The notes under the pieces were generated by a model. That model did not search any database and had not been told where the DNA came from. It worked only from the letters and a program-made list of their open reading frames with translations. This document shows, in pieces, positions 1 to 64,000 of a DNA stretch of 64,000 nt (position 1 is the first letter of the stretch; each line of letters starts with the position of its first letter). Both the position numbers and the translations under genes were made by a program. Source of the stretch: Providencia sneebia DSM 19967 (GTDB lineage Bacteria > Pseudomonadota > Gammaproteobacteria > Enterobacterales > Enterobacteriaceae); NCBI RefSeq assembly GCF_000314895.2, contig NZ_CM001773.1, positions 2,184,461-2,248,460 on the forward strand, given 5' to 3'.

Positions 1-1
1 C

Positions 2-97
2 TTCGAAAATAAATTACAACAGCTTATTGATGAAAAAAATAAACTGAGCCATTCAAAAAATAACTATTTAAAAACTTTTGTTAGGATCTCAATATGA
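2..97 (+). CDS. Possible C-terminal end of an upstream gene (partial)
   Basis: An open frame of 31 codons enters from the left edge and ends in a TGA that overlaps the tyrP start as ATGA, the layout of a translationally coupled gene pair. The residues are charged and helix-prone (Q, K, E, N-rich, for example [11 protein letters not shown]). No family can be recognised from so little, and 31 open codons can occur by chance in AT-rich DNA, so this is a weak call resting mainly on the ATGA junction. Confidence 0.3.
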
Positions 98-1302
98 AGA
101 ATCGCACCTTAGGTAGTGTTTTTATTGTTGCAGGTACAACGATTGGTGCTGGTATGCTTGCAATGCCGATTGCAGCTGCTGGTAATGGCTTTTGGGTAAG
201 TTTAGTTATGTTGTTCGCGTTATGGATATTAATGTGTTACACCGCGTTATTATTAGTTGAAGTGTATCAACATGAATCTTCTGAAACCGGTATAGGAAGT
301 GTTGCGCAGCGATATCTCGGTTCAAGCGGTAAATTTATTACAGGTTTTAGTATGATGTTCTTAATGTATGCATTGACAGCGGCTTATGTCAGTGGTGCAG
401 GGGAAATTATTACCTCTAATCTAAAAAGTAGTTTTGCTATTGAACTTGCTGATTGGATGGGAATTGTCATATTTACTATTATTGGTGGTGGTGTTGTCTG
501 TTTTGGTACATCTTCTGTCGATTTTATTAACCGTATTTTATTTATTGCAAAGATTATTTTTTTAGTAATTATTTTGGCACTTATGATGCCACATGTTGAA
601 CAGCAGAATTTATTATCCGCGCCGACTGAGAAAGTATTAATACTTTCTGCAATTCCTGTATTTTTTACATCGTTTGGTTTTCATGGAAGTGTTCCCAGTA
701 TTGTAAAATATATGGGTGGTGATGTGAAAAAATTGCGTATCATCTTTATTATTGGTAGTGCTATTCCGTTAATTGCGTACATTCTATGGCAAATAGCGAC
801 ATTGGGAAGTATTAGTACAACAACGTTTGTCGGAATTCTTGCAGAAAATTCTGGGCTAAATGGTTTGTTAGATTCCATAAGAAATGTAGTTATGTCGGGA
901 AGAACAGAGTTTATTGCTCAAATGTTTATGAGTTTAGCACTCGCAACTTCATTTCTTGGTGTGGCGCTTGGATTGTTTGATTTCTTGGCGGATTTATTTA
1001 AACGACAAGATAATGCAGCAGGACGCATTCAAACTGGATTACTCACTTTTTTACCTCCTTTAGTATTTGCATTATTTTATCCTAGAGGATTTGTCATGGC
1101 ATTAGGGTTTGCTGCAATTGCATTATCAATTTTAGCGTTATTATTACCAAGTGCGATGGCATTTAAATCAAGGTTACATAATGAACGTAAATATCAAGTT
1201 AAAGGCGGTAATTCAGCATTACTTATCGTATTTTTATGTGGAATTGTAGTCATCGGCATCCAATTCGCAATCGCGTTTAGTATCTTACCAAATATCGGGT
1301 AA
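94..1302 (+). CDS. tyrP: Tyrosine-specific transport protein TyrP
   Basis: Inner-membrane proton/tyrosine symporter of the hydroxy/aromatic amino acid permease (HAAAP) family. The 402 residues match the usual TyrP length (about 403). The opening [20 protein letters not shown], the segment [16 protein letters not shown] and [14 protein letters not shown] are TyrP hallmarks that separate it from Mtr and TnaB. About 11 hydrophobic segments span the whole chain. The ATG has an AGGA about eight bases upstream and overlaps the end of a possible upstream frame. In E. coli tyrP is controlled by TyrR; no clear TyrR box can be claimed in the 93 bases available here. A strong hairpin follows the gene, so it probably ends its transcript. 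Confidence 0.95.
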
Positions 1303-1326
1303 ATTAAACGCACCATCAAATATTAG

Positions 1327-1376
1327 AAAAGCCAGCTATATTATGTGCTATTATTATCAATATACTGGCTTTTTTT
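1327..1376 (+). terminator. Rho-independent terminator after tyrP
   Basis: Arms AAAAGCCAG (1327-1335) and CTGGCTTTT (1365-1373) form a stem followed by a T-run. Confidence 0.8.
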
Positions 1377-1385
1377 GCCTTAATT

Positions 1386-1412
1386 TACATCTTTTACATC
1401 TTTTACATCTTA
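1386..1412. repeat. Three-copy 9-bp tandem repeat
   Basis: TACATCTTT occurs three times in a row (1386, 1395 and 1404; the last copy ends in A) just beyond the tyrP terminator. No function is evident. Confidence 0.7.
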
Positions 1413-1498
1413 TTATGATACTTAATTAGCTATCATATTTTATTGTTAAATTCTCACCTCATTATAGGATTCATCATTAGCATTTTATGCACAAAATC

Positions 1499-1552
1499 CG
1501 ATATATCTAACTGGCATTTTTTAAAAAAATAGCTATCATATTCGATATATCG
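1499..1552. promoter_or_regulatory. Candidate PadR operator region
   Basis: The perfect palindrome CGATATATCG (1543-1552) lies about 35 bases before the padR start, and its core CGATATATC recurs at 1499-1507. A 13-base direct repeat TAGCTATCATATT also occurs at 1427-1439 and 1530-1542. PadR proteins usually bind AT-rich dyads in their own promoters, so autoregulation is a reasonable inference; the exact binding site is not proven. Confidence 0.45.
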
Positions 1553-1586
1553 GTTCTTAAAGTTTTGATAATGTTTGAGAGTAATA

Positions 1587-2144
1587 ATGAGTCGTGAACA
1601 ACAGCCAACACAAGAGATGTGTGATGGTAAAAGTTTGAGCCGTATGTTTAACCCAAAACAGCTGCGTATTTATATTCTTCATTTGCTGGCTGATGGGGCA
1701 AATTATGGGTATGAATTAATCAAGAAAATAGGGCAAGAAACGGCTGGTTTTTATACGCCAAGTCCGGGTGTTATTTATCCGACACTCACTTTATTAGAAG
1801 AACTCGGTTTTATTGAGGTTCAAAATAAGCAGGGCAGAGGCCGAAAATGCTACTCACTAACCTTTGAAGGTAAACATTTTTTATTACTTAAAAAGGATAT
1901 TTTATCTCAAGTTCAATTTAAGCTCAGTTATGCTCAGGAGCTTAAAGCAGGTAATCAATTTGCTAAAGAAATTGAACTTGCTATTGATAAGTTCAAATGT
2001 TTATTACGGCATAAAATTGTTTTACAAGAATTGAGTTCAACACAGTCAAGCCGGATTGTTGAAATTATTAACTGCGCTGTAGAGCGCATTGAACAAGTTA
2101 ATACGGCATTGGCAACACAAGGAAATAGCCATGGCGAAAACTAA
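1587..2144 (+). CDS. PadR-family transcriptional regulator, YqjI-like
   Basis: Winged-helix repressor of about 185 residues. The PadR domain occupies roughly residues 20-100, with GYELIKKIGQ and the family-typical YTPSPGVIYPTLTLLEELG, followed by a helical C-terminal dimerisation part. It resembles E. coli YqjI, a nickel-responsive repressor of the ferric reductase gene yqjH, but lacks YqjI's long His/Cys-rich metal-binding N-terminus, so metal sensing cannot be assumed. The ATG at 1587 is preferred over an in-frame TTG at 1575 because TGAGAG sits just upstream. No yqjH-like gene adjoins it. Its 3' end overlaps the next small gene by 14 bases, and palindromes in its promoter suggest autoregulation. 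Confidence 0.85.
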   Translation: MSREQQPTQEMCDGKSLSRMFNPKQLRIYILHLLADGANYGYELIKKIGQETAGFYTPSPGVIYPTLTLLEELGFIEVQNKQGRGRKCYSLTFEGKHFLLLKKDILSQVQFKLSYAQELKAGNQFAKEIELAIDKFKCLLRHKIVLQELSSTQSSRIVEIINCAVERIEQVNTALATQGNSHGEN

Positions 2145-2337
2145 TCGTATTATTCAAGCAAAAGAGTCTTTATATATGAAAGAAAACACACCAACACCTT
2201 CAGTAGAGACAGAGGACAATAGAGAATCTGTTGATACTAAAGCTGAAACTGAGTCAGGCAAAAAATTTAAAGAGATTGTTTGTCCTAAAGTGCCAACCTC
2301 TTATTTTAAGCGAGCTAAACGCCAAAGAACCAAATAA
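2131..2337 (+). CDS. Small charged protein overlapping padR
   Basis: A 68-residue frame starts at an ATG with AAGGAA eight bases upstream and overlaps the last 14 bases of padR, so translation is probably coupled. The protein is hydrophilic. A Thr/Glu/Ser-rich middle (about residues 20-42) looks disordered, and the C-terminus is basic (FKRAKRQRTK). A single Cys-Pro (VCPKVP) and no membrane segment are visible. No family is recognised. The good ribosome site and overlap favour a real gene, perhaps a partner or modulator of the PadR protein; that role is inference only. An upstream in-frame ATG at 2089 lies inside padR and is less likely. Confidence 0.55.
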   Translation: MAKTNRIIQAKESLYMKENTPTPSVETEDNRESVDTKAETESGKKFKEIVCPKVPTSYFKRAKRQRTK

Positions 2338-2760
2338 TGAGTAAAATGGAACGATAATTGACCAATTTATTATTCATGGTATGACTTTTTGCGCAGTAAA
2401 ACGTTAAATAGTAGTCATGATGGTATTCTTTTTTCGTTATAAAAAGGCCATGAAAATAAAAAATCATTTACAATGGTGTCAGTCTAACTAAATAAGTTGT
2501 CTGACATCGTTTTATGATATTTTTATGTTAAAAAGTATCCAATGCTCTTTTTAATATACACATCTAATATAGATAATTGATATGAGAGGTTTTTATCATT
2601 ATCAATTCATTATTATCATGTTATTTTCCCTTCTTTTACCACAATAATTAAATATGACTGTGTTTAATTATGCTCATAATATTATGAATAAAGTTTCTTA
2701 TCTCTAGGAAAAACAATAAATTCACGTAGAATTCTTTTATCAATACAAGGGAAACAATTC
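2338..2760. other. Intergenic region with a hairpin
   Basis: No convincing reading frame. It contains an imperfect hairpin at 2477-2506 (TGTCAG/CTGACA arms, followed by CGTTTT) that may terminate the padR transcript, and a Fur-box-like AT-rich stretch near 2593-2618 before the next gene. Confidence 0.5.
2593..2618. promoter_or_regulatory. Weak Fur-box-like sequence
   Basis: On the minus strand the stretch contains GATAATGATAA and further GATAAT-like hexamers, resembling part of the Fur consensus of repeated GATAAT units. It lies about 145 bases before the GNAT gene at 2761. AT-rich DNA makes such matches easy, so this is weak. Confidence 0.25.
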
Positions 2761-3237
2761 ATGAAAATAGAAATTAAGCCAGCAACAATTAAAGATTCCG
2801 CCTTAATTCTTGATATGATTATAGAATTGGCTGAATATGAAAAAGCACGCCACGAAGTAAAAGCATCAATATCAGATATTGAAAAATCTTTATTTGATGA
2901 GAATTCTAGTACAGAAGCTTTAATTTGTTATATTGACAATAAACCAGCAGGCTATGCTGTTTTCTTTACAAGTTATTCTACATGGCTTGGTAACAATGGA
3001 ATTTATTTAGAAGACTTGTACGTCTCACCTGATTATAGAGGTGCTGGTGTAGGAAAAGCATTACTGAAATATGTTGCAAGATTAGCTAAAGAGCGTAGAT
3101 GTAAAAGGTTAGAATGGAGCGTATTAGACTGGAACCAGCCTGCGATTGATTTTTATAAAAGTATTGGTGCGCAACCGCAAGATGAGTGGGTACGTTATCG
3201 TATGGATGAACAGACTATTGCTGAATTTGCTAATTAA
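2761..3237 (+). CDS. GNAT N-acetyltransferase, diamine acetyltransferase (SSAT)-like
   Basis: Single-domain GNAT enzyme of 158 residues, transferring an acetyl group from acetyl-CoA to an amine. The acetyl-CoA motif A is LEDLYVSPDYRGAGVGKALL (about residues 80-100), followed by RLEWSVLDWNQPAIDFYKSIGA. The pairing of YSTWLG.N.GIYLEDLYV with WSVLDWN is typical of spermidine/spermine and thialysine acetyltransferases, so a polyamine or lysine-analogue substrate is likely but not proven. AGGGAAAC lies just before the ATG. It stands alone, bounded by a strong terminator. Confidence 0.85.
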   Translation: MKIEIKPATIKDSALILDMIIELAEYEKARHEVKASISDIEKSLFDENSSTEALICYIDNKPAGYAVFFTSYSTWLGNNGIYLEDLYVSPDYRGAGVGKALLKYVARLAKERRCKRLEWSVLDWNQPAIDFYKSIGAQPQDEWVRYRMDEQTIAEFAN

Positions 3238-3262
3238 GATCATCAAATTTAATTACTAACAA

Positions 3263-3299
3263 AATAATGCTAAGACTTTGTTCTTAGCATTATTTTTTT
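3263..3299 (+). terminator. Rho-independent terminator after the GNAT gene
   Basis: A 13-bp stem, AATAATGCTAAGA (3263-3275) with TCTTAGCATTATT (3282-3294), runs into a T-tract. Confidence 0.9.
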
Positions 3300-3579
3300 G
3301 CTGTTTATTTGAAAATTAAGTAATACGTGCCAAATAGAAGGAGATAATAGTCTTAATTTGGTAATTTGTGATGTATGTGCTATTTTACTTAAGTGGTAAA
3401 GGGATAAAATAGATATAAATTAAATAGATAGCACCATAGACTTAATGGGTAATAAAGCATCTATTTATATCTTCATTTTCACGTATTTGATGTAATTAGT
3501 ATTAAAATGGGATAGTTAATATTGTTTCATAAATTAATATTGAGATGAATGCTCTCACAAAATAAAAAGAAGGGATGGT
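3300..3579. other. Intergenic leader of the yhiI operon
   Basis: AT-rich, no reading frame of note. A ribosome site AGAAGGGATGG lies directly before the yhiI ATG. No specific operator could be identified. Confidence 0.5.
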
Positions 3580-4650
3580 ATGAAAATAAATAAACGTAAG
3601 ACCTTTTTTTATGTTGTTATTATTTTAATTATTGCTGCAGGTGGTTTTTATTATTGGAGTGTTAATTCTAGCAATTTACCCGCTGGTTTTGCACAAAGTA
3701 ATGGTCGTATTGAGGCAACCGAAATAGATATAGCGACTAAAACCGCAGGACGAATAGATACGGTTATGGTGAGAGAAGGTGATTTTGTCAAGGAAGGTCA
3801 GATTCTTGCCAAAATGGATACTCGAGCATTACAAGAGCAACTCCATGAAGTGCAAGCTCAGTTACGTCAAGCCGTGAGTAATGTTTCAACCGCGGAATCC
3901 GCATTAGTCCAACGTGAGAGTGAAAAACTTGCTGCACAGGCGGTTGTTCGTCAGCGTGAATCTGAACTTGATGCCGCACAAAAAAGGCTCAATCGTTCAA
4001 GAGCATTAGTCAGAACAAATGCTGTTTCGCAACAACAAGTTGATGATGATACAGCGCAAATGCAAGGTTCTCGAGCTGCACTTGAAGCAGCAAAAGCGCA
4101 AGTTGCTGCCTCTGTTGCTGCGATTAACTCTGCAAAATCTGGTGTTGTACAAGCGAAAACAAGAGTGGATGCAGCGACCGCAACAGAAAGACGTATTCTG
4201 GCTGACTTAGATGACAGCGTATTAAAAGCCCCGCGTAATGGACGTATTCAATATCGTGTAGCAGAGCCTGGTGAAGTTTTAGGTGCGGGTGGTCGCGTAT
4301 TAAATATGGTTGACTTAAGTGATGTTTACATGACCTTTTTCTTGCCAACGGAAGATGCAGGAAAAGTTGCCATCGGCAGTGATGCTCATATTGTCTTAGA
4401 TGCTGCGCCAAATATTGTCATTCCAGCGAAAACGACGTTTGTCGCTAGTGTCGCGCAATTTACGCCTAAGACCGTTGAAACTCAAAATGAACGTTTGAAA
4501 TTAATGTTCCGTATTCGCGCTCGTATCTCACCTGAATTACTGGAAAAACACCTTGAATATGTCAAAACAGGTTTACCGGGCAAGGCTTACGTTCAATTAG
4601 ATCCAAATGCGCAATGGCCTGCTGAACTTGAAGTGAGATTACCACAATGA
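3580..4650 (+). CDS. yhiI: HlyD-family membrane fusion protein YhiI
   Basis: Periplasmic adaptor of an ABC export system, 356 residues against about 355 in E. coli YhiI. One N-terminal membrane anchor (about residues 8-27) is followed by a biotinyl-lipoyl half ([38 protein letters not shown]), a long alpha-helical hairpin rich in Ala, Gln and Glu (about 85-210), and the second lipoyl half with the beta-barrel ([33 protein letters not shown]). It is first in a tight operon: its TGA overlaps the ATG of rbbA. It presumably links the RbbA/YhhJ transporter to an outer-membrane channel; no TolC gene is nearby. Confidence 0.93.
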
Positions 4651-7403
4651 CCGATAAATGGATGGATGATGTGATCATAGATTTAAAACATGTCAGCCAA
4701 CATTACGGTGATAATTGTGCGTTGGATGACATTACTTTAGCGATCCCCGCCAGAAAGATGGTGGGGCTTATTGGGCCAGATGGCGTTGGGAAATCAACAT
4801 TAATCTCTTTAATTGCAGGAGCAAGAAAGATCCAGCAAGGAGAGGTGATTGTTCTTGGTGGCAACATGGCGGATGAAGAGCACCGCCGCGCTGTTTGTCC
4901 AAAAATTGCCTATATGCCGCAAGGGTTAGGGAAAAACTTATACCACACGCTTTCAGTATATGAAAACGTTGATTTTTTTGGCCGATTGTTTGGTCAATCT
5001 AAAAAAGAACGTGAATATCGTATTCATGATTTGTTGGAAAGTACCGGGCTTTTACCATTTAAAGATAGACCCGCAGGAAAATTATCTGGTGGGATGAAAC
5101 AAAAACTGGGTCTATGTTGTGCGCTAATCCATGACCCAGATCTACTTATCTTGGATGAACCAACGACAGGGGTTGACCCATTATCGCGAGCTCAATTTTG
5201 GGATTTGATTGACCGTATTCGTGAACGTCAAACAAACATGAGCGTGTTAGTTGCGACGGCTTATATGGAAGAAGCGGAACGTTTCGATTGGCTTGTTGCA
5301 ATGGATGATGGCAAGGTGCTAGCAACCGGCCATGCATTAGAACTTAAATCTCAAACAAACTGTGATGAATTAGAGGAAGCCTTTATTGCTTTGTTGCCAG
5401 AAGAAAAGCGCAGCGGGCATACGAAAGTGGTTATTCCTCCACGTGATACTTCTGAAGATAATATTATTGCCATTGAAGCCGAAGGCTTAACCATGCGATT
5501 TGGTGATTTTGTCGCGGTTGACCATGTTGACTTAAAAATTCCTAAAGGAGAAATATTTGGCTTTTTAGGCTCTAATGGGTGTGGTAAATCAACCACAATG
5601 AAGATGTTGACGGGTTTATTGCAAGCAAGTGAGGGGCAAGCATGGCTTTTTGGTCAAGAAATTGATCCAAAAGATCTCGAAACACGTAAACGTGTTGGTT
5701 ATATGTCGCAGGCATTCTCCCTCTATAATGAATTAACCGTTGAACAAAACCTTGAGCTGCACGCAAAGCTATTTCATATTCCAGAAAATGAAATTAAAGA
5801 CCGCATTGATGAAATGTGTGAGCGTTTTGAGCTAAATGATGTTCGCGACACCATGCCGGATGATTTACCACTCGGTATTCGCCAGCGTTTATCATTAGCC
5901 GTGGCGGTGATCCACCGTCCTGAAATGTTAATCCTTGATGAGCCAACTTCGGGTGTTGACCCGGTTGCTCGAGATATGTTTTGGAATTTAATGGTCGACC
6001 TTTCTAGGCGTGACGGTGTTACAATCTTCATTTCAACGCACTTTATGAATGAGGCCGAACGTTGTGACCGTATTTCTCTGATGCATGCGGGGAAAGTGCT
6101 CGATTGTGATACGCCAGAAAACCTAACGAAAAAGAAAGGCCTTGATACGCTAGAAGCCGCTTTTATTGCCTATCTCCAAGATGCAATAGGCGAAGATGAC
6201 GGTTCTAAAGATACCGCACCTGAATTTAATATTGATCCAGAATTAAAGAAAGAAACAGAAGAAGCATTAAAAAGTCGTTTTAGCTTCCGCCGTTTATTTA
6301 GTTATAGCATTCGTGAAGGAATGGAACTGCGCCGTGACCCAGTCCGTTCGACATTAGCTTTGTTAGGAACAGTCATCCTGATGTTTATTATGGGATATGG
6401 GATCAGCATGGATGTCGAAAATTTGCGTTTTGCTGTTCTAGATCGCGACCAAACCGGATTAAGTCAAGATTACACATTAAATTTAGCGGGTTCTCGTTAC
6501 TTTATCGAACAGCCACCATTGAAAGATTATGATGAACTTGAAACGGCATTACGAAGTGGTAAAGTTTCTGTGGCAATTGAAATCCCACCAAACTTTGCGC
6601 GCGATATTGCGCGCGGTCATTCCGTTAAGATTGGTGTATGGGTGGATGGTGCGATGCCAAAACGGGCGGAAACAGTCAGGGGATATGTACAAGCTATGCA
6701 TCTTGCTTGGTTGAGTAACATGGCGGCAAAACAGCCTTCTGGTGTAGCCGGTATGCCTGTTATTGATATACAAACCCGTTACCGCTATAACCCAGATGTA
6801 AAAAGTTTACCTGCGATTGTTCCGGCTGTTATTCCCTTACTTTTGATGATGATACCTGCAATGTTAAGTGCATTGAGTGTGGTTCGCGAAAAAGAGCTTG
6901 GGTCTATCATTAACCTTTATGTCACCCCGATCACCAAATTAGAATTTTTGCTTGGTAAACAGATACCTTATATTTTATTGGGTATGTTTAACTTCTTTTT
7001 ACTCTGCCTTTTGAGTGTATTTGTATTTGGTGTCTCCTTTAAAGGGAGTTTTTTGACGCTCACATTGGCTGCATTTCTGTATATCATGATTGCTACGGGA
7101 ATGGGCTTGCTCATTTCATGTTTTATGAAAAGCCAAATAGCAGCAATATTCGGTACAGCAATTATCACACTGATCCCTGCAACGCAATTTTCTGGAATAA
7201 TTGACCCAGTTTCATCACTTGAGGGAATAGGACGCTGGGTAGGGATGATATATCCAACTTCTCACTTTTTAACCATCACGCGAGGCACTTTCTCTAAAGG
7301 ATTAAGCTTGTTTGATTTACAAGTCTCTTATATTCCTCTGTTGATTACGATCCCGATTGTGATAGGTCTTAGTGTCATTTTCCTGAAAAAACAGGAGTCT
7401 TAA
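4647..7403 (+). CDS. rbbA: Ribosome-associated ATPase / ABC transporter fusion RbbA
   Basis: 918-residue protein combining two ABC ATPase domains with an ABC-2 type membrane domain, as in E. coli RbbA (911). The first ATPase has Walker [10 protein letters not shown] (43-51), signature LSGGMKQKL and Walker [14 protein letters not shown]. The second has Walker [10 protein letters not shown], a degenerate signature LPLGIRQRL, and [13 protein letters not shown]. About six membrane segments follow from roughly residue 560, with an external loop between the first two. RbbA was described in E. coli as binding ribosomes, yet the fusion with a permease and the yhiI/yhhJ neighbours argue for a transport role; both may apply. 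ATGA overlap with yhiI and a three-base gap to yhhJ indicate one operon. Confidence 0.93.
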
Positions 7404-7406
7404 CTG

Positions 7407-8534
7407 ATGATACGTAATATACAGAATATATTTAACTTAGGTGTTAAAGAGTTGCGTAGTTTAGGGCGTGATAATGCAATGATAGCGTTAATTATCTTTG
7501 CATTTACTGTGTCAATTTACTCATCAGCGACAGTGACTTCAGGTTCGTTACACAATGCTCCTATCGCTATTGTGGACCAAGATAGGTCGCAATTATCAAG
7601 CCGGATAATTAATAGCTTTTATCAGCCATATTTTAATACGCCGGTAGAGATAACTCCCGAGCAAATTGATGGTGTATTAGACCGCGGTACTTATACTTTC
7701 GTCTTAGATATTCCACCCAATTTTCAACGAGATGTTTTAGCGGGGCGTCATCCGGAAATTCAAGTTAATATTGATGCAACGCGAATGAGTCAAGCTTTCT
7801 TAGGTAATAGTTATATTCAGAATATTACCTTGGGTGAAGTGAATGAGTTTTTGGCAAAGGCTAGAAGTGGTGAAAGTCTCCCTGTAGATCTTGAAGTGAG
7901 AATGCAATTTAACCCCAACTTAACGCAATCTTGGTTTGGTTCGGTTATGGCTATCATTAATAATATTACGATGTTAGCGATTATTCTGACGGGAGCAGCT
8001 TTAATTCGTGAAAGAGAACACGGAACAGTGGAACATTTAATGGTGATGCCATTAACGCCATTTGAAATCATGATGTCTAAAATATGGTCTATGGGGTTAG
8101 TCGTTCTGATTGCTTCAAGTGTTTCTCTGATTTTAGTCATCAAGCTTTTGCTACAAGTCCCAATTGAAGGCTCAATACTGCTATTTATGTGTGGTGTTGC
8201 GTTAAGTCTCTTTGCTACAACATCAATTGGTATTTTTATGGGAATAATCGCGCGTTCTATGCCGCAATTTGGCTTATTAATGATTTTAGTTTTGCTACCA
8301 TTAATTATGCTTTCTGGTGGTGTAACAGCAAGGGAAAGTATGCCGCAGTTGGTTCAAGACATCATGTTAACAATGCCGACAACACACTTTGTTAGTCTTG
8401 CCCAAGCTATTTTGTATAGAGGTGCTGGGTTCCAAATTGTTTGGCCACAATTCCTAATATTATTTGCTATTGGTGCCGTTTTCTTCTCACTTGCATTGGT
8501 TCAATTCCGTAAAACAATTGCAAGCATGGCATAA
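7407..8534 (+). CDS. yhhJ: ABC-2 type transporter permease YhhJ
   Basis: Inner-membrane subunit of 375 residues, the same length as E. coli YhhJ. A first membrane segment near residues 24-43 is followed by a large periplasmic domain (SQLSSRIINSFYQPYF; YTFVLDIPPNFQRDVLAGRHPEI) and about five more segments in the C-terminal half, with the ABC-2 signature IREREHGTVEHLMVMPLTPFE. AGGAG precedes the ATG. It probably pairs with the membrane half of RbbA and with YhiI in one exporter. The substrate is unknown. Confidence 0.92.
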   Translation: MIRNIQNIFNLGVKELRSLGRDNAMIALIIFAFTVSIYSSATVTSGSLHNAPIAIVDQDRSQLSSRIINSFYQPYFNTPVEITPEQIDGVLDRGTYTFVLDIPPNFQRDVLAGRHPEIQVNIDATRMSQAFLGNSYIQNITLGEVNEFLAKARSGESLPVDLEVRMQFNPNLTQSWFGSVMAIINNITMLAIILTGAALIREREHGTVEHLMVMPLTPFEIMMSKIWSMGLVVLIASSVSLILVIKLLLQVPIEGSILLFMCGVALSLFATTSIGIFMGIIARSMPQFGLLMILVLLPLIMLSGGVTARESMPQLVQDIMLTMPTTHFVSLAQAILYRGAGFQIVWPQFLILFAIGAVFFSLALVQFRKTIASMA

Positions 8535-8619
8535 ATGAATATGTTAATAATACATAAATAACTTGCTGTATTGTTAAATAAACGTTTAAATGTGAAACCT
8601 ATTGATTGAAATATTATTG

Positions 8620-8656
8620 TTAGGTAATACCTATCATATTAATAGTATCAACTGAT
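8620..8656 (+). promoter_or_regulatory. OxyR operator of ahpC
   Basis: Four tetranucleotides with exact 7-base spacing: TTAG (8620), CTAT (8631), ATAG (8642) and TGAT (8653). This matches the OxyR pattern ATAG-N7-CTAT-N7-ATAG-N7-CTAT with the two outer elements each off by one or two bases. It lies 57-93 bases before the ahpC start, a suitable place for activation by peroxide. Confidence 0.85.
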
Positions 8657-8712
8657 TGGAAATAAATGCGGTAAACCATTATCTTATTAGGTAACAAAAC
8701 AGGAGAAATAAG

Positions 8713-9276
8713 ATGTCTTTAATTAATACTAAAATCAAACCATTTAAAAACCAAGCATTTAAAGACGGTAAATTTATTGAAGTTACCGAAAAAGATGTTG
8801 AAGGAAAATGGAGTGTATTTTTCTTCTATCCAGCAGACTTCACTTTCGTATGCCCAACTGAACTTGGTGACATTGCAGACCATTACGCAGAATTCCAAAA
8901 AATGGGTGTTGAAATTTTCTCTGTTTCAACTGATACCCACTTTACTCACAAAGCATGGCATGAATATTCAGATACCATTGGTAAAATCAAATATGCAATG
9001 ATTGGTGACCCAACAGCTGAACTGACACGTAACTTTGAAAACCTGCGTGAAGCAGAAGGTTTAGCAGACCGTGGTACTTTCGTTGTTGACCCACAAGGTA
9101 TCATTCAAGCAATCGAAATCACCGCTGAAGGTATTGGTCGCGACGCTGAAGACCTGCTACGTAAAATTAAAGCAGCTCAATACGTTGCAAGCCACCCAGG
9201 TGAAGTTTGCCCAGCTAAATGGAAAGAAGGTGAAGCAACTCTTTCTCCATCTTTAGACCTAGTCGGCAAAATCTAA
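8713..9276 (+). CDS. ahpC: Alkyl hydroperoxide reductase, peroxiredoxin subunit AhpC
   Basis: Typical 2-Cys peroxiredoxin of 187 residues, identical in length to E. coli AhpC. The peroxidatic Cys47 sits in [13 protein letters not shown] and the resolving Cys166 in GEVCPAKW. It reduces hydrogen peroxide, organic hydroperoxides and peroxynitrite in the cytoplasm and is recycled by AhpF, encoded just downstream. AGGAG lies before the ATG and an OxyR operator lies upstream. Codon use is of the highly expressed type (AAA, GAA, CGT, GGT). A stable hairpin between ahpC and ahpF fits the usual higher output of AhpC. Confidence 0.98.
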
Positions 9277-9317
9277 TTCGAAAACTCTTTCGAAAGCAAA
9301 ACAATTATGCTGATATT

Positions 9318-9337
9318 TCGGGTGCATCTGCACCCGA
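9318..9337 (+). terminator. Hairpin between ahpC and ahpF (attenuator or partial terminator)
   Basis: Perfect 9-bp stem TCGGGTGCA/TGCACCCGA with a two-base loop and only a short T-run after it. This suggests mRNA 3'-end protection or partial termination rather than a complete stop. Confidence 0.7.
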
Positions 9338-9486
9338 TTTAAAATGAGGTATAAAATCATTTTAAATATTCGCCATAACAATTGTTAAAAATCAGCGAGT
9401 AAGACAAGTAAAAAATTAATCATTTTTCGTCTACTGGCAATTTATACTGGGTGCTATGTACCCGATATTATGGACAAGGGGATCAT

Positions 9487-11052
9487 ATGCTCGATAATAA
9501 TATGCAAGCGCAATTAAAAGCTTATTTAGAAAGATTAACTAAACCCGTTGAGTTGGTTGCAAATTTAGATGGCAGCAATAAATCAAATGAAATAAAAGAG
9601 CTGCTAAATCAAATTGCATCACTTTCAGATAAAATAACTGTGCGTGAAACACATGATAGTGCGATAAGAACGCCATCATTTTTAATTACCAATCCAGGTG
9701 TTGATAGCGGCGTGCGTTTTGCTGGTTCTCCACTAGGTCACGAATTTACCTCTCTTGTCCTTGCTTTGCTACAAGTGGGTGGTCATCCATCAAAAGAAGC
9801 ACAAGAGTTATTAGATCAAGTGAAAGCCCTTGAAGGGGAATTTCATTTTGAAACTTATTATTCTCTCTCATGCCATAACTGCCCAGATGTTGTACAAGCA
9901 CTAAATTTAATGGCAGTGCTGAATCCAAATATCAGCCATACGGCAATAGATGGTGCATTGTTCCAAAATGAGATTGAAGAACGTAATGTTATGGGCGTCC
10001 CCGCTGTTTTCCTGAATGGAAAAGAGTTTGGTCAAGGCCGTATGACATTAAGTGAAATTGTTAATAAAGTTGATAGCAATGCTGATGCAAGAGCAGCTAA
10101 AGCACTCACTGAGCGTGAACCATTTGAAGTTCTGATTATTGGTAGTGGTCCTGCTGGTGCATCGGCTGCTATTTATACAGCGCGTAAAGGTATTCGCACA
10201 GGTATTATTGGTGAACGATTCGGTGGCCAAGTTATGGACACTGTTGATATTGAAAACTATATTTCAGTTATCAAAACAGAAGGTTCAATTTTTGCTGGGG
10301 CACTGAAAAATCATGTTGATGACTACAGTGTTGATGTCATTGATGGTCAATCTGTAACTAAATTAATCCCTGCTTCTGTAGAAGGTGGATTACACCAAAT
10401 TGAAACAGCTTCCGGCGGCATAATGAAGTCACGCAGTATCATTATCGCGACAGGTGCTCGTTGGCGTAATATGGGTGTACCCGGTGAGGAAGAGTACCGC
10501 ACAAAAGGTGTTACATTCTGCCCACACTGTGATGGTCCATTATTTAAAGGTAAACGTGTTGCTGTTATTGGTGGTGGTAACTCAGGTATCGAAGCTGCAA
10601 TCGACCTAGCAGGTATTGTTGAACATGTCACTGTATTAGAATTCGCTCCAGAACTGAAAGCGGACTCTGTATTGCAAGACAAAGCGCGTAGCATGAATAA
10701 TATTGATATTATTGTGAATGCGCAAACAATGGAAGTGAAGGGCGATGGAAGCAAGATGACTAGCCTAGAATATAAAGATCGAACTAGTGATAGTATGCAT
10801 TCTTTAGAAGTTGCTGGTGCTTTCGTTCAAATTGGTCTTTTACCAAATACAAACTGGTTAGGTGATACTATTGCTCGTAACCGTATTGGTGAGATTGAAG
10901 TGGATGCACGTTGTGAAACCAGTATGAAAGGGATATTTGCGGCGGGTGACTGTACTACAGTTCCGTATAAGCAAATTATTATCTCTGCTGGCGAAGGTGC
11001 TAAAGCCGCACTTAGCGCATTTGATTACCTGATCCGTACAAGTAGCAACTAG
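9487..11052 (+). CDS. ahpF: Alkyl hydroperoxide reductase, flavoprotein subunit AhpF
   Basis: NADH-dependent disulfide reductase that regenerates AhpC. From the ATG at 9487 it has 521 residues, exactly the E. coli length; AAGGGGATC precedes it, so an in-frame upstream start at 9451 is rejected. An N-terminal double-thioredoxin domain carries Cys129-x-x-Cys132 (SCHNCPDVV). The thioredoxin-reductase-like part has the FAD motif GSGPAGAS, the active disulfide CPHC near 345, the NADH motif [10 protein letters not shown] and the C-terminal FAD motif FAAGDCT. It is separated from ahpC by a 210-base gap with a hairpin and ends at a strong terminator. Confidence 0.98.
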
Positions 11053-11094
11053 AGAAAATAGACAAAATATCTATAAAATCATAATGTTATATTC

Positions 11095-11124
11095 AGAAAG
11101 GCACTCAGAGATGAGTGCCTTTCT
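11095..11124 (+). terminator. Rho-independent terminator after ahpF
   Basis: Perfect 12-bp stem AGAAAGGCACTC/GAGTGCCTTTCT with a six-base loop. The T-run lies inside the 3' arm. Confidence 0.85.
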
Positions 11125-11151
11125 ATATCTAGAGAATCCCGCGCTACGCAT

Positions 11152-11225
11152 GGGGATTACCCCAAACGAATCTGAAAATAGATACTGGAAAAACTCTAAA
11201 GCGGTGGTAAGTTTTAATTGACTAC
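11152..11225 (+). repeat. Interspersed repeat, copy A
   Basis: About 74 bases that recur in inverted orientation at 62018-62091. The shared core includes CCCAAACGAATCTGAAA, ACTCTAAAG and an AAC/AAT-TGACTA end, with scattered substitutions and no long gap. It lies between the ahpF terminator and the end of the SMP-30 gene. No complete reading frame or inverted terminal repeats are visible, so it may be a remnant of a mobile element or a non-autonomous repeat family. Confidence 0.75.
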
Positions 11226-11299
11226 TACGAATAGGTCAGATTACCTTGCTACCTAAGCGTGATATTTAGCTAGTTATATACAATTTATAAAATCAACGC

Positions 11300-12148
11300 T
11301 TATAGCCCTAATGCTCGTTTATAGTCGAGCACCAGCAGTGAGCCTGATTGAGGCCTCGTTTTCAAATGAGTTTCCGATAGCCCAAGTCTCGCTGAGGTGA
11401 TATACAGATAATCTTCATTATCAGCAAAAGTACAGCTTGTCGGTCGATGAACAGGAAGTTGAAAACACCGCTCAATTTCTCCTTCTGGAGATATCCGCGC
11501 AATGGCGGCTCCGTCAAAGAGTACACTTAGAAGAAATCCATGTTTGTCTACAATCAATCCGTCAGGCTTACCTTCTTTGCTATTAATACTTATCACAACC
11601 CTTCTATTACTGACTTTTCCTGAGTGGGGATCCATATCATACCCATAAATTACGCCGCGCCGTGAATCAGTTACGTAAAGAGTTTTCCAATCTAGACTCC
11701 AACTTATTCCATTAATCAACGTGAAACCTGAATCTACAGTATGCCACTTACCATCAGGATCGAAACGATATAAAATTCCGGTTCCCTCTTTTAAATCTTG
11801 GTCAATCAATCCAACCCATAAACGACCAGAAGAATCCAATTTGGCATCGTTGAAGCGAAAATTTTTATGTGCGTGTGGGGCAGTCGCTATCCTTTGTCTT
11901 TTTCCTTTTATATCAATGAGTTCAATGTGACAGCCAATGCCAATAATTAGCTCACCTGTGATTTTTTCCACCACAAAACCCAGAGGGCTAGGTAAGGCAT
12001 ATTCCACATTCTGACTTGTTATCGGATCGAAAAAATTGAGAGAAGCACCAAGAGTATCGACCCATAAAAGCCTTGCTCTTACGGGGCTCCAAATAGGCGA
12101 TTCACCCAATATAGCCTTACTTGCAAAGGCCACTGATATGTTATTCAT
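11300..12148 (-). CDS. SMP-30/gluconolactonase/LRE family hydrolase
   Basis: 282-residue six-bladed beta-propeller enzyme of the SMP-30 family, which hydrolyses sugar lactones or other lactone/ester bonds using a divalent metal. The N-terminal metal-ligand motif is GESPIWSP. Other family motifs are FRFNDAKLDSSGRLWVGL, NGISWSLDWKTLYVTDS (Asn and Asp ligands) and KPDGLIVDKHGF. No signal peptide is seen, so it is cytoplasmic. Its ATG overlaps the TAA of the upstream dehydrogenase gene by one base (TAATG), so the two are translated together. The likely role is hydrolysis of a lactone formed by that dehydrogenase; the sugar or substrate is unknown. Confidence 0.85.
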   Translation of the reverse strand: MNNISVAFASKAILGESPIWSPVRARLLWVDTLGASLNFFDPITSQNVEYALPSPLGFVVEKITGELIIGIGCHIELIDIKGKRQRIATAPHAHKNFRFNDAKLDSSGRLWVGLIDQDLKEGTGILYRFDPDGKWHTVDSGFTLINGISWSLDWKTLYVTDSRRGVIYGYDMDPHSGKVSNRRVVISINSKEGKPDGLIVDKHGFLLSVLFDGAAIARISPEGEIERCFQLPVHRPTSCTFADNEDYLYITSARLGLSETHLKTRPQSGSLLVLDYKRALGL

Positions 12149-13011
12149 TATCGAGGTTCCACGCTAGGAATAGCAATGTATTGCCAGTTTTCCACCATTT
12201 CTTGAATGGTTGATGCCTGAATAGCGCGTAGATTTAGTGGATAATTGACATTTTCGGCTTCCATCATTTTGGTAGCATGAAATTGCCCGTTCGCAGCACG
12301 AAGTATCCATCCTCCTTCAATGCATGCTGCTGAGGCCAAATAGGCTACACCAGGGGCGACTGATGCTGGATATAGATCGGCAGGTTCTTCCTCTATACCC
12401 CACATGCGAGTCTTGGCGACGGGGGATATTGCATTAACGATAATCCCATCGTTTTTACCTTCGTAAGCTAGGACATTCATGATCCCAACTATAGCCATTT
12501 TAGCCGCTGCATAGGATGCTAAACCTTTATGAACATACTGCGGATAGAGAGCTCGACAAGAAGTTGTCATAATAATACGGCCATAGCCAGCCGCTTTCAT
12601 TGTAGGCCAAACAGCCTGTGAGAGCCAAAGCGGTGCCTTAGCCGCGATATCCATCATGTGGTCAAAAGAACTCTCTTTTATCGACTCAATGTCCTCATAA
12701 GCAACCCAACCTGCATTATGGATCAAGGCATCTAACCGACCCGCTACTTTGAGCGCATCGTGACAGAGTTTTTGACACCCTTCTCGTGAGTCAATATTCC
12801 CTATAATAGCTTGTACATTCAATCCTTCTAATCGAAGTGTCTCTGCTGCAAATTCGGCAACCTGAGGATCTGTTCCTTCTCCCAAAGAATTAGCACCAAT
12901 ATCCTGAATCAAAACCATTGCACCAAGCTGGCCGATATAGCGCGCATATGCAAAACCCAATCCTCGGGCAGCACCAGTAATAAGTACAACCTGTCCTTTA
13001 AAATTCACCAT
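12148..13011 (-). CDS. Short-chain dehydrogenase/reductase
   Basis: Classical SDR of 287 residues starting at MVNFKGQ. The frame is open further upstream, but that extension runs antisense into the divergent LysR gene and has no SDR features. The NAD(P)-binding motif is TGAARGLG (12-19), with NAG at 99-101, catalytic Ser151 and Tyr167-x3-Lys171 (YAAAK). Asp37 after the second strand (LIQDIG) suggests NAD preference. Its C-terminal part (about 200-287) is longer and more divergent than usual. It forms a coupled pair with the SMP-30 lactonase and is divergent from a LysR gene, the layout of a small inducible catabolic unit oxidising a hydroxyl compound or sugar to a lactone. Confidence 0.87.
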   Translation of the reverse strand: MVNFKGQVVLITGAARGLGFAYARYIGQLGAMVLIQDIGANSLGEGTDPQVAEFAAETLRLEGLNVQAIIGNIDSREGCQKLCHDALKVAGRLDALIHNAGWVAYEDIESIKESSFDHMMDIAAKAPLWLSQAVWPTMKAAGYGRIIMTTSCRALYPQYVHKGLASYAAAKMAIVGIMNVLAYEGKNDGIIVNAISPVAKTRMWGIEEEPADLYPASVAPGVAYLASAACIEGGWILRAANGQFHATKMMEAENVNYPLNLRAIQASTIQEMVENWQYIAIPSVEPR

Positions 13012-13062
13012 ATCACTTGCACCATTACAATAAATTATTGCATAACAGCTTAGAGTGATTGA

Positions 13063-13113
13063 AATGATATATAAAATACTATTTATATCATTCCATGATA
13101 CATTATTTGTATC
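13063..13113. promoter_or_regulatory. Divergent promoter/operator region with two dyads
   Basis: Between the SDR and LysR genes lie AATGATAT...ATATCATT (13063-13070 with 13085-13092) and GATACA-N5-TGTATC (13097-13102 with 13108-13113). The second dyad fits the interrupted T-N11-A palindromes bound by LysR regulators. Confidence 0.55.
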
Positions 13114-13150
13114 GTAGTTAAGTAAGCTTAATAACAAAATAGGGCGGGAT

Positions 13151-14050
13151 ATGACAACCAAAATTCGAACGCGGATCAGTTTACGTAGTATGGAGCAATT
13201 CATTGCTGTAGCTGAGGAATTACATTTCCATCGTGCTGCGAAACGCCTAAATATGTCACAACCTCCATTAACAAATGCCATACTAAAACTAGAAAAAGAT
13301 CTCGGTGTTACCCTGCTTGAGCGTGGTAATCGAATACTTGGACTCACACTTGCGGGAAAGGTGTTTTTTAGTGAGGCATGTGAAACCATTCGACAGGCTG
13401 AAAAAACGATTATTTCTACGCGGGATGTAGCAGAAGGTCGAACAGGGCTTTTACACTTAGGTTATGTGGGAAGTGCTCTTTATGGTCGGTTGCCCGATAT
13501 TATTCGCGGCTTTAGAGAAAGTCATCCTCAGGTGCGCATTGAGCTACGAGAAGATACAACCTTAGCGCAAGTCACTGCACTTCAGGATGGGAAATTAGAT
13601 ATTGGTGTGTTGCTTCCTCCTCTGGAAAGAGCTGATAGCATCAATTTAATAAATTTCGACAATGATCGATTGTGCATGGCTATCCCCAAAGCGCACCCTC
13701 TCAGTCAATGTTCAGAACTGACCCTTGCTGATCTTGCAAATGAACCTTTCATTTTATGGCCAATGCTTGAAGGACGAGGTTTTCATTTACGCGTTATCCG
13801 CCTTTGTGCTAAAGCAGGATTTGTACCTATGGTCACCCAAGAAGCACATGGGATGCATGCGGTATTATCATTAGTATCCGTTGGGGGTGGGGTATCTATT
13901 GTTCCTCAAAGTATGAGTAATTTTTGTCATGAACAAATTAGCTATCATCCCATATCTGATCCTGAGATTGAATTTGAGTTAGCTATAGGCTACCGACATT
14001 TATCCCCATTGGCTCGCAAATTTATTCATTTTATTCAAGAAGAACGATAA
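13151..14050 (+). CDS. LysR-family transcriptional regulator
   Basis: 299-residue LysR regulator. The N-terminal winged helix-turn-helix spans about residues 10-70 (MEQFIAVAEELHFHRAAKRL, MSQPPLTNAILKLEKDLG), followed by a linker helix and a periplasmic-binding-protein-like effector domain from about 95 (LHLGYVGSALYGRLPDIIRGF). The sequence most resembles the CatR/BenM/CbnR subgroup, which respond to aromatic or dicarboxylic intermediates. It is divergent from the SDR/SMP-30 pair and almost certainly controls it from the dyads in the 139-base gap. The actual inducer is unknown. Confidence 0.9.
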   Translation: MTTKIRTRISLRSMEQFIAVAEELHFHRAAKRLNMSQPPLTNAILKLEKDLGVTLLERGNRILGLTLAGKVFFSEACETIRQAEKTIISTRDVAEGRTGLLHLGYVGSALYGRLPDIIRGFRESHPQVRIELREDTTLAQVTALQDGKLDIGVLLPPLERADSINLINFDNDRLCMAIPKAHPLSQCSELTLADLANEPFILWPMLEGRGFHLRVIRLCAKAGFVPMVTQEAHGMHAVLSLVSVGGGVSIVPQSMSNFCHEQISYHPISDPEIEFELAIGYRHLSPLARKFIHFIQEER

Positions 14051-14099
14051 GGTTTCCGGCTTCCTAAGTATTCTTGGCCCTTATGAAACAGTATAATTG

Positions 14100-14128
14100 C
14101 CCGATAATCGCTATAATTGGTTATCGGG
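14100..14128 (+). terminator. Hairpin after the LysR gene
   Basis: Perfect 8-bp arms CCCGATAA and TTATCGGG with a 13-base loop, about 50 bases after the stop. There is no clear T-run, so this is a possible terminator. Confidence 0.5.
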
Positions 14129-14249
14129 TCATGTTTGACATGGCTCCGCATGACAAAAAGATGAACCTCCACCAGAATGGATAATTATGTTATTAATCCA
14201 TTAGTTATTATTCTGATAAATACCATAAATAAAATTATACAGGCATGAA

Positions 14250-15074
14250 ATGAAGTATATTTTTGAACAAGTTAATGTATTTTCTTCTAAAAAACTCGAT
14301 GGAAATCCCCTCGCGGTTGTTGTTGGAGCTGATAGCTTAACTACTGAACAAATGACTAAATTTGCAAAATGGACAAATTTGAGTGAAACCGTCTTTTTAT
14401 TGCAGCCAACAACACAAGAAGCTGATTACCGCGTAAGGATTTTTACGACTGAAGGAGAACTACCTTTTGCCGGTCATCCTACCTTGGGGAGTTGTTATGT
14501 TTGGCAACAAATATATGGAAAGACACTAGATAAAACTGTTCAAGAATGTGGGTTGGGATTAGTGACAATAAAGAGGGTGAATAATCGCCTTGCATTCAAG
14601 GCTCCACCACTTATTCGTAGTGGTGAAGTTGAACAAAGTGAAAAATTAAAATTATTAAAAGCTTTAGATATCACGGATGAGGATGTTGTTGATTTTCATT
14701 GGTTAGATAATGGTCCGGGTTGGTTAGGTATTGAGCTTAAATCTGTTGATAAGTTATTAAGCATCAAACCAAATTACGCGCAATTACACGGTTATAACAT
14801 CGGTTTATGTGCCATTTATCCAGAAGGTTATGATAAACAGTTAGAAGTCAGAGTTTTTTGCTGTTCAATTGCTGAAGAAGATCCTGTCACGGGAAGTTTT
14901 AACGCAAGTGTCGCTCAATGGTTAATTCCTCAGAAAAAATTACCCGATCACTATATTGCAGGTCAGGGACAATGTGTTTCCAGTAATGGATTAATATATG
15001 TAACTTCGGATGAAGAAGGAATTTGGATTGGCGGCGATGTTATAAATTGTATTAGTGGTACAGTTGAGCTTTAA
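14250..15074 (+). CDS. PhzF-family isomerase/epimerase
   Basis: 274-residue member of the PhzF family, with the diaminopimelate-epimerase double fold. The catalytic glutamate is Glu46 in NLSETVF, equivalent to Glu45 of PhzF. PFAGHPTLG (about 73-81) and DPVTGSFNASVA near 210 are the family's ligand-binding loops. No phenazine genes are near, so it is probably one of the many stand-alone relatives with an unknown small-molecule substrate. AGG lies six bases before the ATG. A terminator follows, so it is monocistronic. Confidence 0.85.
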   Translation: MKYIFEQVNVFSSKKLDGNPLAVVVGADSLTTEQMTKFAKWTNLSETVFLLQPTTQEADYRVRIFTTEGELPFAGHPTLGSCYVWQQIYGKTLDKTVQECGLGLVTIKRVNNRLAFKAPPLIRSGEVEQSEKLKLLKALDITDEDVVDFHWLDNGPGWLGIELKSVDKLLSIKPNYAQLHGYNIGLCAIYPEGYDKQLEVRVFCCSIAEEDPVTGSFNASVAQWLIPQKKLPDHYIAGQGQCVSSNGLIYVTSDEEGIWIGGDVINCISGTVEL

Positions 15075-15076
15075 TT

Positions 15077-15113
15077 ATTATAAGGTTACTGTTTTGTAAC
15101 CTTATAATTTTTT
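15077..15113 (+). terminator. Rho-independent terminator after the PhzF-like gene
   Basis: 13-bp perfect stem ATTATAAGGTTAC/GTAACCTTATAAT followed by six T. It may also serve the converging yebB gene. Confidence 0.88.
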
Positions 15114-15233
15114 CTAGTTCTATAATTAACAGATAATTATGGGTATTTAGCTTTTTCACTTAATTATATTAGACAATTTATACTGTTTTTATTGATGAAA
15201 ATTTTTCAAATACTCTAATACTATTTTAAACTG

Positions 15234-15815
15234 TTAATGAATATCATCATAGTTATGATAAATTAATTTAAGTTGAGGGTGATTCCATAAACTTGCTGGT
15301 GTTACTGTTGCGCGATCCCACGGGATTTGACCAATGAACCATAATTTCCAGAAATTGAGTTTGGCATTAGGATTTTGTCCAAGTAATTCTTGAAACGTTT
15401 CTATCTTACCGATGTTAATTGAAAGTGCAGATTTGTAGATATCAAACACAAACTTAGAACAAAATTGTCTTGATGAATAGTAATCGAAACCAGTGTGATA
15501 AAATTTATGTAATCTTGCTGGAACTTCAGCAATTAATGCTTGCTTTTGCTCATTGGATAGCGGAGTTGCTAAACGACGTACACCATATTGGTGATTCGCA
15601 GAACGCTGGATAAAGCGTGTTAATGTTGTTGTGGTGGATAAGGGAACTCGACTTTCAGCAACGATATAATCTTGCCCATTATGCCCAATAATTATTCCCA
15701 CATGATTACTCCAACATTGTGAGGCAGAGGCAATTTGGCGGAATAATGTGGTACCGATGCAGGTAAAAATAATATCGCCAATTTCATATTGCTGATAATC
15801 CGCTTTATTTTCCAT
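15234..15815 (-). CDS. yebB: YebB family permuted NlpC/P60-like protein
   Basis: Papain-like fold protein of 193 residues, close to E. coli YebB. Shared stretches include [40 protein letters not shown], and [18 protein letters not shown], where the Cys is the likely nucleophile and the NHVG His its partner, in the order of permuted NlpC/P60 enzymes. No signal peptide is seen. The ATG at 15815 is chosen over a GTG at 15827 because GAGGT sits six bases before it. The substrate is unknown in any organism as far as I know; peptide or amide hydrolysis is inferred from the fold. Confidence 0.9.
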
Positions 15816-15975
15816 CAGATACCTCACTAATATTAAAAAGTCTAAATTATGTGTATTTTATTTTTCATTGAAAATGATTATATAAGATAATGTCATGAAA
15901 TAGAGATGGATAATGTAATATTTAAGTCATTGGTTGAGCTTTTATTTATTATTGATGAAGTGTGTCTCTTTATGA

Positions 15976-17454
15976 TTACAAGTGTTTAATTACGTGACTT
16001 AATGCGATGATATTATTAGTAATATCTGTTTCATTATGAGCTGCATAACCGAATAAAATTGCGTTATTATTCTGACTATTAATACAATAACGAGAAAGCG
16101 GTTGTACGCCAAAACCTAGCTGACGACAAGCAGATATAATATCTTGTAAGTTATATTCAGGTTTTACCCAACATACAGCATGAATACCTGAATCTGTTAA
16201 TTCAACCTCAAAAACATGTGGTAAATAATGTCTAATGGTTTCAATTAATATTAATTGTCGAGAATAACAAATTTTTCGTACCCGTCTGACATGGCGGGCA
16301 TAATGGCCTTCTTGAATAAATTGTGCTAAAGCCGCTTGTTCTAAATAACCAGAATGGCTGTCGCTGTAATATTTAATCATAGTAAAAGCTTCTTGAAGTT
16401 TTTCTGGAACAATTAAAAATCCCAATCGAAAACCTGGGTACATCATCTTAGAAAATGTTCCTGAATAGATAACCCGCTGATATTTATCAAGCCCTTGGAG
16501 TGCTTGTATTGGCTTAGAAAGATAACGAAATTCGCTATTATAATCATCTTCAAAAATCCAAGCATTATTTTGATAAGCCCACTCTAATAGTGCCAATCGA
16601 CGAGGCAAACTTAATGTTGTTCCTAGAGGGAACTGATGAGAAGGTGCTGTATAAATAAATTTTGCATCAGCATGATATTTAGCAGCATAAGCAATATCCA
16701 TGCCCTCATTATCAGAAGGAATTGGTGATATGTTAATGCCCGAAACACTTAAAATTGCTCTGGCACTGTCATAACCAGGGTCATCTAACCATGCGCAATC
16801 GCCTGTTTGTAATAATACTTTAGTGGCTATATTTATCGCTTGTTGTGTACCATTTACAATAATGATTTGGTCTTGATGACAATTTACTCCTCGTGTAGAA
16901 CGAACATAATCAGCTAAAATTTTTTTTAATGGTGGGTATCCTGCGGGGTGGTTATAGTGAGTAATCTCACGTTTAGAACTACGCCAAGCACGCCCAAGAA
17001 TGCGCCCCCATAAATCATGAGGAAATTGGTCAACACATCCGACACCTATATTAAACATTTTATATTGAGATGTGTTAGGTCTCGATTTTTCCCATTGAGT
17101 AGCCAAATTTGTGAGATTTGAGTTGGGATGAAATGTTGTTTGTTGTGATTTAGGAACATGACACATTTTTGTTGGCAATTTAATCACATCATCGGGGCGA
17201 GTTGTGGACACATAAGTTCCAGCCCCTTTTTTAGTAAATAAATAGCCTTCATCTGTTAAACGATCAAAGCCAGCTATAACAGAATTACGTGAGATTGACA
17301 TCATTTCGGCAAAAGCACGGCTTGATGGAAGTTTTGTGCCTGCCGCCAAACGCCCATCTAGAATCGCGTTACGGATCGTGTGATAAACCTTATCTTTAAT
17401 ATAACCGCCATCTAAAAGTAGGTGCGGGAATTGAGCCTGTGATTTTGCTTTCAT
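15976..17454 (-). CDS. MocR/PdxR-type regulator (GntR helix-turn-helix fused to aminotransferase domain)
   Basis: 492-residue regulator. A GntR winged helix-turn-helix occupies about residues 15-85 (AILDGRLAAGTKLPSSRAFAEMM, SRNSVIAGFDRL). After a linker, a fold-type I aminotransferase-like domain carries the PLP lysine in YSGTFSK and the anchoring Asn/Asp in the DDPGYDSAR and FEDDYNSEFR regions. Such proteins sense PLP-amino acid adducts. A GNAT gene diverges 107 bases away, and MocR regulators normally control their divergent neighbour, so that gene is the likely target. Direct repeats typical of the family lie in the gap, one overlapping its own ribosome site. Confidence 0.92.
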   Translation of the reverse strand: MKAKSQAQFPHLLLDGGYIKDKVYHTIRNAILDGRLAAGTKLPSSRAFAEMMSISRNSVIAGFDRLTDEGYLFTKKGAGTYVSTTRPDDVIKLPTKMCHVPKSQQTTFHPNSNLTNLATQWEKSRPNTSQYKMFNIGVGCVDQFPHDLWGRILGRAWRSSKREITHYNHPAGYPPLKKILADYVRSTRGVNCHQDQIIIVNGTQQAINIATKVLLQTGDCAWLDDPGYDSARAILSVSGINISPIPSDNEGMDIAYAAKYHADAKFIYTAPSHQFPLGTTLSLPRRLALLEWAYQNNAWIFEDDYNSEFRYLSKPIQALQGLDKYQRVIYSGTFSKMMYPGFRLGFLIVPEKLQEAFTMIKYYSDSHSGYLEQAALAQFIQEGHYARHVRRVRKICYSRQLILIETIRHYLPHVFEVELTDSGIHAVCWVKPEYNLQDIISACRQLGFGVQPLSRYCINSQNNNAILFGYAAHNETDITNNIIALSHVIKHL

Positions 17455-17455
17455 T

Positions 17456-17490
17456 AAAAGTGGATCCTAAATAAATATTAAAAGTGTATC
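17456..17490. promoter_or_regulatory. Direct-repeat operator for the MocR regulator
   Basis: AAAAGTGGATC (17456-17466) and AAAAGTGTATC (17480-17490) are direct repeats 24 bases apart. AAGTGGA-type direct repeats are the usual operator form of MocR proteins. The first copy abuts the regulator's start codon, implying autorepression as well as control of the divergent GNAT gene. Confidence 0.6.
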
Positions 17491-17561
17491 TTATACAGTT
17501 CCAGATGGACAAGTAATATAACGCTATCAATTGATATGCCTATATTTTAAAAGGAGTTATT

Positions 17562-18020
17562 ATGAATAATAATGAATTAGTTATTGATGTGAAATTAGTA
17601 TCACCTGAGCATTATGCTCAATGGTTAGATTATTGGCTGCAGTACCAAGAATTTTATAAAGTGGAGCTGAGTGAAGAAACAACGTTGAAAACTTGGGAAC
17701 GTTTCTTTGATGATAATGAGCCAATGTATTGTGCAGTTGCATTAGAAGATGGAAAAGTTGTTGGTTTTGTTAATTATCTTTACCATCGTTCTACATGGGC
17801 TAAAAATAATTTCTGTTATCTCGAAGATTTATTTGTTTCACCAGATGTGAGAGGGCGACATATAGGTAAGTGCTTGATTGAATTTGTTCATACTCAAGCT
17901 AAGCAACATGCATGCAATCGTTTATATTGGCATACACAAGAAACTAATTTACGCGGTCAGAGGCTTTATGACTGGGTTGCACAAAAACCAGGTGTTATTG
18001 AATATAGAATGCCGTTGTAA
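17562..18020 (+). CDS. GNAT N-acetyltransferase, probable MocR target
   Basis: 152-residue GNAT protein with motif A in YLEDLFVSPDVRGRHIGKCLIEFV (about 87-110), then NRLYWHTQETNLRGQRLYDWVA. It is distantly related to the GNAT enzyme at 2761 (both have STW..N...YLEDL-V-SPD-RG). A strong ribosome site AAAAGGAGTTATT precedes the ATG. Divergent transcription from the MocR gene suggests an amino-acid-like or amine substrate whose PLP adduct induces it. Terminated by a hairpin at 18074-18100. Confidence 0.85.
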   Translation: MNNNELVIDVKLVSPEHYAQWLDYWLQYQEFYKVELSEETTLKTWERFFDDNEPMYCAVALEDGKVVGFVNYLYHRSTWAKNNFCYLEDLFVSPDVRGRHIGKCLIEFVHTQAKQHACNRLYWHTQETNLRGQRLYDWVAQKPGVIEYRMPL

Positions 18021-18073
18021 ACAATTAATTATTTTTTATTGATATTCATTTAACGTCATTAAATAAAATTATT

Positions 18074-18100
18074 ATGCCGAGATAATTTTATACTCGGCAT
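18074..18100 (+). terminator. Terminator after the GNAT gene
   Basis: Perfect 8-bp arms ATGCCGAG/CTCGGCAT with an 11-base loop, followed by TTAGGTTTT. Confidence 0.65.
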
Positions 18101-18213
18101 TTAGGTTTTAATGTATCGGTTATTAGAAAAATAAAACTTTTTACGATTATATTAAATGAGTCTGATATTTATTAATTCAACAATATCAAAATAATTTAAT
18201 GTCTTCTATGGTT

Positions 18214-18232
18214 ATATAGGTATTACCTATAT
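18214..18232. promoter_or_regulatory. Perfect palindrome resembling half an OxyR site
   Basis: ATATAGGT-ATT-ACCTATAT is a 19-base perfect dyad. It contains ATAG-N7-CTAT with the conserved inner T and A of an OxyR half operator, the same core as upstream of ahpC. It lies between two convergent genes, where no known promoter is expected. Flanking elements match OxyR only weakly. Confidence 0.35.
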
Positions 18233-18299
18233 GTTTATTATAATAAAATTAAATTGCAAATGAGGAGTTTAATAATCAAAAATTAATAATAAATAGAGA

Positions 18300-18542
18300 T
18301 TAACCTTTATTTGATTTGTTTTCTTGTTGACTAAAATAACTTGCTAACTTACTTAATGAGTTAATAGATGATATAGCAACTTCTTTATTTGGATCATGGC
18401 AAAGAGTTAACAGCCGGACGATAGCTTTTTCTTGGTCGATTGTTGATTTATAGTCTCCTAACGCTGATATTGCAGCAACCTTAACATTGTCATTACTGCG
18501 AAAGGTTAGCTCAACAAGTGTACTAATAATTTGTTGTTCCAT
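18300..18542 (-). CDS. Small HEAT-repeat protein
   Basis: 80-residue all-helical protein built of about two HEAT-like repeats: VELTFRSNDNVKVAAISALGDY and LTLCHDPNKEVAISSINSLSKL share the hydrophobic/Asp-Pro-x-x-x-V-x-x-A-A pattern. Such repeats usually mediate protein-protein contact. The ATG at 18542 is preferred over the GTG at 18554 because GTGAGG stands just before it. No signal peptide or membrane segment. The partner is unknown; the gene stands alone between two intergenic stretches. Confidence 0.7.
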   Translation of the reverse strand: MEQQIISTLVELTFRSNDNVKVAAISALGDYKSTIDQEKAIVRLLTLCHDPNKEVAISSINSLSKLASYFSQQENKSNKG

Positions 18543-18647
18543 TAATAACCTCACTATAATTTTATTAAATTAATTTATCCTTAATTACTATTTTAAATTA
18601 AAGCAATGATAACATCTCTCTGTATTGGGATATTGTTTAACGGTTTT

Positions 18648-18684
18648 ATACCAAAATAACCTTTATTATGGGTTATTTTGGTAT
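18648..18684. repeat. 14-bp perfect inverted repeat (hairpin)
   Basis: ATACCAAAATAACC (18648-18661) and GGTTATTTTGGTAT (18671-18684) with a nine-base loop. There is no clear T-run on either side, and it lies over 400 bases before amn and about 100 after the start of the divergent HEAT gene. It may be a terminator-like or regulatory structure, or a tiny repeat element. Confidence 0.6.
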
Positions 18685-19081
18685 TTATAATATAAACCCA
18701 GAATTGTTGTATTATTATGTAAATTTATTTTTATCTATTTTAATGATATTTCAATATGTAAGTAATAAAATCCGAAAGTGTTTTATTGTAAAAAATAAAT
18801 AATTTTAATTTAAATTGGTTACTTTATTTATTCATGATAAGAGTTTACTAATAAAAAGAGTTGATATAAAACAAATTGTCTTGTTAATTTTTCGTTTCGA
18901 TTATTTTTGAAAAGAGACATCTCATTCTATATCGAATAGTATTCAAGTTTATCCTTAATTTTGTTTGTCATTTTAAGAATGTTGTTTGATGATAAATAAA
19001 AACCAACAGTTAAGCTTATTTATAGCTTATAGTATAACTCAGTTTATTTGTAATCATCCTCAGTTGGGAATGTTATCTAAT

Positions 19082-19087
19082 AAGGAG
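19082..19087 (+). promoter_or_regulatory. Ribosome binding site deciding the amn start
   Basis: AAGGAG lies six bases before GTG 19094. It is the best Shine-Dalgarno sequence near the 5' end of the amn frame. Confidence 0.8.
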
Positions 19088-19093
19088 CTTAGC

Positions 19094-20560
19094 GTGCCTA
19101 TTGAACAATGCCAAAGTTATGAAAATCTAACCATTGATGAAGTTCTAACTAAACTTGAGTTGCTATATAACAATGCTATTGATTTACAAAGAAATGCTAT
19201 TGCTGATTATATTAAAGAAGGTAAGTTACCTGATATAGAAGCGAGAGAAAAAGGGGCATTTTCATACCCTGAATTATGTGTTGAATGGTATGGACAAGTT
19301 GATCATTGTGAAAAAACTCGTGCATATGCTCGTTTTGTTAAACGGGGAAATTACAGCATCACAGTGACTCAACCTGAATTATTTCGTCACTATTTAACAG
19401 AACAATTGACTATTTTGCAGCAAGATTACGATGTTTCATTTACTGTTCGTCCCTCTAAGGTTGAAGTGCCATATCCATTTGTAATTGATGGCTCTGATTT
19501 AGTATTAGATAGAAGTATGGGAAGTAGCCTTGCTACATATTTCCCTATTACTGACCTTGCAGAAATTAGTGATGATATTACTGATGGCTTAATTCAATCT
19601 ACGGATGAATGGCCATTATCTCATTTTGATGCTTTGCGCGTAGACTTTTCTTTAGCGAGACTGAAGCATTATACAGGCACCCCTCCAGAACACGTGCAAC
19701 CCTATATTTTGTTTACCAACTATAATCGTTATGTTGATGAGTTTGTTAGTTGGGCTTGTGAGCAGATTAAGGATCCTAATAGCCGATATATTGCGTTATC
19801 TTGTGTCGGGTTCCATTATTTAACCGCTGAAAATGCTGATCCTGCTATAGCAACATCTGATTTGACATGGAAAAAATTTCAAATGCCAGCCTATCATTTA
19901 ATTGCAAAAGATGGTGCAGGCATCACGTTAATTAATATTGGCGTGGGTCCATCAAATGCAAAAAATATATGTGATCATTTAGCGGTATTAAGGCCACATG
20001 CTTGGTTAATGATTGGGCATTGTGGCGGATTACGAGAAAGCCAAAATATTGGAGATTATGTTTTAGCGCATGCTTATTTACGTGATGATCATATTTTAGA
20101 TGATGTCTTGCCGCCTGATATTCCAATCCCAAGTATTGCAGAGGTACAAAGAGCGCTTTATGATGCAACTAAGCAGGTTAGTCGTATGCCGGGTGAATTA
20201 GTTAAACAGCGCTTACGTACAGGAACAGTTGTTACTACAGATGATCGCAATTGGGAATTAAGATTTTTTGCAACAGCACGTCGTTTTAGTTTGAGTAGGG
20301 CAGTTGCCGTTGATATGGAAAGTGCAACGATTGCGGCTCAAGGTTATCGTTTTAGAGTGCCTTATGGCACATTATTATGTGTTTCTGACAAACCTTTGCA
20401 TGGTGAAATTAAATTACCTGGACAAGCAAATAGCTTTTATGAAGGTGCGATATCAGAGCATTTGCAAATAGGAATACGTGCAATAGATTTGCTTAGGGAA
20501 GAAGGCGATAAGTTGCATTCACGAAAACTAAGAACATTTAATGAGCCACCTTTTAGGTAA
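19094..20560 (+). CDS. amn: AMP nucleosidase
   Basis: Hydrolyses AMP to adenine and ribose 5-phosphate, balancing cytoplasmic adenylate pools. From GTG 19094 it has 488 residues against 484 in E. coli. The frame is open 36 codons further upstream, but the strong AAGGAG and the alignment of LTIDEVLTKLELLY with the E. coli N-terminus favour the GTG. Family signatures include HFDALRVDFSLARLKHYTGT, IGVGPSNAKNICDHLAVLRP, MIGHCGGLRESQNIGDYVLAHAYLRDDH and AVDMESATIAAQGYRFRVPYGTLLCVSDKPLHGE, the phosphorylase-like active site. A GNAT gene follows 20 bases later and may be co-transcribed. Confidence 0.96.
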   Translation: MPIEQCQSYENLTIDEVLTKLELLYNNAIDLQRNAIADYIKEGKLPDIEAREKGAFSYPELCVEWYGQVDHCEKTRAYARFVKRGNYSITVTQPELFRHYLTEQLTILQQDYDVSFTVRPSKVEVPYPFVIDGSDLVLDRSMGSSLATYFPITDLAEISDDITDGLIQSTDEWPLSHFDALRVDFSLARLKHYTGTPPEHVQPYILFTNYNRYVDEFVSWACEQIKDPNSRYIALSCVGFHYLTAENADPAIATSDLTWKKFQMPAYHLIAKDGAGITLINIGVGPSNAKNICDHLAVLRPHAWLMIGHCGGLRESQNIGDYVLAHAYLRDDHILDDVLPPDIPIPSIAEVQRALYDATKQVSRMPGELVKQRLRTGTVVTTDDRNWELRFFATARRFSLSRAVAVDMESATIAAQGYRFRVPYGTLLCVSDKPLHGEIKLPGQANSFYEGAISEHLQIGIRAIDLLREEGDKLHSRKLRTFNEPPFR

Positions 20561-20580
20561 TCATAATAAAGGAATAACAT

Positions 20581-21117
20581 ATGTTAAATAAAAGTTGTGT
20601 TATTCCTTTGCTCGAAACAGATAGGTTGATTTTAGCCGGCCATCAACATAGTGATTTCCCTGCATTAGCGAAGCTTTGGGCAACACAATCAGTGGTTCGA
20701 TATTTAGGTGGCTCGCCTTCTACTGAACGCGAGTCATGGATGCGAATGTTGGAATATCTAGGATTATGGCCTTTATTAGGATTTGGATATTGGGCTGTTA
20801 GAGAAAAACAGTCCGGTCTTTATGTCGGTGATTTAGGCTTTGCTGATTTTCATCGGATGACTCGAGCTATTGTAAAAGGCACACCAGAGGCGGGGTGGAT
20901 TATCGCATCTGAATTTCAAGGCCAAGGTTTTGCGACAGAAGCCATGGAAGGCGCGTTATTTTGGCTGAAATCTCAACATAAATTTAAACAAACTGTCTGT
21001 TTGATTGAACCTAATAATCTTGCTTCATTACGCGTTGCTCAAAAGTTAGGTTATATTCCGCAAAGAGAAGTTTTAATACAAGGTATTTGCAGTATCTTAT
21101 ATAAAAAAATGCTTTGA
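20581..21117 (+). CDS. GNAT N-acetyltransferase, RimJ/RimL-like
   Basis: 178-residue acetyltransferase of the RimJ/RimL (Acetyltransf_3) type, opening with ETDRLILAGHQHSDFPALAKLWA. The middle has GYWAVREKQSGLYVGDLGFADF and the CoA motif AGWIIASEFQGQGFATEAMEGALFWL, ending in NLASLRVAQKLGY. AAAGGAATAAC precedes the ATG. It lies 20 bases after amn, so it may share that transcript, and a hairpin follows. The substrate is unknown; RimJ/L relatives modify protein N-termini but many act on small amines. Confidence 0.8.
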   Translation: MLNKSCVIPLLETDRLILAGHQHSDFPALAKLWATQSVVRYLGGSPSTERESWMRMLEYLGLWPLLGFGYWAVREKQSGLYVGDLGFADFHRMTRAIVKGTPEAGWIIASEFQGQGFATEAMEGALFWLKSQHKFKQTVCLIEPNNLASLRVAQKLGYIPQREVLIQGICSILYKKML

Positions 21118-21150
21118 ATACAACGATTCCATTAAAAGGAATCGTTGTAT
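21118..21150 (+). terminator. Hairpin after the RimJ-like gene
   Basis: Perfect 13-bp arms ATACAACGATTCC/GGAATCGTTGTAT with a seven-base loop immediately after the stop codon. There is no T-run, so termination or mRNA end protection. Confidence 0.6.
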
Positions 21151-21332
21151 AAAACAATTTATTCAAGACCGATGAGTGATATATGAACCTGATACCGCTG
21201 ATATTGAAGAATATATTATGCATTGTTTTTATTATCCCATTTTTGATAACTATTCATCCCAATTTCAAGCATAGAAAGTCTGCTGATCTTTAACTACACT
21301 GAAAATATTGTGGTATTGATTTGAGCATATTT

Positions 21333-22292
21333 ATGTCTACTCATTTTCTTGCATTTGAAAAGCCGATTGTTGAGCTTCATGAAAAAATTGATGCTTTAGT
21401 CGCATTTAAGCAAAATGCTTCGCCATCAAACGTTAACTTTGATGAAGAAATTAAATTACTTGAAAAAAAGTGTCTTACGTTAACTAAAAATATTTTTTCT
21501 AAACTTAATGCATGGGAAATTGTGCAACTTGCACGGCATCCATTAAGACCTTACACACTTGATTATATCCCTTTAATTTTTACGAATTTCCAAGAACTTG
21601 CAGGTGATCGGGCTTATGCGGATGATAAAGCATTAATCGGAGGATTGGCGCGTTTAGATGATCAGCCAGTTATGGTCATTGGTCAACAAAAAGGGCGCAC
21701 GACGAAAGAGAAAGTGTTCCGCAATTTTGGTATGCCTTCACCCGAAGGTTATCGCAAAGCATTACGTTTAATGAAAATGGCAGAGCGTTTTCATTTACCT
21801 GTCATTATCTTTATTGATTCTGCGGGCGCTTATCCAGGAATAGGTGCAGAAGAGCGGGGGCAGGCAGAAGCAATTGCTCGAAATATCTTAGAAATGTCGC
21901 GCCTAAAAACACCTATTATTTGTGTCATTACTGGGGAGGGGTGTTCTGGGGGGGCTTTGGCAATCGGTGTAGGCGATAGGATAAATATGTTAGAATACAG
22001 TACTTATGCGGCTATTTCTCCCGAAGGTTGCGCATCAATCCTTTGGAAAGATGCTCAAAAGGCGCAAATTGCAGCTGAAGTCATGGGAATGACAGCAATG
22101 CGTCTTAAAGAATTAGGTATTATTGATACCATTATTCCTGAGCCACTTGGTGGTGCACACCGTGATTATCAGCATGCAAGCCATAATTTAAAACAATGTT
22201 TACTCGCTGATTTATCAATATTAAAACAACTGGATACGGATACATTATTGGCTGAGCGTTATCAAAAGATTATGGCAATTGGCTATTGTTAA
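21333..22292 (+). CDS. Acetyl-CoA carboxylase carboxyltransferase alpha-subunit paralogue (AccA-like)
   Basis: 319 residues from ATG 21333 (a TTG at 21321 is also in frame), the same length as E. coli AccA and alignable end to end: [71 protein letters not shown]. AccA forms the carboxyltransferase with AccD and makes malonyl-CoA. Unusual changes occur in conserved core loops: [10 protein letters not shown] where AccA normally has FIDTPGAYPG, and [12 protein letters not shown] where [12 protein letters not shown] is usual. The gene is not beside dnaE, the normal place for accA, but between a GNAT and a LysR gene. It is therefore probably a second, specialised copy; the main accA would lie outside the window. 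Confidence 0.85.
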
Positions 22293-22387
22293 TTTCTATT
22301 TTGATTAGTATCTGGCTAATAAACTATTTGCAAAGTAGCCAATATTGTTTATATAGAGATAAAGTGCAAAAATTTTAATAAAGGGCA

Positions 22388-23287
22388 ATGATGCCAGTCG
22401 ATCTGAATTTATTAAAGGTGTTTATTTCTGTCGCTTCCTATGGGAATTTTTCCCAAGCAGCTAAACAATTATCAATGCCAACATCGAATGTGAGTCGTAG
22501 CATCAAACAATTGGAAGAACAACTGAATTGTCGGCTAATTGAAAGAACTACACGCCGAATGCGGTTAACTGAACAAGGAAAAGTTTTACGACAGCAAAGT
22601 CAAAAGCTTTATTTAGAACTTGAAGATATTATTAATCAAATCAAACATCCGGCACAATTAACGGGTGTTTTGCGTATGACCATTCCTAGCGAAGCGGGTA
22701 GTATGTTACTCGCTGAGTTATTAGCTGAATTTGCGTTATTACATCCTCAGTTAGCTATTCATTGTGATACCCAATTAATACCACTCGATGTAATCCATGA
22801 AAATATTGATTTATTATTAACTTTTCATCGAGGTGAGTTAGGTAATAGCAGCTACCATTCTAAAGTAATAAAAACTTGGCAAAGTGTGGTAGTTGCCACA
22901 CCAGATCTTATTAAACAAACAGGTTATCCGCAAAATATAGCAGAATTAGCGAATAAACCTTGTATCTCAAGTTTTAGTGCTTTAGCTGGGCAGCCATGGA
23001 TATTTTTCGATCAAAATAAACAGCAAAAGAAAATAAGTATTAATAGTCATTATCGAGTAAATAGCGGTATTTTAGCTAAAATAGCAGCGTTAAAAGGTAT
23101 TGGTTACGCAATTTTAGTTCAGGAATCTTGCCAATTAGAGATTGAACAAAAACAACTTGAGGTAATTTCTTTTGATGAGCAGCCTGCTCCTTTGGAGCTT
23201 CGGGCAATTTATGCGAGTAAAATGGCACTATCTCCGAATATTAATGCTTTTTTGCAGTATTTAGTTAATAAAATGAATATGGAATAA
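22388..23287 (+). CDS. LysR-family transcriptional regulator, DmlR/AaeR-like subgroup
   Basis: 299 residues. The N-terminal DNA-binding domain has the subgroup pattern VDLNLLKVFISVASYGNFSQAAKQL, MPTSNVSRSIKQLEEQLNCRLIERTTRRMRLTEQG (about 4-66). The effector domain begins near residue 90 (GVLRMTIPSEAGSMLLAELL). It lies 95 bases after the accA-like gene on the same strand, so it may regulate or be co-transcribed with that gene. Ligand unknown. Confidence 0.87.
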   Translation: MMPVDLNLLKVFISVASYGNFSQAAKQLSMPTSNVSRSIKQLEEQLNCRLIERTTRRMRLTEQGKVLRQQSQKLYLELEDIINQIKHPAQLTGVLRMTIPSEAGSMLLAELLAEFALLHPQLAIHCDTQLIPLDVIHENIDLLLTFHRGELGNSSYHSKVIKTWQSVVVATPDLIKQTGYPQNIAELANKPCISSFSALAGQPWIFFDQNKQQKKISINSHYRVNSGILAKIAALKGIGYAILVQESCQLEIEQKQLEVISFDEQPAPLELRAIYASKMALSPNINAFLQYLVNKMNME

Positions 23288-23314
23288 AGATTGTGTTAAT
23301 TAACCACAATCTTT
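23286..23314. terminator. Bidirectional terminator between LysR and yehS
   Basis: Arms AAAGATTGTG and CACAATCTTT with a nine-base loop, placed directly at the LysR stop codon and 25 bases beyond the yehS stop on the other strand. Confidence 0.75.
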
Positions 23315-23338
23315 TCCTTAATGGCGTTAACTTAAATA

Positions 23339-23803
23339 TTATGCGCCGCGTAATTGGATTGTTAAGCCTTTCAAAAAATAGCGCAGTAATTGGTCACCAC
23401 AATCACGGTAGTTTTTATGCCCAGGTTTTCTGAATATGGCATTAAGTTCAGGCTTAGAAACACGAAAATCAACTAATTGATAAATCTCAATCATATCAAC
23501 ATCTTTTAATTCAAAAGCAACGCGTAGTTTTTTTAATATGATATTGTTTGTTATCCGCGTATCAATTTCTGGAGCGGGGTGGCTATCATCTTTGCCACGA
23601 CGAAAATAAATCAATCCATTTAAAAAATGTCCTAACACATTGTCATTGCATTCGTTATATTCTGGATCATCATCTTTTTTTAACCATGTCACCATCTCTG
23701 CTTTAGTAACCTGTAAGCCTGCAAGTTTGACGATCTCAACCATTTGGTTGTCACTTAAATCCAACATATAACGAACACTGCGTAAAACATAATTATTAAG
23801 CAT
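23339..23803 (-). CDS. yehS: DUF1456 protein YehS
   Basis: 154 residues against 156 for E. coli YehS. The DUF1456 family contains two tandem copies of a short helical unit, visible here as NNYVLRSVRYML...FLNGLIYFRRGKDD and NNIILKKLRVAFELK...LLRYFLKGL. Cytoplasmic, with no catalytic motif known to me; function undetermined in any organism I can recall. The two repeated halves suggest an internal duplication. Confidence 0.9.
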   Translation of the reverse strand: MLNNYVLRSVRYMLDLSDNQMVEIVKLAGLQVTKAEMVTWLKKDDDPEYNECNDNVLGHFLNGLIYFRRGKDDSHPAPEIDTRITNNIILKKLRVAFELKDVDMIEIYQLVDFRVSKPELNAIFRKPGHKNYRDCGDQLLRYFLKGLTIQLRGA

Positions 23804-23890
23804 GGCTATTGATTTTCCATTATTAGATTATTTAAGTCCTAAATTTTAAGCATGCATACTAGAGAGTAATGAAATCTTAATCAATAAAAG

Positions 23891-23938
23891 GATGTGTAAA
23901 GACGGGATATAACACAGTAATGCTACTTTTTACACATC
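23891..23938 (-). terminator. Terminator after azlD
   Basis: 10-bp perfect arms GATGTGTAAA/TTTACACATC with a loop of about 28 bases; on the minus strand it is followed by CTTTTATTG. Confidence 0.6.
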
Positions 23939-23950
23939 GCTTTAATCCTT

Positions 23951-24265
23951 TTATCCCATAAAATAGATCAATCCATAGAAAAATAGGAGAGTTAGACCTA
24001 CCGTTATCAGCATATTTTTTACTAAAGAAGCAACAACGACACAAAATAGAGCTCCCCATAAATAAGGATTATCAGGGAATTCTCTTAGTTCTTTTCCTTC
24101 TAATAAAATTACGGGCGCACATATTGCCGTTAATAAACAAGGTGCAGAATAACTGAGCGCTTGGCGAATAAAAAGAGGAAGCCTAACAGGAAGTTGAGGG
24201 ATCAAAAACACATAACGTAAACAGAATACAATTATGGTTAATGTAATGATTAATATCCAGATCAT
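23951..24265 (-). CDS. azlD: AzlD-family branched-chain amino acid transport protein
   Basis: 104-residue inner-membrane protein with four hydrophobic segments, as in AzlD and YgaH. The family-typical RLPLFIRQALSYSAPCLLTAI spans the start of the second segment. It works with AzlC as a two-component exporter of branched-chain or related amino acids. Its ATG overlaps the azlC stop by four bases (ATGA). A hairpin with a T-run follows on its strand. Gene symbol is by family, not by proven substrate. Confidence 0.8.
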   Translation of the reverse strand: MIWILIITLTIIVFCLRYVFLIPQLPVRLPLFIRQALSYSAPCLLTAICAPVILLEGKELREFPDNPYLWGALFCVVVASLVKNMLITVGLTLLFFYGLIYFMG

Positions 24266-24963
24266 TTCTCCTCCTTGAGCAAACGGGAAATGATAACAGA
24301 AACAAACATCCCGCCAACACCTGCAATCACAATAGCACTACTCATAGAAAGCCGTGAAAGAACTATAGCCATAACTAAAGAAAAAATGACGCCACAAATG
24401 GTGCTCACTTTTTTAGTTAATGGCACAACAATCGCTAATAATGTCGCAACCACAGAAAAATCCAAATGTAATTTACTGAGGTCGGTAATGACATTCGCCA
24501 TTGCAATTCCGCATAAGCTGGTAATTAACCATACAATATAAAAACTAAATCCAGCGCCAAATAAATAGGGAAAACTAAGTGGTTGACGTTTAGCCGCACT
24601 TATCGCAAATAATTCATCTGTAAGTAAAAAACCGATACTTAACCTTTGTGCAGTACTAAAATTTTTCACATATGGCCTCATCGTTAAGCCATATAATAAA
24701 TGTTGTGAAGTGATAAAGAATACGGAAATAATAATGGTGATATAACCCGCACCTGAATTTAATAATCCCAATGTAACTAATTGAGCCGCACCTGCAAAAA
24801 TCATTACTGACATCGAAACACTTTGCGAAAATGAAAGGCCTGCTTCTACAGCCATTGAACCAGCGAGGATCCCCCATGGAATGACGGCAAGATTTAGCGG
24901 CGTCATATGCATTGCACCATTAATAAAGGCACGCCGTTTTTGGTTATTTTGTTGTGAAAGCAT
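24262..24963 (-). CDS. azlC: AzlC-family branched-chain amino acid permease
   Basis: 233-residue polytopic membrane protein (about seven segments) of the AzlC/YgaZ family. Diagnostic stretches are FINGAMHMTPLNLAVIPWGILAG, IFAGAAQLVTLGLL near residues 55-70, SQHLLYGLTMRPYV and FLLTDELFAISAA. With AzlD it forms an amino-acid exporter; the E. coli relative YgaZH exports valine. It starts the operon next to a long divergent control region shared with leuE, another amino-acid exporter gene. Confidence 0.88.
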   Translation of the reverse strand: MLSQQNNQKRRAFINGAMHMTPLNLAVIPWGILAGSMAVEAGLSFSQSVSMSVMIFAGAAQLVTLGLLNSGAGYITIIISVFFITSQHLLYGLTMRPYVKNFSTAQRLSIGFLLTDELFAISAAKRQPLSFPYLFGAGFSFYIVWLITSLCGIAMANVITDLSKLHLDFSVVATLLAIVVPLTKKVSTICGVIFSLVMAIVLSRLSMSSAIVIAGVGGMFVSVIISRLLKEEK

Positions 24964-25478
24964 GAAAAAGACCTTTTCCCAAAATTTAAAGTTGCTTTAG
25001 ATCGCTGGTTGATTTACGGCGATAAGAAAATCACGCATGTTTTTATATAAAAGACCACAAAATAGCCAATAAAAATACGTTATTTATTTAACTATAACGC
25101 GATAGAAAAGCGCCTAAAACGAATGAACAGAATATGAATGTTATATCGTGAATCGAGATAATTTTCACTATCGCTTTTTTGTTGATACGCTCGAAATATA
25201 AATATAGAAAAATTAAAAATTTTGGAATTAAATTCCAGAATGCATGTGAATATCAACACGATTTCGTTTTGCTTAACAACGATGAATTATACGTCTGATT
25301 AATCGTAAATTATTGGTTGTTATGATTGGTTTGTCGGCTTTAACCTGAATACAATGACTATATTATTAATTAATGATAGTGATATCTTTCATTAAAAAAA
25401 TGAAGCGTGTATTATATCTTCAATCAGATTAGTTTGTTTAAATTTTGTTGTATTTTTTATCGGATTAGTGGGTGCACT
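24964..25478. promoter_or_regulatory. Divergent control region between azlCD and leuE
   Basis: About 515 bases without a supportable gene. It contains a perfect 15-base dyad TGGAATT-A-AATTCCA at 25223-25237 and AT-rich flanks. Both neighbours are amino-acid exporters, so control by Lrp or another amino-acid-responsive regulator is plausible, but no site can be assigned. Confidence 0.45.
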
Positions 25479-26120
25479 ATGTTTGAAAATTTCGGTGTTA
25501 CTAATTTATGGACATACTTAATCGGCGTTATTTTTATTACATTAGTTCCAGGCCCAAATTCTTTATTTGTCTTAACAAGTAGTGCAAAATATGGTGTGAA
25601 AAATGGCTATAAAGCTGCATTAGGTGTGTTTACTGGTGATGCTATGCTCATTTTTTTATCATTTTTGGGTGTTGCTTCTTTAGTAAAAACATCACCAATC
25701 TTTTTTAGTGTAATAAAGTATGCAGGTGCTGCTTACTTATTCTACTTAGGCATGAAGACGCTTTATAGTGTTATTCATAAAAAAGAAGCAGTTGCTGAAG
25801 CGGATATGATCTCACATGCAACAAAAGGGACGTATCAAAAAGCGGTATTTTTGAGCCTGCTGAATCCTAAAATGATTATTTTTTATGTGTCATTCTTTAT
25901 TCAGTTCATTGATCCTGCTTATCCTAATGCGGGAATGCCATTTTTTGTATTAGGCTGTATTCTCGAAATATGCAGTATGATGTACTTATCGTTACTGATT
26001 TTTGGTGCGGTAGTAGTTACCAATATGGTGAAACATAATAAGAAATTATCTAAATTATCAAATAGCTGCATAGGTGCTGTATTTTTGATGTTTGGCGCTA
26101 AATTGGCTCTGACTGCATAA
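25479..26120 (+). CDS. leuE: Leucine exporter LeuE (LysE/RhtB family)
   Basis: 213 residues from MFENFGV, matching E. coli LeuE (212) along its length; an upstream in-frame start at 25407 would add 24 residues unlike the family. The RhtB-family signature is FITLVPGPNSLFVL (about 19-32), followed by GYKAALGVFTGDAMLIF, the central SLLNPKMIIFYVSFFIQFID, and about six membrane helices. It exports leucine and some analogues across the inner membrane. Possible co-regulation with the divergent azlCD operon. Confidence 0.9.
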   Translation: MFENFGVTNLWTYLIGVIFITLVPGPNSLFVLTSSAKYGVKNGYKAALGVFTGDAMLIFLSFLGVASLVKTSPIFFSVIKYAGAAYLFYLGMKTLYSVIHKKEAVAEADMISHATKGTYQKAVFLSLLNPKMIIFYVSFFIQFIDPAYPNAGMPFFVLGCILEICSMMYLSLLIFGAVVVTNMVKHNKKLSKLSNSCIGAVFLMFGAKLALTA

Positions 26121-26176
26121 TTTATTTGTAACGAGCTATAATAAAAAATCAATTGCAACAAGACGTTTAATTTTTA

Positions 26177-26247
26177 ACTCAAGCTTCAATATGACTCTCA
26201 TTGTTTGATTTATCTGTTCATTTTAGCAATATTATTGAAGCTTGAGT
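26177..26247. repeat. 15-bp perfect inverted repeat with 41-base loop
   Basis: ACTCAAGCTTCAATA (26177-26191) and TATTGAAGCTTGAGT (26233-26247). It lies 56 bases after leuE at the edge of the long fimbrial leader. It could be a terminator of unusual loop size, the remnant of a small element, or a recombination site; no T-run follows. Confidence 0.65.
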
Positions 26248-27447
26248 CCCTCCATTTTGTGATAACCTTTCTGATTAAGCATAAATTAAATTTTAACTAT
26301 CCTATTTGTTATAAATAATCGCTATAAACTTGCGTATTTAGTAGCCAATGAATGACAAATAAATATATTTTCGTTTGTAATTAATATTGTAATTAAAAAG
26401 GGTATGTTTTAATGATAAATGTTAATTAAATGTAAATTAATCATTTTGCACTCACAGCTATAAAAAAAAGATACAGATACATTCTTATTTTTTATAATTA
26501 ATAAAAAGACAATAATAGAAAAATAAATATTAAAAAATAAAGAAGTAAAGAAAACGTATTAAATAACATTTAAAAATCAATTGTTTTCTAAACATAGGTT
26601 ATATTTTTTTATTTAAAATAAGTTGTATGAGATTATTCTGTATTTTTATTTAGATATATTATTATCGTGTTCTAAGTGTGTTTTTCTGCATAAATGCCTT
26701 TTTTTATAATATTTGTAACAAAATGTAACAAACAAAAAGAATTGGTACGATTAATTACAGATAATTACGCATTCAAGAATTCTAAGTAATATCTCTTATT
26801 TGGATTGAAAAATCATATATATATTAATTCGTTAGACTAATTTTATTTTTTACTAAAAATAGTACCTCAATAAATCAATTAATTTTGACTATCAATAATG
26901 GAATATTTATTGTTTGAAACGTATTTACTATAAATAATTGTAAACATATATTTAATACAGTTAATTTATGACTTAAATAATTTTTCCCTTTATTTAACTA
27001 TATTGATTACATTAGTAACCCTATGGGAATATTAATTATAAAGGTGAGTTACTTTTACTATATAAAATCTTTTAAGAACACTTGGAATAATAAAGCTAGT
27101 AACTATCAATACTATTAAATTTTAATTGGTATTACTGTCATTATGCTTTGATTTTAATGATGATTATTGAAATTTTAATGGGTGTTTTTCATCTGTCTGA
27201 TTTTAAAGTAGGTAATTTATTTTAAAGGTACAGTTGATGAATATATATTTAAATTGTTAGGGATTATACTTATAAGGGAGAAATATATCATTAAAAAGAT
27301 TGCTTATCTTATATAAGTGTATAGATGTTAAATTTTAAAGTGGTGTCTGTTGTTATCTTATTTATATAGACTTTTTATCTTCAAAAATAGAATTAACACT
27401 CGTAAATAATACGGTGTTTAATTTCAATTTTTACTAAGGAAAAACAA
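26248..27447. promoter_or_regulatory. Long AT-rich leader of the fimbrial operon
   Basis: 1.2 kb with no reading frame longer than about 30-40 codons. Very AT-rich with many A- and T-tracts, the type of DNA bound by H-NS. It ends with CTAAGGAAAAACAA before the pilin ATG. I searched for paired inverted repeats of the kind flanking the Proteus mrp and E. coli fim switches and found none that was convincing. Regulation by distant transcription factors is likely. Confidence 0.55.
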
Positions 27448-28005
27448 ATGAAATTTACTAAATTAGCGATGGTCTCTTTGTTTGCAGCTTCAGTTGTTCC
27501 TTTTGGAGCAATGGCTGACAACACAGGTAAAATCACTTTTACCGGTACTGTGGTTGAATCCCCATGTAACATTGATAATAAATCAATTGACCAAACTGTA
27601 AAATTCGGTCAGCTATCTCGTAAAGGATTGGAAAGTGGTCAAGTTGCGGAAACCACTTTTAATATCGAATTCACAGGTTGTGATTTTACTAAATTTGGCG
27701 GCGTTGATGCCAATAACGCTCCAGTTGCAGTTAAAAATATGAATCTTACATTTACGGGGCAAAATTATTCTGATGTTGCTGGTAAGAAATACTTAGTCAC
27801 TTCTACAGGAAATACAAATAACCTAGGTATTACAATTGAAGGTTTTGAATTTGATAAAGCAAAAGATGTTTTAAGTCAAATCACCAATAATGTAGGTGAC
27901 AACACTTTAACATTTAAAGCATTAGCTCAAAAAATGGCTAGTGCAGATCCTGTTGCAGAAGGTGAATTCAGCGCAATTTCTAACTTCCGTATTACTTACG
28001 AATAA
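27448..28005 (+). CDS. Major fimbrial subunit, MrpA-like
   Basis: 185-residue type 1-family pilin. The signal peptide MKFTKLAMVSLFAASVVPFGAMA is probably cleaved before DNTGK. The mature part has the family pattern GKITFTGTVVESPCNI, a second Cys in FTGCDF for the single disulfide, and the C-terminal ISNFRITYE with the penultimate Tyr recognised by the chaperone. It has a good ribosome site (AAGGAAAAACAA) and is followed by an intra-operon hairpin; with first position in the operon, this fits the most abundant subunit. Exported by Sec, folded by the chaperone at 31388 and assembled by the usher at 28731. Confidence 0.88.
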   Translation: MKFTKLAMVSLFAASVVPFGAMADNTGKITFTGTVVESPCNIDNKSIDQTVKFGQLSRKGLESGQVAETTFNIEFTGCDFTKFGGVDANNAPVAVKNMNLTFTGQNYSDVAGKKYLVTSTGNTNNLGITIEGFEFDKAKDVLSQITNNVGDNTLTFKALAQKMASADPVAEGEFSAISNFRITYE

Positions 28006-28015
28006 TTTTTTATAT

Positions 28016-28043
28016 AAGCCATCAGTTATTTAACTGATGGCTT
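28016..28043 (+). terminator. Intra-operon hairpin after the major pilin gene
   Basis: Perfect 13-bp arms AAGCCATCAGTTA/TAACTGATGGCTT with a minimal loop, followed by TAAATTA. It likely terminates most transcripts or protects the pilin mRNA, giving excess major subunit. Confidence 0.8.
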
Positions 28044-28073
28044 TAAATTAATGTTCTGGTGAAGGAGGGTTAA

Positions 28074-28658
28074 GTGACAAGTTATCTATATAAGGAGTTG
28101 AGGCTAACGATAATTTTATTTTTTCTATTAGCTTTTTTTAATTCTGTTGTTGAAGCTAAAGAAATAAAACTATCTAAATATTTAGGCCACACAAAAATTA
28201 TTGGTAGCGTTGTATCTTCTCCATGCTCAATTGTTATGAAAGACCGTTACCAAACTATCGACTTTTCTTCTTTAACAATGACTGAGCTCTCTACTGCACT
28301 TGAGCGTGAGCAACATAATTTACCCTTTGAAATAGAACTTCGTGATTGTGGAAGTATTTATTCAGCAGTTGATAAGAAAACATGGTTTGTCCGGTTTGAA
28401 GGAAATACTGCTGAAAATATTAATGCATTTACCCTTAAGGGAGCTTCGCAGGGTTTAGGCGTTTCAGTATTAGATAATAAATTAAATATATTAGTACCTG
28501 GGCAACTTTATCCATTAATAAAGAATGTCTTATATGATGATACTAAACATGGGCAATCACTTTTTTTGCGTTATTTTCTACGATTAGAGTTAACTGGTAA
28601 ACCATTACAAGCTGGGAATTATCAAGGACTTATTCGTTTTTTTATAGATTATCAATAA
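28074..28658 (+). CDS. Minor fimbrial subunit, MrpB-like
   Basis: 194 residues, started by GTG with AAGGAGGG just upstream. A hydrophobic leader (LTIILFFLLAFFNSVVEA) is followed by a pilin domain: KIIGSVVSSPCSIVM, the second Cys in ELRDCGSIY, and the C-terminus GLIRFFIDYQ. Second position after the main pilin and before the usher equals mrpB in the Proteus MR/P operon, a minor subunit thought to end or anchor the rod. Sequence identity to MrpB cannot be judged here. Confidence 0.8.
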   Translation: MTSYLYKELRLTIILFFLLAFFNSVVEAKEIKLSKYLGHTKIIGSVVSSPCSIVMKDRYQTIDFSSLTMTELSTALEREQHNLPFEIELRDCGSIYSAVDKKTWFVRFEGNTAENINAFTLKGASQGLGVSVLDNKLNILVPGQLYPLIKNVLYDDTKHGQSLFLRYFLRLELTGKPLQAGNYQGLIRFFIDYQ

Positions 28659-28730
28659 TGCAAAAAAAGATATGGTTCTTCAATCTATGAATTGAAGCAT
28701 TCTTTTGCAGATCTTGGGATGGTATAGAGC

Positions 28731-31274
28731 ATGATGTTCAAAATTAGCAAAATAACGCAGGCCTTACTACTTATCTATGGGGTAAGTGCGAGCAATGCTT
28801 ATGCTACAAATACATCAGAATTTAATATTGATATATTAGATGCAGAAGATATCGAAAACGTTGATATGAGCCAATTTTCTGTGGCGGGATATGTAATACC
28901 AGGAGATTATGTTTTATCCGTTTTTGTTAATGGACAGCGATTAGGCTCTCCTCGTGATATTAATGTATTTGTACCAACTTCAGGTAGTGATCAAAACCAA
29001 ATTACCTGCATTCCTGTTGATCTCATCGATTTACTTGGTCTAAAAGAATCCTCTAAAAAAGAAATCACAACATTCCATGATGGAAAATGTTTAGATTTAT
29101 CTGCGTTGGCTGGTGTGACAACAAAAATTGAATTATCAAATCTATCATTAAATATTACGATCCCTCAATCATGGATGGAATACCGTGATCCATATTGGAT
29201 CCCACCAGAATTATGGGAAGAGGGAGTAAATGGTGCATTTATTGACTATAACTTAAACGCTAATTATACCGAAAATAATAATGGTAGTAAACGCAGCTAT
29301 TTATCCAGTAGTGGGACATCTGGGATAAACGTTGGTTCTTGGCGATTACGCGGTGACTATTACGCGACTTATCAAACAGAAAATGCAAATAATGAAAGGG
29401 CATCTCAGACGAAACATGATTTTGATTTCAGTCGTTTATATGCCTTTAAATCTATAAAAAGTTTAAGTTCTCTTTTTACATTGGGTGAAAATTATTTTTA
29501 CTCAGATATTTTTGAATCATGGCAATACACGGGGATGTCTCTCGAAAGTGATGACCGTATGCTGCCACCTAAATTAGTAGGTTATGCACCTGAGATTATT
29601 GGAGTGGCAAATACCAATGCAACAGTTATTGTGCGTAGCCAAGATAGGATTATTTTAGAAACGACCGTTCCCGCAGGACCATTTCGAATCCAAACGTTAG
29701 ATAGCGGGATCCGCTGGGTACTTGATGTCACGGTAAAAGAAGAAGATGGTGAAGAAAAGAAATTTAGCATTACCACAGCTTCTTTGCCATATTTAACTCG
29801 ACCAGGACGCATTGATTATAAATTAGTATCTGGTAAAACTCGATATGATAATCATAAGCATACCGGCAAACCCGTTGCTGGAGGGGAATTTTCTTATGGT
29901 ATTTCAAATGCGTGGTCATTATATGGTGGTTCACAACTTAGTGGTGATTATCAAACTGTAGCTGCCGGTATTGGACGTGACCTTTTTGTCTTGGGTGCTG
30001 TTTCATTTGATATGACCCAATCTATAGCTCACCTTAAGCAAGATAACTTGCAAGGTCGTTCCTATCGTCTCAATTATTCAAAATCTTTTGAAGAAGTCCG
30101 TACAGATATTACCTTTGCTGGATATCGTTTTGCTGATAAGAATTATAGAACGTTATCCCAATTTATGGATGAAAATCGAACAGGGACGATTACAAATATA
30201 CCAAAAGAAAACTATCAAGTTTATATCAATAAATACTTTGATAACTTTAATTTATCATTGAATTATCAACACAGTACTTATTGGCGTGATAAACCACAAA
30301 CTCAATACGGTTTATATGCCAGTACAAATATCAGTATGGCATGGTTATCTCAACAAAATGCAAATATTTCTGTGTCAGCAACGCGAACTGAAAGAAATTA
30401 TAATGGTTCTCAAGATGATTCCGTTAACTTATATCTCTCTATTCCATTTTATGAGAAACATACGTTGAATTTCTCTGAAATTTATTCTCGTTCAGGTGGA
30501 AGTAATCGATATAACCATAGTGTAGGGTTTAGTGGTTATAACGATACCGATAGTTACAATGTTAATGTTGGTTATACAAATGGACAAAATGTTGATAGTC
30601 AATCTAGTGTAAGTGGGTATTACACCCGTAGTTTATCCCAAGCAAACATTTCTGCGAATGCTAGTTATGTACCACAGCAATATCGGAGTATTGGTGCTTC
30701 GATTAATAGCGGTATAACAGCGACTGGATATGGAGTTGCATTACATCGTTCAGCTTATGGTGATACTCGATTAATGATCACGACAGATGGGGTAAGTGAT
30801 GTTCCATTAGATAATGGTATAACAAAAACCAATTATTTCGGTGTAGCCGTGATCCCGAATATTAATAGTTATAGACGTTCAACCATTTCAATTAATACGA
30901 GTAAATTACCAGACAATATAGAAACATTGGACTCTACGACAGATATTACATTGACGAAAGGCGCAATTGGTCACCGTGTTTTAACTGTAATGAAAGGAGA
31001 AAAAATCTTTGCCGTGCTGTCTTTAGCTGATGGAAAAACTCCACCATTTGGAGCAAGTGTCCGTAATAAAGATAATCGTGAATTGGGCATAGTGGGTGAA
31101 GATGGTGTGACTTGGTTAGTTGGGGTTTCCCCTGAAGAGAAACTATCTGTTTTCTGGGGCGGTGAACCTCAATGCGAACTACATTTACCTAATGAACTTA
31201 AAGCTAATTCGGACATGATTTTATTACCGTGTTCCCTTGCGATTAAGACTGAGAGTTTGGCTAAAGTTAATTAA
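28731..31274 (+). CDS. Fimbrial outer membrane usher
   Basis: 847-residue FimD/PapC-family usher. A signal peptide (about 1-25, ending SNAYA) is followed by the N-terminal chaperone-binding domain (FNIDILDAEDIENVDMSQFSVAGYVIPGDY), a 24-strand beta-barrel with an internal plug near 240-330 (LPPKLVGYAPEIIGVANTNATVIV, PAGPFRIQTLDSGIRWVLDVTVKEEDG), and two C-terminal domains with the Cys pair in PQCELHLP and LLPCSLA. It forms the pore for subunit secretion and ordered assembly of the fimbria. The start may be the first or second of two adjacent ATG codons. Confidence 0.95.
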   Translation: MMFKISKITQALLLIYGVSASNAYATNTSEFNIDILDAEDIENVDMSQFSVAGYVIPGDYVLSVFVNGQRLGSPRDINVFVPTSGSDQNQITCIPVDLIDLLGLKESSKKEITTFHDGKCLDLSALAGVTTKIELSNLSLNITIPQSWMEYRDPYWIPPELWEEGVNGAFIDYNLNANYTENNNGSKRSYLSSSGTSGINVGSWRLRGDYYATYQTENANNERASQTKHDFDFSRLYAFKSIKSLSSLFTLGENYFYSDIFESWQYTGMSLESDDRMLPPKLVGYAPEIIGVANTNATVIVRSQDRIILETTVPAGPFRIQTLDSGIRWVLDVTVKEEDGEEKKFSITTASLPYLTRPGRIDYKLVSGKTRYDNHKHTGKPVAGGEFSYGISNAWSLYGGSQLSGDYQTVAAGIGRDLFVLGAVSFDMTQSIAHLKQDNLQGRSYRLNYSKSFEEVRTDITFAGYRFADKNYRTLSQFMDENRTGTITNIPKENYQVYINKYFDNFNLSLNYQHSTYWRDKPQTQYGLYASTNISMAWLSQQNANISVSATRTERNYNGSQDDSVNLYLSIPFYEKHTLNFSEIYSRSGGSNRYNHSVGFSGYNDTDSYNVNVGYTNGQNVDSQSSVSGYYTRSLSQANISANASYVPQQYRSIGASINSGITATGYGVALHRSAYGDTRLMITTDGVSDVPLDNGITKTNYFGVAVIPNINSYRRSTISINTSKLPDNIETLDSTTDITLTKGAIGHRVLTVMKGEKIFAVLSLADGKTPPFGASVRNKDNRELGIVGEDGVTWLVGVSPEEKLSVFWGGEPQCELHLPNELKANSDMILLPCSLAIKTESLAKVN

Positions 31275-31387
31275 ACGTAGTTAATATATATTAAATTTTA
31301 AGAAAAGTAGGGTACTAAAAATATTTTTAATATTTGTTATTGCTTAATGGCTAAAGAGCAACAATACCCTTAGAGAAGAGATATTTA

Positions 31388-32137
31388 ATGAGGTTAGTTA
31401 TGTTGAATGTAAAACTACGCACTGGATTAAGTTGCGCTATTCTTGGCATTACAGCAATGATGTCATTTAATGCTATTAGTGCAGTGACATTAGATAGAAC
31501 ACGGATTATTTTTCCTGGTTCGGAAAAGTCTATAAATATTACTATTACAAATGATAATCCTGACGAAGCTTATTTAGCTCAAAGTTGGATAGAAGATTTA
31601 GATGGCAATAAATTAACTAAAGGTGCAATTTTAGCAACACCTCCATTACAACGTATGGAACCTAATAGCAAAAGTTTAGTACGTTTAAGTACAACTCCTT
31701 TATTAAATACTTTACCAAAGGATCGTGAATCAGTTTTCTATTTTAATTTACGTGAAGTTCCACCTAAATCAAAAGACGCTAATACATTACAAATTGCGTT
31801 GCAATCACGGGTAAAATTATTTTATCGCCCTGAGAGTATTTTGACAGAGGCACAGACAAAATGGGCTCATAAAGTGACATTGACAAAAGTCGCGAATGGA
31901 TATCGTTTAAATAATACTACGCCTTTTAATTTAACTGTGATTGGATTTGGTAATAATAAAAATGATTCAGAGCTAAGTAATTTCAACGTAGTTATGGTGC
32001 CGCCTAAGTCAACACAACTTATAACATCGAGTTTAATAGCGATGCCACATTTAACTTATATTAATGATTATGGTGGAAAACCAACGTTAGTATTTAAATG
32101 CCAAGGTGATACTTGTACGGTAACAGGTGAAGGTTAA
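31388..32137 (+). CDS. Periplasmic fimbrial chaperone, PapD-like
   Basis: 249-residue PapD/FimC-family chaperone. A signal peptide runs to about residue 32 (FNAISA), followed by AVTLDRTRIIFPGSEKSINITITND, which carries the first beta strand and the conserved Arg of the subunit-anchoring cleft, and SVFYFNLREVPPKSK, the family signature. The second immunoglobulin-like domain includes RVKLFYRPESIL (conserved Lys) and a Cys pair near the C-terminus (FKCQGDTC). It supplies the donor strand to subunits and delivers them to the usher. Two ATG codons (31388, 31400) are possible; the later has AGG closer by. Confidence 0.93.
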   Translation: MRLVMLNVKLRTGLSCAILGITAMMSFNAISAVTLDRTRIIFPGSEKSINITITNDNPDEAYLAQSWIEDLDGNKLTKGAILATPPLQRMEPNSKSLVRLSTTPLLNTLPKDRESVFYFNLREVPPKSKDANTLQIALQSRVKLFYRPESILTEAQTKWAHKVTLTKVANGYRLNNTTPFNLTVIGFGNNKNDSELSNFNVVMVPPKSTQLITSSLIAMPHLTYINDYGGKPTLVFKCQGDTCTVTGEG

Positions 32138-32170
32138 GTACTAACAAATATTAAGCATAAGGAAAGGGCG

Positions 32171-32593
32171 ATGAGACGAGCACATTATTTTCGCGATGTA
32201 ATATATGCAGGATTATTCTTCATCACTATGGGTGTTAGCCATACTTGTGTGGCTAAGGATGTAATCATTGATACGCCAGTTACCCAACATGATTATGAAT
32301 CAATACATCAAGGAATATTGGTTGTTAAAGCAGCCCTTTTCAATGCACCTTGTAATTTATCTTTTGAAAATAAATACACTTTAACTGAATGTGGTGCAGG
32401 TAGCTCATATCGAGATCTACCTTTAATGAATTTGACAGCACGTACGCCAGTCACATTACAATTTATTGGTTTTCCTAATGGTGTAGTTTCGCAACGTTAT
32501 CCTATTTTATTATTAAATGGAAATAATGAGATAAGAGTTCCACTGAGACTGATAAATCAATCTAGCGTACGCCTAGAGGTGAATTATGAATAA
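32171..32593 (+). CDS. Short fimbrial accessory subunit, MrpE position
   Basis: 140 residues with a signal peptide ending near HTCVAKD. The mature part (about 110 residues) is shorter than ordinary pilins, has Cys in FNAPCNLSF and LTECGAG, and ends VRLEVNYE, the usual pilin C-terminus. AAGGAAAGGGCG precedes the ATG, and its end overlaps the next gene by eight bases. It lies just after the chaperone, the place of mrpE. The likely role is a minor tip or adaptor subunit. Confidence 0.78.
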   Translation: MRRAHYFRDVIYAGLFFITMGVSHTCVAKDVIIDTPVTQHDYESIHQGILVVKAALFNAPCNLSFENKYTLTECGAGSSYRDLPLMNLTARTPVTLQFIGFPNGVVSQRYPILLLNGNNEIRVPLRLINQSSVRLEVNYE

Positions 32594-33122
32594 GCTTGCA
32601 AGATTAATTTATGGGTTAACAGCATCATTCGTATTTTTACCATTAAATAGTTTTGCTATCGGCAATTTTTTAGAAGTTCAATTTTCTGGCGAATTACTCT
32701 CAACACAATGTCAGGTTTCAGCAACTTCCATAAATAAAAAAATCACATTACAAAATATACGCTGGCAATATATTAATGAGCATGGCAGTAGTGCAATAAC
32801 GCCATTTACGATTGAAATTGAAAAATGTGTTCAATCTGATTTAAATAAAATTGTTAAATTTACATGGGAAAGTTCTAATTTAGTTACGATTGGTAATGAT
32901 AAATTTTTAAAGACTCAAGGACCAAGTGGGGTTTTGCTTGGACTCGTTGATGGTGATGAATTACCTCTAACGTGGAGTCAAGCTATGAAAATAGGAAAAG
33001 TGACAACTGTTAAGGGTGAACAACAATTTAATTTTGGTGTATATGTTAGAAAACCAGCTGTTGGTGATGCTAAAGTCGGAGAATTTACTGGAACCGCGAC
33101 ATTTAAAGTGGAGTATGAATAA
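32586..33122 (+). CDS. Minor fimbrial subunit, MrpF position
   Basis: 178-residue pilin with a signal peptide ending near NSFA, mature start IGNFLEVQFSGELLSTQCQV, second Cys in EIEKCVQ, and the C-terminal donor/chaperone motif GTATFKVEYE. Overlaps its neighbours on both sides (eight bases upstream, one base downstream as TAATG), so translation is coupled through this part of the operon. Probably a tip-fibrillum or adaptor subunit. Confidence 0.85.
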   Translation: MNKLARLIYGLTASFVFLPLNSFAIGNFLEVQFSGELLSTQCQVSATSINKKITLQNIRWQYINEHGSSAITPFTIEIEKCVQSDLNKIVKFTWESSNLVTIGNDKFLKTQGPSGVLLGLVDGDELPLTWSQAMKIGKVTTVKGEQQFNFGVYVRKPAVGDAKVGEFTGTATFKVEYE

Positions 33123-33646
33123 TGAAAATTATTAATAAACTAAAGATATTCTCTTTATTTATTTTAATGTCATGTTTCAGTCAAGCGGATGTCATTATTG
33201 ATGTTACAGCAAAGCTGATAGATCCTGCTTGTACTATCCGTAGTAAGGATAATTCTAAACCCTTACAGATTAACTTTGGTTCATTAAACCCTGAGCTAAT
33301 CAATACACCAAATAGTACTCGAGATTTTTCTATTTATATTTCGGGATGTGATTCAACTAATCTTGCCATTATAGTAACTCCAAAGACAAATGGCGCAATG
33401 TCCTACAACGGTCGAAATATTCTCAGTACTAATACATCTGGTTTAGGTATTGACTTAAAACAGGTTAATGGGACTTCCGTCAGGGATTTAGAAATTAGTA
33501 AACTTCAGCGCATTTACCCAGTGAAAAACTCTAGTACAGAGTCCCGATTAGATTTAAAAGCCCAATTAGTTAATGTTGGTGCTATCGGCGATTTAGCATT
33601 AGGTCAATTTAGCACCTCAGCTACGTTTACTGTAACTTATAATTAA
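33122..33646 (+). CDS. Minor fimbrial subunit, MrpG position
   Basis: 174-residue pilin: signal peptide (about 1-22, SCFSQA), DVIIDVTAKLIDPACTIR, second Cys in ISGCDS, an Asn/Thr-rich middle and the C-terminus STSATFTVTYN. The start codon overlaps the previous stop by one base. By position it equals MrpG, usually the adaptor joining rod and tip adhesin. Confidence 0.85.
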   Translation: MKIINKLKIFSLFILMSCFSQADVIIDVTAKLIDPACTIRSKDNSKPLQINFGSLNPELINTPNSTRDFSIYISGCDSTNLAIIVTPKTNGAMSYNGRNILSTNTSGLGIDLKQVNGTSVRDLEISKLQRIYPVKNSSTESRLDLKAQLVNVGAIGDLALGQFSTSATFTVTYN

Positions 33647-33658
33647 TAGGTTCATATT

Positions 33659-34858
33659 ATGATGTTTAACTCAACAAATAGCGTAGGTAGACGGAAATTA
33701 ATTCATCAAGATAATAAAGGTAAGAATACGAATATAAAACGAGTTACATTATTTTGTATCTCCAACTTATTCACATTATCTTCAGGTTTTTTATTATTAA
33801 ATGCTACTGTTCGTGCAGATTATATTCCCGTGGTCATAAACCCTAATGATGGTTATTTTATAACCTTGAAAGGTGATAATAAAATATCTGAACCCCCTAT
33901 TACGGTTGGTGGAAAAAACTATTACGAGATTGGTAATGGAATAGTACTTAATTATGATTCCCCAGATGTATCAAATAATGGTGATGTTAAATGTCTCGGT
34001 ATAGTTTCGTCGCCGACAGGTAGTAAAGGGATAGATAGATCTAATGCATCACATCGTCTTTTCATACAACTTCCGCCTATTGGAAAAATATCGGGTGACC
34101 AAGCTTATCGAATAAATGATAACTTAGTAATGACAGTTAACCCAACAAAGTTTCCGGGTATGCTGGATGGATGGGTCCAAAACCCCGCGCCATCTTGCGC
34201 TACTCTTAAAGAATCAGACAAAGATAAAGTCCCAGCTAAAACTGAACCGATAAAAAACTTCAATGTACAGTTCCCAGTTAACTTTCATTTTTTTGTTAGT
34301 AAACGCATTATTGATAATGAGTTACCTATTCCTGCAATGGATCTTGGTAGTTATGTTCGCCACTTTCGCCGTCCTGGAGGTGGTCCACCTAACGTGTCAA
34401 CTTGGCCTATTAATGAAGCAACAGCACCGATTAGGCTCTCTAGCTCAACTTTAAATGTAAGATCCTATTGTACAACCAGTAGTAGTACTGGACAGGTGAG
34501 TACCGTAAAAATTAATCATGGGGTACTTAATAGTTTAAATTATGATAGTGTTGTTAAAGAGAAGGTTAATTATAACTGTAAATTCACGGGCCTTACTAAG
34601 GTAAACTTTCGACTTGATTATAATACTGATGACGTTAAAAAAGGGTTACCACTTTATTCCAATGACTCTGGTACCCAAAAGAAAATTTATACTAAATTAG
34701 AACTTACAGATGAAAGCTCACCTAATAATAAGGGTCAAAGTATTAATATTAATATTAGGAATAGAGCAACGATTGGGATTACAAGTCATCTGCAAGGTTC
34801 AAATGCTTCAGGTGGTGATTATTCAGGCTCTGCATGGTTGATTGCAACTTACGATTAA
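33659..34858 (+). CDS. Putative fimbrial tip adhesin (MrpH position)
   Basis: 399-residue last gene of the operon. A hydrophobic segment at about residues 28-52 (VTLFCISNLFTLSSGFLLLN...VRA) looks like a signal peptide preceded by an unusually long, basic cytoplasmic stretch; no better start is visible. The mature protein is two-domain: an N-terminal region (about 53-240) unlike pilins, with Cys pairs at CLG and SCATL and the Arg/His/Gly-Pro-rich VRHFRRPGGGPP, then a pilin-like domain (STLNVRSYCTTSSS... YNCKFTGL ... SAWLIATYD). This is the architecture of tip adhesins. The receptor is unknown. It is longer than MrpH, so ligand specificity probably differs. Confidence 0.82.
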   Translation: MMFNSTNSVGRRKLIHQDNKGKNTNIKRVTLFCISNLFTLSSGFLLLNATVRADYIPVVINPNDGYFITLKGDNKISEPPITVGGKNYYEIGNGIVLNYDSPDVSNNGDVKCLGIVSSPTGSKGIDRSNASHRLFIQLPPIGKISGDQAYRINDNLVMTVNPTKFPGMLDGWVQNPAPSCATLKESDKDKVPAKTEPIKNFNVQFPVNFHFFVSKRIIDNELPIPAMDLGSYVRHFRRPGGGPPNVSTWPINEATAPIRLSSSTLNVRSYCTTSSSTGQVSTVKINHGVLNSLNYDSVVKEKVNYNCKFTGLTKVNFRLDYNTDDVKKGLPLYSNDSGTQKKIYTKLELTDESSPNNKGQSININIRNRATIGITSHLQGSNASGGDYSGSAWLIATYD

Positions 34859-34866
34859 TGATTAGA

Positions 34867-34905
34867 AGGGTTGATTAACGCCAAGAAAGTCAACCCTGTT
34901 AATTT
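34867..34905 (+). terminator. Terminator of the fimbrial operon
   Basis: Arms AGGGTTGA (34867-34874) and TCAACCCT (34890-34897) followed by GTTAATTTT. Confidence 0.75.
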
Positions 34906-35113
34906 TATATATTGGGAACACACTATTAATAACAATTTTTATTCTGTTTTCTTATTTCGAATCTAATCTTTTTCTTCTTTACCATCAATATAAATAATTG
35001 CATATTATTCCGTCTAAATAGTAAGAAACTGAAGAATTTATCACATAACTATTTCTGCTCGTGTTATATTTCTTTCCATGATTTGATGTCTTTTACGTGG
35101 AGTAGGTTAAGCA

Positions 35114-36214
35114 ATGAGCAAATTACGGGTAGGTGTTATTTTTGGTGGTAAATCAACTGAGCACGAAGTTTCGTTACAATCCGCAAAAAATATTATCAAC
35201 AGTCTTGATCGTAATAAATTTGATGTATGCTTGATAGGAATTGATAAGGAAGGGCACTGGTATGAATATGATGAAGATAATTTTCTCAACTATGCAGATG
35301 ATCCTTCACTAATTGCGCTGAGTACACCTAAGCAGGGCATTGCAATTATTCCTGGAAAAACAACTCAGCAATTTATCTCACTTGAAAATGCGCAACCACT
35401 TCCGCAAATTGATGTTATTTTCCCTATTGTTCATGGCAATTTAGGTGAAGATGGCTCTTTGCAAGGCTTATTACGCATGGTGAACCTACCTTTTGTTGGC
35501 TCTGGGGTTCTCGGTTCTTCTGCTTGCATGGATAAAGATGTCACTAAACGTTTATTACGTGATGCTGGGTTACAGGTTGCTCCATTTATTAGTGCGACCA
35601 TAGAAGAGCGTGAGAACATTGATTATGATACTGTCGTAAATCAGCTTGGATTACCTCTCTTTATTAAACCTGCCAACCAAGGTTCTTCCGTTGGGATAAG
35701 CAAGGTGACCAATAAAGATGAATTTGATGCAGCGATAAATTTTGCCTTCTTATTTGATGTGAAAATATTGATTGAAAGTGCAATCAAAGGGCGAGAAATA
35801 GAGTGTGCTGTATTAGGCAATGAAAACCCAATAGCTAGCCCATGCGGTGAGATTGTGTTGCATGATAGTTTTTATGCTTACAATACAAAATATATTGATG
35901 ATAACGGTGCATCGGTTGTTGTTCCTGCAATGTTAGCACCTGAAATTAGTGATAAAATTCGTAACATTGCGCTACAAGCATACAAGGCATTAGATTGCAG
36001 TGGTTTATCCCGTGTTGATGTATTTTTGACCGAAGGAAACCATGTTGTGATTAACGAAATTAATACGCTACCGGGTTTTACTAATATCAGTATGTATCCT
36101 AAATTATGGCAGGAAAATGGCCTGTCATATCAAATGTTGATCAGCCGCCTTATTGAATTGGCTATTGAAAAATATCAACAAATGCAAGAGCTTAAAACAA
36201 TGAGTGACCTTTAA
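35114..36214 (+). CDS. ddlA: D-alanine--D-alanine ligase DdlA
   Basis: 366 residues against 364 in E. coli DdlA. ATP-grasp enzyme joining two D-alanines for peptidoglycan. The N-terminal domain has RVGVIFGGKSTEHEVSL and VIFPIVHGNLGEDGSLQGLL with the catalytic Glu. The ATP-grasp domain has LFIKPANQGSSVGISKV, the omega loop around DSFYAYNTKYID, and metal ligands in RVDVFLTEGNHVVINEINTLPGFTNISMYPK. The longer length and YDEDNF/KQGIAI insert point to DdlA rather than DdlB. It is monocistronic, with GGAGTAGGTTAAGC before the ATG and a terminator after. Confidence 0.95.
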   Translation: MSKLRVGVIFGGKSTEHEVSLQSAKNIINSLDRNKFDVCLIGIDKEGHWYEYDEDNFLNYADDPSLIALSTPKQGIAIIPGKTTQQFISLENAQPLPQIDVIFPIVHGNLGEDGSLQGLLRMVNLPFVGSGVLGSSACMDKDVTKRLLRDAGLQVAPFISATIEERENIDYDTVVNQLGLPLFIKPANQGSSVGISKVTNKDEFDAAINFAFLFDVKILIESAIKGREIECAVLGNENPIASPCGEIVLHDSFYAYNTKYIDDNGASVVVPAMLAPEISDKIRNIALQAYKALDCSGLSRVDVFLTEGNHVVINEINTLPGFTNISMYPKLWQENGLSYQMLISRLIELAIEKYQQMQELKTMSDL

Positions 36215-36221
36215 TATGATT

Positions 36222-36252
36222 AATGCGCCTTCCGAATGAAGGCGCATTTAAT
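36222..36252. terminator. Terminator after ddlA
   Basis: Perfect 11-bp stem AATGCGCCTTC/GAAGGCGCATT with a five-base loop. It lies between two converging genes and may act on both. Confidence 0.85.
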
Positions 36253-36257
36253 ATTGA

Positions 36258-37031
36258 TTATTTACACCAAACATAATTGATATAACGGAATAAAGGCTCG
36301 AAACCAAATTTTTTGTACAATCCTAATCCTGCCTCGGAAGCATCAAGGAAACAGTATTCAACATTTTGCTGGCGGCAAAATGCTAAAGCATAATCAATTA
36401 ATTGAGTTGCATAACCTTTCCCTTGGTGAGCAATTTCAGTACCAATATCATCAAAACGGGCAATTGCCCCTTCAATTGTTACCGTCATTGAAGTTGCAGG
36501 CTCTCCATTGACTAACAACACCAAATGGAATTGAGGTGAGCCTTGTAAAAGGGCCTCTTCATGGTAGCGAACATATTCATGAATCACTTGGTCATTCGAA
36601 TCTGGAATATAGAAAGCGGAAACTAATGGCTTAGCCCATAACGCAAGATCATGATTAGCAAAGACAATATCGACTTGATTTTTAGGTAATTCAACAGATA
36701 ACTGCTTCTCTAAAGCGAGTGCCATAGCGGTTGTGACGCTGTCACGCTTATATCCTAATAATTCGACTTCTCCTTGAACTTTTTGCAGCATTTCTTCTGG
36801 GATCACCAACGTGTGATCTTTTTTCTGTGCAATAAACAAATGATGAGCTTGTTTTAATGCAGAAATCGTTGATTCAGGTTGCAAATAAATGAAGTTAAAG
36901 ATGGGAGAGTCAAGTGGCGTGAGATAACAAATTGTATGCTGTTCAATTTGAATACTGTGTTCGCAAATTGCGTTCCAGAAGGTTTTTTCAATTGATTGGT
37001 AATGTCTTAAATAATAGAGCGGAATATTCAT
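36258..37031 (-). CDS. GNAT-family protein with extended N-terminal domain
   Basis: 257 residues. The first 120 or so have no recognisable motif (mixed alpha/beta, LAMALEKQL region), and the C-terminal 130 form a GNAT domain: ARFDDIGTEIAHQGKGYATQLIDYALAFCRQ carries the acetyl-CoA motif A, and YCFLDASEAGLGLYKKFGFEPLFRYINYVW the end of the fold. This two-part form is seen in acetyltransferases that modify small molecules, with the N-terminal part a degenerate GNAT-like half. Substrate unknown. It converges on ddlA. Confidence 0.78.
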   Translation of the reverse strand: MNIPLYYLRHYQSIEKTFWNAICEHSIQIEQHTICYLTPLDSPIFNFIYLQPESTISALKQAHHLFIAQKKDHTLVIPEEMLQKVQGEVELLGYKRDSVTTAMALALEKQLSVELPKNQVDIVFANHDLALWAKPLVSAFYIPDSNDQVIHEYVRYHEEALLQGSPQFHLVLLVNGEPATSMTVTIEGAIARFDDIGTEIAHQGKGYATQLIDYALAFCRQQNVEYCFLDASEAGLGLYKKFGFEPLFRYINYVWCK

Positions 37032-37357
37032 TTCGTCAGTTACCTGATAAAAAATGTGTCAGTTGATAGAGGCTCAATATGATTGATTCTGTGTTATGTA
37101 TTACTTTTATTTTGTACTACATGATTAACTTAATAGTGTCAGAAAAATGAAATTAATCATATATAAACTGATAAATTCAGCAACTATCTATGATAATTAC
37201 ATTACATCTTGTGCTTCTGCTCGCATTCTTAACAATATTTTAAAGTCTTAGTTTTTTGTCTATAGATTTTTTCCTATTTTCTGTTAGTCCGGTTTCGACT
37301 GTACAATTATCCCTTTCAATACTATACTCCCCCTAAGTATGTAACGGGTTATTAATG
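37032..37357. promoter_or_regulatory. Intergenic region with the frm promoter
   Basis: No gene. The right-hand end holds the frm promoter/operator; the left part is the presumed promoter of the leftward GNAT gene. Confidence 0.5.
37321..37340 (+). promoter_or_regulatory. FrmR operator
   Basis: ACTATACTCCCCCTAAGTAT: a C/G tract flanked by the AT-rich inverted halves ACTATAC and TAAGTAT, the operator type of the RcnR/CsoR/FrmR repressors. It sits 18-37 bases before the frmR start and overlaps the likely -10 region, so bound FrmR would block transcription until formaldehyde is present. Confidence 0.75.
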
Positions 37358-37630
37358 ATGCCACATTCCCCAAAAGAGAAAAAAGCGGTTCTAACTCGCG
37401 TTAGAAAGCTAAAAGGGCAGTTACTTGCTCTTGAAACTGCTTTAGAAAATGAAGCAGATTGCAGTGCGGTATTACAGCAAATTGCTGCAATTAGAGGTGC
37501 TGTAAACGGTTTAATGGCGGGCGTATTAGAAAGTCATTTAAGAGAAGGTTTGCAGGCTTCGGCAACAACATCAGAACAGAGAGAGTCTGTTGATGATGCT
37601 ATTTCACTGATCCGCACATATCTGCGTTAA
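37358..37630 (+). CDS. frmR: Formaldehyde-sensing repressor FrmR
   Basis: Small all-helical repressor of the CsoR/RcnR family, 90 residues from MPHSPKEKK (the ATG one codon earlier is less like the family). Formaldehyde crosslinks Pro2 to Cys35, and both are present, as is His60 (LESH), the metal-site remnant. KLKGQL and [12 protein letters not shown] are family motifs. It heads the frmRAB operon and controls it through the C-tract operator just upstream. The frmA start lies 18 bases after its stop. Confidence 0.95.
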
Positions 37631-37636
37631 CACTAA

Positions 37637-38761
<1,125 letters not shown>

Positions 38762-38819
38762 TGTCCTAACGCTATTTTAAATTGCATCCGTAAGCTAATG
38801 ATTTGATAAGGAAGAAGAT

Positions 38820-39650
38820 ATGGAACTGATTGAACGCCATGCCTGTTTTGGTGGTTGGCAAGATGTTTATCAGCATCAATCTGAAGTGTTAGGTTGCCTG
38901 ATGAAATTTGCTGCTTATTTACCTTCTCAAGAAGCAGGTAAAACTTACCCAGTGATTTATTGGCTATCTGGCTTGACGTGTAATGAGCAGAATTTTATCA
39001 CAAAAGCGGGTGCTCAACAATTTGCTGCTAAACATGGCGTGATCCTGATTGCACCAGATACTAGTCCTCGAGGTAGTCATGTTGCAGATGATGAAGCTTA
39101 CGATCTTGGCCAAGGCGCTGGTTTTTACCTGAATGCTCAGCAATCACCTTGGAAGGAGAATTACAATATGTATGATTATATTGTGTCTGAACTTCCCGAA
39201 TTGGTTGAGAAAAATTTACCCGCAAACGGTAAGCGTGCATTAAGTGGGCATTCAATGGGTGGACACGGTGCTTTGGTGATCGGGCTTCGCAATCCTGAGC
39301 GTTATCGCAGTATATCCGCATTTTCGCCAATTGTTGCGCCATCGCAAGTGCCTTGGGGGCAAAAAGCGTTTATGGCTTATTTGGGTGATGATAAATCGCT
39401 GTGGTCTGATTATGATACGCTTCATTTACTCAATGAGTCACAGTCAATTATACCAATTAGAATAGATGTTGGGACAGAAGATCCATTTTTAAACGAGCAA
39501 TTGAAACCTGAATTGTTTGATGAAGTATGCCACCGTAAACACTATCCTTATGCCATCAATCTGCATGCTGGATATGATCACAGTTACTATTTTATTGCGA
39601 GTTTTATTGGTGAGCATATTGCATTCCATGCACAATATTTAAAAGATTAA
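38820..39650 (+). CDS. frmB: S-formylglutathione hydrolase FrmB
   Basis: 276-residue esterase D-type alpha/beta hydrolase, splitting S-formylglutathione into formate and glutathione, the step after FrmA. Nucleophile Ser145 in GHSMGG, the catalytic Asp in DVGTEDPFL and His in AGYDHSYYFI. YWLSGLTCNEQNFI carries the oxyanion hole. It lies 58 bases after frmA on the same strand, completing a frmRAB operon. Confidence 0.95.
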   Translation: MELIERHACFGGWQDVYQHQSEVLGCLMKFAAYLPSQEAGKTYPVIYWLSGLTCNEQNFITKAGAQQFAAKHGVILIAPDTSPRGSHVADDEAYDLGQGAGFYLNAQQSPWKENYNMYDYIVSELPELVEKNLPANGKRALSGHSMGGHGALVIGLRNPERYRSISAFSPIVAPSQVPWGQKAFMAYLGDDKSLWSDYDTLHLLNESQSIIPIRIDVGTEDPFLNEQLKPELFDEVCHRKHYPYAINLHAGYDHSYYFIASFIGEHIAFHAQYLKD

Positions 39651-39705
39651 TTGTCATTCTATGGCAAAATATCTATCTCTAATTGACAAATGAATAGGTC
39701 TTAAT

Positions 39706-40023
39706 GTGAATAAAGCCCCTGACAGTATCACTTTTTTTGAACGTTTGTTGCCGTTAGTCGTTTCAGGCGAGAAAGTGATTACGATCCGTGATAAGAGTGA
39801 AAGTGATTATGTTCCCGGAACGAGAGTAAGAGTGTCTGCTTTAGAAACGGGGAAATATTATACGGATATTGAAATTTTATCTGTCGAGGAAATTAGTTAC
39901 GATGACATCTCTGAATATCATGCTGTTCAGGAAGCAATGTCGTTAGAGACGTTAAAAGCGTTGATCCGCGAAATATATCCAACTGAGCAGTCACTCTTTG
40001 TGATTCATTATCGGTTAGCATAA
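39706..40023 (+). CDS. yqfB: ASCH-domain N4-acetylcytidine amidohydrolase YqfB
   Basis: 105 residues, related to E. coli YqfB (103), an ASCH-fold enzyme that removes the acetyl group from N4-acetylcytidine. The catalytic Lys23, Thr26 and Glu76 correspond to Lys21, Thr24 and Glu74 of E. coli YqfB (GEKVITIRDKSES; EYHAVQEAM). The start is GTG at 39706, with AGG about eight bases before; the overlapping ATG reads straight into a stop. It may lie at the end of the frm transcript, 55 bases after frmB. Confidence 0.9.
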   Translation: MNKAPDSITFFERLLPLVVSGEKVITIRDKSESDYVPGTRVRVSALETGKYYTDIEILSVEEISYDDISEYHAVQEAMSLETLKALIREIYPTEQSLFVIHYRLA

Positions 40024-40093
40024 TTTTCTCACGCATATCATGTTGTGAGGGAGCGGAAATACAGATAAGTTTACGTAGTAGATAGGTTTTATA

Positions 40094-40123
40094 AATAGAG
40101 ATAGGCATTTACCTATCTCTATT
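40094..40123. terminator. Bidirectional terminator between yqfB and dcyD
   Basis: Perfect 12-bp stem AATAGAGATAGG/CCTATCTCTATT with a six-base loop, between converging genes. Confidence 0.8.
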
Positions 40124-40139
40124 CACGTCATGTTCGCTA

Positions 40140-41129
40140 TTAACTTATGGATTTACTGACTTCAGGATAAGCAAATAGTGCAGGTGATCCACCCGTATGG
40201 ACAAACAAAACGGGTGTTTTTTCAGTTGATGTTTCAAGGTAGTTAATTAAACCAGCCATTGCTTTACCTGTATAAACAGGGTCTAACAAAATACCTTCAC
40301 TACGTGCTAACAAAGTAATGGCATTTAAGCCAGCTTGGTTTGGCATGCCGTACATAGGCTGGAAAAAACTATCCCATAGATTGACTTCTGGCGTTTCAAC
40401 AATTGCCAGTAATTCAGCAAGCTCACGTTGAATATTTTCAACTTTTGGTGCTTGGTCTTGCTGTAATCGTGACACTGTCACGCCAATAACGTGTGTTTTA
40501 GGCAATAGTTCTTGTAGGCCAATTGCTAATCCTGCATGCGTACCCGCACTGCCAGATGCGACGATAACTTTATCAAATTCAATTTCGATTGGTTTTTGTT
40601 GGGCAATTTCAATCGCACATTGGACATAACCAAGCGCACCTAATGCATTTGAGCCACCAACAGGCACAATATAAGCATCTTCCAATTCTAACGTGCGGAT
40701 AAGCTCTTCCATTTGAGCTTGTGGATCGGTTAATGCTTCACACATGACAGATTCTGCACCAAATAAATCAGTCAGTAACTTATTGCCATTATGCAAGAAG
40801 TTGCTATCAGAGCTTTGAATTGGGTTTTCTAATAAAGCAATACATTTCATACCAAACATGGCTGCAATTGCAGCAGTTTGGCGCACATGGTTAGACTGAA
40901 TAGCGCCAGCAGTGACAATGACTTTCGCTTTTTTAGCGATAGCGTCGGCAATTAAAAACTCTAATTTACGTAGCTTATTCCCACCCATAGCAAGTGGTGA
41001 GATATCATCTCGTTTGATATAAATTTCACGACCATAAAGTCGGGAAAGGTTTTCAAGCCGTTCCAAAGGGGTTGAAGCCTTATACAAATTCACTTTTGTA
41101 AAAGAGGCGAGTTTTTGTTGTAGTGACAT
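40140..41129 (-). CDS. dcyD: D-cysteine desulfhydrase
   Basis: PLP enzyme of fold type II, 329 residues from ATG 41129 (GAGGT upstream; an in-frame start at 41144 is less good). It breaks D-cysteine down to pyruvate, sulfide and ammonia. Signatures: IKRDDISPLAMGGNKLRKLEF with the PLP lysine, TAGAIQSNHVRQTAA, VPVGGSNALGALGYV, SGSAGTHAGLAIGL and DPVYTGKAMAGLI, matching E. coli DcyD (328). It lies 18 bases after a sodium/proton antiporter-type transporter gene, likely the importer of its substrate. In E. coli the partners are the cystine ABC transporter genes instead. Confidence 0.93.
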   Translation of the reverse strand: MSLQQKLASFTKVNLYKASTPLERLENLSRLYGREIYIKRDDISPLAMGGNKLRKLEFLIADAIAKKAKVIVTAGAIQSNHVRQTAAIAAMFGMKCIALLENPIQSSDSNFLHNGNKLLTDLFGAESVMCEALTDPQAQMEELIRTLELEDAYIVPVGGSNALGALGYVQCAIEIAQQKPIEIEFDKVIVASGSAGTHAGLAIGLQELLPKTHVIGVTVSRLQQDQAPKVENIQRELAELLAIVETPEVNLWDSFFQPMYGMPNQAGLNAITLLARSEGILLDPVYTGKAMAGLINYLETSTEKTPVLFVHTGGSPALFAYPEVSKSIS

Positions 41130-41147
41130 CGTTAAGTACCTCAAATA

Positions 41148-42575
41148 TTAATAGGAAAATCCTAAATAGAGATAAACAGCTAGCACAATACTGGCTGTGA
41201 CTAATGCATAAGGCATTTGTGTTCGAATGTGTTCAATGTGGTCACAATCTGTGGCCATGGATGCAACAATAGCATCGGCCGAAATAGGTGATGTCATATC
41301 GCCAAAGATGGAGCCAGAAATTGCCGCACCAATCATATATTCTATTGGCATACCCACTGACAAACCTAATTGTACGCCAATAGGGATCATAATTGCGAAG
41401 GTTCCCCAAGATGTGCCGGTTGCAAGTGACATAATGGCACTAATAATAAAAATAAAGCCGACAGAAAAACCGGGGGCCATAACACCTTGAGTGACTTCAG
41501 CAATATATGCGCCAGTATTCAATTCTGCGGAAACATTTCCCATCAAAAAGGCCAAAATCATAATTGAACTGATTTTCAGCATATTGGCATAACCAATAAA
41601 TAACTCTTTAAAGAAATCATCAATGCTCATTAAACGGCGACCAATGAACCAGCAGAAAGAAACAACTGTACCAAACATGACTCCCCAATAAACTGAGGAT
41701 GATCCACTTCCTTTGGTAAAGTCGCCATCACCCGTGATATACAGAGCGACAGGCACCATTAAAACAGTTGAAAGAATTGGGATGAAAAAATTCCAAACAG
41801 AATGCGCATTTGGATGATCAATAATATCCGCTTCATCATCAATATTGCCATCTTGCGAAATTGTGCCAGCTGCATGATGTGCTTGATATTGCATCTCGGC
41901 TTTTTTCATTGGTCCCCAAGACACATTGGTAAATACATAAAATAAAATGGTTATTAATGAGAACCATGCCATTAAATTATAACCAATTGAACTAATGAGA
42001 ATATCAAATGGCTCACCTGTTATTAGGCCTTGGGCAATTTGAACCCCAATTAAGCCCATGATGACGGCACCCCAGCCATTAATCACCGCAGAAGAACATA
42101 CAGAAACACACGCTGTTTGAATGATATAAGACATTTTTTCAGGCGCAACAGCATATTTTCGAGCAAGATTTTTTGTCGAAGCACCAGCCACCAATTGGTT
42201 AATAGAGCTTTCAATAAAAATCAATGAAGTAATAACAATCGCTAACAGTTGCGTTGTCACCCGATTTTTCACTAATCGAGTGCGATTAGATAGTAGCTGA
42301 ACTAATGCTCGCACGCCCCCCGTTACGACAACTAAGCGCATTATTCCCCCAATCATCACCATAAACACAATGGTTCGCGTATTACCGGGAGAGGCAAAAG
42401 TATCAATGATACCGTCTACAGTCCCTTTGATGCCCAAAAGAATATTGTGATCATGAAGTACTGTAAAGCCGACTAAAATCCCAAGCATGAGCGAAAGCAT
42501 CACTTGGCGTGTGAGTATCGCTAAGAGGATTGTTACGATGGGAGTGATGATTGTCCAAATGCCATAATCCTGCAT
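41148..42575 (-). CDS. NhaC-type Na+/H+ antiporter family transporter
   Basis: 475-residue inner-membrane protein with about 11-12 segments. Family features include FIESSINQLVAGAS, GWGAVIMGLIG, SLATGTSWGTFAIMIPIG and the C-terminal GSIFGDMTSPISADAIVASMATDCDHIEHIRTQMPYAL. The NhaC superfamily includes sodium/proton and amino-acid or malate/sodium transporters. An 18-base gap to dcyD implies one operon and so a role in uptake of D-cysteine or a related sulfur amino acid; this is inference. A loop near residues 240-265 is rich in Asp and His. Confidence 0.85.
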   Translation of the reverse strand: MQDYGIWTIITPIVTILLAILTRQVMLSLMLGILVGFTVLHDHNILLGIKGTVDGIIDTFASPGNTRTIVFMVMIGGIMRLVVVTGGVRALVQLLSNRTRLVKNRVTTQLLAIVITSLIFIESSINQLVAGASTKNLARKYAVAPEKMSYIIQTACVSVCSSAVINGWGAVIMGLIGVQIAQGLITGEPFDILISSIGYNLMAWFSLITILFYVFTNVSWGPMKKAEMQYQAHHAAGTISQDGNIDDEADIIDHPNAHSVWNFFIPILSTVLMVPVALYITGDGDFTKGSGSSSVYWGVMFGTVVSFCWFIGRRLMSIDDFFKELFIGYANMLKISSIMILAFLMGNVSAELNTGAYIAEVTQGVMAPGFSVGFIFIISAIMSLATGTSWGTFAIMIPIGVQLGLSVGMPIEYMIGAAISGSIFGDMTSPISADAIVASMATDCDHIEHIRTQMPYALVTASIVLAVYLYLGFSY

Positions 42576-42730
42576 GTATTTACCTGTTTATCTGCAATGA
42601 ATTAAACTTGAAATTATAATTGTTGAAAAATCATAGCATTAATATAGGCATACATTGAATCAAATTATGGTGTTTGGCAGTGTTTTGTAACAAAAAATAG
42701 CCGAAATACTTTCCTTATCAGCAATAGAAC

Positions 42731-42763
42731 AATCTCTGCTTTTTTTAATTCGTTGCAGAGATT
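42731..42763. terminator. Terminator after ydeE
   Basis: Perfect 9-bp arms AATCTCTGC/GCAGAGATT with a 15-base T-rich loop, just beyond the ydeE stop on the minus strand. Confidence 0.6.
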
Positions 42764-42791
42764 ATTAGTGTGCAGATCAATTCGTACTCTT

Positions 42792-43982
42792 TTAACTCAT
42801 TCGTGAAGCAGCTTGTTGTTTAACATTCATCCCTTTTAGCATACAAGCCCAAGCTAATACTGAAAAACCAATCAAAATAATAAATAAAAACTGCGGAGGA
42901 AGTTCAGTAAGAACAACACCCGTTATCATTGGATTAAAAGCCCCGCCTAACAATCCTAATGCTTGTGCTGAAAAGTAACTTGATTTCATTCCATCAGGAG
43001 CAATGTTATCAATTAACATATATTCTCCCGGTGCATAAATCAGTTCACCTAACGTAAATATACTGACGGCAATAGCCCAGATATATAAATTTTCACCTGC
43101 ATGCATAAATGTTGCTAAGCCTGCAATAAAAAATAGTGTGCCTAAACTCATATATCTTTTGAGGTTATCAGCATTAAGTCGTTTACCTACCATATATTGT
43201 AACGTGACAACGACAATGGCATTTACAGGTAAAACAACCCCAATAACGGATTGAGCAAAATCACTATTTGCTATGGTAATAACATATTGGGATATCCAAG
43301 TGGTAAATGAACCGAAAACAAAGGAGCCTAAGAACGTTGATAAAATAAACCAGGCAAGCGCACGATCACGCAGCATTGCTGTTGGTTTCCAAACAGTGTT
43401 ATGGACTTCTTTGTAATTAATCGGTTTGACGCTTTGAACAAATCGTTGAATAAAAAAGATGGGTAATGATGCGGAAATAGCCGCAAGCCAGAAGGGTAGA
43501 TTGATACTGTAAATCAATAACCACGTGCCTAATGGTGGACCAATAGTCCAACCAATATTTAAAAAGGTGTAATTCAGTGAGAATATTTTTGCTTTGAGGG
43601 CTAAAGATAATGTATCTGAAAAATAACCTTTCAGAACAGTAGAAAATACAGAATAAGCACAATTAATAATCGAAAAGAAAATAACAACCAAATAAGCGTG
43701 ATTGACGAGTGGAATTGCAATAAAACCACAGATAAAAATAAAGATAGCAATTAGCATACAGCGCTTTTTATCGACTCTATCCGCTAAAATACCAAAACCA
43801 ATACTAAATAGAATACCTATGGTTAATGCGAGTGACATCGCAAATCCCACCACATCAATAGACAGATGATATTTTCGGGTTAAATAGATTGCCATAAATG
43901 GCAATGTTGCTCCTCGCCCAATAGTTAATAACAGCGATGAGCACAATAATGCGCTATTTGAGATAGTTGATTTTGACCACAT
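42792..43982 (-). CDS. ydeE: Major facilitator transporter YdeE
   Basis: 396-residue 12-helix MFS protein closely resembling E. coli YdeE (395): LTIGRGATLPFMAIYLTRKY, FGILADRVDKKR (motif A), FSLNYTFLNIGWTIGPPLGTWLL, YAPGEYMLIDNIAPDGMKSSYFSAQALG. YdeE is an inner-membrane efflux protein reported to act on dipeptides. The gene stands alone. Confidence 0.92.
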   Translation of the reverse strand: MWSKSTISNSALLCSSLLLTIGRGATLPFMAIYLTRKYHLSIDVVGFAMSLALTIGILFSIGFGILADRVDKKRCMLIAIFIFICGFIAIPLVNHAYLVVIFFSIINCAYSVFSTVLKGYFSDTLSLALKAKIFSLNYTFLNIGWTIGPPLGTWLLIYSINLPFWLAAISASLPIFFIQRFVQSVKPINYKEVHNTVWKPTAMLRDRALAWFILSTFLGSFVFGSFTTWISQYVITIANSDFAQSVIGVVLPVNAIVVVTLQYMVGKRLNADNLKRYMSLGTLFFIAGLATFMHAGENLYIWAIAVSIFTLGELIYAPGEYMLIDNIAPDGMKSSYFSAQALGLLGGAFNPMITGVVLTELPPQFLFIILIGFSVLAWACMLKGMNVKQQAASRMS

Positions 43983-44220
43983 GGCTTATGACCTAATGTT
44001 ATAATTTTTATAAATTTCATCATTTTTATGAAAATATAAATTACCGAAATTTTTAGTGCTAAGAAATGCTTTGTTGATAAAAGTATGAAAAACAAAATAT
44101 GACAGGTGCTAATTCACCAATTATCCAACTTAAATATGGAATTTTATAAGGGACTCGATAAATCTAGAGGATTGTCTTGTCAGATAATTTTCGAAAAGAA
44201 AAATGGCGGGAACAAAGGTG

Positions 44221-44256
44221 AGATATGGAGAATAAATTCCCCATATCTATTCTATT
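44221..44256. terminator. Terminator-like hairpin near the yqhD end
   Basis: Perfect 8-bp arms AGATATGG/CCATATCT with a 12-base loop. The T-rich tail lies on the plus strand (ATTCTATTTTT), although the adjacent gene ends on the minus strand. Confidence 0.5.
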
Positions 44257-44271
44257 TTTATTGCGATTAAT

Positions 44272-45429
44272 TTATAAAGCCGCTGTATAAACGCGTCGGC
44301 TTACTTCCGGCGTAATATCATGGTGCTCACCTAGCGTCACCATGTCATTTTTAATTAAGTTTGCCACGAGAGGCTCAATGACTTCGGAAGAGAGATTATA
44401 ATCACTAAAATGAGTTTTGATGCCCAGTTTTTCAAAGAACGCTTTCGTTAACTCTATAGCGCGTAAGGCTTGTTGTTGTTCAGTACCTTCAGTGACACCC
44501 CAAACGTTCTGAGCATATTGCGCTAATTTGGCCTGTTTCTGAGGTAATTTTTCAATCAACATAGCGGGAAGAACAATAGCAAGGGTTTGAGCATGGTCTA
44601 AACCATAAAGTGCTGTTATTTCATGGCCTAACATATGGGTTGACCAATCTTGCGGAACACCTACGCCAATTAATCCGTTTAAGGCTAGCGTCGCTGTCCA
44701 CATTAAATTTGCACGTACATCGTAATCTGTTGGATTTGCTAATGCTTTAGGGCCAATATCAACCAATGTTTTCAGTAATCCTTCAGCAAAAGCATCTTGT
44801 ACAGCAGCATTAACAGGGTAGGTTAAATATTGCTCTATGATATGAACAAAAGCATCAGCAACCCCATTACTGATTTGGCGCGGCGGCAATGTATATGTTT
44901 TGGTTGGGTCGAGAATTGAAAATTGTGGGTAGACACAATCACTCATAAAAGCACGCTTAGCATGAAATTCTTCACGTGTGATCACTGAACCTTTATTCAT
45001 TTCAGAACCCGTAGCAGGTAAGGTTAAAACCGTACCAAATGGGAGCGCCGATTTAATATTTGTGCCACCTTGTAGCAAAATATCCCAACTATCACCGACA
45101 AAATCGACTGCCGCAGCAACAAATTTTGTGCCATCAATAACAGACCCACCACCAACCGCAAGCAAGTAATCAAAACCTTCATGTTTGATTTTATCGACTG
45201 CTTTTATTAGTGTTTCATAACGTGGGTTAGCTTCAATACCGCCAAATAGCCCTATTTCACGTTCTCCTAATGCTTTCTCAACTTCATCTAAAGTGCCATT
45301 TTTACGAGCACTTTCCCCACCAAAGAGGATCAGAACTTTGGCGGTTTTAGGGATGAGTCTATCTAATTCACTTATTTTTCCTTCGCCAAATACGATCCGT
45401 GTTGGGTTATAAAATTCGAAATTATTCAT
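44272..45429 (-). CDS. yqhD: NADPH-dependent aldehyde reductase YqhD
   Basis: 385 residues, iron-type alcohol dehydrogenase fold; E. coli YqhD is 387. It reduces short-chain and lipid-peroxidation aldehydes such as acrolein, malondialdehyde and methylglyoxal. The NADP motif is GGGSVIDGTKF; the metal ligands are in NGVADAFVHIIEQYL (Asp, His) and STHMLGHEITALYGLDHAQTLAIV (two His). FNFEFYNPTRIVFGEGKI-type N-terminus is conserved. Together with frmRAB and ahpCF, it gives the window a marked aldehyde/peroxide defence content. It diverges from the polyferredoxin gene. Confidence 0.93.
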   Translation of the reverse strand: MNNFEFYNPTRIVFGEGKISELDRLIPKTAKVLILFGGESARKNGTLDEVEKALGEREIGLFGGIEANPRYETLIKAVDKIKHEGFDYLLAVGGGSVIDGTKFVAAAVDFVGDSWDILLQGGTNIKSALPFGTVLTLPATGSEMNKGSVITREEFHAKRAFMSDCVYPQFSILDPTKTYTLPPRQISNGVADAFVHIIEQYLTYPVNAAVQDAFAEGLLKTLVDIGPKALANPTDYDVRANLMWTATLALNGLIGVGVPQDWSTHMLGHEITALYGLDHAQTLAIVLPAMLIEKLPQKQAKLAQYAQNVWGVTEGTEQQQALRAIELTKAFFEKLGIKTHFSDYNLSSEVIEPLVANLIKNDMVTLGEHHDITPEVSRRVYTAAL

Positions 45430-45604
45430 AATTAGACCTTTTGAGTAAGCAAACTAAGAGAGTAAATGTGCTTTTATGGCGACTAAAGCATACAAGACAT
45501 ATAATCAGTTAGCTATGTAATGAGTGCTTATTTAAATAAAGCTTTAGCTGTTATACTTAATAATTGTGTGTGTAATTTTTATCTGAATTCTGGAGTTGAG
45601 AAGT

Positions 45605-46488
45605 ATGAGGCACTTTATTGCGGTAGAGCTTCCACCTGAACCTACCATCAATGATAAATGCGTAAGAAAGCGCCTTAAAAATAGTGTATGCGATAGTTGC
45701 TCACAAACATGTCCGGTTGGGGCAATCTCCTTGGGCGTTATGCGAGCATCTATAGATAATCAAATTTGTTACCAATGCGGAAACTGTTTATTTGTTTGCC
45801 CTGTCGATGCCATAGAGAATATCACCCCGCATGAACACACTTACCATAATCATCATTTGATCATTAATCATGATGAGCCTTTAGCAAGTGTGGAGGAGTT
45901 ATTAGTTTGGCATAAACAATATGCTATTAATGGGATGGAGATAATAGAGCCATTAATTGATAAATGGTTGCCAGTATTAGCAGCACTAAATTTAAAATTA
46001 CAAACACTACAAGAGCCTGTTTGGCAATTGATAATAGCACCTTCTCCAGAAGTCGATAATGGGCGTCGATTGATGTTTTTCCGCCAAAAACTAGATGAAA
46101 AACCATTAAATAAAGGGGGGGCAGTACTGGATTAAATGCACGAAAACAGTTTTATCCAGAAGATAGTTGGTTTCATATTCAATTTGATGAATCGAGTTGT
46201 ATTCTTTGTGGGGCTTGCGCCAAAGTATGTGATGAACAAGCAATAACTTTAGCCGATCACCAATTTATATTTGATGATAAACGTTGTACTGGCTGTATGA
46301 GTTGCCAAGTTGTCTGTTTACCAAAATCAATTGATATTCAACCTAAGATTGCTAAAAATAGCCAACCTGTTATTTATCATTACCATGATGCTCAATGTGA
46401 GCGTTGTCGCACTCATTTCTTTGCTTGGCAGGAAAATGAAACATTATGTCCAATTTGTATTCAACATAAAAAACAAGGCTGGTTATAA
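45605..46488 (+). pseudogene. Polyferredoxin (NapF-like 4Fe-4S protein), frameshifted at a G7 tract
   Basis: Two adjacent frames together encode one protein of about 295 residues with [4Fe-4S] clusters. The first part has CDSCSQTCPVGAI and CYQCGNCLFVCPVDAI; the second has CILCGACAKVCDEQAI and CTGCMSCQVVCLPKSI, then a Cys-rich tail with CERC and CPIC that may bind zinc. The first frame stops at 46135 just after a run of seven G (46115-46121), while the second is open across that point (STGLNARKQFYPEDSWF). Adding one G, or removing two, restores one frame. The break may be a sequencing error, phase variation or decay. NapF-type proteins load clusters into periplasmic oxidoreductases before export; no partner is nearby. 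Confidence 0.82.
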
Positions 46489-46610
46489 ATATACGTTGTG
46501 AAGCAAAAAGATAAAAATTCTATTCAATAAGTAAGATAATATTACAATTATATTTAATTGAAATTGAATATGTTAAATTGACTTATGGATACTCCAAGAG
46601 AATACATTTA

Positions 46611-47930
46611 ATGTTGATAGAGTCCGAAAGAGTAAGTGCTGATTTCATTCAATATGATAGGCAATCTGTGTATAAAGATACAATTATCCGCATTATCACA
46701 TCAGAAAAAATTTTCTTTTTCTTTCATTCACAATTTGATAATACAGATAGCTTTCTTCATCAGTTAAAATCCGGTGATGAAATTATTGCCGCTGGGCACC
46801 CATTGAATAATGGTGGGTATTGGCTGCATTGGGCGATATTAGATGATAATAATGAGTTGGCACCAGAAAATAAATACGATGAAGGTCAGAGCTTACTTAA
46901 ATATCTAGCTTGCAGCACTTTAGCTTCGTTAGTGAGCTTTTTGATGATAATTGATGGGATTGAATCTATTTTTATTGCAGTGCTTTTTCTGTTTACGCTA
47001 ATAATGAATATATTGTTTGTAAAAGAATTAATTATCTCTGCAATATCCCCTTTAAATGAATCAGTGATAATTTATCAAAAAGAGAAAGGTATTGTTGATA
47101 AACCTTTCTTTAATAAAAAGGTCTATAATTTAATCAAACGCCACAGACCAAAAATCTTTTCAATCGTCAATGGCTCTTCATTTAAAAAACAAAATAGTAA
47201 TTTTTCAATTGATGATTATGAACTAATCAATAAAAAGGCTGAAAATCTTGGGCTAAATGTTAAGCTATTCGATATTAAAGAGATAAAAATAAAAAGTAAT
47301 ATGGCTGTTAGCCATTTAAGAATAAATAATAATAGAAAAAGAATTCAGACGCCTAATAATTATTATTTGATCAGTGATGGTTGTAATGAGTTTTACTGTA
47401 AAACTCATAATAGTTCTTTAGCTAAAGAAGTATTAACCAAAATTCAGCATCCTTTTTTTGTTGCTTTGAAAGATAAAGTTGAAGTGATTAGCGATGTTGA
47501 TAATCACCAAGTCATTGGCCTTTATAATCATACAGATGAATCAGCTTACCTATTTAAACCAAGTAATCATATTGATTACAATGAAATGACACCTAAAGTA
47601 GCGTTAGTATCATCAATCATTTTTTTCTTGATAATATTTATATCTACCTCAATGGTATCTCTCTATTTTAGAGCTGATTTTTTTATGGTGACGGTTTTAT
47701 TCTTTGCAAGCATGGTTATTCCTATCATGATCTACTCTTTATATCTGATTCAAAAGAAAAAATATTTTAAGAGTACTCAACTAGATAGGTTTCTAATAGT
47801 GAAAAATTATTTGCAATATTGCTTAGGGCTCAATCATAACAAGAGCTGTGTTAATGTTGTGCTTAATACTGAACATCCTACAGGTTTTAATACCATCGTT
47901 TTAAATGATGATAGAGAAGATAAGAAATAG
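46611..47930 (+). CDS. Uncharacterised membrane protein with two TM pairs
   Basis: 439 residues from ATG 46611 (AAGAGA upstream; a TTG 33 bases earlier is in frame). A soluble N-terminal part with a hydrophobic strand (EKIFFFFHSQFDN) and GGYWLHWAILDD resembles the beta-rich domains of membrane-anchored toxins-associated proteins only vaguely. A first membrane pair lies at about 97-139, a cytoplasmic basic region of about 190 residues follows (KRHRPKIFSIVNGSSFKKQ), a second pair is at about 330-385, and the C-terminus is soluble. No family recognised. It lies 33 bases before a DKNYY-repeat gene on the same strand, so the two are probably one unit. Confidence 0.65.
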   Translation: MLIESERVSADFIQYDRQSVYKDTIIRIITSEKIFFFFHSQFDNTDSFLHQLKSGDEIIAAGHPLNNGGYWLHWAILDDNNELAPENKYDEGQSLLKYLACSTLASLVSFLMIIDGIESIFIAVLFLFTLIMNILFVKELIISAISPLNESVIIYQKEKGIVDKPFFNKKVYNLIKRHRPKIFSIVNGSSFKKQNSNFSIDDYELINKKAENLGLNVKLFDIKEIKIKSNMAVSHLRINNNRKRIQTPNNYYLISDGCNEFYCKTHNSSLAKEVLTKIQHPFFVALKDKVEVISDVDNHQVIGLYNHTDESAYLFKPSNHIDYNEMTPKVALVSSIIFFLIIFISTSMVSLYFRADFFMVTVLFFASMVIPIMIYSLYLIQKKKYFKSTQLDRFLIVKNYLQYCLGLNHNKSCVNVVLNTEHPTGFNTIVLNDDREDKK

Positions 47931-47963
47931 TAACTCAACTTAAAAACAAAGGGCTCCTTTATT

Positions 47964-49544
47964 ATGGCTGAAACACAATTTTTATTTAGTAAAATTGAAA
48001 TATCGAGAGCTGCGTTTGATCGTTGGTTGAAATCAGAATATATCCCTACAGTTGATTTTGCTAATGAGCATCAATCAGAAAAAAGCACACAATTAACAGT
48101 TGCACAAGCTATTCTTCCTTTTCTTAACTCTTCGACAGATGAGTTACGTATTATGCTATTACATGATAAACAAAAATCGATATTTTACTGTTCATTGTGC
48201 TTAGCTTGGGCAGAAATGGCTGAGGATTTGCTCTGTTTAGCGGATATTTTGAAAACAATAGCGCCATTTATGGCAAAAAATAAAACAGGAACTATTGTAT
48301 ATGGCGAAAATATTGCTGGTGCAGTTGTTCTATCTCAAAATGACACAATAGTTTCTGATGAACAGCAGGAATTAATCACACCGGAATGGGCTGAGGAATG
48401 GTTGTCTGATTTAGAGGATGATAGTGAAGAAAACTTAAAGAAATGGGTCGATAGTAAATTATGGAACCAGTTGAAACGAACTTATAACCATTATTTACGT
48501 AATGCCACTCCAGAGAGTCCTATCCATATTAAAAATACAGATTTCGTTTCAGATGGGAAACGGGTTATTGATTGGGAAGGAAAGGTTATACCAAATGCCA
48601 ATCCATTAACCTTTAAACGCATTTTTACGGATAGCCTGCGTAATCTATATTCAGATGGTAATTCAGTTTGGATACAAGGTAAATTATCACTAAATCTCCC
48701 TACCTTAATTGAAACTAATCTATCTTCAAAAACTATACGAGTATTAGAAGGTGATTATGATACGGATTTTCTTTTACAAATTGATGATGTGTTATGGTTT
48801 CCTGTTATCAAGAATAAGACATTTCATATCGACTCACTTCAGGTAGATATTGATAGTTTTCATGCTATTAATTATTGTCACTATATCGATAAAAATGCAT
48901 TTTATATATGTGAACAAAATGGGCGCGGATTATTTAAAGTCGATAATATTGACCCAACGAAAGTAAAGGCTTTTGATGATTCTCTCTCGATTTGTGAGGA
49001 TAAAATATTTAACAGTAAGGGGCTATTTCCTGATGCAGATGGATTGACTTTTTACAAAATAAACGAACGTTTCTATGCTGATAAAAATTACGTTTGGGAA
49101 CATTCAACTAAGCTTGAAGGGTTTGATCCCAAAACATTTGAAATAGTCGATCGTTGCCTAAGTATTGTGAAAGATGCCAATCATGTCAGGGTATATCAAA
49201 ACAATATTCCGAATGCAGATGCGAAAACTATTCAGGTATTAGATGTTTACCACAACAATTATTGGAGAGATAAACATCATGTTTGGTATTGGACTGAACA
49301 AATACAGCCATTAACATTGCCCGATGATGGTGAATTATACTTTTATCCTAAAAGCCATTTTTGTCGTGTCGGAACAAAAATTTGGTGCCAGCAACATTTA
49401 CTTGAAGGTGTTGATATTCCAAGTTTTACTATTATTAAACCGACTATCGCGAAAGATAAAAACTTCTATTATATGGAAGACCGAAAATACACTCATCAAG
49501 AATATGAAGACAATGATATCGGTAGGTATTATACCTTCGGTTAA
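47964..49544 (+). CDS. DKNYY-repeat family protein
   Basis: 526 residues. The N-terminal 200 or so are acidic and helical (ITPEWAEEWLSDLEDDSEENLKKWVDSKLWNQ). The rest consists of repeated beta units with the DKNYY/DKxxVW signature: SDGNSVWIQGK, IDKNAFYICEQ, ADKNYVWEHSTKLEG, RDKHHVWYWTEQI and KDKNFYYMEDRK, spaced 40-60 residues apart, probably a propeller- or solenoid-like domain. No signal peptide or membrane segment. DKNYY proteins have no established function that I can name. The close membrane-protein neighbour suggests a two-gene surface-signalling or immunity-type module; that is speculation. Confidence 0.75.
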   Translation: MAETQFLFSKIEISRAAFDRWLKSEYIPTVDFANEHQSEKSTQLTVAQAILPFLNSSTDELRIMLLHDKQKSIFYCSLCLAWAEMAEDLLCLADILKTIAPFMAKNKTGTIVYGENIAGAVVLSQNDTIVSDEQQELITPEWAEEWLSDLEDDSEENLKKWVDSKLWNQLKRTYNHYLRNATPESPIHIKNTDFVSDGKRVIDWEGKVIPNANPLTFKRIFTDSLRNLYSDGNSVWIQGKLSLNLPTLIETNLSSKTIRVLEGDYDTDFLLQIDDVLWFPVIKNKTFHIDSLQVDIDSFHAINYCHYIDKNAFYICEQNGRGLFKVDNIDPTKVKAFDDSLSICEDKIFNSKGLFPDADGLTFYKINERFYADKNYVWEHSTKLEGFDPKTFEIVDRCLSIVKDANHVRVYQNNIPNADAKTIQVLDVYHNNYWRDKHHVWYWTEQIQPLTLPDDGELYFYPKSHFCRVGTKIWCQQHLLEGVDIPSFTIIKPTIAKDKNFYYMEDRKYTHQEYEDNDIGRYYTFG

Positions 49545-49620
49545 GCATTGGTTGAATAAACATTAAGAAGCGAATATAACTAACAATCCGTAGACCTGAC
49601 AACAATCAATAGTGGGATTT

Positions 49621-50652
49621 ATGATGTACAGTTTTCAAAATGATTATAATGAAATAGCACATCCAAAAGTAATGGATGCATTGAATAATTTAACGGGGAA
49701 ACGTTTTGATGGCTATGGAACTGATCGTTATACACACCAAATTGCAGAGAGAATTCGCGCAAGAATAGGCCGTTTGGATGCTGATATCCACTTTTTTAAT
49801 GGCGGAACTATCACTAATTTAGTTGCCATTTCCCATGTGTTACGCCCACATCAAGCCGTTATTGCAATTGATTCATGTCATATTGCCACACATGAAACTG
49901 GCGCAATTGAAGCGACAGGACATAAAGTAATTACGGTATCATCAAATTCAGGAAAAATTGAGCCTCAACATATTCAGAAAGTTATTGCCGAACATGGTAA
50001 TGATGAGCATATGGTTCAACCAAAACTGGTTTATATCAGTAATTCCACTGAAATTGGTACTGTGTATCGCAAACAAGAGTTACAGCAACTGAAAACTGAA
50101 TGCGAAAAACATGGGCTATTGCTCTTTATGGATGGTGCTCGTTTAGCGTCAGGTTTAATGTCCAAAGAGAGTGACCTTTCTATTGAGGATATTGCGCAGC
50201 TTACTGATATATTTTATATCGGAGGAACAAAGATTGGCGCATTTTCGGCGGAAGCGCTGGTGATCCTAAATCCTACATTAAAATCTGATATTCGTTATAG
50301 CATAAAACAGCGGGGCGGTTTACAGGCGAAAGGCTGGTTACTGGCTGCACAATTTGATGCATTGTTTACTGACGATCTCTATTTCCAATTAGGGCAATAT
50401 ATTAATTCATTAGCAGGTCAGCTGGTGGATGTTTTCACAAAGCATGGCTTTGAGTTTCTTGCGCCACCTGAATCTAACCAAGTTTTTGTTATTCTCCCTA
50501 ATTCATTAGCCGAGCAATTAATATCGCATTATAAATTGTATAAAATTTGCGAACCTGAATTGGGTAAAAGTTGTTTGCGATTGTGTACTTCGTGGTCAAC
50601 AACTCAACAAGATATTGACCAGTTTATCGCAATATTTGAAAAATTAGTTTAA
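49621..50652 (+). CDS. Threonine aldolase / beta-eliminating lyase family PLP enzyme
   Basis: 343 residues from ATG 49621 (a GTG nine bases upstream and an ATG three bases downstream are possible; TGGGAT lies before). Fold type I PLP enzyme of the low-specificity threonine aldolase family: SFQNDYNEIAHPKVMDAL, DGYGTDRYTHQIAERI, FFNGGTITNLVAIS, FMDGARLASGL with the cofactor Asp, and the PLP Lys in FYIGGTKIGAFSAEAL. It deviates from E. coli LtaE, lacking its HxxE-type N-terminus, and belongs to the aldolase-like subgroup whose real substrates are uncertain. Confidence 0.85.
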   Translation: MMYSFQNDYNEIAHPKVMDALNNLTGKRFDGYGTDRYTHQIAERIRARIGRLDADIHFFNGGTITNLVAISHVLRPHQAVIAIDSCHIATHETGAIEATGHKVITVSSNSGKIEPQHIQKVIAEHGNDEHMVQPKLVYISNSTEIGTVYRKQELQQLKTECEKHGLLLFMDGARLASGLMSKESDLSIEDIAQLTDIFYIGGTKIGAFSAEALVILNPTLKSDIRYSIKQRGGLQAKGWLLAAQFDALFTDDLYFQLGQYINSLAGQLVDVFTKHGFEFLAPPESNQVFVILPNSLAEQLISHYKLYKICEPELGKSCLRLCTSWSTTQQDIDQFIAIFEKLV

Positions 50653-50664
50653 ATGTATCAATTA

Positions 50665-50690
50665 GGGTGCGATGTAATATAATCGCACTC
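50665..50690 (+). terminator. Hairpin after the aldolase-like gene
   Basis: Arms GGGTGCGAT and ATCGCACTC (one G-T pair) with an eight-base loop, 13 bases after the stop. Only a weak T-rich tail. Confidence 0.55.
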
Positions 50691-50771
50691 TATCTATTTA
50701 TAATTCATGATAAAAATTGCATATAGAACATTGTTATTTTTTTCATGAATTTTACATTTTGGAGTGATGTT

Positions 50772-51233
50772 ATGTTTATTTGGGTTGATGCCGATGCGTG
50801 TCCAAAAGTTATCAAGGAAGTTTTATATCGGGCGGCAGATCGCGAAAAAGTCCAAATAACTTTTGTTGCAAATCAACGTCTCACTGTGCCCGGCTCAGTT
50901 TATTTAAAAACATTGCAAGTTTCTGCCGGTTTTGATGTTGCTGATAATGAAATTGTTCGCCGTGTACAATCCCATGATTTAGTGATTACGGCCGATATTC
51001 CTCTTGCGGCTGAAGTTATTGAAAAAGGCGCGATTGCGCTCAATCCCCGTGGTGAACGTTATACTGATGCGACGATTCGTGAGCGTTTAGCGATCCGTGA
51101 TTTTATGGATACAATGCGAGCAAGTGGCATTCAAACAGGTGGGCCTGCAACGATTAGTCAACGTGATCGTCAGCAATTTGCCAATGAGCTATCAAAGTGG
51201 TTACTAGAGCGTAAGAAAGCATTATCAGCATGA
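50772..51233 (+). CDS. yaiI: UPF0178 / DUF188 protein YaiI
   Basis: 153 residues from [11 protein letters not shown], matching E. coli YaiI (152); TTGGAG sits eight bases before this ATG, so the in-frame start at 50745 is rejected. The family has a PIN-like alpha/beta fold with conserved Asp residues in DADACP, DNEIVR and TADIPLAA, and the conserved tail [36 protein letters not shown]. Nuclease activity is suggested by the fold only. Confidence 0.92.
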
Positions 51234-51390
51234 ATAAGGTAGCAATTGAATGAGCTAACTATTTCAATTGCATTTAACGTGTCATAAATTGACCTTAACG
51301 ATTTAAATGGCATTATTTTAATATTTAGATGGTGAGTTACATAATTTGAATGTTATATTGCTATTTCTACGCGATGACTGAGGTAATAAA

Positions 51391-51654
51391 ATGAAAATGT
51401 TAACGCTACAAGAAATGACTGAAGCGCAAAGAATGAGAGTAAAAACGCGATTAGGTCAAGAAAGGAAAAAATTAGGGCGCGAATTAACCAATGCAGAGCA
51501 TAGCCGAACTAAAAATGAAATTGTCGCTGAAATATCTAAAGAAGTTGAAGCGGCAGCTAAAAAAGTACGGGCACAAAAGAAAAAAGATAAGCTGAAACCA
51601 AGTGAATCTACATATAGTTGGTCTTCTAATAATCACAGTAGAGGTTTACGTTAA
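51391..51654 (+). CDS. yjbD: DUF3811 protein YjbD
   Basis: 87 residues, similar to E. coli YjbD (90). Highly charged helical protein: QEMTEAQRMRVKTRLGQERKKLGRELTNAEHSRTKNE followed by KEVEAAAKKVRAQKKKDKLKP and the conserved end YSWSSNNHSRGLR. The helix and the basic tail suggest nucleic-acid or ribosome association, but no function is established. Its terminator-like hairpin lies at 51691. Confidence 0.88.
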   Translation: MKMLTLQEMTEAQRMRVKTRLGQERKKLGRELTNAEHSRTKNEIVAEISKEVEAAAKKVRAQKKKDKLKPSESTYSWSSNNHSRGLR

Positions 51655-51690
51655 TAATAATTAATTATTAACCAAATTATTTCATATTGG

Positions 51691-51718
51691 CAGAACATTT
51701 TTTAGGTTCTGTCTTAAT
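51691..51718 (+). terminator. Terminator after yjbD
   Basis: Perfect 6-bp arms CAGAAC/GTTCTG with a nine-base loop followed by TCTTAATTCTG; modest strength. Confidence 0.5.
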
Positions 51719-51905
51719 TCTGTTTTATTTTAAACTCGCCGAGTTATTTTTTAAACTTATAGTTTAATTCCCCATATTTATTACATTGATTTATCACATC
51801 CTATAATTTCTCTATTTTTTCATTATCGGGTAATAAAAGATTGTGTCGGAAGATTAAAGCTCAGATAATAAAGATATCACCTTCTTTATATTACTTTAAT
51901 GAAAT

Positions 51906-53022
51906 ATGCCTACGACAATAAATGGAATTACCGATAATCTTCGCCAAGCGATTAAACTCTCAACACAGGGCATGGTCGGTCGTGAACAACTTGCTGAATT
52001 AGTCGTATTGGCTGCAATTGCGCATGAGCATTTATTGGTTATTGGCCCTCCCGGTACTGCAAAAAGCGCAGTTGTTCGCCGTGTTTCACAAACTTTAGGC
52101 GGACGTTATTTTGAGTATCTATTAGGGCGTTTTACTGAACCCTCCGAATTATTTGGTGCTGTTGATTTAAAAAATTAAAGAAGGCCGTGTAGAAACAGAT
52201 ATTACAGGAATGCTACCGGAAGCAGATATTGTTTTTCTTGATGAAGTCTTTCTAGGTTCTACCGCTATTTTAAATACATTGTTAGGTATTTTAAATGAGC
52301 GGCGTTTTAAACGTGGGCATACCGATTTAATTACACCGCTTAAGGTGTGTATTGGTGCAGCAAATAGCTTGCCGGAAGATAATAATTTAGCCGCTTTCTC
52401 TGATCGTTTTCTTCTACACCTCTTCATAGATTCAACGCCTGATCACCAATTAGAAGAAATGCTACAAGGGGGATGGGAAGCCAGTTTAGCTAATTTACAA
52501 CCGCAATTAGATATTAATGAATTGGACGAATTACACCTCGCAGTTAAGCAGGTGGATTTGACCGAAGTTCGCCCAATTTTAGCGGATGCTATTCGTGTGC
52601 TAAGAAATGAAGGTATTTTACTTTCAGATAGGCGCGTAGTACGTGCTCAGAGGCTAATTGCAGCAGCAGCTGTTTTAAATGGTCGCAACATTGCTACAGC
52701 ACAAGATTTGTGGCCACTATTATATGTGATCCCAACGCAAGAGATGCAATTACAAGGACGTAATATTCTGAGTGAGAAATTTTCAATCTCAATGAATTCT
52801 CGGTTATTTAGTGCAGTTGAAGAAGCAACGCTTCAGCCACAAGCTCGAATAAACCGCTTAATTGAGCTTGCTACTGAAGTTTTAAATGCCCAAACACCGT
52901 CAAAAGCGGATACTGAAATGGCATTAAGAGAAATTGATGCTAATTTTTCAACGGAAATGTTAGATGAAGAACTCGCCACTCTACGAACTCGTTTAGCGGT
53001 ACAATTTAGTCATTTATTATGA
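51906..53022 (+). pseudogene. MoxR-type AAA+ ATPase of a bpX ternary system, frameshifted
   Basis: Two frames form one MoxR ATPase of about 370 residues. The first (to 52178) holds Walker A GPPGTAKSAV and YFEYLLGRFTEPSELFGAVDL. The second holds GMLPEADIVFLDEVFLGSTAILNTLLGILNERRF (Walker B and sensor region), the sensor 2 region and a helical lid. The reading switches at an A6 tract (52170-52175): losing one A, or adding two bases, gives a continuous DLK..KEGRVETDITGML, as expected for MoxR. The full gene would end in ATGA overlap with the next. MoxR ATPases act as chaperones with vWA partners, which matches the gene two places downstream. The gene is inactive as read, unless the sequence is wrong here. 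Confidence 0.85.
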
Positions 53023-53447
53023 GTTTATTATTATCAATAGAATGGCAAATAAATGAGCAACCTCTCACTCCCGAAGCGGTTGTAGCGATAGGTGATTCAG
53101 CAAGGCAGTTAACAAAACGTTTGGCTGATCTTGATGCAGATAATCAACAAAAATTAAAGGTTGTTACAGGAAAAAATTGGCTGGTGGTGATTGGTCACTC
53201 TAATTTATTACCTTGGGTTGATGGAGGGATGTATATTGCACCTTCAGCGCAGACTGTCGGTTTATGGCTTCCAACTCACCAGCAACCTATATTGCCTCAT
53301 AGTATTATTAATCAGGCTTTGAAGAAGACATTTAAACAGCATTCATTGCTTATTTTACCATCACCGATGATGGTGTTTCCTCTTGATAATCCTTGGCGAC
53401 TCAGCTCTCCTTTATTGGGGAAACTTTTAGAAAAAAGCTTTATATAA
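53019..53447 (+). CDS. Small bpX-system partner protein (bpX5-like)
   Basis: 142 residues; ATG overlaps the stop of the MoxR gene by four bases. Mixed alpha/beta protein with WLVVIGHSNLLPWVDGGMYIAPSAQTVGLWLPTHQQP and LLILPSPMMVFPLDNPWRLSSPLL. This matches my recollection of the small family named bpX5 that always sits between MoxR and the vWA protein in these systems; it would need a profile search to confirm. No membrane segment or signal peptide. The likely role is an adaptor or substrate-recognition subunit for the ATPase. Confidence 0.6.
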   Translation: MSLLLSIEWQINEQPLTPEAVVAIGDSARQLTKRLADLDADNQQKLKVVTGKNWLVVIGHSNLLPWVDGGMYIAPSAQTVGLWLPTHQQPILPHSIINQALKKTFKQHSLLILPSPMMVFPLDNPWRLSSPLLGKLLEKSFI

Positions 53448-53488
53448 GCTTGTATGGAATTAGGATATAAGGATCTTAGTGACTCATC

Positions 53489-55375
53489 ATGCCGTTACCT
53501 ATATCACAAGCAGCGCTTCTACCTAAAGCACTTCAGCCATGGCAAACATGGTTAAGTTGGTTATCTCCCGAGCTGGTACCCGCCTTTTCTGAAATTCTAC
53601 AGAGACTTAATCGGGTTGTAGGGCCTGTTCATGGGAAGCATACAGGTGGATTACCTGAACAAGATGGATTAGGGGTTATTGAACGTAAAGGAGATTATCA
53701 ACATCTTTTACTCAGTGAATGGTTAATTGCAGATGAATTGCCAGATGAATTTATCCGTCGAGCTATAAATTCAGAACATTTATTTTTAGCGGCAAACCAT
53801 AAAATTGAACAATCGTTAAATCAAATTACAATATTATTTGATTGTGGACCTTTTCAATTAGGTGCATGCAGATTAGTGCATATCGCGTTACTAATTTTAT
53901 TTGCGCAAAGAGCGGAGCAGGCCGGGTGTGATTTTCAGTGGGGAACATTACAATCCCCAAAAATATTATTACCGCTTGAAAATATTAACCATCTTCAAGC
54001 ATTACTGAAACAACGAACCTATTCTCCTGTTTTACCAGAACATATAGCGCAATGGCATGAGTTTATTCAATTAGATGATAATATCCAAAACGGTGAATTA
54101 TGGTTAGTTACAGGAGCTAACCAAGAAACGCTTTTAGCCTCAATTCCTGCGACTCATCGTATTGAATTAGTTGCAGATGATATAAGACAAGAAAAAATAG
54201 ATGCGTATATTCATGGTAATGGCCATCATCGCTATGTACAACTGCCAATGCCGCCTGAAAAATTAAGTATTCCACTGATTAAAGGGAACTTACGACTAAC
54301 AACGATACAAAATAGTTATAACGATCAATTTATAGTGTCATTGATGATACCACCTATTATTTCATTTCATGGCAGTTGCATTGGCGTTGCATTGCTTGGA
54401 AGGTCAGGATTTGCGGTGATAAAAATCCCTCCAATTTTAAATAAAAATAATCCAACAAATCGACCTCAAAAAAAGAATTTAGATTATCAAATGTATCCTG
54501 CGGCCACGTCGATATTAGCGTTACAGTGTCACGGTAAGAGGATGGGTGCCTTATTAGCATACAAAGAGGGTATTGGATTTTGGCAGTTACCAACACAATT
54601 TTATATTAACAAGCCGCCACAAAGTGATTTTTTTGCAAGTTCTAGCCGCGCCGGAATACTTTCAAGTGCATTTTTACACGGCTATGAAAAAAAAGGATTA
54701 TTTGTACTAGACATCGCCAAGCGGTTAGTTTTTTTCTCCTCAAAACATCACCAAAAAGGTTATCAAGCATTACGAGAACGTGTGCTCGGTATAGAGAAAA
54801 TAGCCGATAATGCCTTGGCTTATATCTATATTGAAGGTGATTCACTGTATCAAATTATTGTGAATAGTGAGCTTTCTCAACAGCGCCATTTATTATCTAT
54901 CCCGAGTAAAACAATTTCAGATAAACAAAAGGTACTCTTTGCATACCGACATAAATATTCTGATGGTTACAGCACTGTTTCTTGTGCTGTCTCTACACAA
55001 TTACGGGAGCACGAGTGTTGGACGCTCTACAATATGAGTTTAGGTCCGGATGCGATTGAAAATGTCAGCTTACCGCATGGTTGGCATGCTATTGGTTTAT
55101 ATTACCAAAGAACAGAAAATAATATTGAGGACTTTACTCAGCTTAATTTACTGATATTAAATCAGAATAAGGTAAATATTGCCTATTATTCTAAGGGTAA
55201 AATTGAAAAAATTTATCATACGAATTCATTAATTGCGCGATATACCTTTAGTCCTAAGACTGGATTGTTAGCATTAATAACTGAAAATAAACAAGTGGTC
55301 GTCTTTGATGTTTACAATAATCAATTACGACTAAGCTTACATTCGATAGCACAACAAGGGGCAGACAGTGAATAA
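53489..55375 (+). CDS. vWA-like/beta-propeller protein of the MoxR ternary system
   Basis: 628 residues. A helical N-terminus is followed at about 112-165 by a von Willebrand A-like core, ITILFDCGPFQLGACRLVHIALLILFAQRAEQAGCDFQWG. It has the strand-Asp-helix start of the metal (MIDAS) site, but Asp118-Cys-Gly replaces the usual Asp-x-Ser-x-Ser, so metal binding may be lost. From about 290 to the end there are repeated four-strand blades with patterns such as SFHGSCIGVALLGRSGFAVIKI, YKEGIGFWQL, FSPKTGLLALITENKQVVVFDV, typical of a beta-propeller. ATG at 53489 has only a distant AAGGA. It ends eight bases inside the next gene. vWA proteins are the normal partners of MoxR. Confidence 0.7.
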   Translation: MPLPISQAALLPKALQPWQTWLSWLSPELVPAFSEILQRLNRVVGPVHGKHTGGLPEQDGLGVIERKGDYQHLLLSEWLIADELPDEFIRRAINSEHLFLAANHKIEQSLNQITILFDCGPFQLGACRLVHIALLILFAQRAEQAGCDFQWGTLQSPKILLPLENINHLQALLKQRTYSPVLPEHIAQWHEFIQLDDNIQNGELWLVTGANQETLLASIPATHRIELVADDIRQEKIDAYIHGNGHHRYVQLPMPPEKLSIPLIKGNLRLTTIQNSYNDQFIVSLMIPPIISFHGSCIGVALLGRSGFAVIKIPPILNKNNPTNRPQKKNLDYQMYPAATSILALQCHGKRMGALLAYKEGIGFWQLPTQFYINKPPQSDFFASSSRAGILSSAFLHGYEKKGLFVLDIAKRLVFFSSKHHQKGYQALRERVLGIEKIADNALAYIYIEGDSLYQIIVNSELSQQRHLLSIPSKTISDKQKVLFAYRHKYSDGYSTVSCAVSTQLREHECWTLYNMSLGPDAIENVSLPHGWHAIGLYYQRTENNIEDFTQLNLLILNQNKVNIAYYSKGKIEKIYHTNSLIARYTFSPKTGLLALITENKQVVVFDVYNNQLRLSLHSIAQQGADSE

Positions 55376-58047
55376 AGAGTATATCCGTCATCCTTTGTTA
55401 TCGGGCTATCGCGTTATCTCTGGGATATGGCTTCCATGTGACTGGTTTGACGAATCTATGCGAGTCAATTTATTAATTAAATATTGGCAAACAGGTTGTC
55501 AAGCTTATCGTTTTGATGAAGGCGATTTATTGTGTTTTGCTGAGTCAAAAGCAATAGATTGCGCATTATTGGATGGTTGGCCGTTAACTTTATACGGCAA
55601 TACTTATAGCTCTGCGCCTTTGGATCCTGATGAAATTAAACGTTTACCGTTAGCAGATGCTTGGGTTATCCGAAATGGTCTCGTAATAGCACTCTCTTTT
55701 TCGCATGCTCAACCTATTTCACTCTCTGATTATATTGATTTAGATGAGTACTCTTTTCAACAATCTGATGATTATTCTGAGTTATTTATTATTGAAGTTA
55801 ATCCTGATAATTTGATTGAAAAAGATGTACGAAAAGTTATTGGCGAAAATATCCCGAAAGCGAGTCAGGCACAACAACAGTTTTTACAAACATTGAAGGC
55901 GCATGAAAACAAAAGCCGTTATGAAACAAATATTGCCGAAAGTAGTAAAACTGGAAAAACATCATTTATGCACCGCATTTTGTCCCGTTTGATAAGTTCA
56001 AAAACACGAGATGCTATTAACGATAATAATAATTCACAAGCTATTGAGCAGCTTCCTAAACTACAACGTTGGCTGGCAAAATTGGCGATGGAAAGTGGCT
56101 TAGCTTCTCTAATTGGTAAACAGCATGCCAATTATATTAATAAAATGATGAAAATGTTTGAAGAAAATAACATTGAACAAGCATTACGTCATGGCATTCC
56201 ATTGAGTAAAAACCAAGATTTTAGTGATCCGCCACCTTCACCTTATTTAGGTTTTTTACAGCGTAGAAATAGCCTTGAAATATTATCTAATAATCAAGTG
56301 AGTAAGGGAATTTATCTTGGTGAAGAGGCGCAGCAATATTTAAAACAGCTTTATAGAAAACAATTTATACAATTAGATAAAGCTGGCCGGAACGATGAAG
56401 CCTTATTTATTCTTGCTGAATTATTGCAAGAATATGATGAAGCACTTGATTACTTAGAGCGTTTTGAGCGTTATCAACAAGCAGCTGAACTTGCTCATTT
56501 ATGGTCTATGTCGCCAGAACGTATCACGCGTTTACATTGTTTAAGTGGTGATGTTGATGCTGCAATAAATTATGCACGGCTACACCACACGTTTTCATCT
56601 GTTATTTTACAGCTACAAGAAAAACATCCGGATATTGCGACAAGAATGCGTAAAGAGTGGGCGGAATCACTAGCTGATAGGAGGTGATTGGCTACAAGCT
56701 ATAGACGTTATTTGGCCAATAAATAATGATTCGGCGAGTGAACTGGCGAAAGATTGGTTAATGAAATCTTATCGTGCTGGTGGTCAAATGACGATTGGGG
56801 CAATAGTTAAATGGGCGATATTATTACCTGATACATTTTCTGAATGTGAAAATATTATTAACCCCATACTGAGCCAACCTACTTTAGTGCATGAACGTGT
56901 AATATTAGCGAGAGAAATCCTTTCTGCAAAACAACAAAATGCAATAATAAATAGAATAACTAATCAATTAATTAGGCCGATTATTGCTGATCAGTTTAGA
57001 GGAAATGAAACCTTAGAAACACAAGAGATAAAAGGGCTTATTAGCAGGAGTACAGATAAACTGCTAAAAAATGATCTTCCTACAAGTGCATTTCCCAAAA
57101 TACCCGTAAATTCATTTGATAAGCAAAAAAACACGATGAATATCTCTTTGCCTAATCGTGGAGAATATGTTATTTGTGACGTTGTCACAGTTAGCGACCA
57201 GCGCTATCTTATTGCATTAGGTGAAGTGGGTGTTGCATTAGTCGAATCGACTGGGAAAATAGTGTGGCATAAGCCCATACCGACATACCGGATTGTGATT
57301 TCAGATAATCAGCAAATTACATTATTACTCGCGCCAAGAAGTCAATGTTATCAAATTCATCAGTTAACAATCGCAACACAAACAATATTAGAGCTAGGAA
57401 TGCTCAAATTAACGGCTTTTGCTGACTCATTCGATGGTATGTTTTGGACATTAAGTATTAATAATGTAGTCCAAGTTGTGGATGTTAGAAATAATTTTAA
57501 AGTTGTTTGGCATGTTGGTGCATTAACTGGTGAGGTATTAAAAATCCAACGTACGGCAACACATGAATATTGGCTAATTGGTGGTGAAGATAGGCAATTT
57601 TGGTGTTATACATTACCAGAAAGGCGTTTAGTTAGTTGTACTGATGCACCTTATCATATTAATAACATTGAAATTTATATAAATGAAACTTTCGATTCTT
57701 ATCACACGATTCAAGATAATAAAGTAACAATATCGCATTTTAATTCTAGCTATCAGCAAATACTACAGCTTCCTAAAGCACTATCAATTGAAGAAAAACG
57801 TTCGTTTAAATTGAGCTCCCAAGCTGGTATTTTAACTCAATGGCAACAATCATCGACATCAACCACATTATTCCATTTTTATACAAAACGATTTGATAGG
57901 TGCCTTGAGTTAAATTGGCCAATTGATGCAAAACCCACAGCCAGAACTGAGATGACAAACTGGCTTTTATTTGACCAAGAAGGGCGCTTGGTACATATTG
58001 ATTGGTCAAAAGGAAAAGTAAATAAATTCAGCTTGCAATTAAAATAA
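55368..58047 (+). pseudogene. bpX6-type helical-repeat/beta-propeller protein, frameshifted
   Basis: Two frames together encode about 890 residues. The start is GTG 55368, with AAGGGG eight bases before it. Residues 1-140 are a distinct domain (HPLLSGYRVISGIWLPCDWFDESMR, DAWVIRNGLVIALS); about 150-250 is a charged linker; about 250-500 is helical-repeat, tetratricopeptide-like (AGRNDEALFILAELLQEYDEALDYLERFERYQQAAELAHLW). The second frame continues the repeats (DWLQAIDVIWPINNDSASELAKDWL) and then a beta-propeller. The first frame stops at 56687 in GATAGGAGGTGATTGG; skipping one base gives ADRGDWLQAI, continuing the helical pattern seamlessly. So this is one gene with a single-base insertion. 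The domain order fits the large effector or scaffold subunit of bpX systems. Confidence 0.72.
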
Positions 58048-58086
58048 GTCAAATATCAGGCTAAATAAATAGGGCGGATGACTATC

Positions 58087-59175
58087 CTAATGGTTGTCCA
58101 ACCAAGTGATAACCTCATGATAGCGCCCACGAAATAAAATTCGTTCTTGTTTTTTACTTAATTGGTAATTATACATAGGATCATAGTACTCTTTAAGTAA
58201 TGGTGTTAACCAGGAGAAATGGACTTCTGTTGATGCACCCTTTTTTTGTTCATTTAAAGCAAGATCAAGAAGTTGTATTAATTCAGTAGCTCGTTGAGAG
58301 CCCAGTCGTTTACGAATAGCTGATAAACCATGATGTAAATATTCACTATAGGCTAGCCAACCTTGTTCTTCGCCATAAGCTGCTAAAAAGTCATTTGTCA
58401 TACGATCAAAATATTCTTCTTTTAAGCGTTCTAAACGATAGTCAAATGGATCATCAACGATCACTAATGGGGCTTGCGCCATTTGTAAGCGTAAATTTTC
58501 TGGAATACTATTTGCGCCAATTGCTTTACCTTCATCTTCTAATATCCATCGTGTATGTTGAGGTGATTTTTTCAACATTTTTATTGCCAAATGGTTTTCA
58601 AAAGTTGCTTGAGAAAGTTGATTTTCTAATGTTCGACCAAATGAAGAACCACGATGACGGGCAATGCCTTCTAAATCAATTCCATCAGAACGCCCACGTA
58701 CCATGATTGTCTTGCCATTGCCTGTACAGCCGCCAATTAAGATAATTTCTCGCTGGACTAATTGATTTATAGACTCGATTGTAGTCTTACGTAATGCTTT
58801 ATAACCACCAATAATTAATGGATATTCAATACCGATATCTTTTAACCATTCTTGTACAATATGTGAGCGCATTCCACCTCGCGCACAGCAGAGATAACCA
58901 TTTGGAAATAGTCGGCAAGCGGTTTGCCAATCATTTAGCCTTTTAGTCCGAGTATCTCCACTTACCAATTTATGGCCTAAAGAAACTGCCTGTTGCGAAC
59001 CTTGTTGTTTATAGCATGTTCCTACAGCAGCACGTTCTTCATTTGACATTAATGGTAAATTAATAGCAGAAGGTAGAGATCCTTGAGCAAACTCAATAGG
59101 TGCTCTGACATCAATTATGGGTATATCTTGGGTAAGAATCTGGTGAAGATTTTGGGTTGATGGCAATAATTCCAT
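58087..59175 (-). CDS. selU: tRNA 2-selenouridine synthase SelU (MnmH)
   Basis: 362 residues (E. coli 364). It replaces sulfur of 2-thiouridine at tRNA wobble position 34 by selenium via a geranylated intermediate. N-terminal rhodanese domain (about 1-125) has the active Cys97 in [12 protein letters not shown], next to a second Cys96. A P-loop GCTGNGKT at 149-156 and a C-terminal helical part follow. Selenophosphate synthase (SelD) must be encoded elsewhere. It stands alone, converging on the bpX operon. Confidence 0.95.
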
Positions 59176-59331
59176 ATAAAATGTATTTTAATTTAGTTGA
59201 TAATTGATGAAATTATACCTGAAATAATTGGGGTTGTACGGGAAGAGGCTATGACTTGTAAAACTTAAAATATTTATCGAGTGAGTAGGGGGAATTGCAA
59301 AATATTTCTCATCTCATGTTGGAACTTTATG

Positions 59332-59354
59332 ATCCCGCCAATATTCGGCGGGAT
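59332..59354. terminator. Terminator after the EEP-family gene
   Basis: Perfect 8-bp G/C-rich arms ATCCCGCC/GGCGGGAT with a seven-base loop, ten bases beyond the stop of the minus-strand gene. Confidence 0.75.
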
Positions 59355-59363
59355 TTCACGATT

Positions 59364-60263
59364 TTATTGTTCTTGCAATTCTAACTCGGCAATAATAGGG
59401 AGGTGATCACTGACTTGTGACCATTGGAAATCCTTATTATCTTTAGGAATAACTAGGTTTTTAACGTCCCATACTTGCCCTTTAAAGGTGAAAATATGGT
59501 CAATGTCAATGGCTGGGTTAACAGCAGGCCAGCTACGATGATTGACATCAGATTTCTCTACAGGGTTCCAAAAATAGCGTAATTCCTTGATAGGCTGTTC
59601 TTCTGACGTTGAATTAAAGTCACCCGCTAATATTTTTATCGAGGCGGCTATATTGTCAAAACCAGTATCTGTATCACCAGTAGATGCATCTAATATATGA
59701 CGAACCTGCCCAATACGAATTGTTGGGTCTTTTTGCCAATCTAAATGAGTTCCCATGATAATAATTGGGGAGTCAAAATCAGGTTTATTAATTTGCGATA
59801 CTAAAACAACTCGTTGCTCAGCATCACCGGAAGGCAAATTAATTACTTTTGATTTTTCAATAGGGTATTTAGATAAGATCCCGACACCATATTCACCACC
59901 GTCAAAATCTAATGCCTTACCAAATGCATAATGCATTTTGTTATCTTTCGCTAAAGTTGCTAATTGGTCAACCTTATTACTACGTGCAGTTTTATTATCA
60001 ACTTCCGTTAAGACAATGACATCTGCATCAATTTTGGCAATTGCTTGGTTTAGTTTTTTGAAATCAGATACATCGCTGGATAACTCGTTTTTCCCTATAT
60101 TGTAGGTAGCAACTTTAATTGTCGGTTTGTTTTCGAGATAAACTTTATCTGGTGTACCACCACTTTGAACAGCCAAAATCTCTGAGCCTGTTGTGTTTGC
60201 GAAAGCAGTACAAGAAATAGCCAATGCCGCAGATGCGCCTATTTTTAATAGATTTAGTTTCAT
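59364..60263 (-). CDS. Exported endonuclease/exonuclease/phosphatase (EEP) family protein
   Basis: 299 residues from ATG 60263 (GGGAAAAATA before it; an earlier in-frame ATG at 60350 would mask the leader). A signal peptide (MKLNLLKIGASAALAISCTAFA) sends it to the periplasm or outside. EEP metallo-phosphodiesterase motifs are complete: VATYNIGKNE, VIVLTEVDN (metal Glu), GTHLDWQ, LAGDFNSTSE (catalytic Asp-x-Asn), AIDIDHIFT and SDHLPIIAEL (catalytic His). It could be a phosphodiesterase, nuclease or sphingomyelinase-like enzyme; toxin function cannot be excluded. A Fur-box-like 13/19 match lies at 60349-60367 upstream. Confidence 0.82.
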   Translation of the reverse strand: MKLNLLKIGASAALAISCTAFANTTGSEILAVQSGGTPDKVYLENKPTIKVATYNIGKNELSSDVSDFKKLNQAIAKIDADVIVLTEVDNKTARSNKVDQLATLAKDNKMHYAFGKALDFDGGEYGVGILSKYPIEKSKVINLPSGDAEQRVVLVSQINKPDFDSPIIIMGTHLDWQKDPTIRIGQVRHILDASTGDTDTGFDNIAASIKILAGDFNSTSEEQPIKELRYFWNPVEKSDVNHRSWPAVNPAIDIDHIFTFKGQVWDVKNLVIPKDNKDFQWSQVSDHLPIIAELELQEQ

Positions 60264-60348
60264 TATTTTTCCCGTGTGTATACTTAAAATGGCACTTATA
60301 AAACAATACATTTTTTGTATTACAAAATAACTAAGACTGTACCATAAC

Positions 60349-60367
60349 AATAATCGTAATCATTTAA
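60349..60367. promoter_or_regulatory. Weak Fur-box-like site upstream of the EEP gene
   Basis: AATAATCGTAATCATTTAA matches 13 of 19 positions of GATAATGATAATCATTATC. It lies about 90 bases before the start, in promoter range. In AT-rich DNA this is suggestive at best. Confidence 0.3.
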
Positions 60368-60497
60368 TGTGAGCTGGCTCATGCATAAAAAATCAAATTA
60401 TTACAATTTTGAATGGCATTTTATGATGATGAGAATCTCATTGAGATGGATTTTAGTATAATAAATGAAATATCTACCGCTAAATTTAGTGGACCGA

Positions 60498-60893
60498 TTA
60501 CAGCTTTAATAACAAGCGGCGAGCATTTTCACTGCAACTTATATCTTGTGGTTTCGTTTCAATTTGTTCAATTAGACTTAGAAGCTGTTTTTTACTTTCA
60601 GTTAATTTTTCTTGAAGAGCTTCAATGCTTTTCACCTTACTGTATAGGGCATCAAGCAAAACACCTTGTTCCCATTGATCAGCTTCTTTAGGTAATAACT
60701 TGTTTAAATCTTCAAGACTAAAACCAGCACTTTGACCTGCTATAATTAATTTAAGGATAGCAATATCATTATCAGAATAGGTACGATACCCGTTAGCTTT
60801 GCGCTTGACTGTCCGGAGTAGCCCAATACGTTCGTAAAAACGTATGCGAGATGGACTAATACCTGTATGTCGAGCAATCTCACCTATATTCAT
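60498..60893 (-). CDS. MerR-family transcriptional regulator
   Basis: 131 residues from ATG 60893, with AGAGG nine bases before it; a further start at 60911 is less likely. The winged helix-turn-helix (MNIGEIARHTGISPSRIRFYERIGLL, ANGYRTYSDNDI) is followed by a dimerisation coiled coil (VKSIEALQEKLTESKKQLLSLIEQI). Only a single Cys is in the C-terminal tail (ISCSENARR), so it lacks the metal-thiolate or iron-sulfur sensor of MerR, CueR and SoxR. It probably senses an organic or redox signal. It is divergent from the epimerase and shares its dyad promoter, the usual autoregulated arrangement. Confidence 0.88.
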   Translation of the reverse strand: MNIGEIARHTGISPSRIRFYERIGLLRTVKRKANGYRTYSDNDIAILKLIIAGQSAGFSLEDLNKLLPKEADQWEQGVLLDALYSKVKSIEALQEKLTESKKQLLSLIEQIETKPQDISCSENARRLLLKL

Positions 60894-60921
60894 GATTAAG
60901 AACCTCTGCAAAAAATGAAGT

Positions 60922-60952
60922 TTGACATTAAACCTTACTTTAAGGTTAGCAT
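60922..60952 (+). promoter_or_regulatory. MerR-type promoter of the epimerase gene
   Basis: -35 TTGACA (60922-60927) and -10 TAGCAT (60947-60952) are separated by 19 bases instead of 17. The spacer carries the perfect dyad AACCTTA-CTT-TAAGGTT (60931-60947). An over-long spacer with a central dyad is the hallmark of promoters that MerR-family proteins activate by DNA distortion. Confidence 0.85.
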
Positions 60953-60985
60953 ATTTGAAAGAGTGAATAGATTAAAGGTTATAAG

Positions 60986-61924
60986 GTGAATAAAATGCAG
61001 ACAATATTGGGTGCTAATGGACAAATAGCGGTTGAACTAGCGCGTGAATTGAATCGTAATTACACAAAAGAACTGAGGTTAGTCAGTCGTAATCCTAAAA
61101 AAGTGAATGATACTGACTTATTAGTATCCGCTAATTTACTTGATGCTAGCCAAACTAATACGGCAGTTGAGGGGAGTGATATTGTCTATTTTACAGCGGG
61201 ATTACCACCAGATACTGCATTATGGGAAGCACAATTTCCTACTATGCTGAAAAATGCGCTTAACAGTTGCAGAGCTACTGGCGCGAGTTTTATTTACTTC
61301 GATAATACCTATATGTACCCACAAGATGCACGTATACAAACAGAAAATATGCCTTTTGAACCTGTAGGTCGCAAAGGAAAAGTACGTGCGCAAATGACCA
61401 AAATGGTATTAGATGAAATGGCAAAGGGTGAAATTCCAGTATTAATAGGGCGAGCACCTGAATTTTATGGTCCAGGCAAGACCCAAAGTTTTACGAATGC
61501 GTTGATTATCGATAAACTAAAAGCTGGCAAGAAGGCGCTAATTCCCGTAAAAGATGATAAATTACGTACTCTTATTTGGACGCCAGATGCGAGCCGTTCA
61601 TTAGCAATGTTAGGCAATACACCCGATGCTTTTGGTCAAACATGGCATCTTCCATGTTGTGATGATCGACTGACATATCAACAGTTTGTGGCATTAGCGA
61701 GTGAAATTTTCGGAGTAAAGCTTGCCTACAAAGTACTTGATAAATGGAGTCTGCGAATCGCTGGAATATTTTCTCGAAAAGTGGGTGAGATGAGAGAATT
61801 ACTTCCACGCTATGAACAAAATAATATTTTTGATTCAACAAAGTTCAAACAACGATTCCCTGAATTCGTGATAACCAACTATCGACAAGGACTTGAGTTG
61901 ATATTCCGTGAATCAATAAAATAG
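60986..61924 (+). CDS. NAD-dependent epimerase/dehydratase family protein (MerR target)
   Basis: About 312 residues; start either GTG 60986 or ATG 60995, both with AAGG-type sites nearby. Extended SDR with nucleotide motif LGANGQIAVELARELN (TILGANG), YFTAGLPPDTALWE, a Tyr-x3-Lys-like region around FDNTYMYPQ and LIGRAPEFYGPGK, which resemble atypical (NmrA-like or reductase) members rather than sugar epimerases. It oxidises or reduces an unknown small compound. It is controlled by the divergent MerR protein via a 19-bp-spacer promoter, which suggests an inducible detoxification role. Confidence 0.82.
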   Translation: MNKMQTILGANGQIAVELARELNRNYTKELRLVSRNPKKVNDTDLLVSANLLDASQTNTAVEGSDIVYFTAGLPPDTALWEAQFPTMLKNALNSCRATGASFIYFDNTYMYPQDARIQTENMPFEPVGRKGKVRAQMTKMVLDEMAKGEIPVLIGRAPEFYGPGKTQSFTNALIIDKLKAGKKALIPVKDDKLRTLIWTPDASRSLAMLGNTPDAFGQTWHLPCCDDRLTYQQFVALASEIFGVKLAYKVLDKWSLRIAGIFSRKVGEMRELLPRYEQNNIFDSTKFKQRFPEFVITNYRQGLELIFRESIK

Positions 61925-62017
61925 GAAGTATTCAACGGTATAAATTAATTAAGGAGCGAGTTTGGATATGAGGCTAATTATTCATAACCAGTTCGCTCTC
62001 TGAATATTGGAAATTGT

Positions 62018-62091
62018 CATAGTCAACTAAAACAGGCCACCACTTTAGAGTTTTCCCAATATCTTCTTTCAGATTCGTTTGGGAGTAACCC
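62018..62091 (-). repeat. Interspersed repeat, copy B
   Basis: Reverse-complement relative of copy A at 11152-11225. The two share AGTCAA(C/T)TAAAAC, CTTTAGAGTTTT and CAGATTCGTTTGGG with substitutions in between. It lies between the epimerase and the EamA exporter gene, beside a truncated cysteine-desulfurase remnant. Confidence 0.75.
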
Positions 62092-62166
62092 GCTGTTATA
62101 TTCGTGAGGACTGAGTGTGCTGTAATAAACCACTACAATCTTTGCAATAGTGAGAAAATCCTCACC

Positions 62167-63069
62167 TTATTCACGTAACTTTACACTAGAGGATTTTGAA
62201 AATACCTTCAGAATACCAGGCAGACACATCCCTAACAGAATTAACCCCCCTCCGAAAATAACATTAGCAGAAAACGTTTCATGCAACAACCAGAGAGCGA
62301 AAAGTGCAGAAAACACCGGTTCAAGATTGTAAATCAGAACGGCTCGTGTCGGAGTTGTATGCCGTTGGTAGTGCGTCTGTACCCAAAAAGCAATGACAGT
62401 AGAAAAGACAGCAGTTATCCCTAGAGCCAAGACAAGTTTACTACTCCAATTGCTAGGGAGAACCTCTCCACCGCTGATGTATTGTATTCCTAAAAAAATT
62501 AAGGCTATAGTCGAGATCTGTAAAAACGTGAGGGTCATATTATCATGGCGTGCGCAGAAACGGTCGAGAGCAATAATATGCATGGCTGTGAATAGCGATC
62601 CAATAATAACCAATCCATCTCCGAGTTGGAGCTGCCATCCTTGAATATCCGCCATCAGATATAAACCTGCAATACCAAACAATGTCGCCAATATAGCTTC
62701 AAAAGAGGGCCTCTTTCCCATTAATGGCCCTGTGAGCAATAACACCCAAATGACACTAAGGCCAGCGAGAAAACCGGTATTTGAGGCAGTTGTTAATTGA
62801 AGGCCATAAATCAGGAACACAAATGAAGCTCCCAATAACAGGCCCAGCAGTAGTCCAGACAGTAATGTTTGTCGGGATAGTGCGCCCAATCCTTTCAAGC
62901 TGAACGGGAGTAAAAGGAAGGCAGAAAGCAGAAAGCGCAGCCCTAGTATCATCATTACCGGATAGGTATTTACCACCATTTTCATAACGGGAAAACCGAT
63001 TCCCCAACCAGCGGCAACAATGACTAGCAATAGTTCGGCAATCCAGCGTTTTGGTATCTCATCCTTCAT
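62167..63069 (-). CDS. EamA-family (drug/metabolite transporter) exporter
   Basis: 300-residue membrane protein with two EamA domains (about 10-135 and 150-285) and ten hydrophobic helices: WIAELLLVIVAAGWGIGFPVMKM, FLYGLQLTTASNTGFLAGL in the first; YNLEPVFSALFALWLLHETFSANVIFGGGLILLG in the second. DMT proteins export amino acids, metabolites or drugs. Its ATG overlaps the end of a cysteine-desulfurase-like fragment by four bases, so both once formed an operon. Compared with neighbours its DNA is richer in G/C (codons GGC, CTG), hinting at transfer. Confidence 0.88.
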   Translation of the reverse strand: MKDEIPKRWIAELLLVIVAAGWGIGFPVMKMVVNTYPVMMILGLRFLLSAFLLLPFSLKGLGALSRQTLLSGLLLGLLLGASFVFLIYGLQLTTASNTGFLAGLSVIWVLLLTGPLMGKRPSFEAILATLFGIAGLYLMADIQGWQLQLGDGLVIIGSLFTAMHIIALDRFCARHDNMTLTFLQISTIALIFLGIQYISGGEVLPSNWSSKLVLALGITAVFSTVIAFWVQTHYQRHTTPTRAVLIYNLEPVFSALFALWLLHETFSANVIFGGGLILLGMCLPGILKVFSKSSSVKLRE

Positions 63070-63254
63070 TTTATACCCTGTAGGCGCTGCGCAGTACCTG
63101 CAATTAACTCCACTGCTGTTTTAATTTCTTCACGTTCAGTCATATGACTAAAGCTCATGCGAATTGCTCCCTGAAGTAATGTATCGTCCAACCCCATAGC
63201 ACTTAAAACATGGCTGTATATTTCCTTTTCTAAGGGTATGTCGCTACCTTGCAT
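63066..63254 (-). pseudogene. C-terminal fragment of a cysteine desulfurase-like PLP enzyme
   Basis: 62 codons ending four bases inside the EamA gene. The residues match the C-terminal end of NifS/IscS-type cysteine desulfurases: SHVLSAMGLDDTLLQGAIRMSFSHMTEREEIKTAVELI, the region after the catalytic Cys loop. The active-site Lys and Cys, the cofactor-binding domain and 300 or so upstream residues are absent; sequence to the left on this strand (63255 onwards) shows no continuation. It is therefore a remnant left by deletion or by an insertion boundary. The start ATG at 63254 is only the first one available. Confidence 0.7.
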
Positions 63255-64000
63255 TATATTTAAAATTTAAGATGAAATCCCTCAGCTGGGTAAGCAAAGG
63301 GAGTGGGAATCAAGGTGACCAAAAAAAAAGATCTGTATTTGGATGCTGAAAGATAATCCAATATTTATTCATTGCACGGTCACTCTAACATAAAACATTT
63401 AAATGCAATTTATGTCAACTGTCAATGCATTGGCTAGTATTTGAGTTAAAAACCCCCACATTTTTTTGCAAAATAATGCTTTATATATGATTAAAAATGC
63501 AATGATATAATATCCTGTATGGTGACGTGGAATATCGTGTTCAGATTATTTAGGCTTGTCGAGGTAGTGATAACCAGTATTTCGGCTTTTTTGATCTTAA
63601 ATTAAATTTCAATTATTGAATCCAGTATGAATCCAATAGTTTATTTACTATTTAGTTTGACACGTATTATCTGAGTCAATAGGGCTTTGAAGTGCTAAAT
63701 CATTGAAAGGATCTATTTCATGAAGTTATTCCTTATTACGCCATATTTAACATAATATGCATTATGCGAACCTAAGTATGAAATGAAGAAATCCAGCGTT
63801 CTTGCTGGTTAATTGTGTTGGTTAGTTTAGGCGTTAAAATCAGAAAATAAAGTCTATCCAGCGGTTTTGATGTTCTTCAGGTAAATCGGCTTTGTCTAAA
63901 AACATACGATAACAAACAATGTGCCCTGAATGAGTAACTTGCTGCACTGAAACAAACCCATCACCGAATTCAGCTTGTGACCAATCCTCTGTCTAATTTT
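63255..64000. other. Largely non-coding right end
   Basis: No frame over about 50 codons and no tRNA. It holds a run of nine A, stretches rich in ATATAT, a small hairpin CCAGC/GCTGG at 63793-63808, and the coding-like remnant at 63840-63992. Confidence 0.5.
63840..63992 (-). pseudogene. Decayed coding remnant at the window edge
   Basis: A minus-strand frame of about 50 codons ends in TGA at 63840-63842 and is blocked upstream by TAG at 63993-63995. The residues look like real protein (EDWSQAEFGDGFVSVQQV, YRMFLDKADLPEEHQNRW) with normal codon use. There is no good start codon, and a hairpin with a T-rich tail on this strand (63793-63808) follows it. It is probably the end of a gene that continues outside the window with a frameshift or nonsense change. 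Family not recognised. Confidence 0.4.

Follow-up and report, generated by a model that had tools for sequence, protein, structure and literature searches.

Beta-propeller MoxR-vWA ternary systems were defined as subsystem 4 by Kaur et al. (2020, PMC7159879), who predicted them to be conflict systems despite the lack of a conventional effector. That study gives GXXXTAKS as the P-loop form of the ternary systems and describes a membrane-spanning segment in the third component as a feature of the group, not as a defining one. No experimental test of these systems, including any of phage protection, was recognised in the literature searched. In Pseudomonas syringae clade 2b-a, a comparable gene set lies in a region of genomic plasticity, RGP_32 (PMC9677677), and a MoxR-family AAA+ core is shared with the RavA-ViaA pair.

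An operon of this type was found between yjbD and selU in a 64,000-nucleotide stretch of the Providencia sneebia DSM 19967 chromosome (hereafter, the window). The original prediction, made from the letters alone, had placed a MoxR-vWA-bpX system at positions 51906 to 58047 in this interval, and its coordinates, its placement and its assignment to the system of Kaur et al. were all confirmed. Profile searches identified a bpX5/bpX6-type beta-propeller MoxR-vWA ternary system, with scores far above the cut-off of 27 bits for bpMoxR (PF20030; 114 bits for the N-terminal MoxR piece and 134.5 bits for the C-terminal piece), bpX5 (PF19921; 174.1 bits), and bpX6 (PF19922; 171.8 bits). Four consecutive, overlapping genes had been proposed; their order is as predicted, but they are spread over six open reading frames (ORFs), and overlaps occur at just two of the three junctions (4 bp at MoxR/bpX5 and 8 bp at p4/bpX6), with a 41-bp gap between bpX5 and p4. 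The features are listed in the table.

Features of the bpX5/bpX6 operon in the window (positions 51906 to 58047)
Feature	Coordinates	Strand	Basis
MoxR, N-terminal piece; Walker A GPPGTAKSA; ends at a stop	51906..52178	+	PF20030 profile positions 2-80; translation
MoxR, C-terminal piece, in another frame; Walker B VFLDEVF	52171..53022	+	bpMoxR positions 94-203 and AAA_lid_8
bpX5 protein, 142 aa, intact	53019..53447	+	PF19921
p4, 628 aa, intact; N-terminal helices, alpha/beta domain (~104-235), beta-propeller (about 280-620, predicted fold)	53489..55375	+	
bpX6, N-terminal piece; bpX6 domain, linker, start of helical solenoid; ends at a stop	55368..56687	+	PF19922
bpX6, C-terminal piece, in another frame; remaining solenoid and beta-propeller	about 56674..58047	+	match to Proteus; fold of intact Proteus homologue

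The order MoxR-bpX5-p4-bpX6 was observed in all 30 copies, is kept in Embleya, which belongs to another phylum, and is also that of RGP_32, where the genes are a ravA ATPase, bpX5, a 6ND4-annotated protein, and bpX6; the latter genes, however, are given as clade-specific, and the passage describing them proposes no role. No conserved fifth gene was found among the flanking ORFs compared. The GPPGTAKS P-loop, which conforms to the published GXXXTAKS form, is present in the N-terminal piece of the window and in all 12 whole MoxR rows aligned (from 29 whole copies), and the bpX6 domain was found in the 22 homologues scanned. As in subsystem 4, the operon combines bpMoxR, bpX5, and bpX6 domains with a second large protein that bears a propeller and a third in which TPR-like or solenoid helices precede a C-terminal propeller. 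It differs from the systems described in that study by its two broken genes, by a bpX6 piece without a membrane segment, by a p4 propeller that, at ~340 residues, exceeds the "about four blades" given there, and by a vWA domain that was undetectable in p4. A scan for promoters and terminators was uninformative (33 promoter-like sites, versus 25.4 in shuffled sequences).

The original prediction had described p4 as a vWA-like and beta-propeller protein with a degenerate metal site, Asp118-Cys-Gly. The propeller is supported by the predicted fold, and the structure-search lists for p4, which leave its N-terminal part aside, contained propeller-type matches only; the Asp118-Cys-Gly motif is also present, D118 and G120 being invariant in all 22 aligned homologues. 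The vWA label, on the other hand, found no sequence support. Pfam vWA matched none of 22 p4 members, alignment of p4 with 28 vWA domains by hhalign, from a shallow profile, gave a probability of 0.2%, which did not exceed that of 12 column shuffles, and the PDB profile search returned no significant chain (best E 0.85). The predicted order of strands and helices at residues 112-229 is compatible with a vWA fold. The alpha/beta domain of p4 is thus a putative, unproven degenerate vWA, and may be no vWA at all.

The helical-repeat and propeller layout foreseen for the fourth protein was recovered in the model of the intact Proteus bpX6, with solenoid helices at 312-562 and a propeller that starts at about 575 or 583 and extends to 878. 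By hydropathy, no membrane-spanning segment was detected in the window bpX6 N-terminal piece or in any intact bpX6 protein of the same family (six of six) or, counted more widely, outside the genus of genome G595 (seven of seven), whereas 17 of 18 within that genus have one. The protein is apparently membrane-anchored in this one clade and soluble in the enterobacterial clade, to judge from hydropathy, and the two forms offer a natural comparison for the mode of output.

Both MoxR and bpX6 fall into two reading frames in the window copy, a point absent from the original prediction. The Walker A and Walker B motifs of MoxR were rightly recognised in the original prediction, but not in a single intact gene: because the two halves are split, the motifs lie in different frames. 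The first start codon of the C-terminal MoxR piece is at 52210, and its match to the family begins at about 52171. The two halves of each gene align to one continuous Proteus protein, with 84% identity before the break and 77% after it (from Proteus residue 90) for MoxR, and 55% (residues 1-426) then 45% (residues 433-882) for bpX6. As assembled, the operon is inactivated by these two breaks, which bear on its activity and not on its kinship to the ternary systems. Seven of the 29 other copies, also read from assemblies and not from raw reads, with gene starts set by script, carry breaks, so that decay appears to be common in the family. Including the window (MoxR and bpX6), 10 of 119 testable gene copies are broken, spread over 8 of 30 operons: L011, L093, and L109 in p4, L089 and L091 in bpX6, L095 in p4 and bpX6, and L111 in bpX5. 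The total is 119 as the L093 contig ends within bpX6, and the pairs L088 and L010, L091 and L008, and L093 and L009 were each counted once. Inactivation aimed at a particular gene was rejected, the broken copies (MoxR 1, bpX5 1, p4 4, bpX6 4) roughly tracking gene length.

Alternatively, the operon may be intact in the cell and both breaks errors of the assembly. Homology resumes at once in the other frame in both genes, and intact copies are known elsewhere, as would be expected of such errors. However, a read-through of the ORF lists for the whole window brought up no other clear two-frame gene, so that such breaks are not scattered through the assembly, and the other broken copies, although perhaps themselves partly assembly errors, argue in the same direction; we consider this explanation rather improbable. 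Programmed frameshifts yielding the two proteins conditionally could be envisaged, as two genes of the same operon are each broken once between otherwise preserved halves, but are very improbable since all 29 other copies have MoxR in a single frame.

The bpX5 gene was detected in only one of 24 genomes of the genus, and the operon is therefore accessory. The original prediction thus withstands its own refutation tests, since bpX profiles match and the locus is not conserved universally. Comparison of the interval across the genus showed yjbD and selU facing each other, with 103 and 114 bp between them, in two of 23 other genomes. bpMoxR alone is unspecific: each of the 24 genomes matches it, usually through ~510-aa frames taken as RavA. 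In wider samples, bpX5 was found in 3 of 392 genomes of the family and 3 of 398 of the phylum, and in 8 of 20 Proteus, 1 of 4, and 19 of 298 genomes in samples that were centred on genomes known to carry it. Among five to eight Proteus copies, dN/dS ranged from 0.06 to 0.18, which shows, at the sequence level, purifying selection on the operon in this genus.

In Proteus, a single chromosomal slot downstream of an LCAT-like gene is occupied by the operon, Septu, an FRG protein (a candidate defence family), or PD-T4-3. Septu accompanies the operon in G800 and stands alone in G805, the FRG protein PDC-S15 adjoins a truncated bpX6 in G803, and PD-T4-3 adjoins the operon in G359. In G802 and G296, the slot contains lipoprotein-like genes without a PADLOC match. 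The three of eight Proteus operons that have a defence or candidate defence neighbour are the three broken ones (p = 0.018, post hoc); over all 30 copies p = 0.014, on the assumption of no defence neighbour at the others, which goes beyond what the best 25 of 74 PADLOC families show. Slot sharing and the broken state of the neighboured copies favour a defence role, from few genomes and as a pattern noticed after looking. The conflict role named in the original prediction is still a prediction, to which the Proteus slot adds circumstantial support.

The scan behind these neighbours covered 93 of the 111 ORFs in the flanks, in most cases the two closest ones per side that reach 130 aa; the others, mainly near-duplicates, were dropped by eye. 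L101 and L111 are represented by none and L090, L092, and L098 by some only. At E 1e-10, the best 25 of 74 matching PADLOC families were considered. PD-T4-3 fell outside these and came from a single-ORF query; further defence neighbours may therefore be hidden. Ten more ORFs queried singly gave nine without a match at E 1e-20 and one DpdF. The matches to DpdF, RtcR, and CARF_ADA were regarded as generic and discounted, the proteins being likely a topoisomerase, a sigma-54 activator, and an adenosine deaminase (from Pfam, with the pairing inferred). MzaA and SoFic were among the scan matches without assignment to any one locus, and a search for a Fic motif found none. Beside non-Proteus copies, no defence gene was recognised among the matches listed (25 of 74 families).

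It is quite possible, albeit doubtful on balance, that the Proteus slot attracts insertions in general and that its contents say nothing of the function of the operon. The lipoprotein-like genes of G802 and G296 would fit, as would the LysR regulators and transporters that flank other copies (25 of 85 families listed). Yet three different defence or candidate defence genes stand beside three of eight Proteus operons, with Septu alone in one more genome, whereas, of the 46 window ORFs, just one matches PADLOC at E 1e-10, a figure that comes from a different genome and serves as a rough yardstick. A RavA-ViaA-like housekeeping chaperone for an envelope or respiratory complex, accessory because the complex is itself accessory, seems unlikely as well. 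Among solved structures, the MoxR profile comes closest to RavA chains (E 2.3e-48), no gene of the operon is better conserved than MoxR (dN/dS 0.06), the hydrophobic segments of bpX6 in the G595 genus would suit an envelope role, and no effector domain was found in the operon proteins with Pfam or PADLOC, the latter giving only weak ATPase matches, from the N-terminal piece of MoxR and with E 2.7e-4 at best. However, the RavA match spans only positions 8-272 of 373, the partners are bpX5 and propeller proteins with no vWA protein detected in the operon, and a distinct RavA-like protein is encoded elsewhere in this genome beside a vWA protein, at contig positions 470 and 468 kb (names RavA and ViaA inferred from size and position). 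The patchy presence of the operon and a slot common to Septu, PD-T4-3, and the FRG candidate also speak against housekeeping.

We therefore favour, with a probability of about 0.55, an accessory MoxR-bpX5-p4-bpX6 operon that is frame-broken as assembled and whose intact copies most likely serve in defence, against phages or other invaders. By analogy with its family, MoxR would form an AAA+ ring. The two propeller proteins, p4 and bpX6, may associate with one another and with bpX5 in a resting complex, which ATP hydrolysis by MoxR would remodel upon infection or another insult, and bpX6, anchored or soluble, would give the output. Weighing against this reading are the missing effector domain, the lack of a convincing PADLOC match for the operon proteins, and the negative searches of phage and E. 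coli records given below. A fuller scenario, at somewhat under even odds, is that of an anti-phage system swapped with Septu, PD-T4-3, and FRG at one Proteus slot and decaying when another arrives, in which the MoxR ring acts on a two-propeller complex that exists in membrane and soluble forms and whose p4 is perhaps not a vWA protein. The slot, where Septu occurs both beside the operon and in its absence and where PD-T4-3 adjoins it, makes a concrete case for testing the operon, and the Proteus data point to intact copies of ~6 kb (L088/L010 and L090; L096 is an intact one from the G595 genus) and show naturally broken ones.

Finally, signs of mobility were examined, and carriage by phages, plasmids or E. 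coli was rejected. Among 50,697 phage records p4 had no relative, the 20,395 E. coli records gave no match at the DNA level, no relative was confirmed in viral contigs, and a single plasmid copy, from Embleya, turned up in 72,556 plasmid records. No direct repeat of at least 16 bases was detected in 51600-58200 and no tRNA in the window. The GC content of the island (0.35-0.40) resembles that of its surroundings (0.34-0.39) and the copies of the family group together in trees; recent transfer is thus not supported. Some p4 rows in these trees have long branches and an unlike composition.

The interval between yjbD and selU, where the operon had been placed in the original prediction, contains six ORFs, all on the plus strand, that together represent one four-gene operon encoding a MoxR AAA+ ATPase, a bpX5 protein, a third protein termed p4, and a bpX6 protein. 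The proposed bpX affiliation was borne out by profile matches of 174 bits for bpX5 and 172 bits for bpX6 (cut-off 27 for both), and the bpMoxR profile matched the two MoxR pieces with 114 bits (profile positions 2-80) and 134.5 bits (94-203). The predicted layout of four genes was correct with regard to gene content, but MoxR and bpX6 are each split. When compared to the intact Proteus proteins, MoxR is divided into residues 1-89 and residues 90-372, encoded in two different frames, which puts Walker A and Walker B in separate frames; residues 1-426 and 433-882 of bpX6 are likewise found in two frames, and bpX5 and p4 are unbroken. These breaks may be an assembly error. MoxR is single-frame in all 29 other copies compared, the ORF lists of the 64-kb window, when read through, showed no second clear two-frame gene, and broken operons were observed in 8 of 30 copies overall: 5 of 10 in the family (the window, G264, and three Proteus), 3 of 19 in the genus of G595, and none in the single copy from elsewhere.

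The 29 further copies came from G264 (another genus of the family), eight Proteus genomes, nineteen genomes of the genus of G595 (probably Pseudomonas), and G561. The operon forms a conserved unit: the order MoxR-bpX5-p4-bpX6 was kept in 30/30 copies, window included, and no shared fifth gene was present among the flanking ORFs compared. In midpoint-rooted trees, the window sequence grouped with Proteus and then with G264, both for the MoxR C-terminal part (100/99, then 99/99) and for p4 (100/100 at both nodes). Mean pairwise dN/dS values in Proteus were 0.06 for MoxR and 0.18 for bpX5 (eight copies each), 0.15 for p4 (seven unbroken copies), and 0.16 for bpX6 (five unbroken copies); the operon is under selection in this genus. 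A bpX5/bpX6-type operon with the same gene order and a weak bpX5 match was also seen in a linear, 5.7 Mb replicon of Embleya (Actinomycetota), outside the phyla given as main holders in the sections of PMC7159879 used here.

Since it was present in 0/14 control genomes, bpX5 is a specific marker of the operon. It was detected in 1/24 genomes of the window's own genus, 3/392 of the family, and 3/398 of the phylum, and, in samples centred on known carriers, in 8/20 Proteus, 1/4 genomes of the G264 genus, and 19/298 of the G595 genus. Among the 23 other genomes of the window's genus, yjbD and selU face each other directly in two (103 and 114 bp apart), representing the empty counterpart of the locus, and are arranged differently in 17; in the remaining four, a search of 1500 bases did not reveal yjbD. 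The locus is therefore not universally conserved, and the operon is accessory. Recent transfer is not supported, because the GC content of the island is similar to that of its surroundings and the family copies cluster in the trees.

Features of the window and of the loci compared
Locus or genome	Position	Strand	Feature
Window	51391-51654		yjbD, one flank of the operon
Window	58087-59175	minus	selU, other flank of the operon
G797, G799, G806 (Proteus)			LCAT-like gene, then operon directly
G802 (Proteus)			LCAT-like gene, lipoprotein-like gene, then operon
G800 (Proteus)	L089:10266-12172		LCAT-like gene, Septu PtuA-PtuB (coordinates), then operon with broken bpX6
G803 (Proteus sp. FME41)	L091:8514-9938		LCAT-like gene, operon with truncated bpX6, its end overlapped by adjoining FRG-domain protein (PADLOC candidate family PDC-S15)
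G805 (Proteus)	L154:12715-14621		LCAT-like gene, same Septu pair as G800 (coordinates), operon absent
G296 (Proteus)			LCAT-like gene, lipoprotein-like gene, operon absent
G359 (Proteus terrae)	L093:4076-4861		PD-T4-3 homologue with GIY-YIG domain (coordinates), adjoining LCAT-like remnant, upstream of operon with broken p4
G792 (Proteus)			Operon intact, LCAT-like gene absent
L014, L094, L096-L108, L110, L111	bpX6 residues ~190-285		Hydrophobic linker segments, often paired
L124-L128, L130-L137, L139-L141			vWA protein near selU
Embleya	L142:5270-11709		bpX5/bpX6-type operon
G019 (window's genus)	G019:C4:407923-408538		RavA-like match in two frames

The model of the window p4 protein (22 sequences, mean pLDDT 78.6) predicted N-terminal helices, an alpha/beta domain at ~112-229, and, as anticipated, a propeller at ~280-620. 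A vWA-like domain with a degenerate site had also been proposed: D118 and G120 are invariant in 22/22 aligned sequences and the strand/helix order, and nothing else, fits vWA, but sequence profiles gave no link to vWA. The MIDAS motif is DxSxS; its serines are missing from p4. Following strand 4, p4 has no aspartate at the position of the second vWA aspartate, apart from an insert in L107 that does not align. According to the sections of PMC7159879 used, one or both aspartates are missing from some of the vWA domains in these systems. For the fourth protein, modelled on an intact Proteus copy (mean pLDDT 73.9), both the helical repeat and the propeller were predicted, a helical solenoid (312-562) and the propeller coming after the bpX6 domain and a linker that is poorly modelled. 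A strongly hydrophobic linker segment (Kyte-Doolittle peak ≥2.0), often two, was found in 17/18 intact copies of the G595 genus, and by the same measure in 0/7 other intact copies and not in the window's N-terminal piece. Two architectural forms of bpX6 protein exist, with and without these segments, the enterobacterial copies being of the latter form.

In Proteus, an LCAT-like gene lies upstream of 6/8 operons and is whole in 8/20 genomes, with a remnant in G359, where it looks as if PD-T4-3 had replaced most of it. No operon remains were found by tblastn in the slot stretches of G805 and G296. Septu and PD-T4-3 are anti-phage systems known by experiment. The broken Proteus operons (3/8) are exactly those beside a defence or candidate-defence gene (one-sided p = 0.018, post hoc, counting PDC-S15, a candidate family only), and no defence gene was recognised among the matches listed beside the five intact ones. 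As a rough yardstick, 1/46 window ORFs had a PADLOC match at E 1e-10.

We favour the interpretation of the window locus as a decayed defence operon, with a probability of about 0.55. On the operon proteins themselves, PADLOC returned weak ATPase matches alone. A RavA-like role in assembly is a less likely alternative. NCBIfam gave the MoxR pieces a distant RavA match, of 49 and 84 bits versus a cut-off of 681. The safest part of a mechanism is the action of a MoxR ring on the propeller proteins, which would be analogous to the MoxR-vWA pairs in the sections of PMC7159879 used; these also suggest pairing of the two propellers and action of the third protein near the membrane. As enterobacterial copies have no membrane helices, a soluble complex is more likely there.

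This group was defined computationally by Kaur et al. 2020 (PMC7159879), and neither Proteus nor Providencia appears in its main text; the same four gene kinds occur within a region of genomic plasticity in Pseudomonas syringae, according to the part of PMC9677677 used. Among the open-access papers searched, we saw none that put this subgroup to an experimental test and none on the Proteus slot. The system is of a known predicted kind; the broken copy and the context evidence from Proteus are new here.

In at least 17 of the 23 other genomes of the window's genus, an open frame of 385-412 aa within ~20 kb of selU encodes a vWA protein, with a MoxR-like ATPase of ~372 aa nearby, and in G004 a vWA protein lies ~41 kb from selU. 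The window's genome has one VWA_2 match in total, beside a RavA-like gene, and in G019, of the same genus, the RavA-like match is in two frames.
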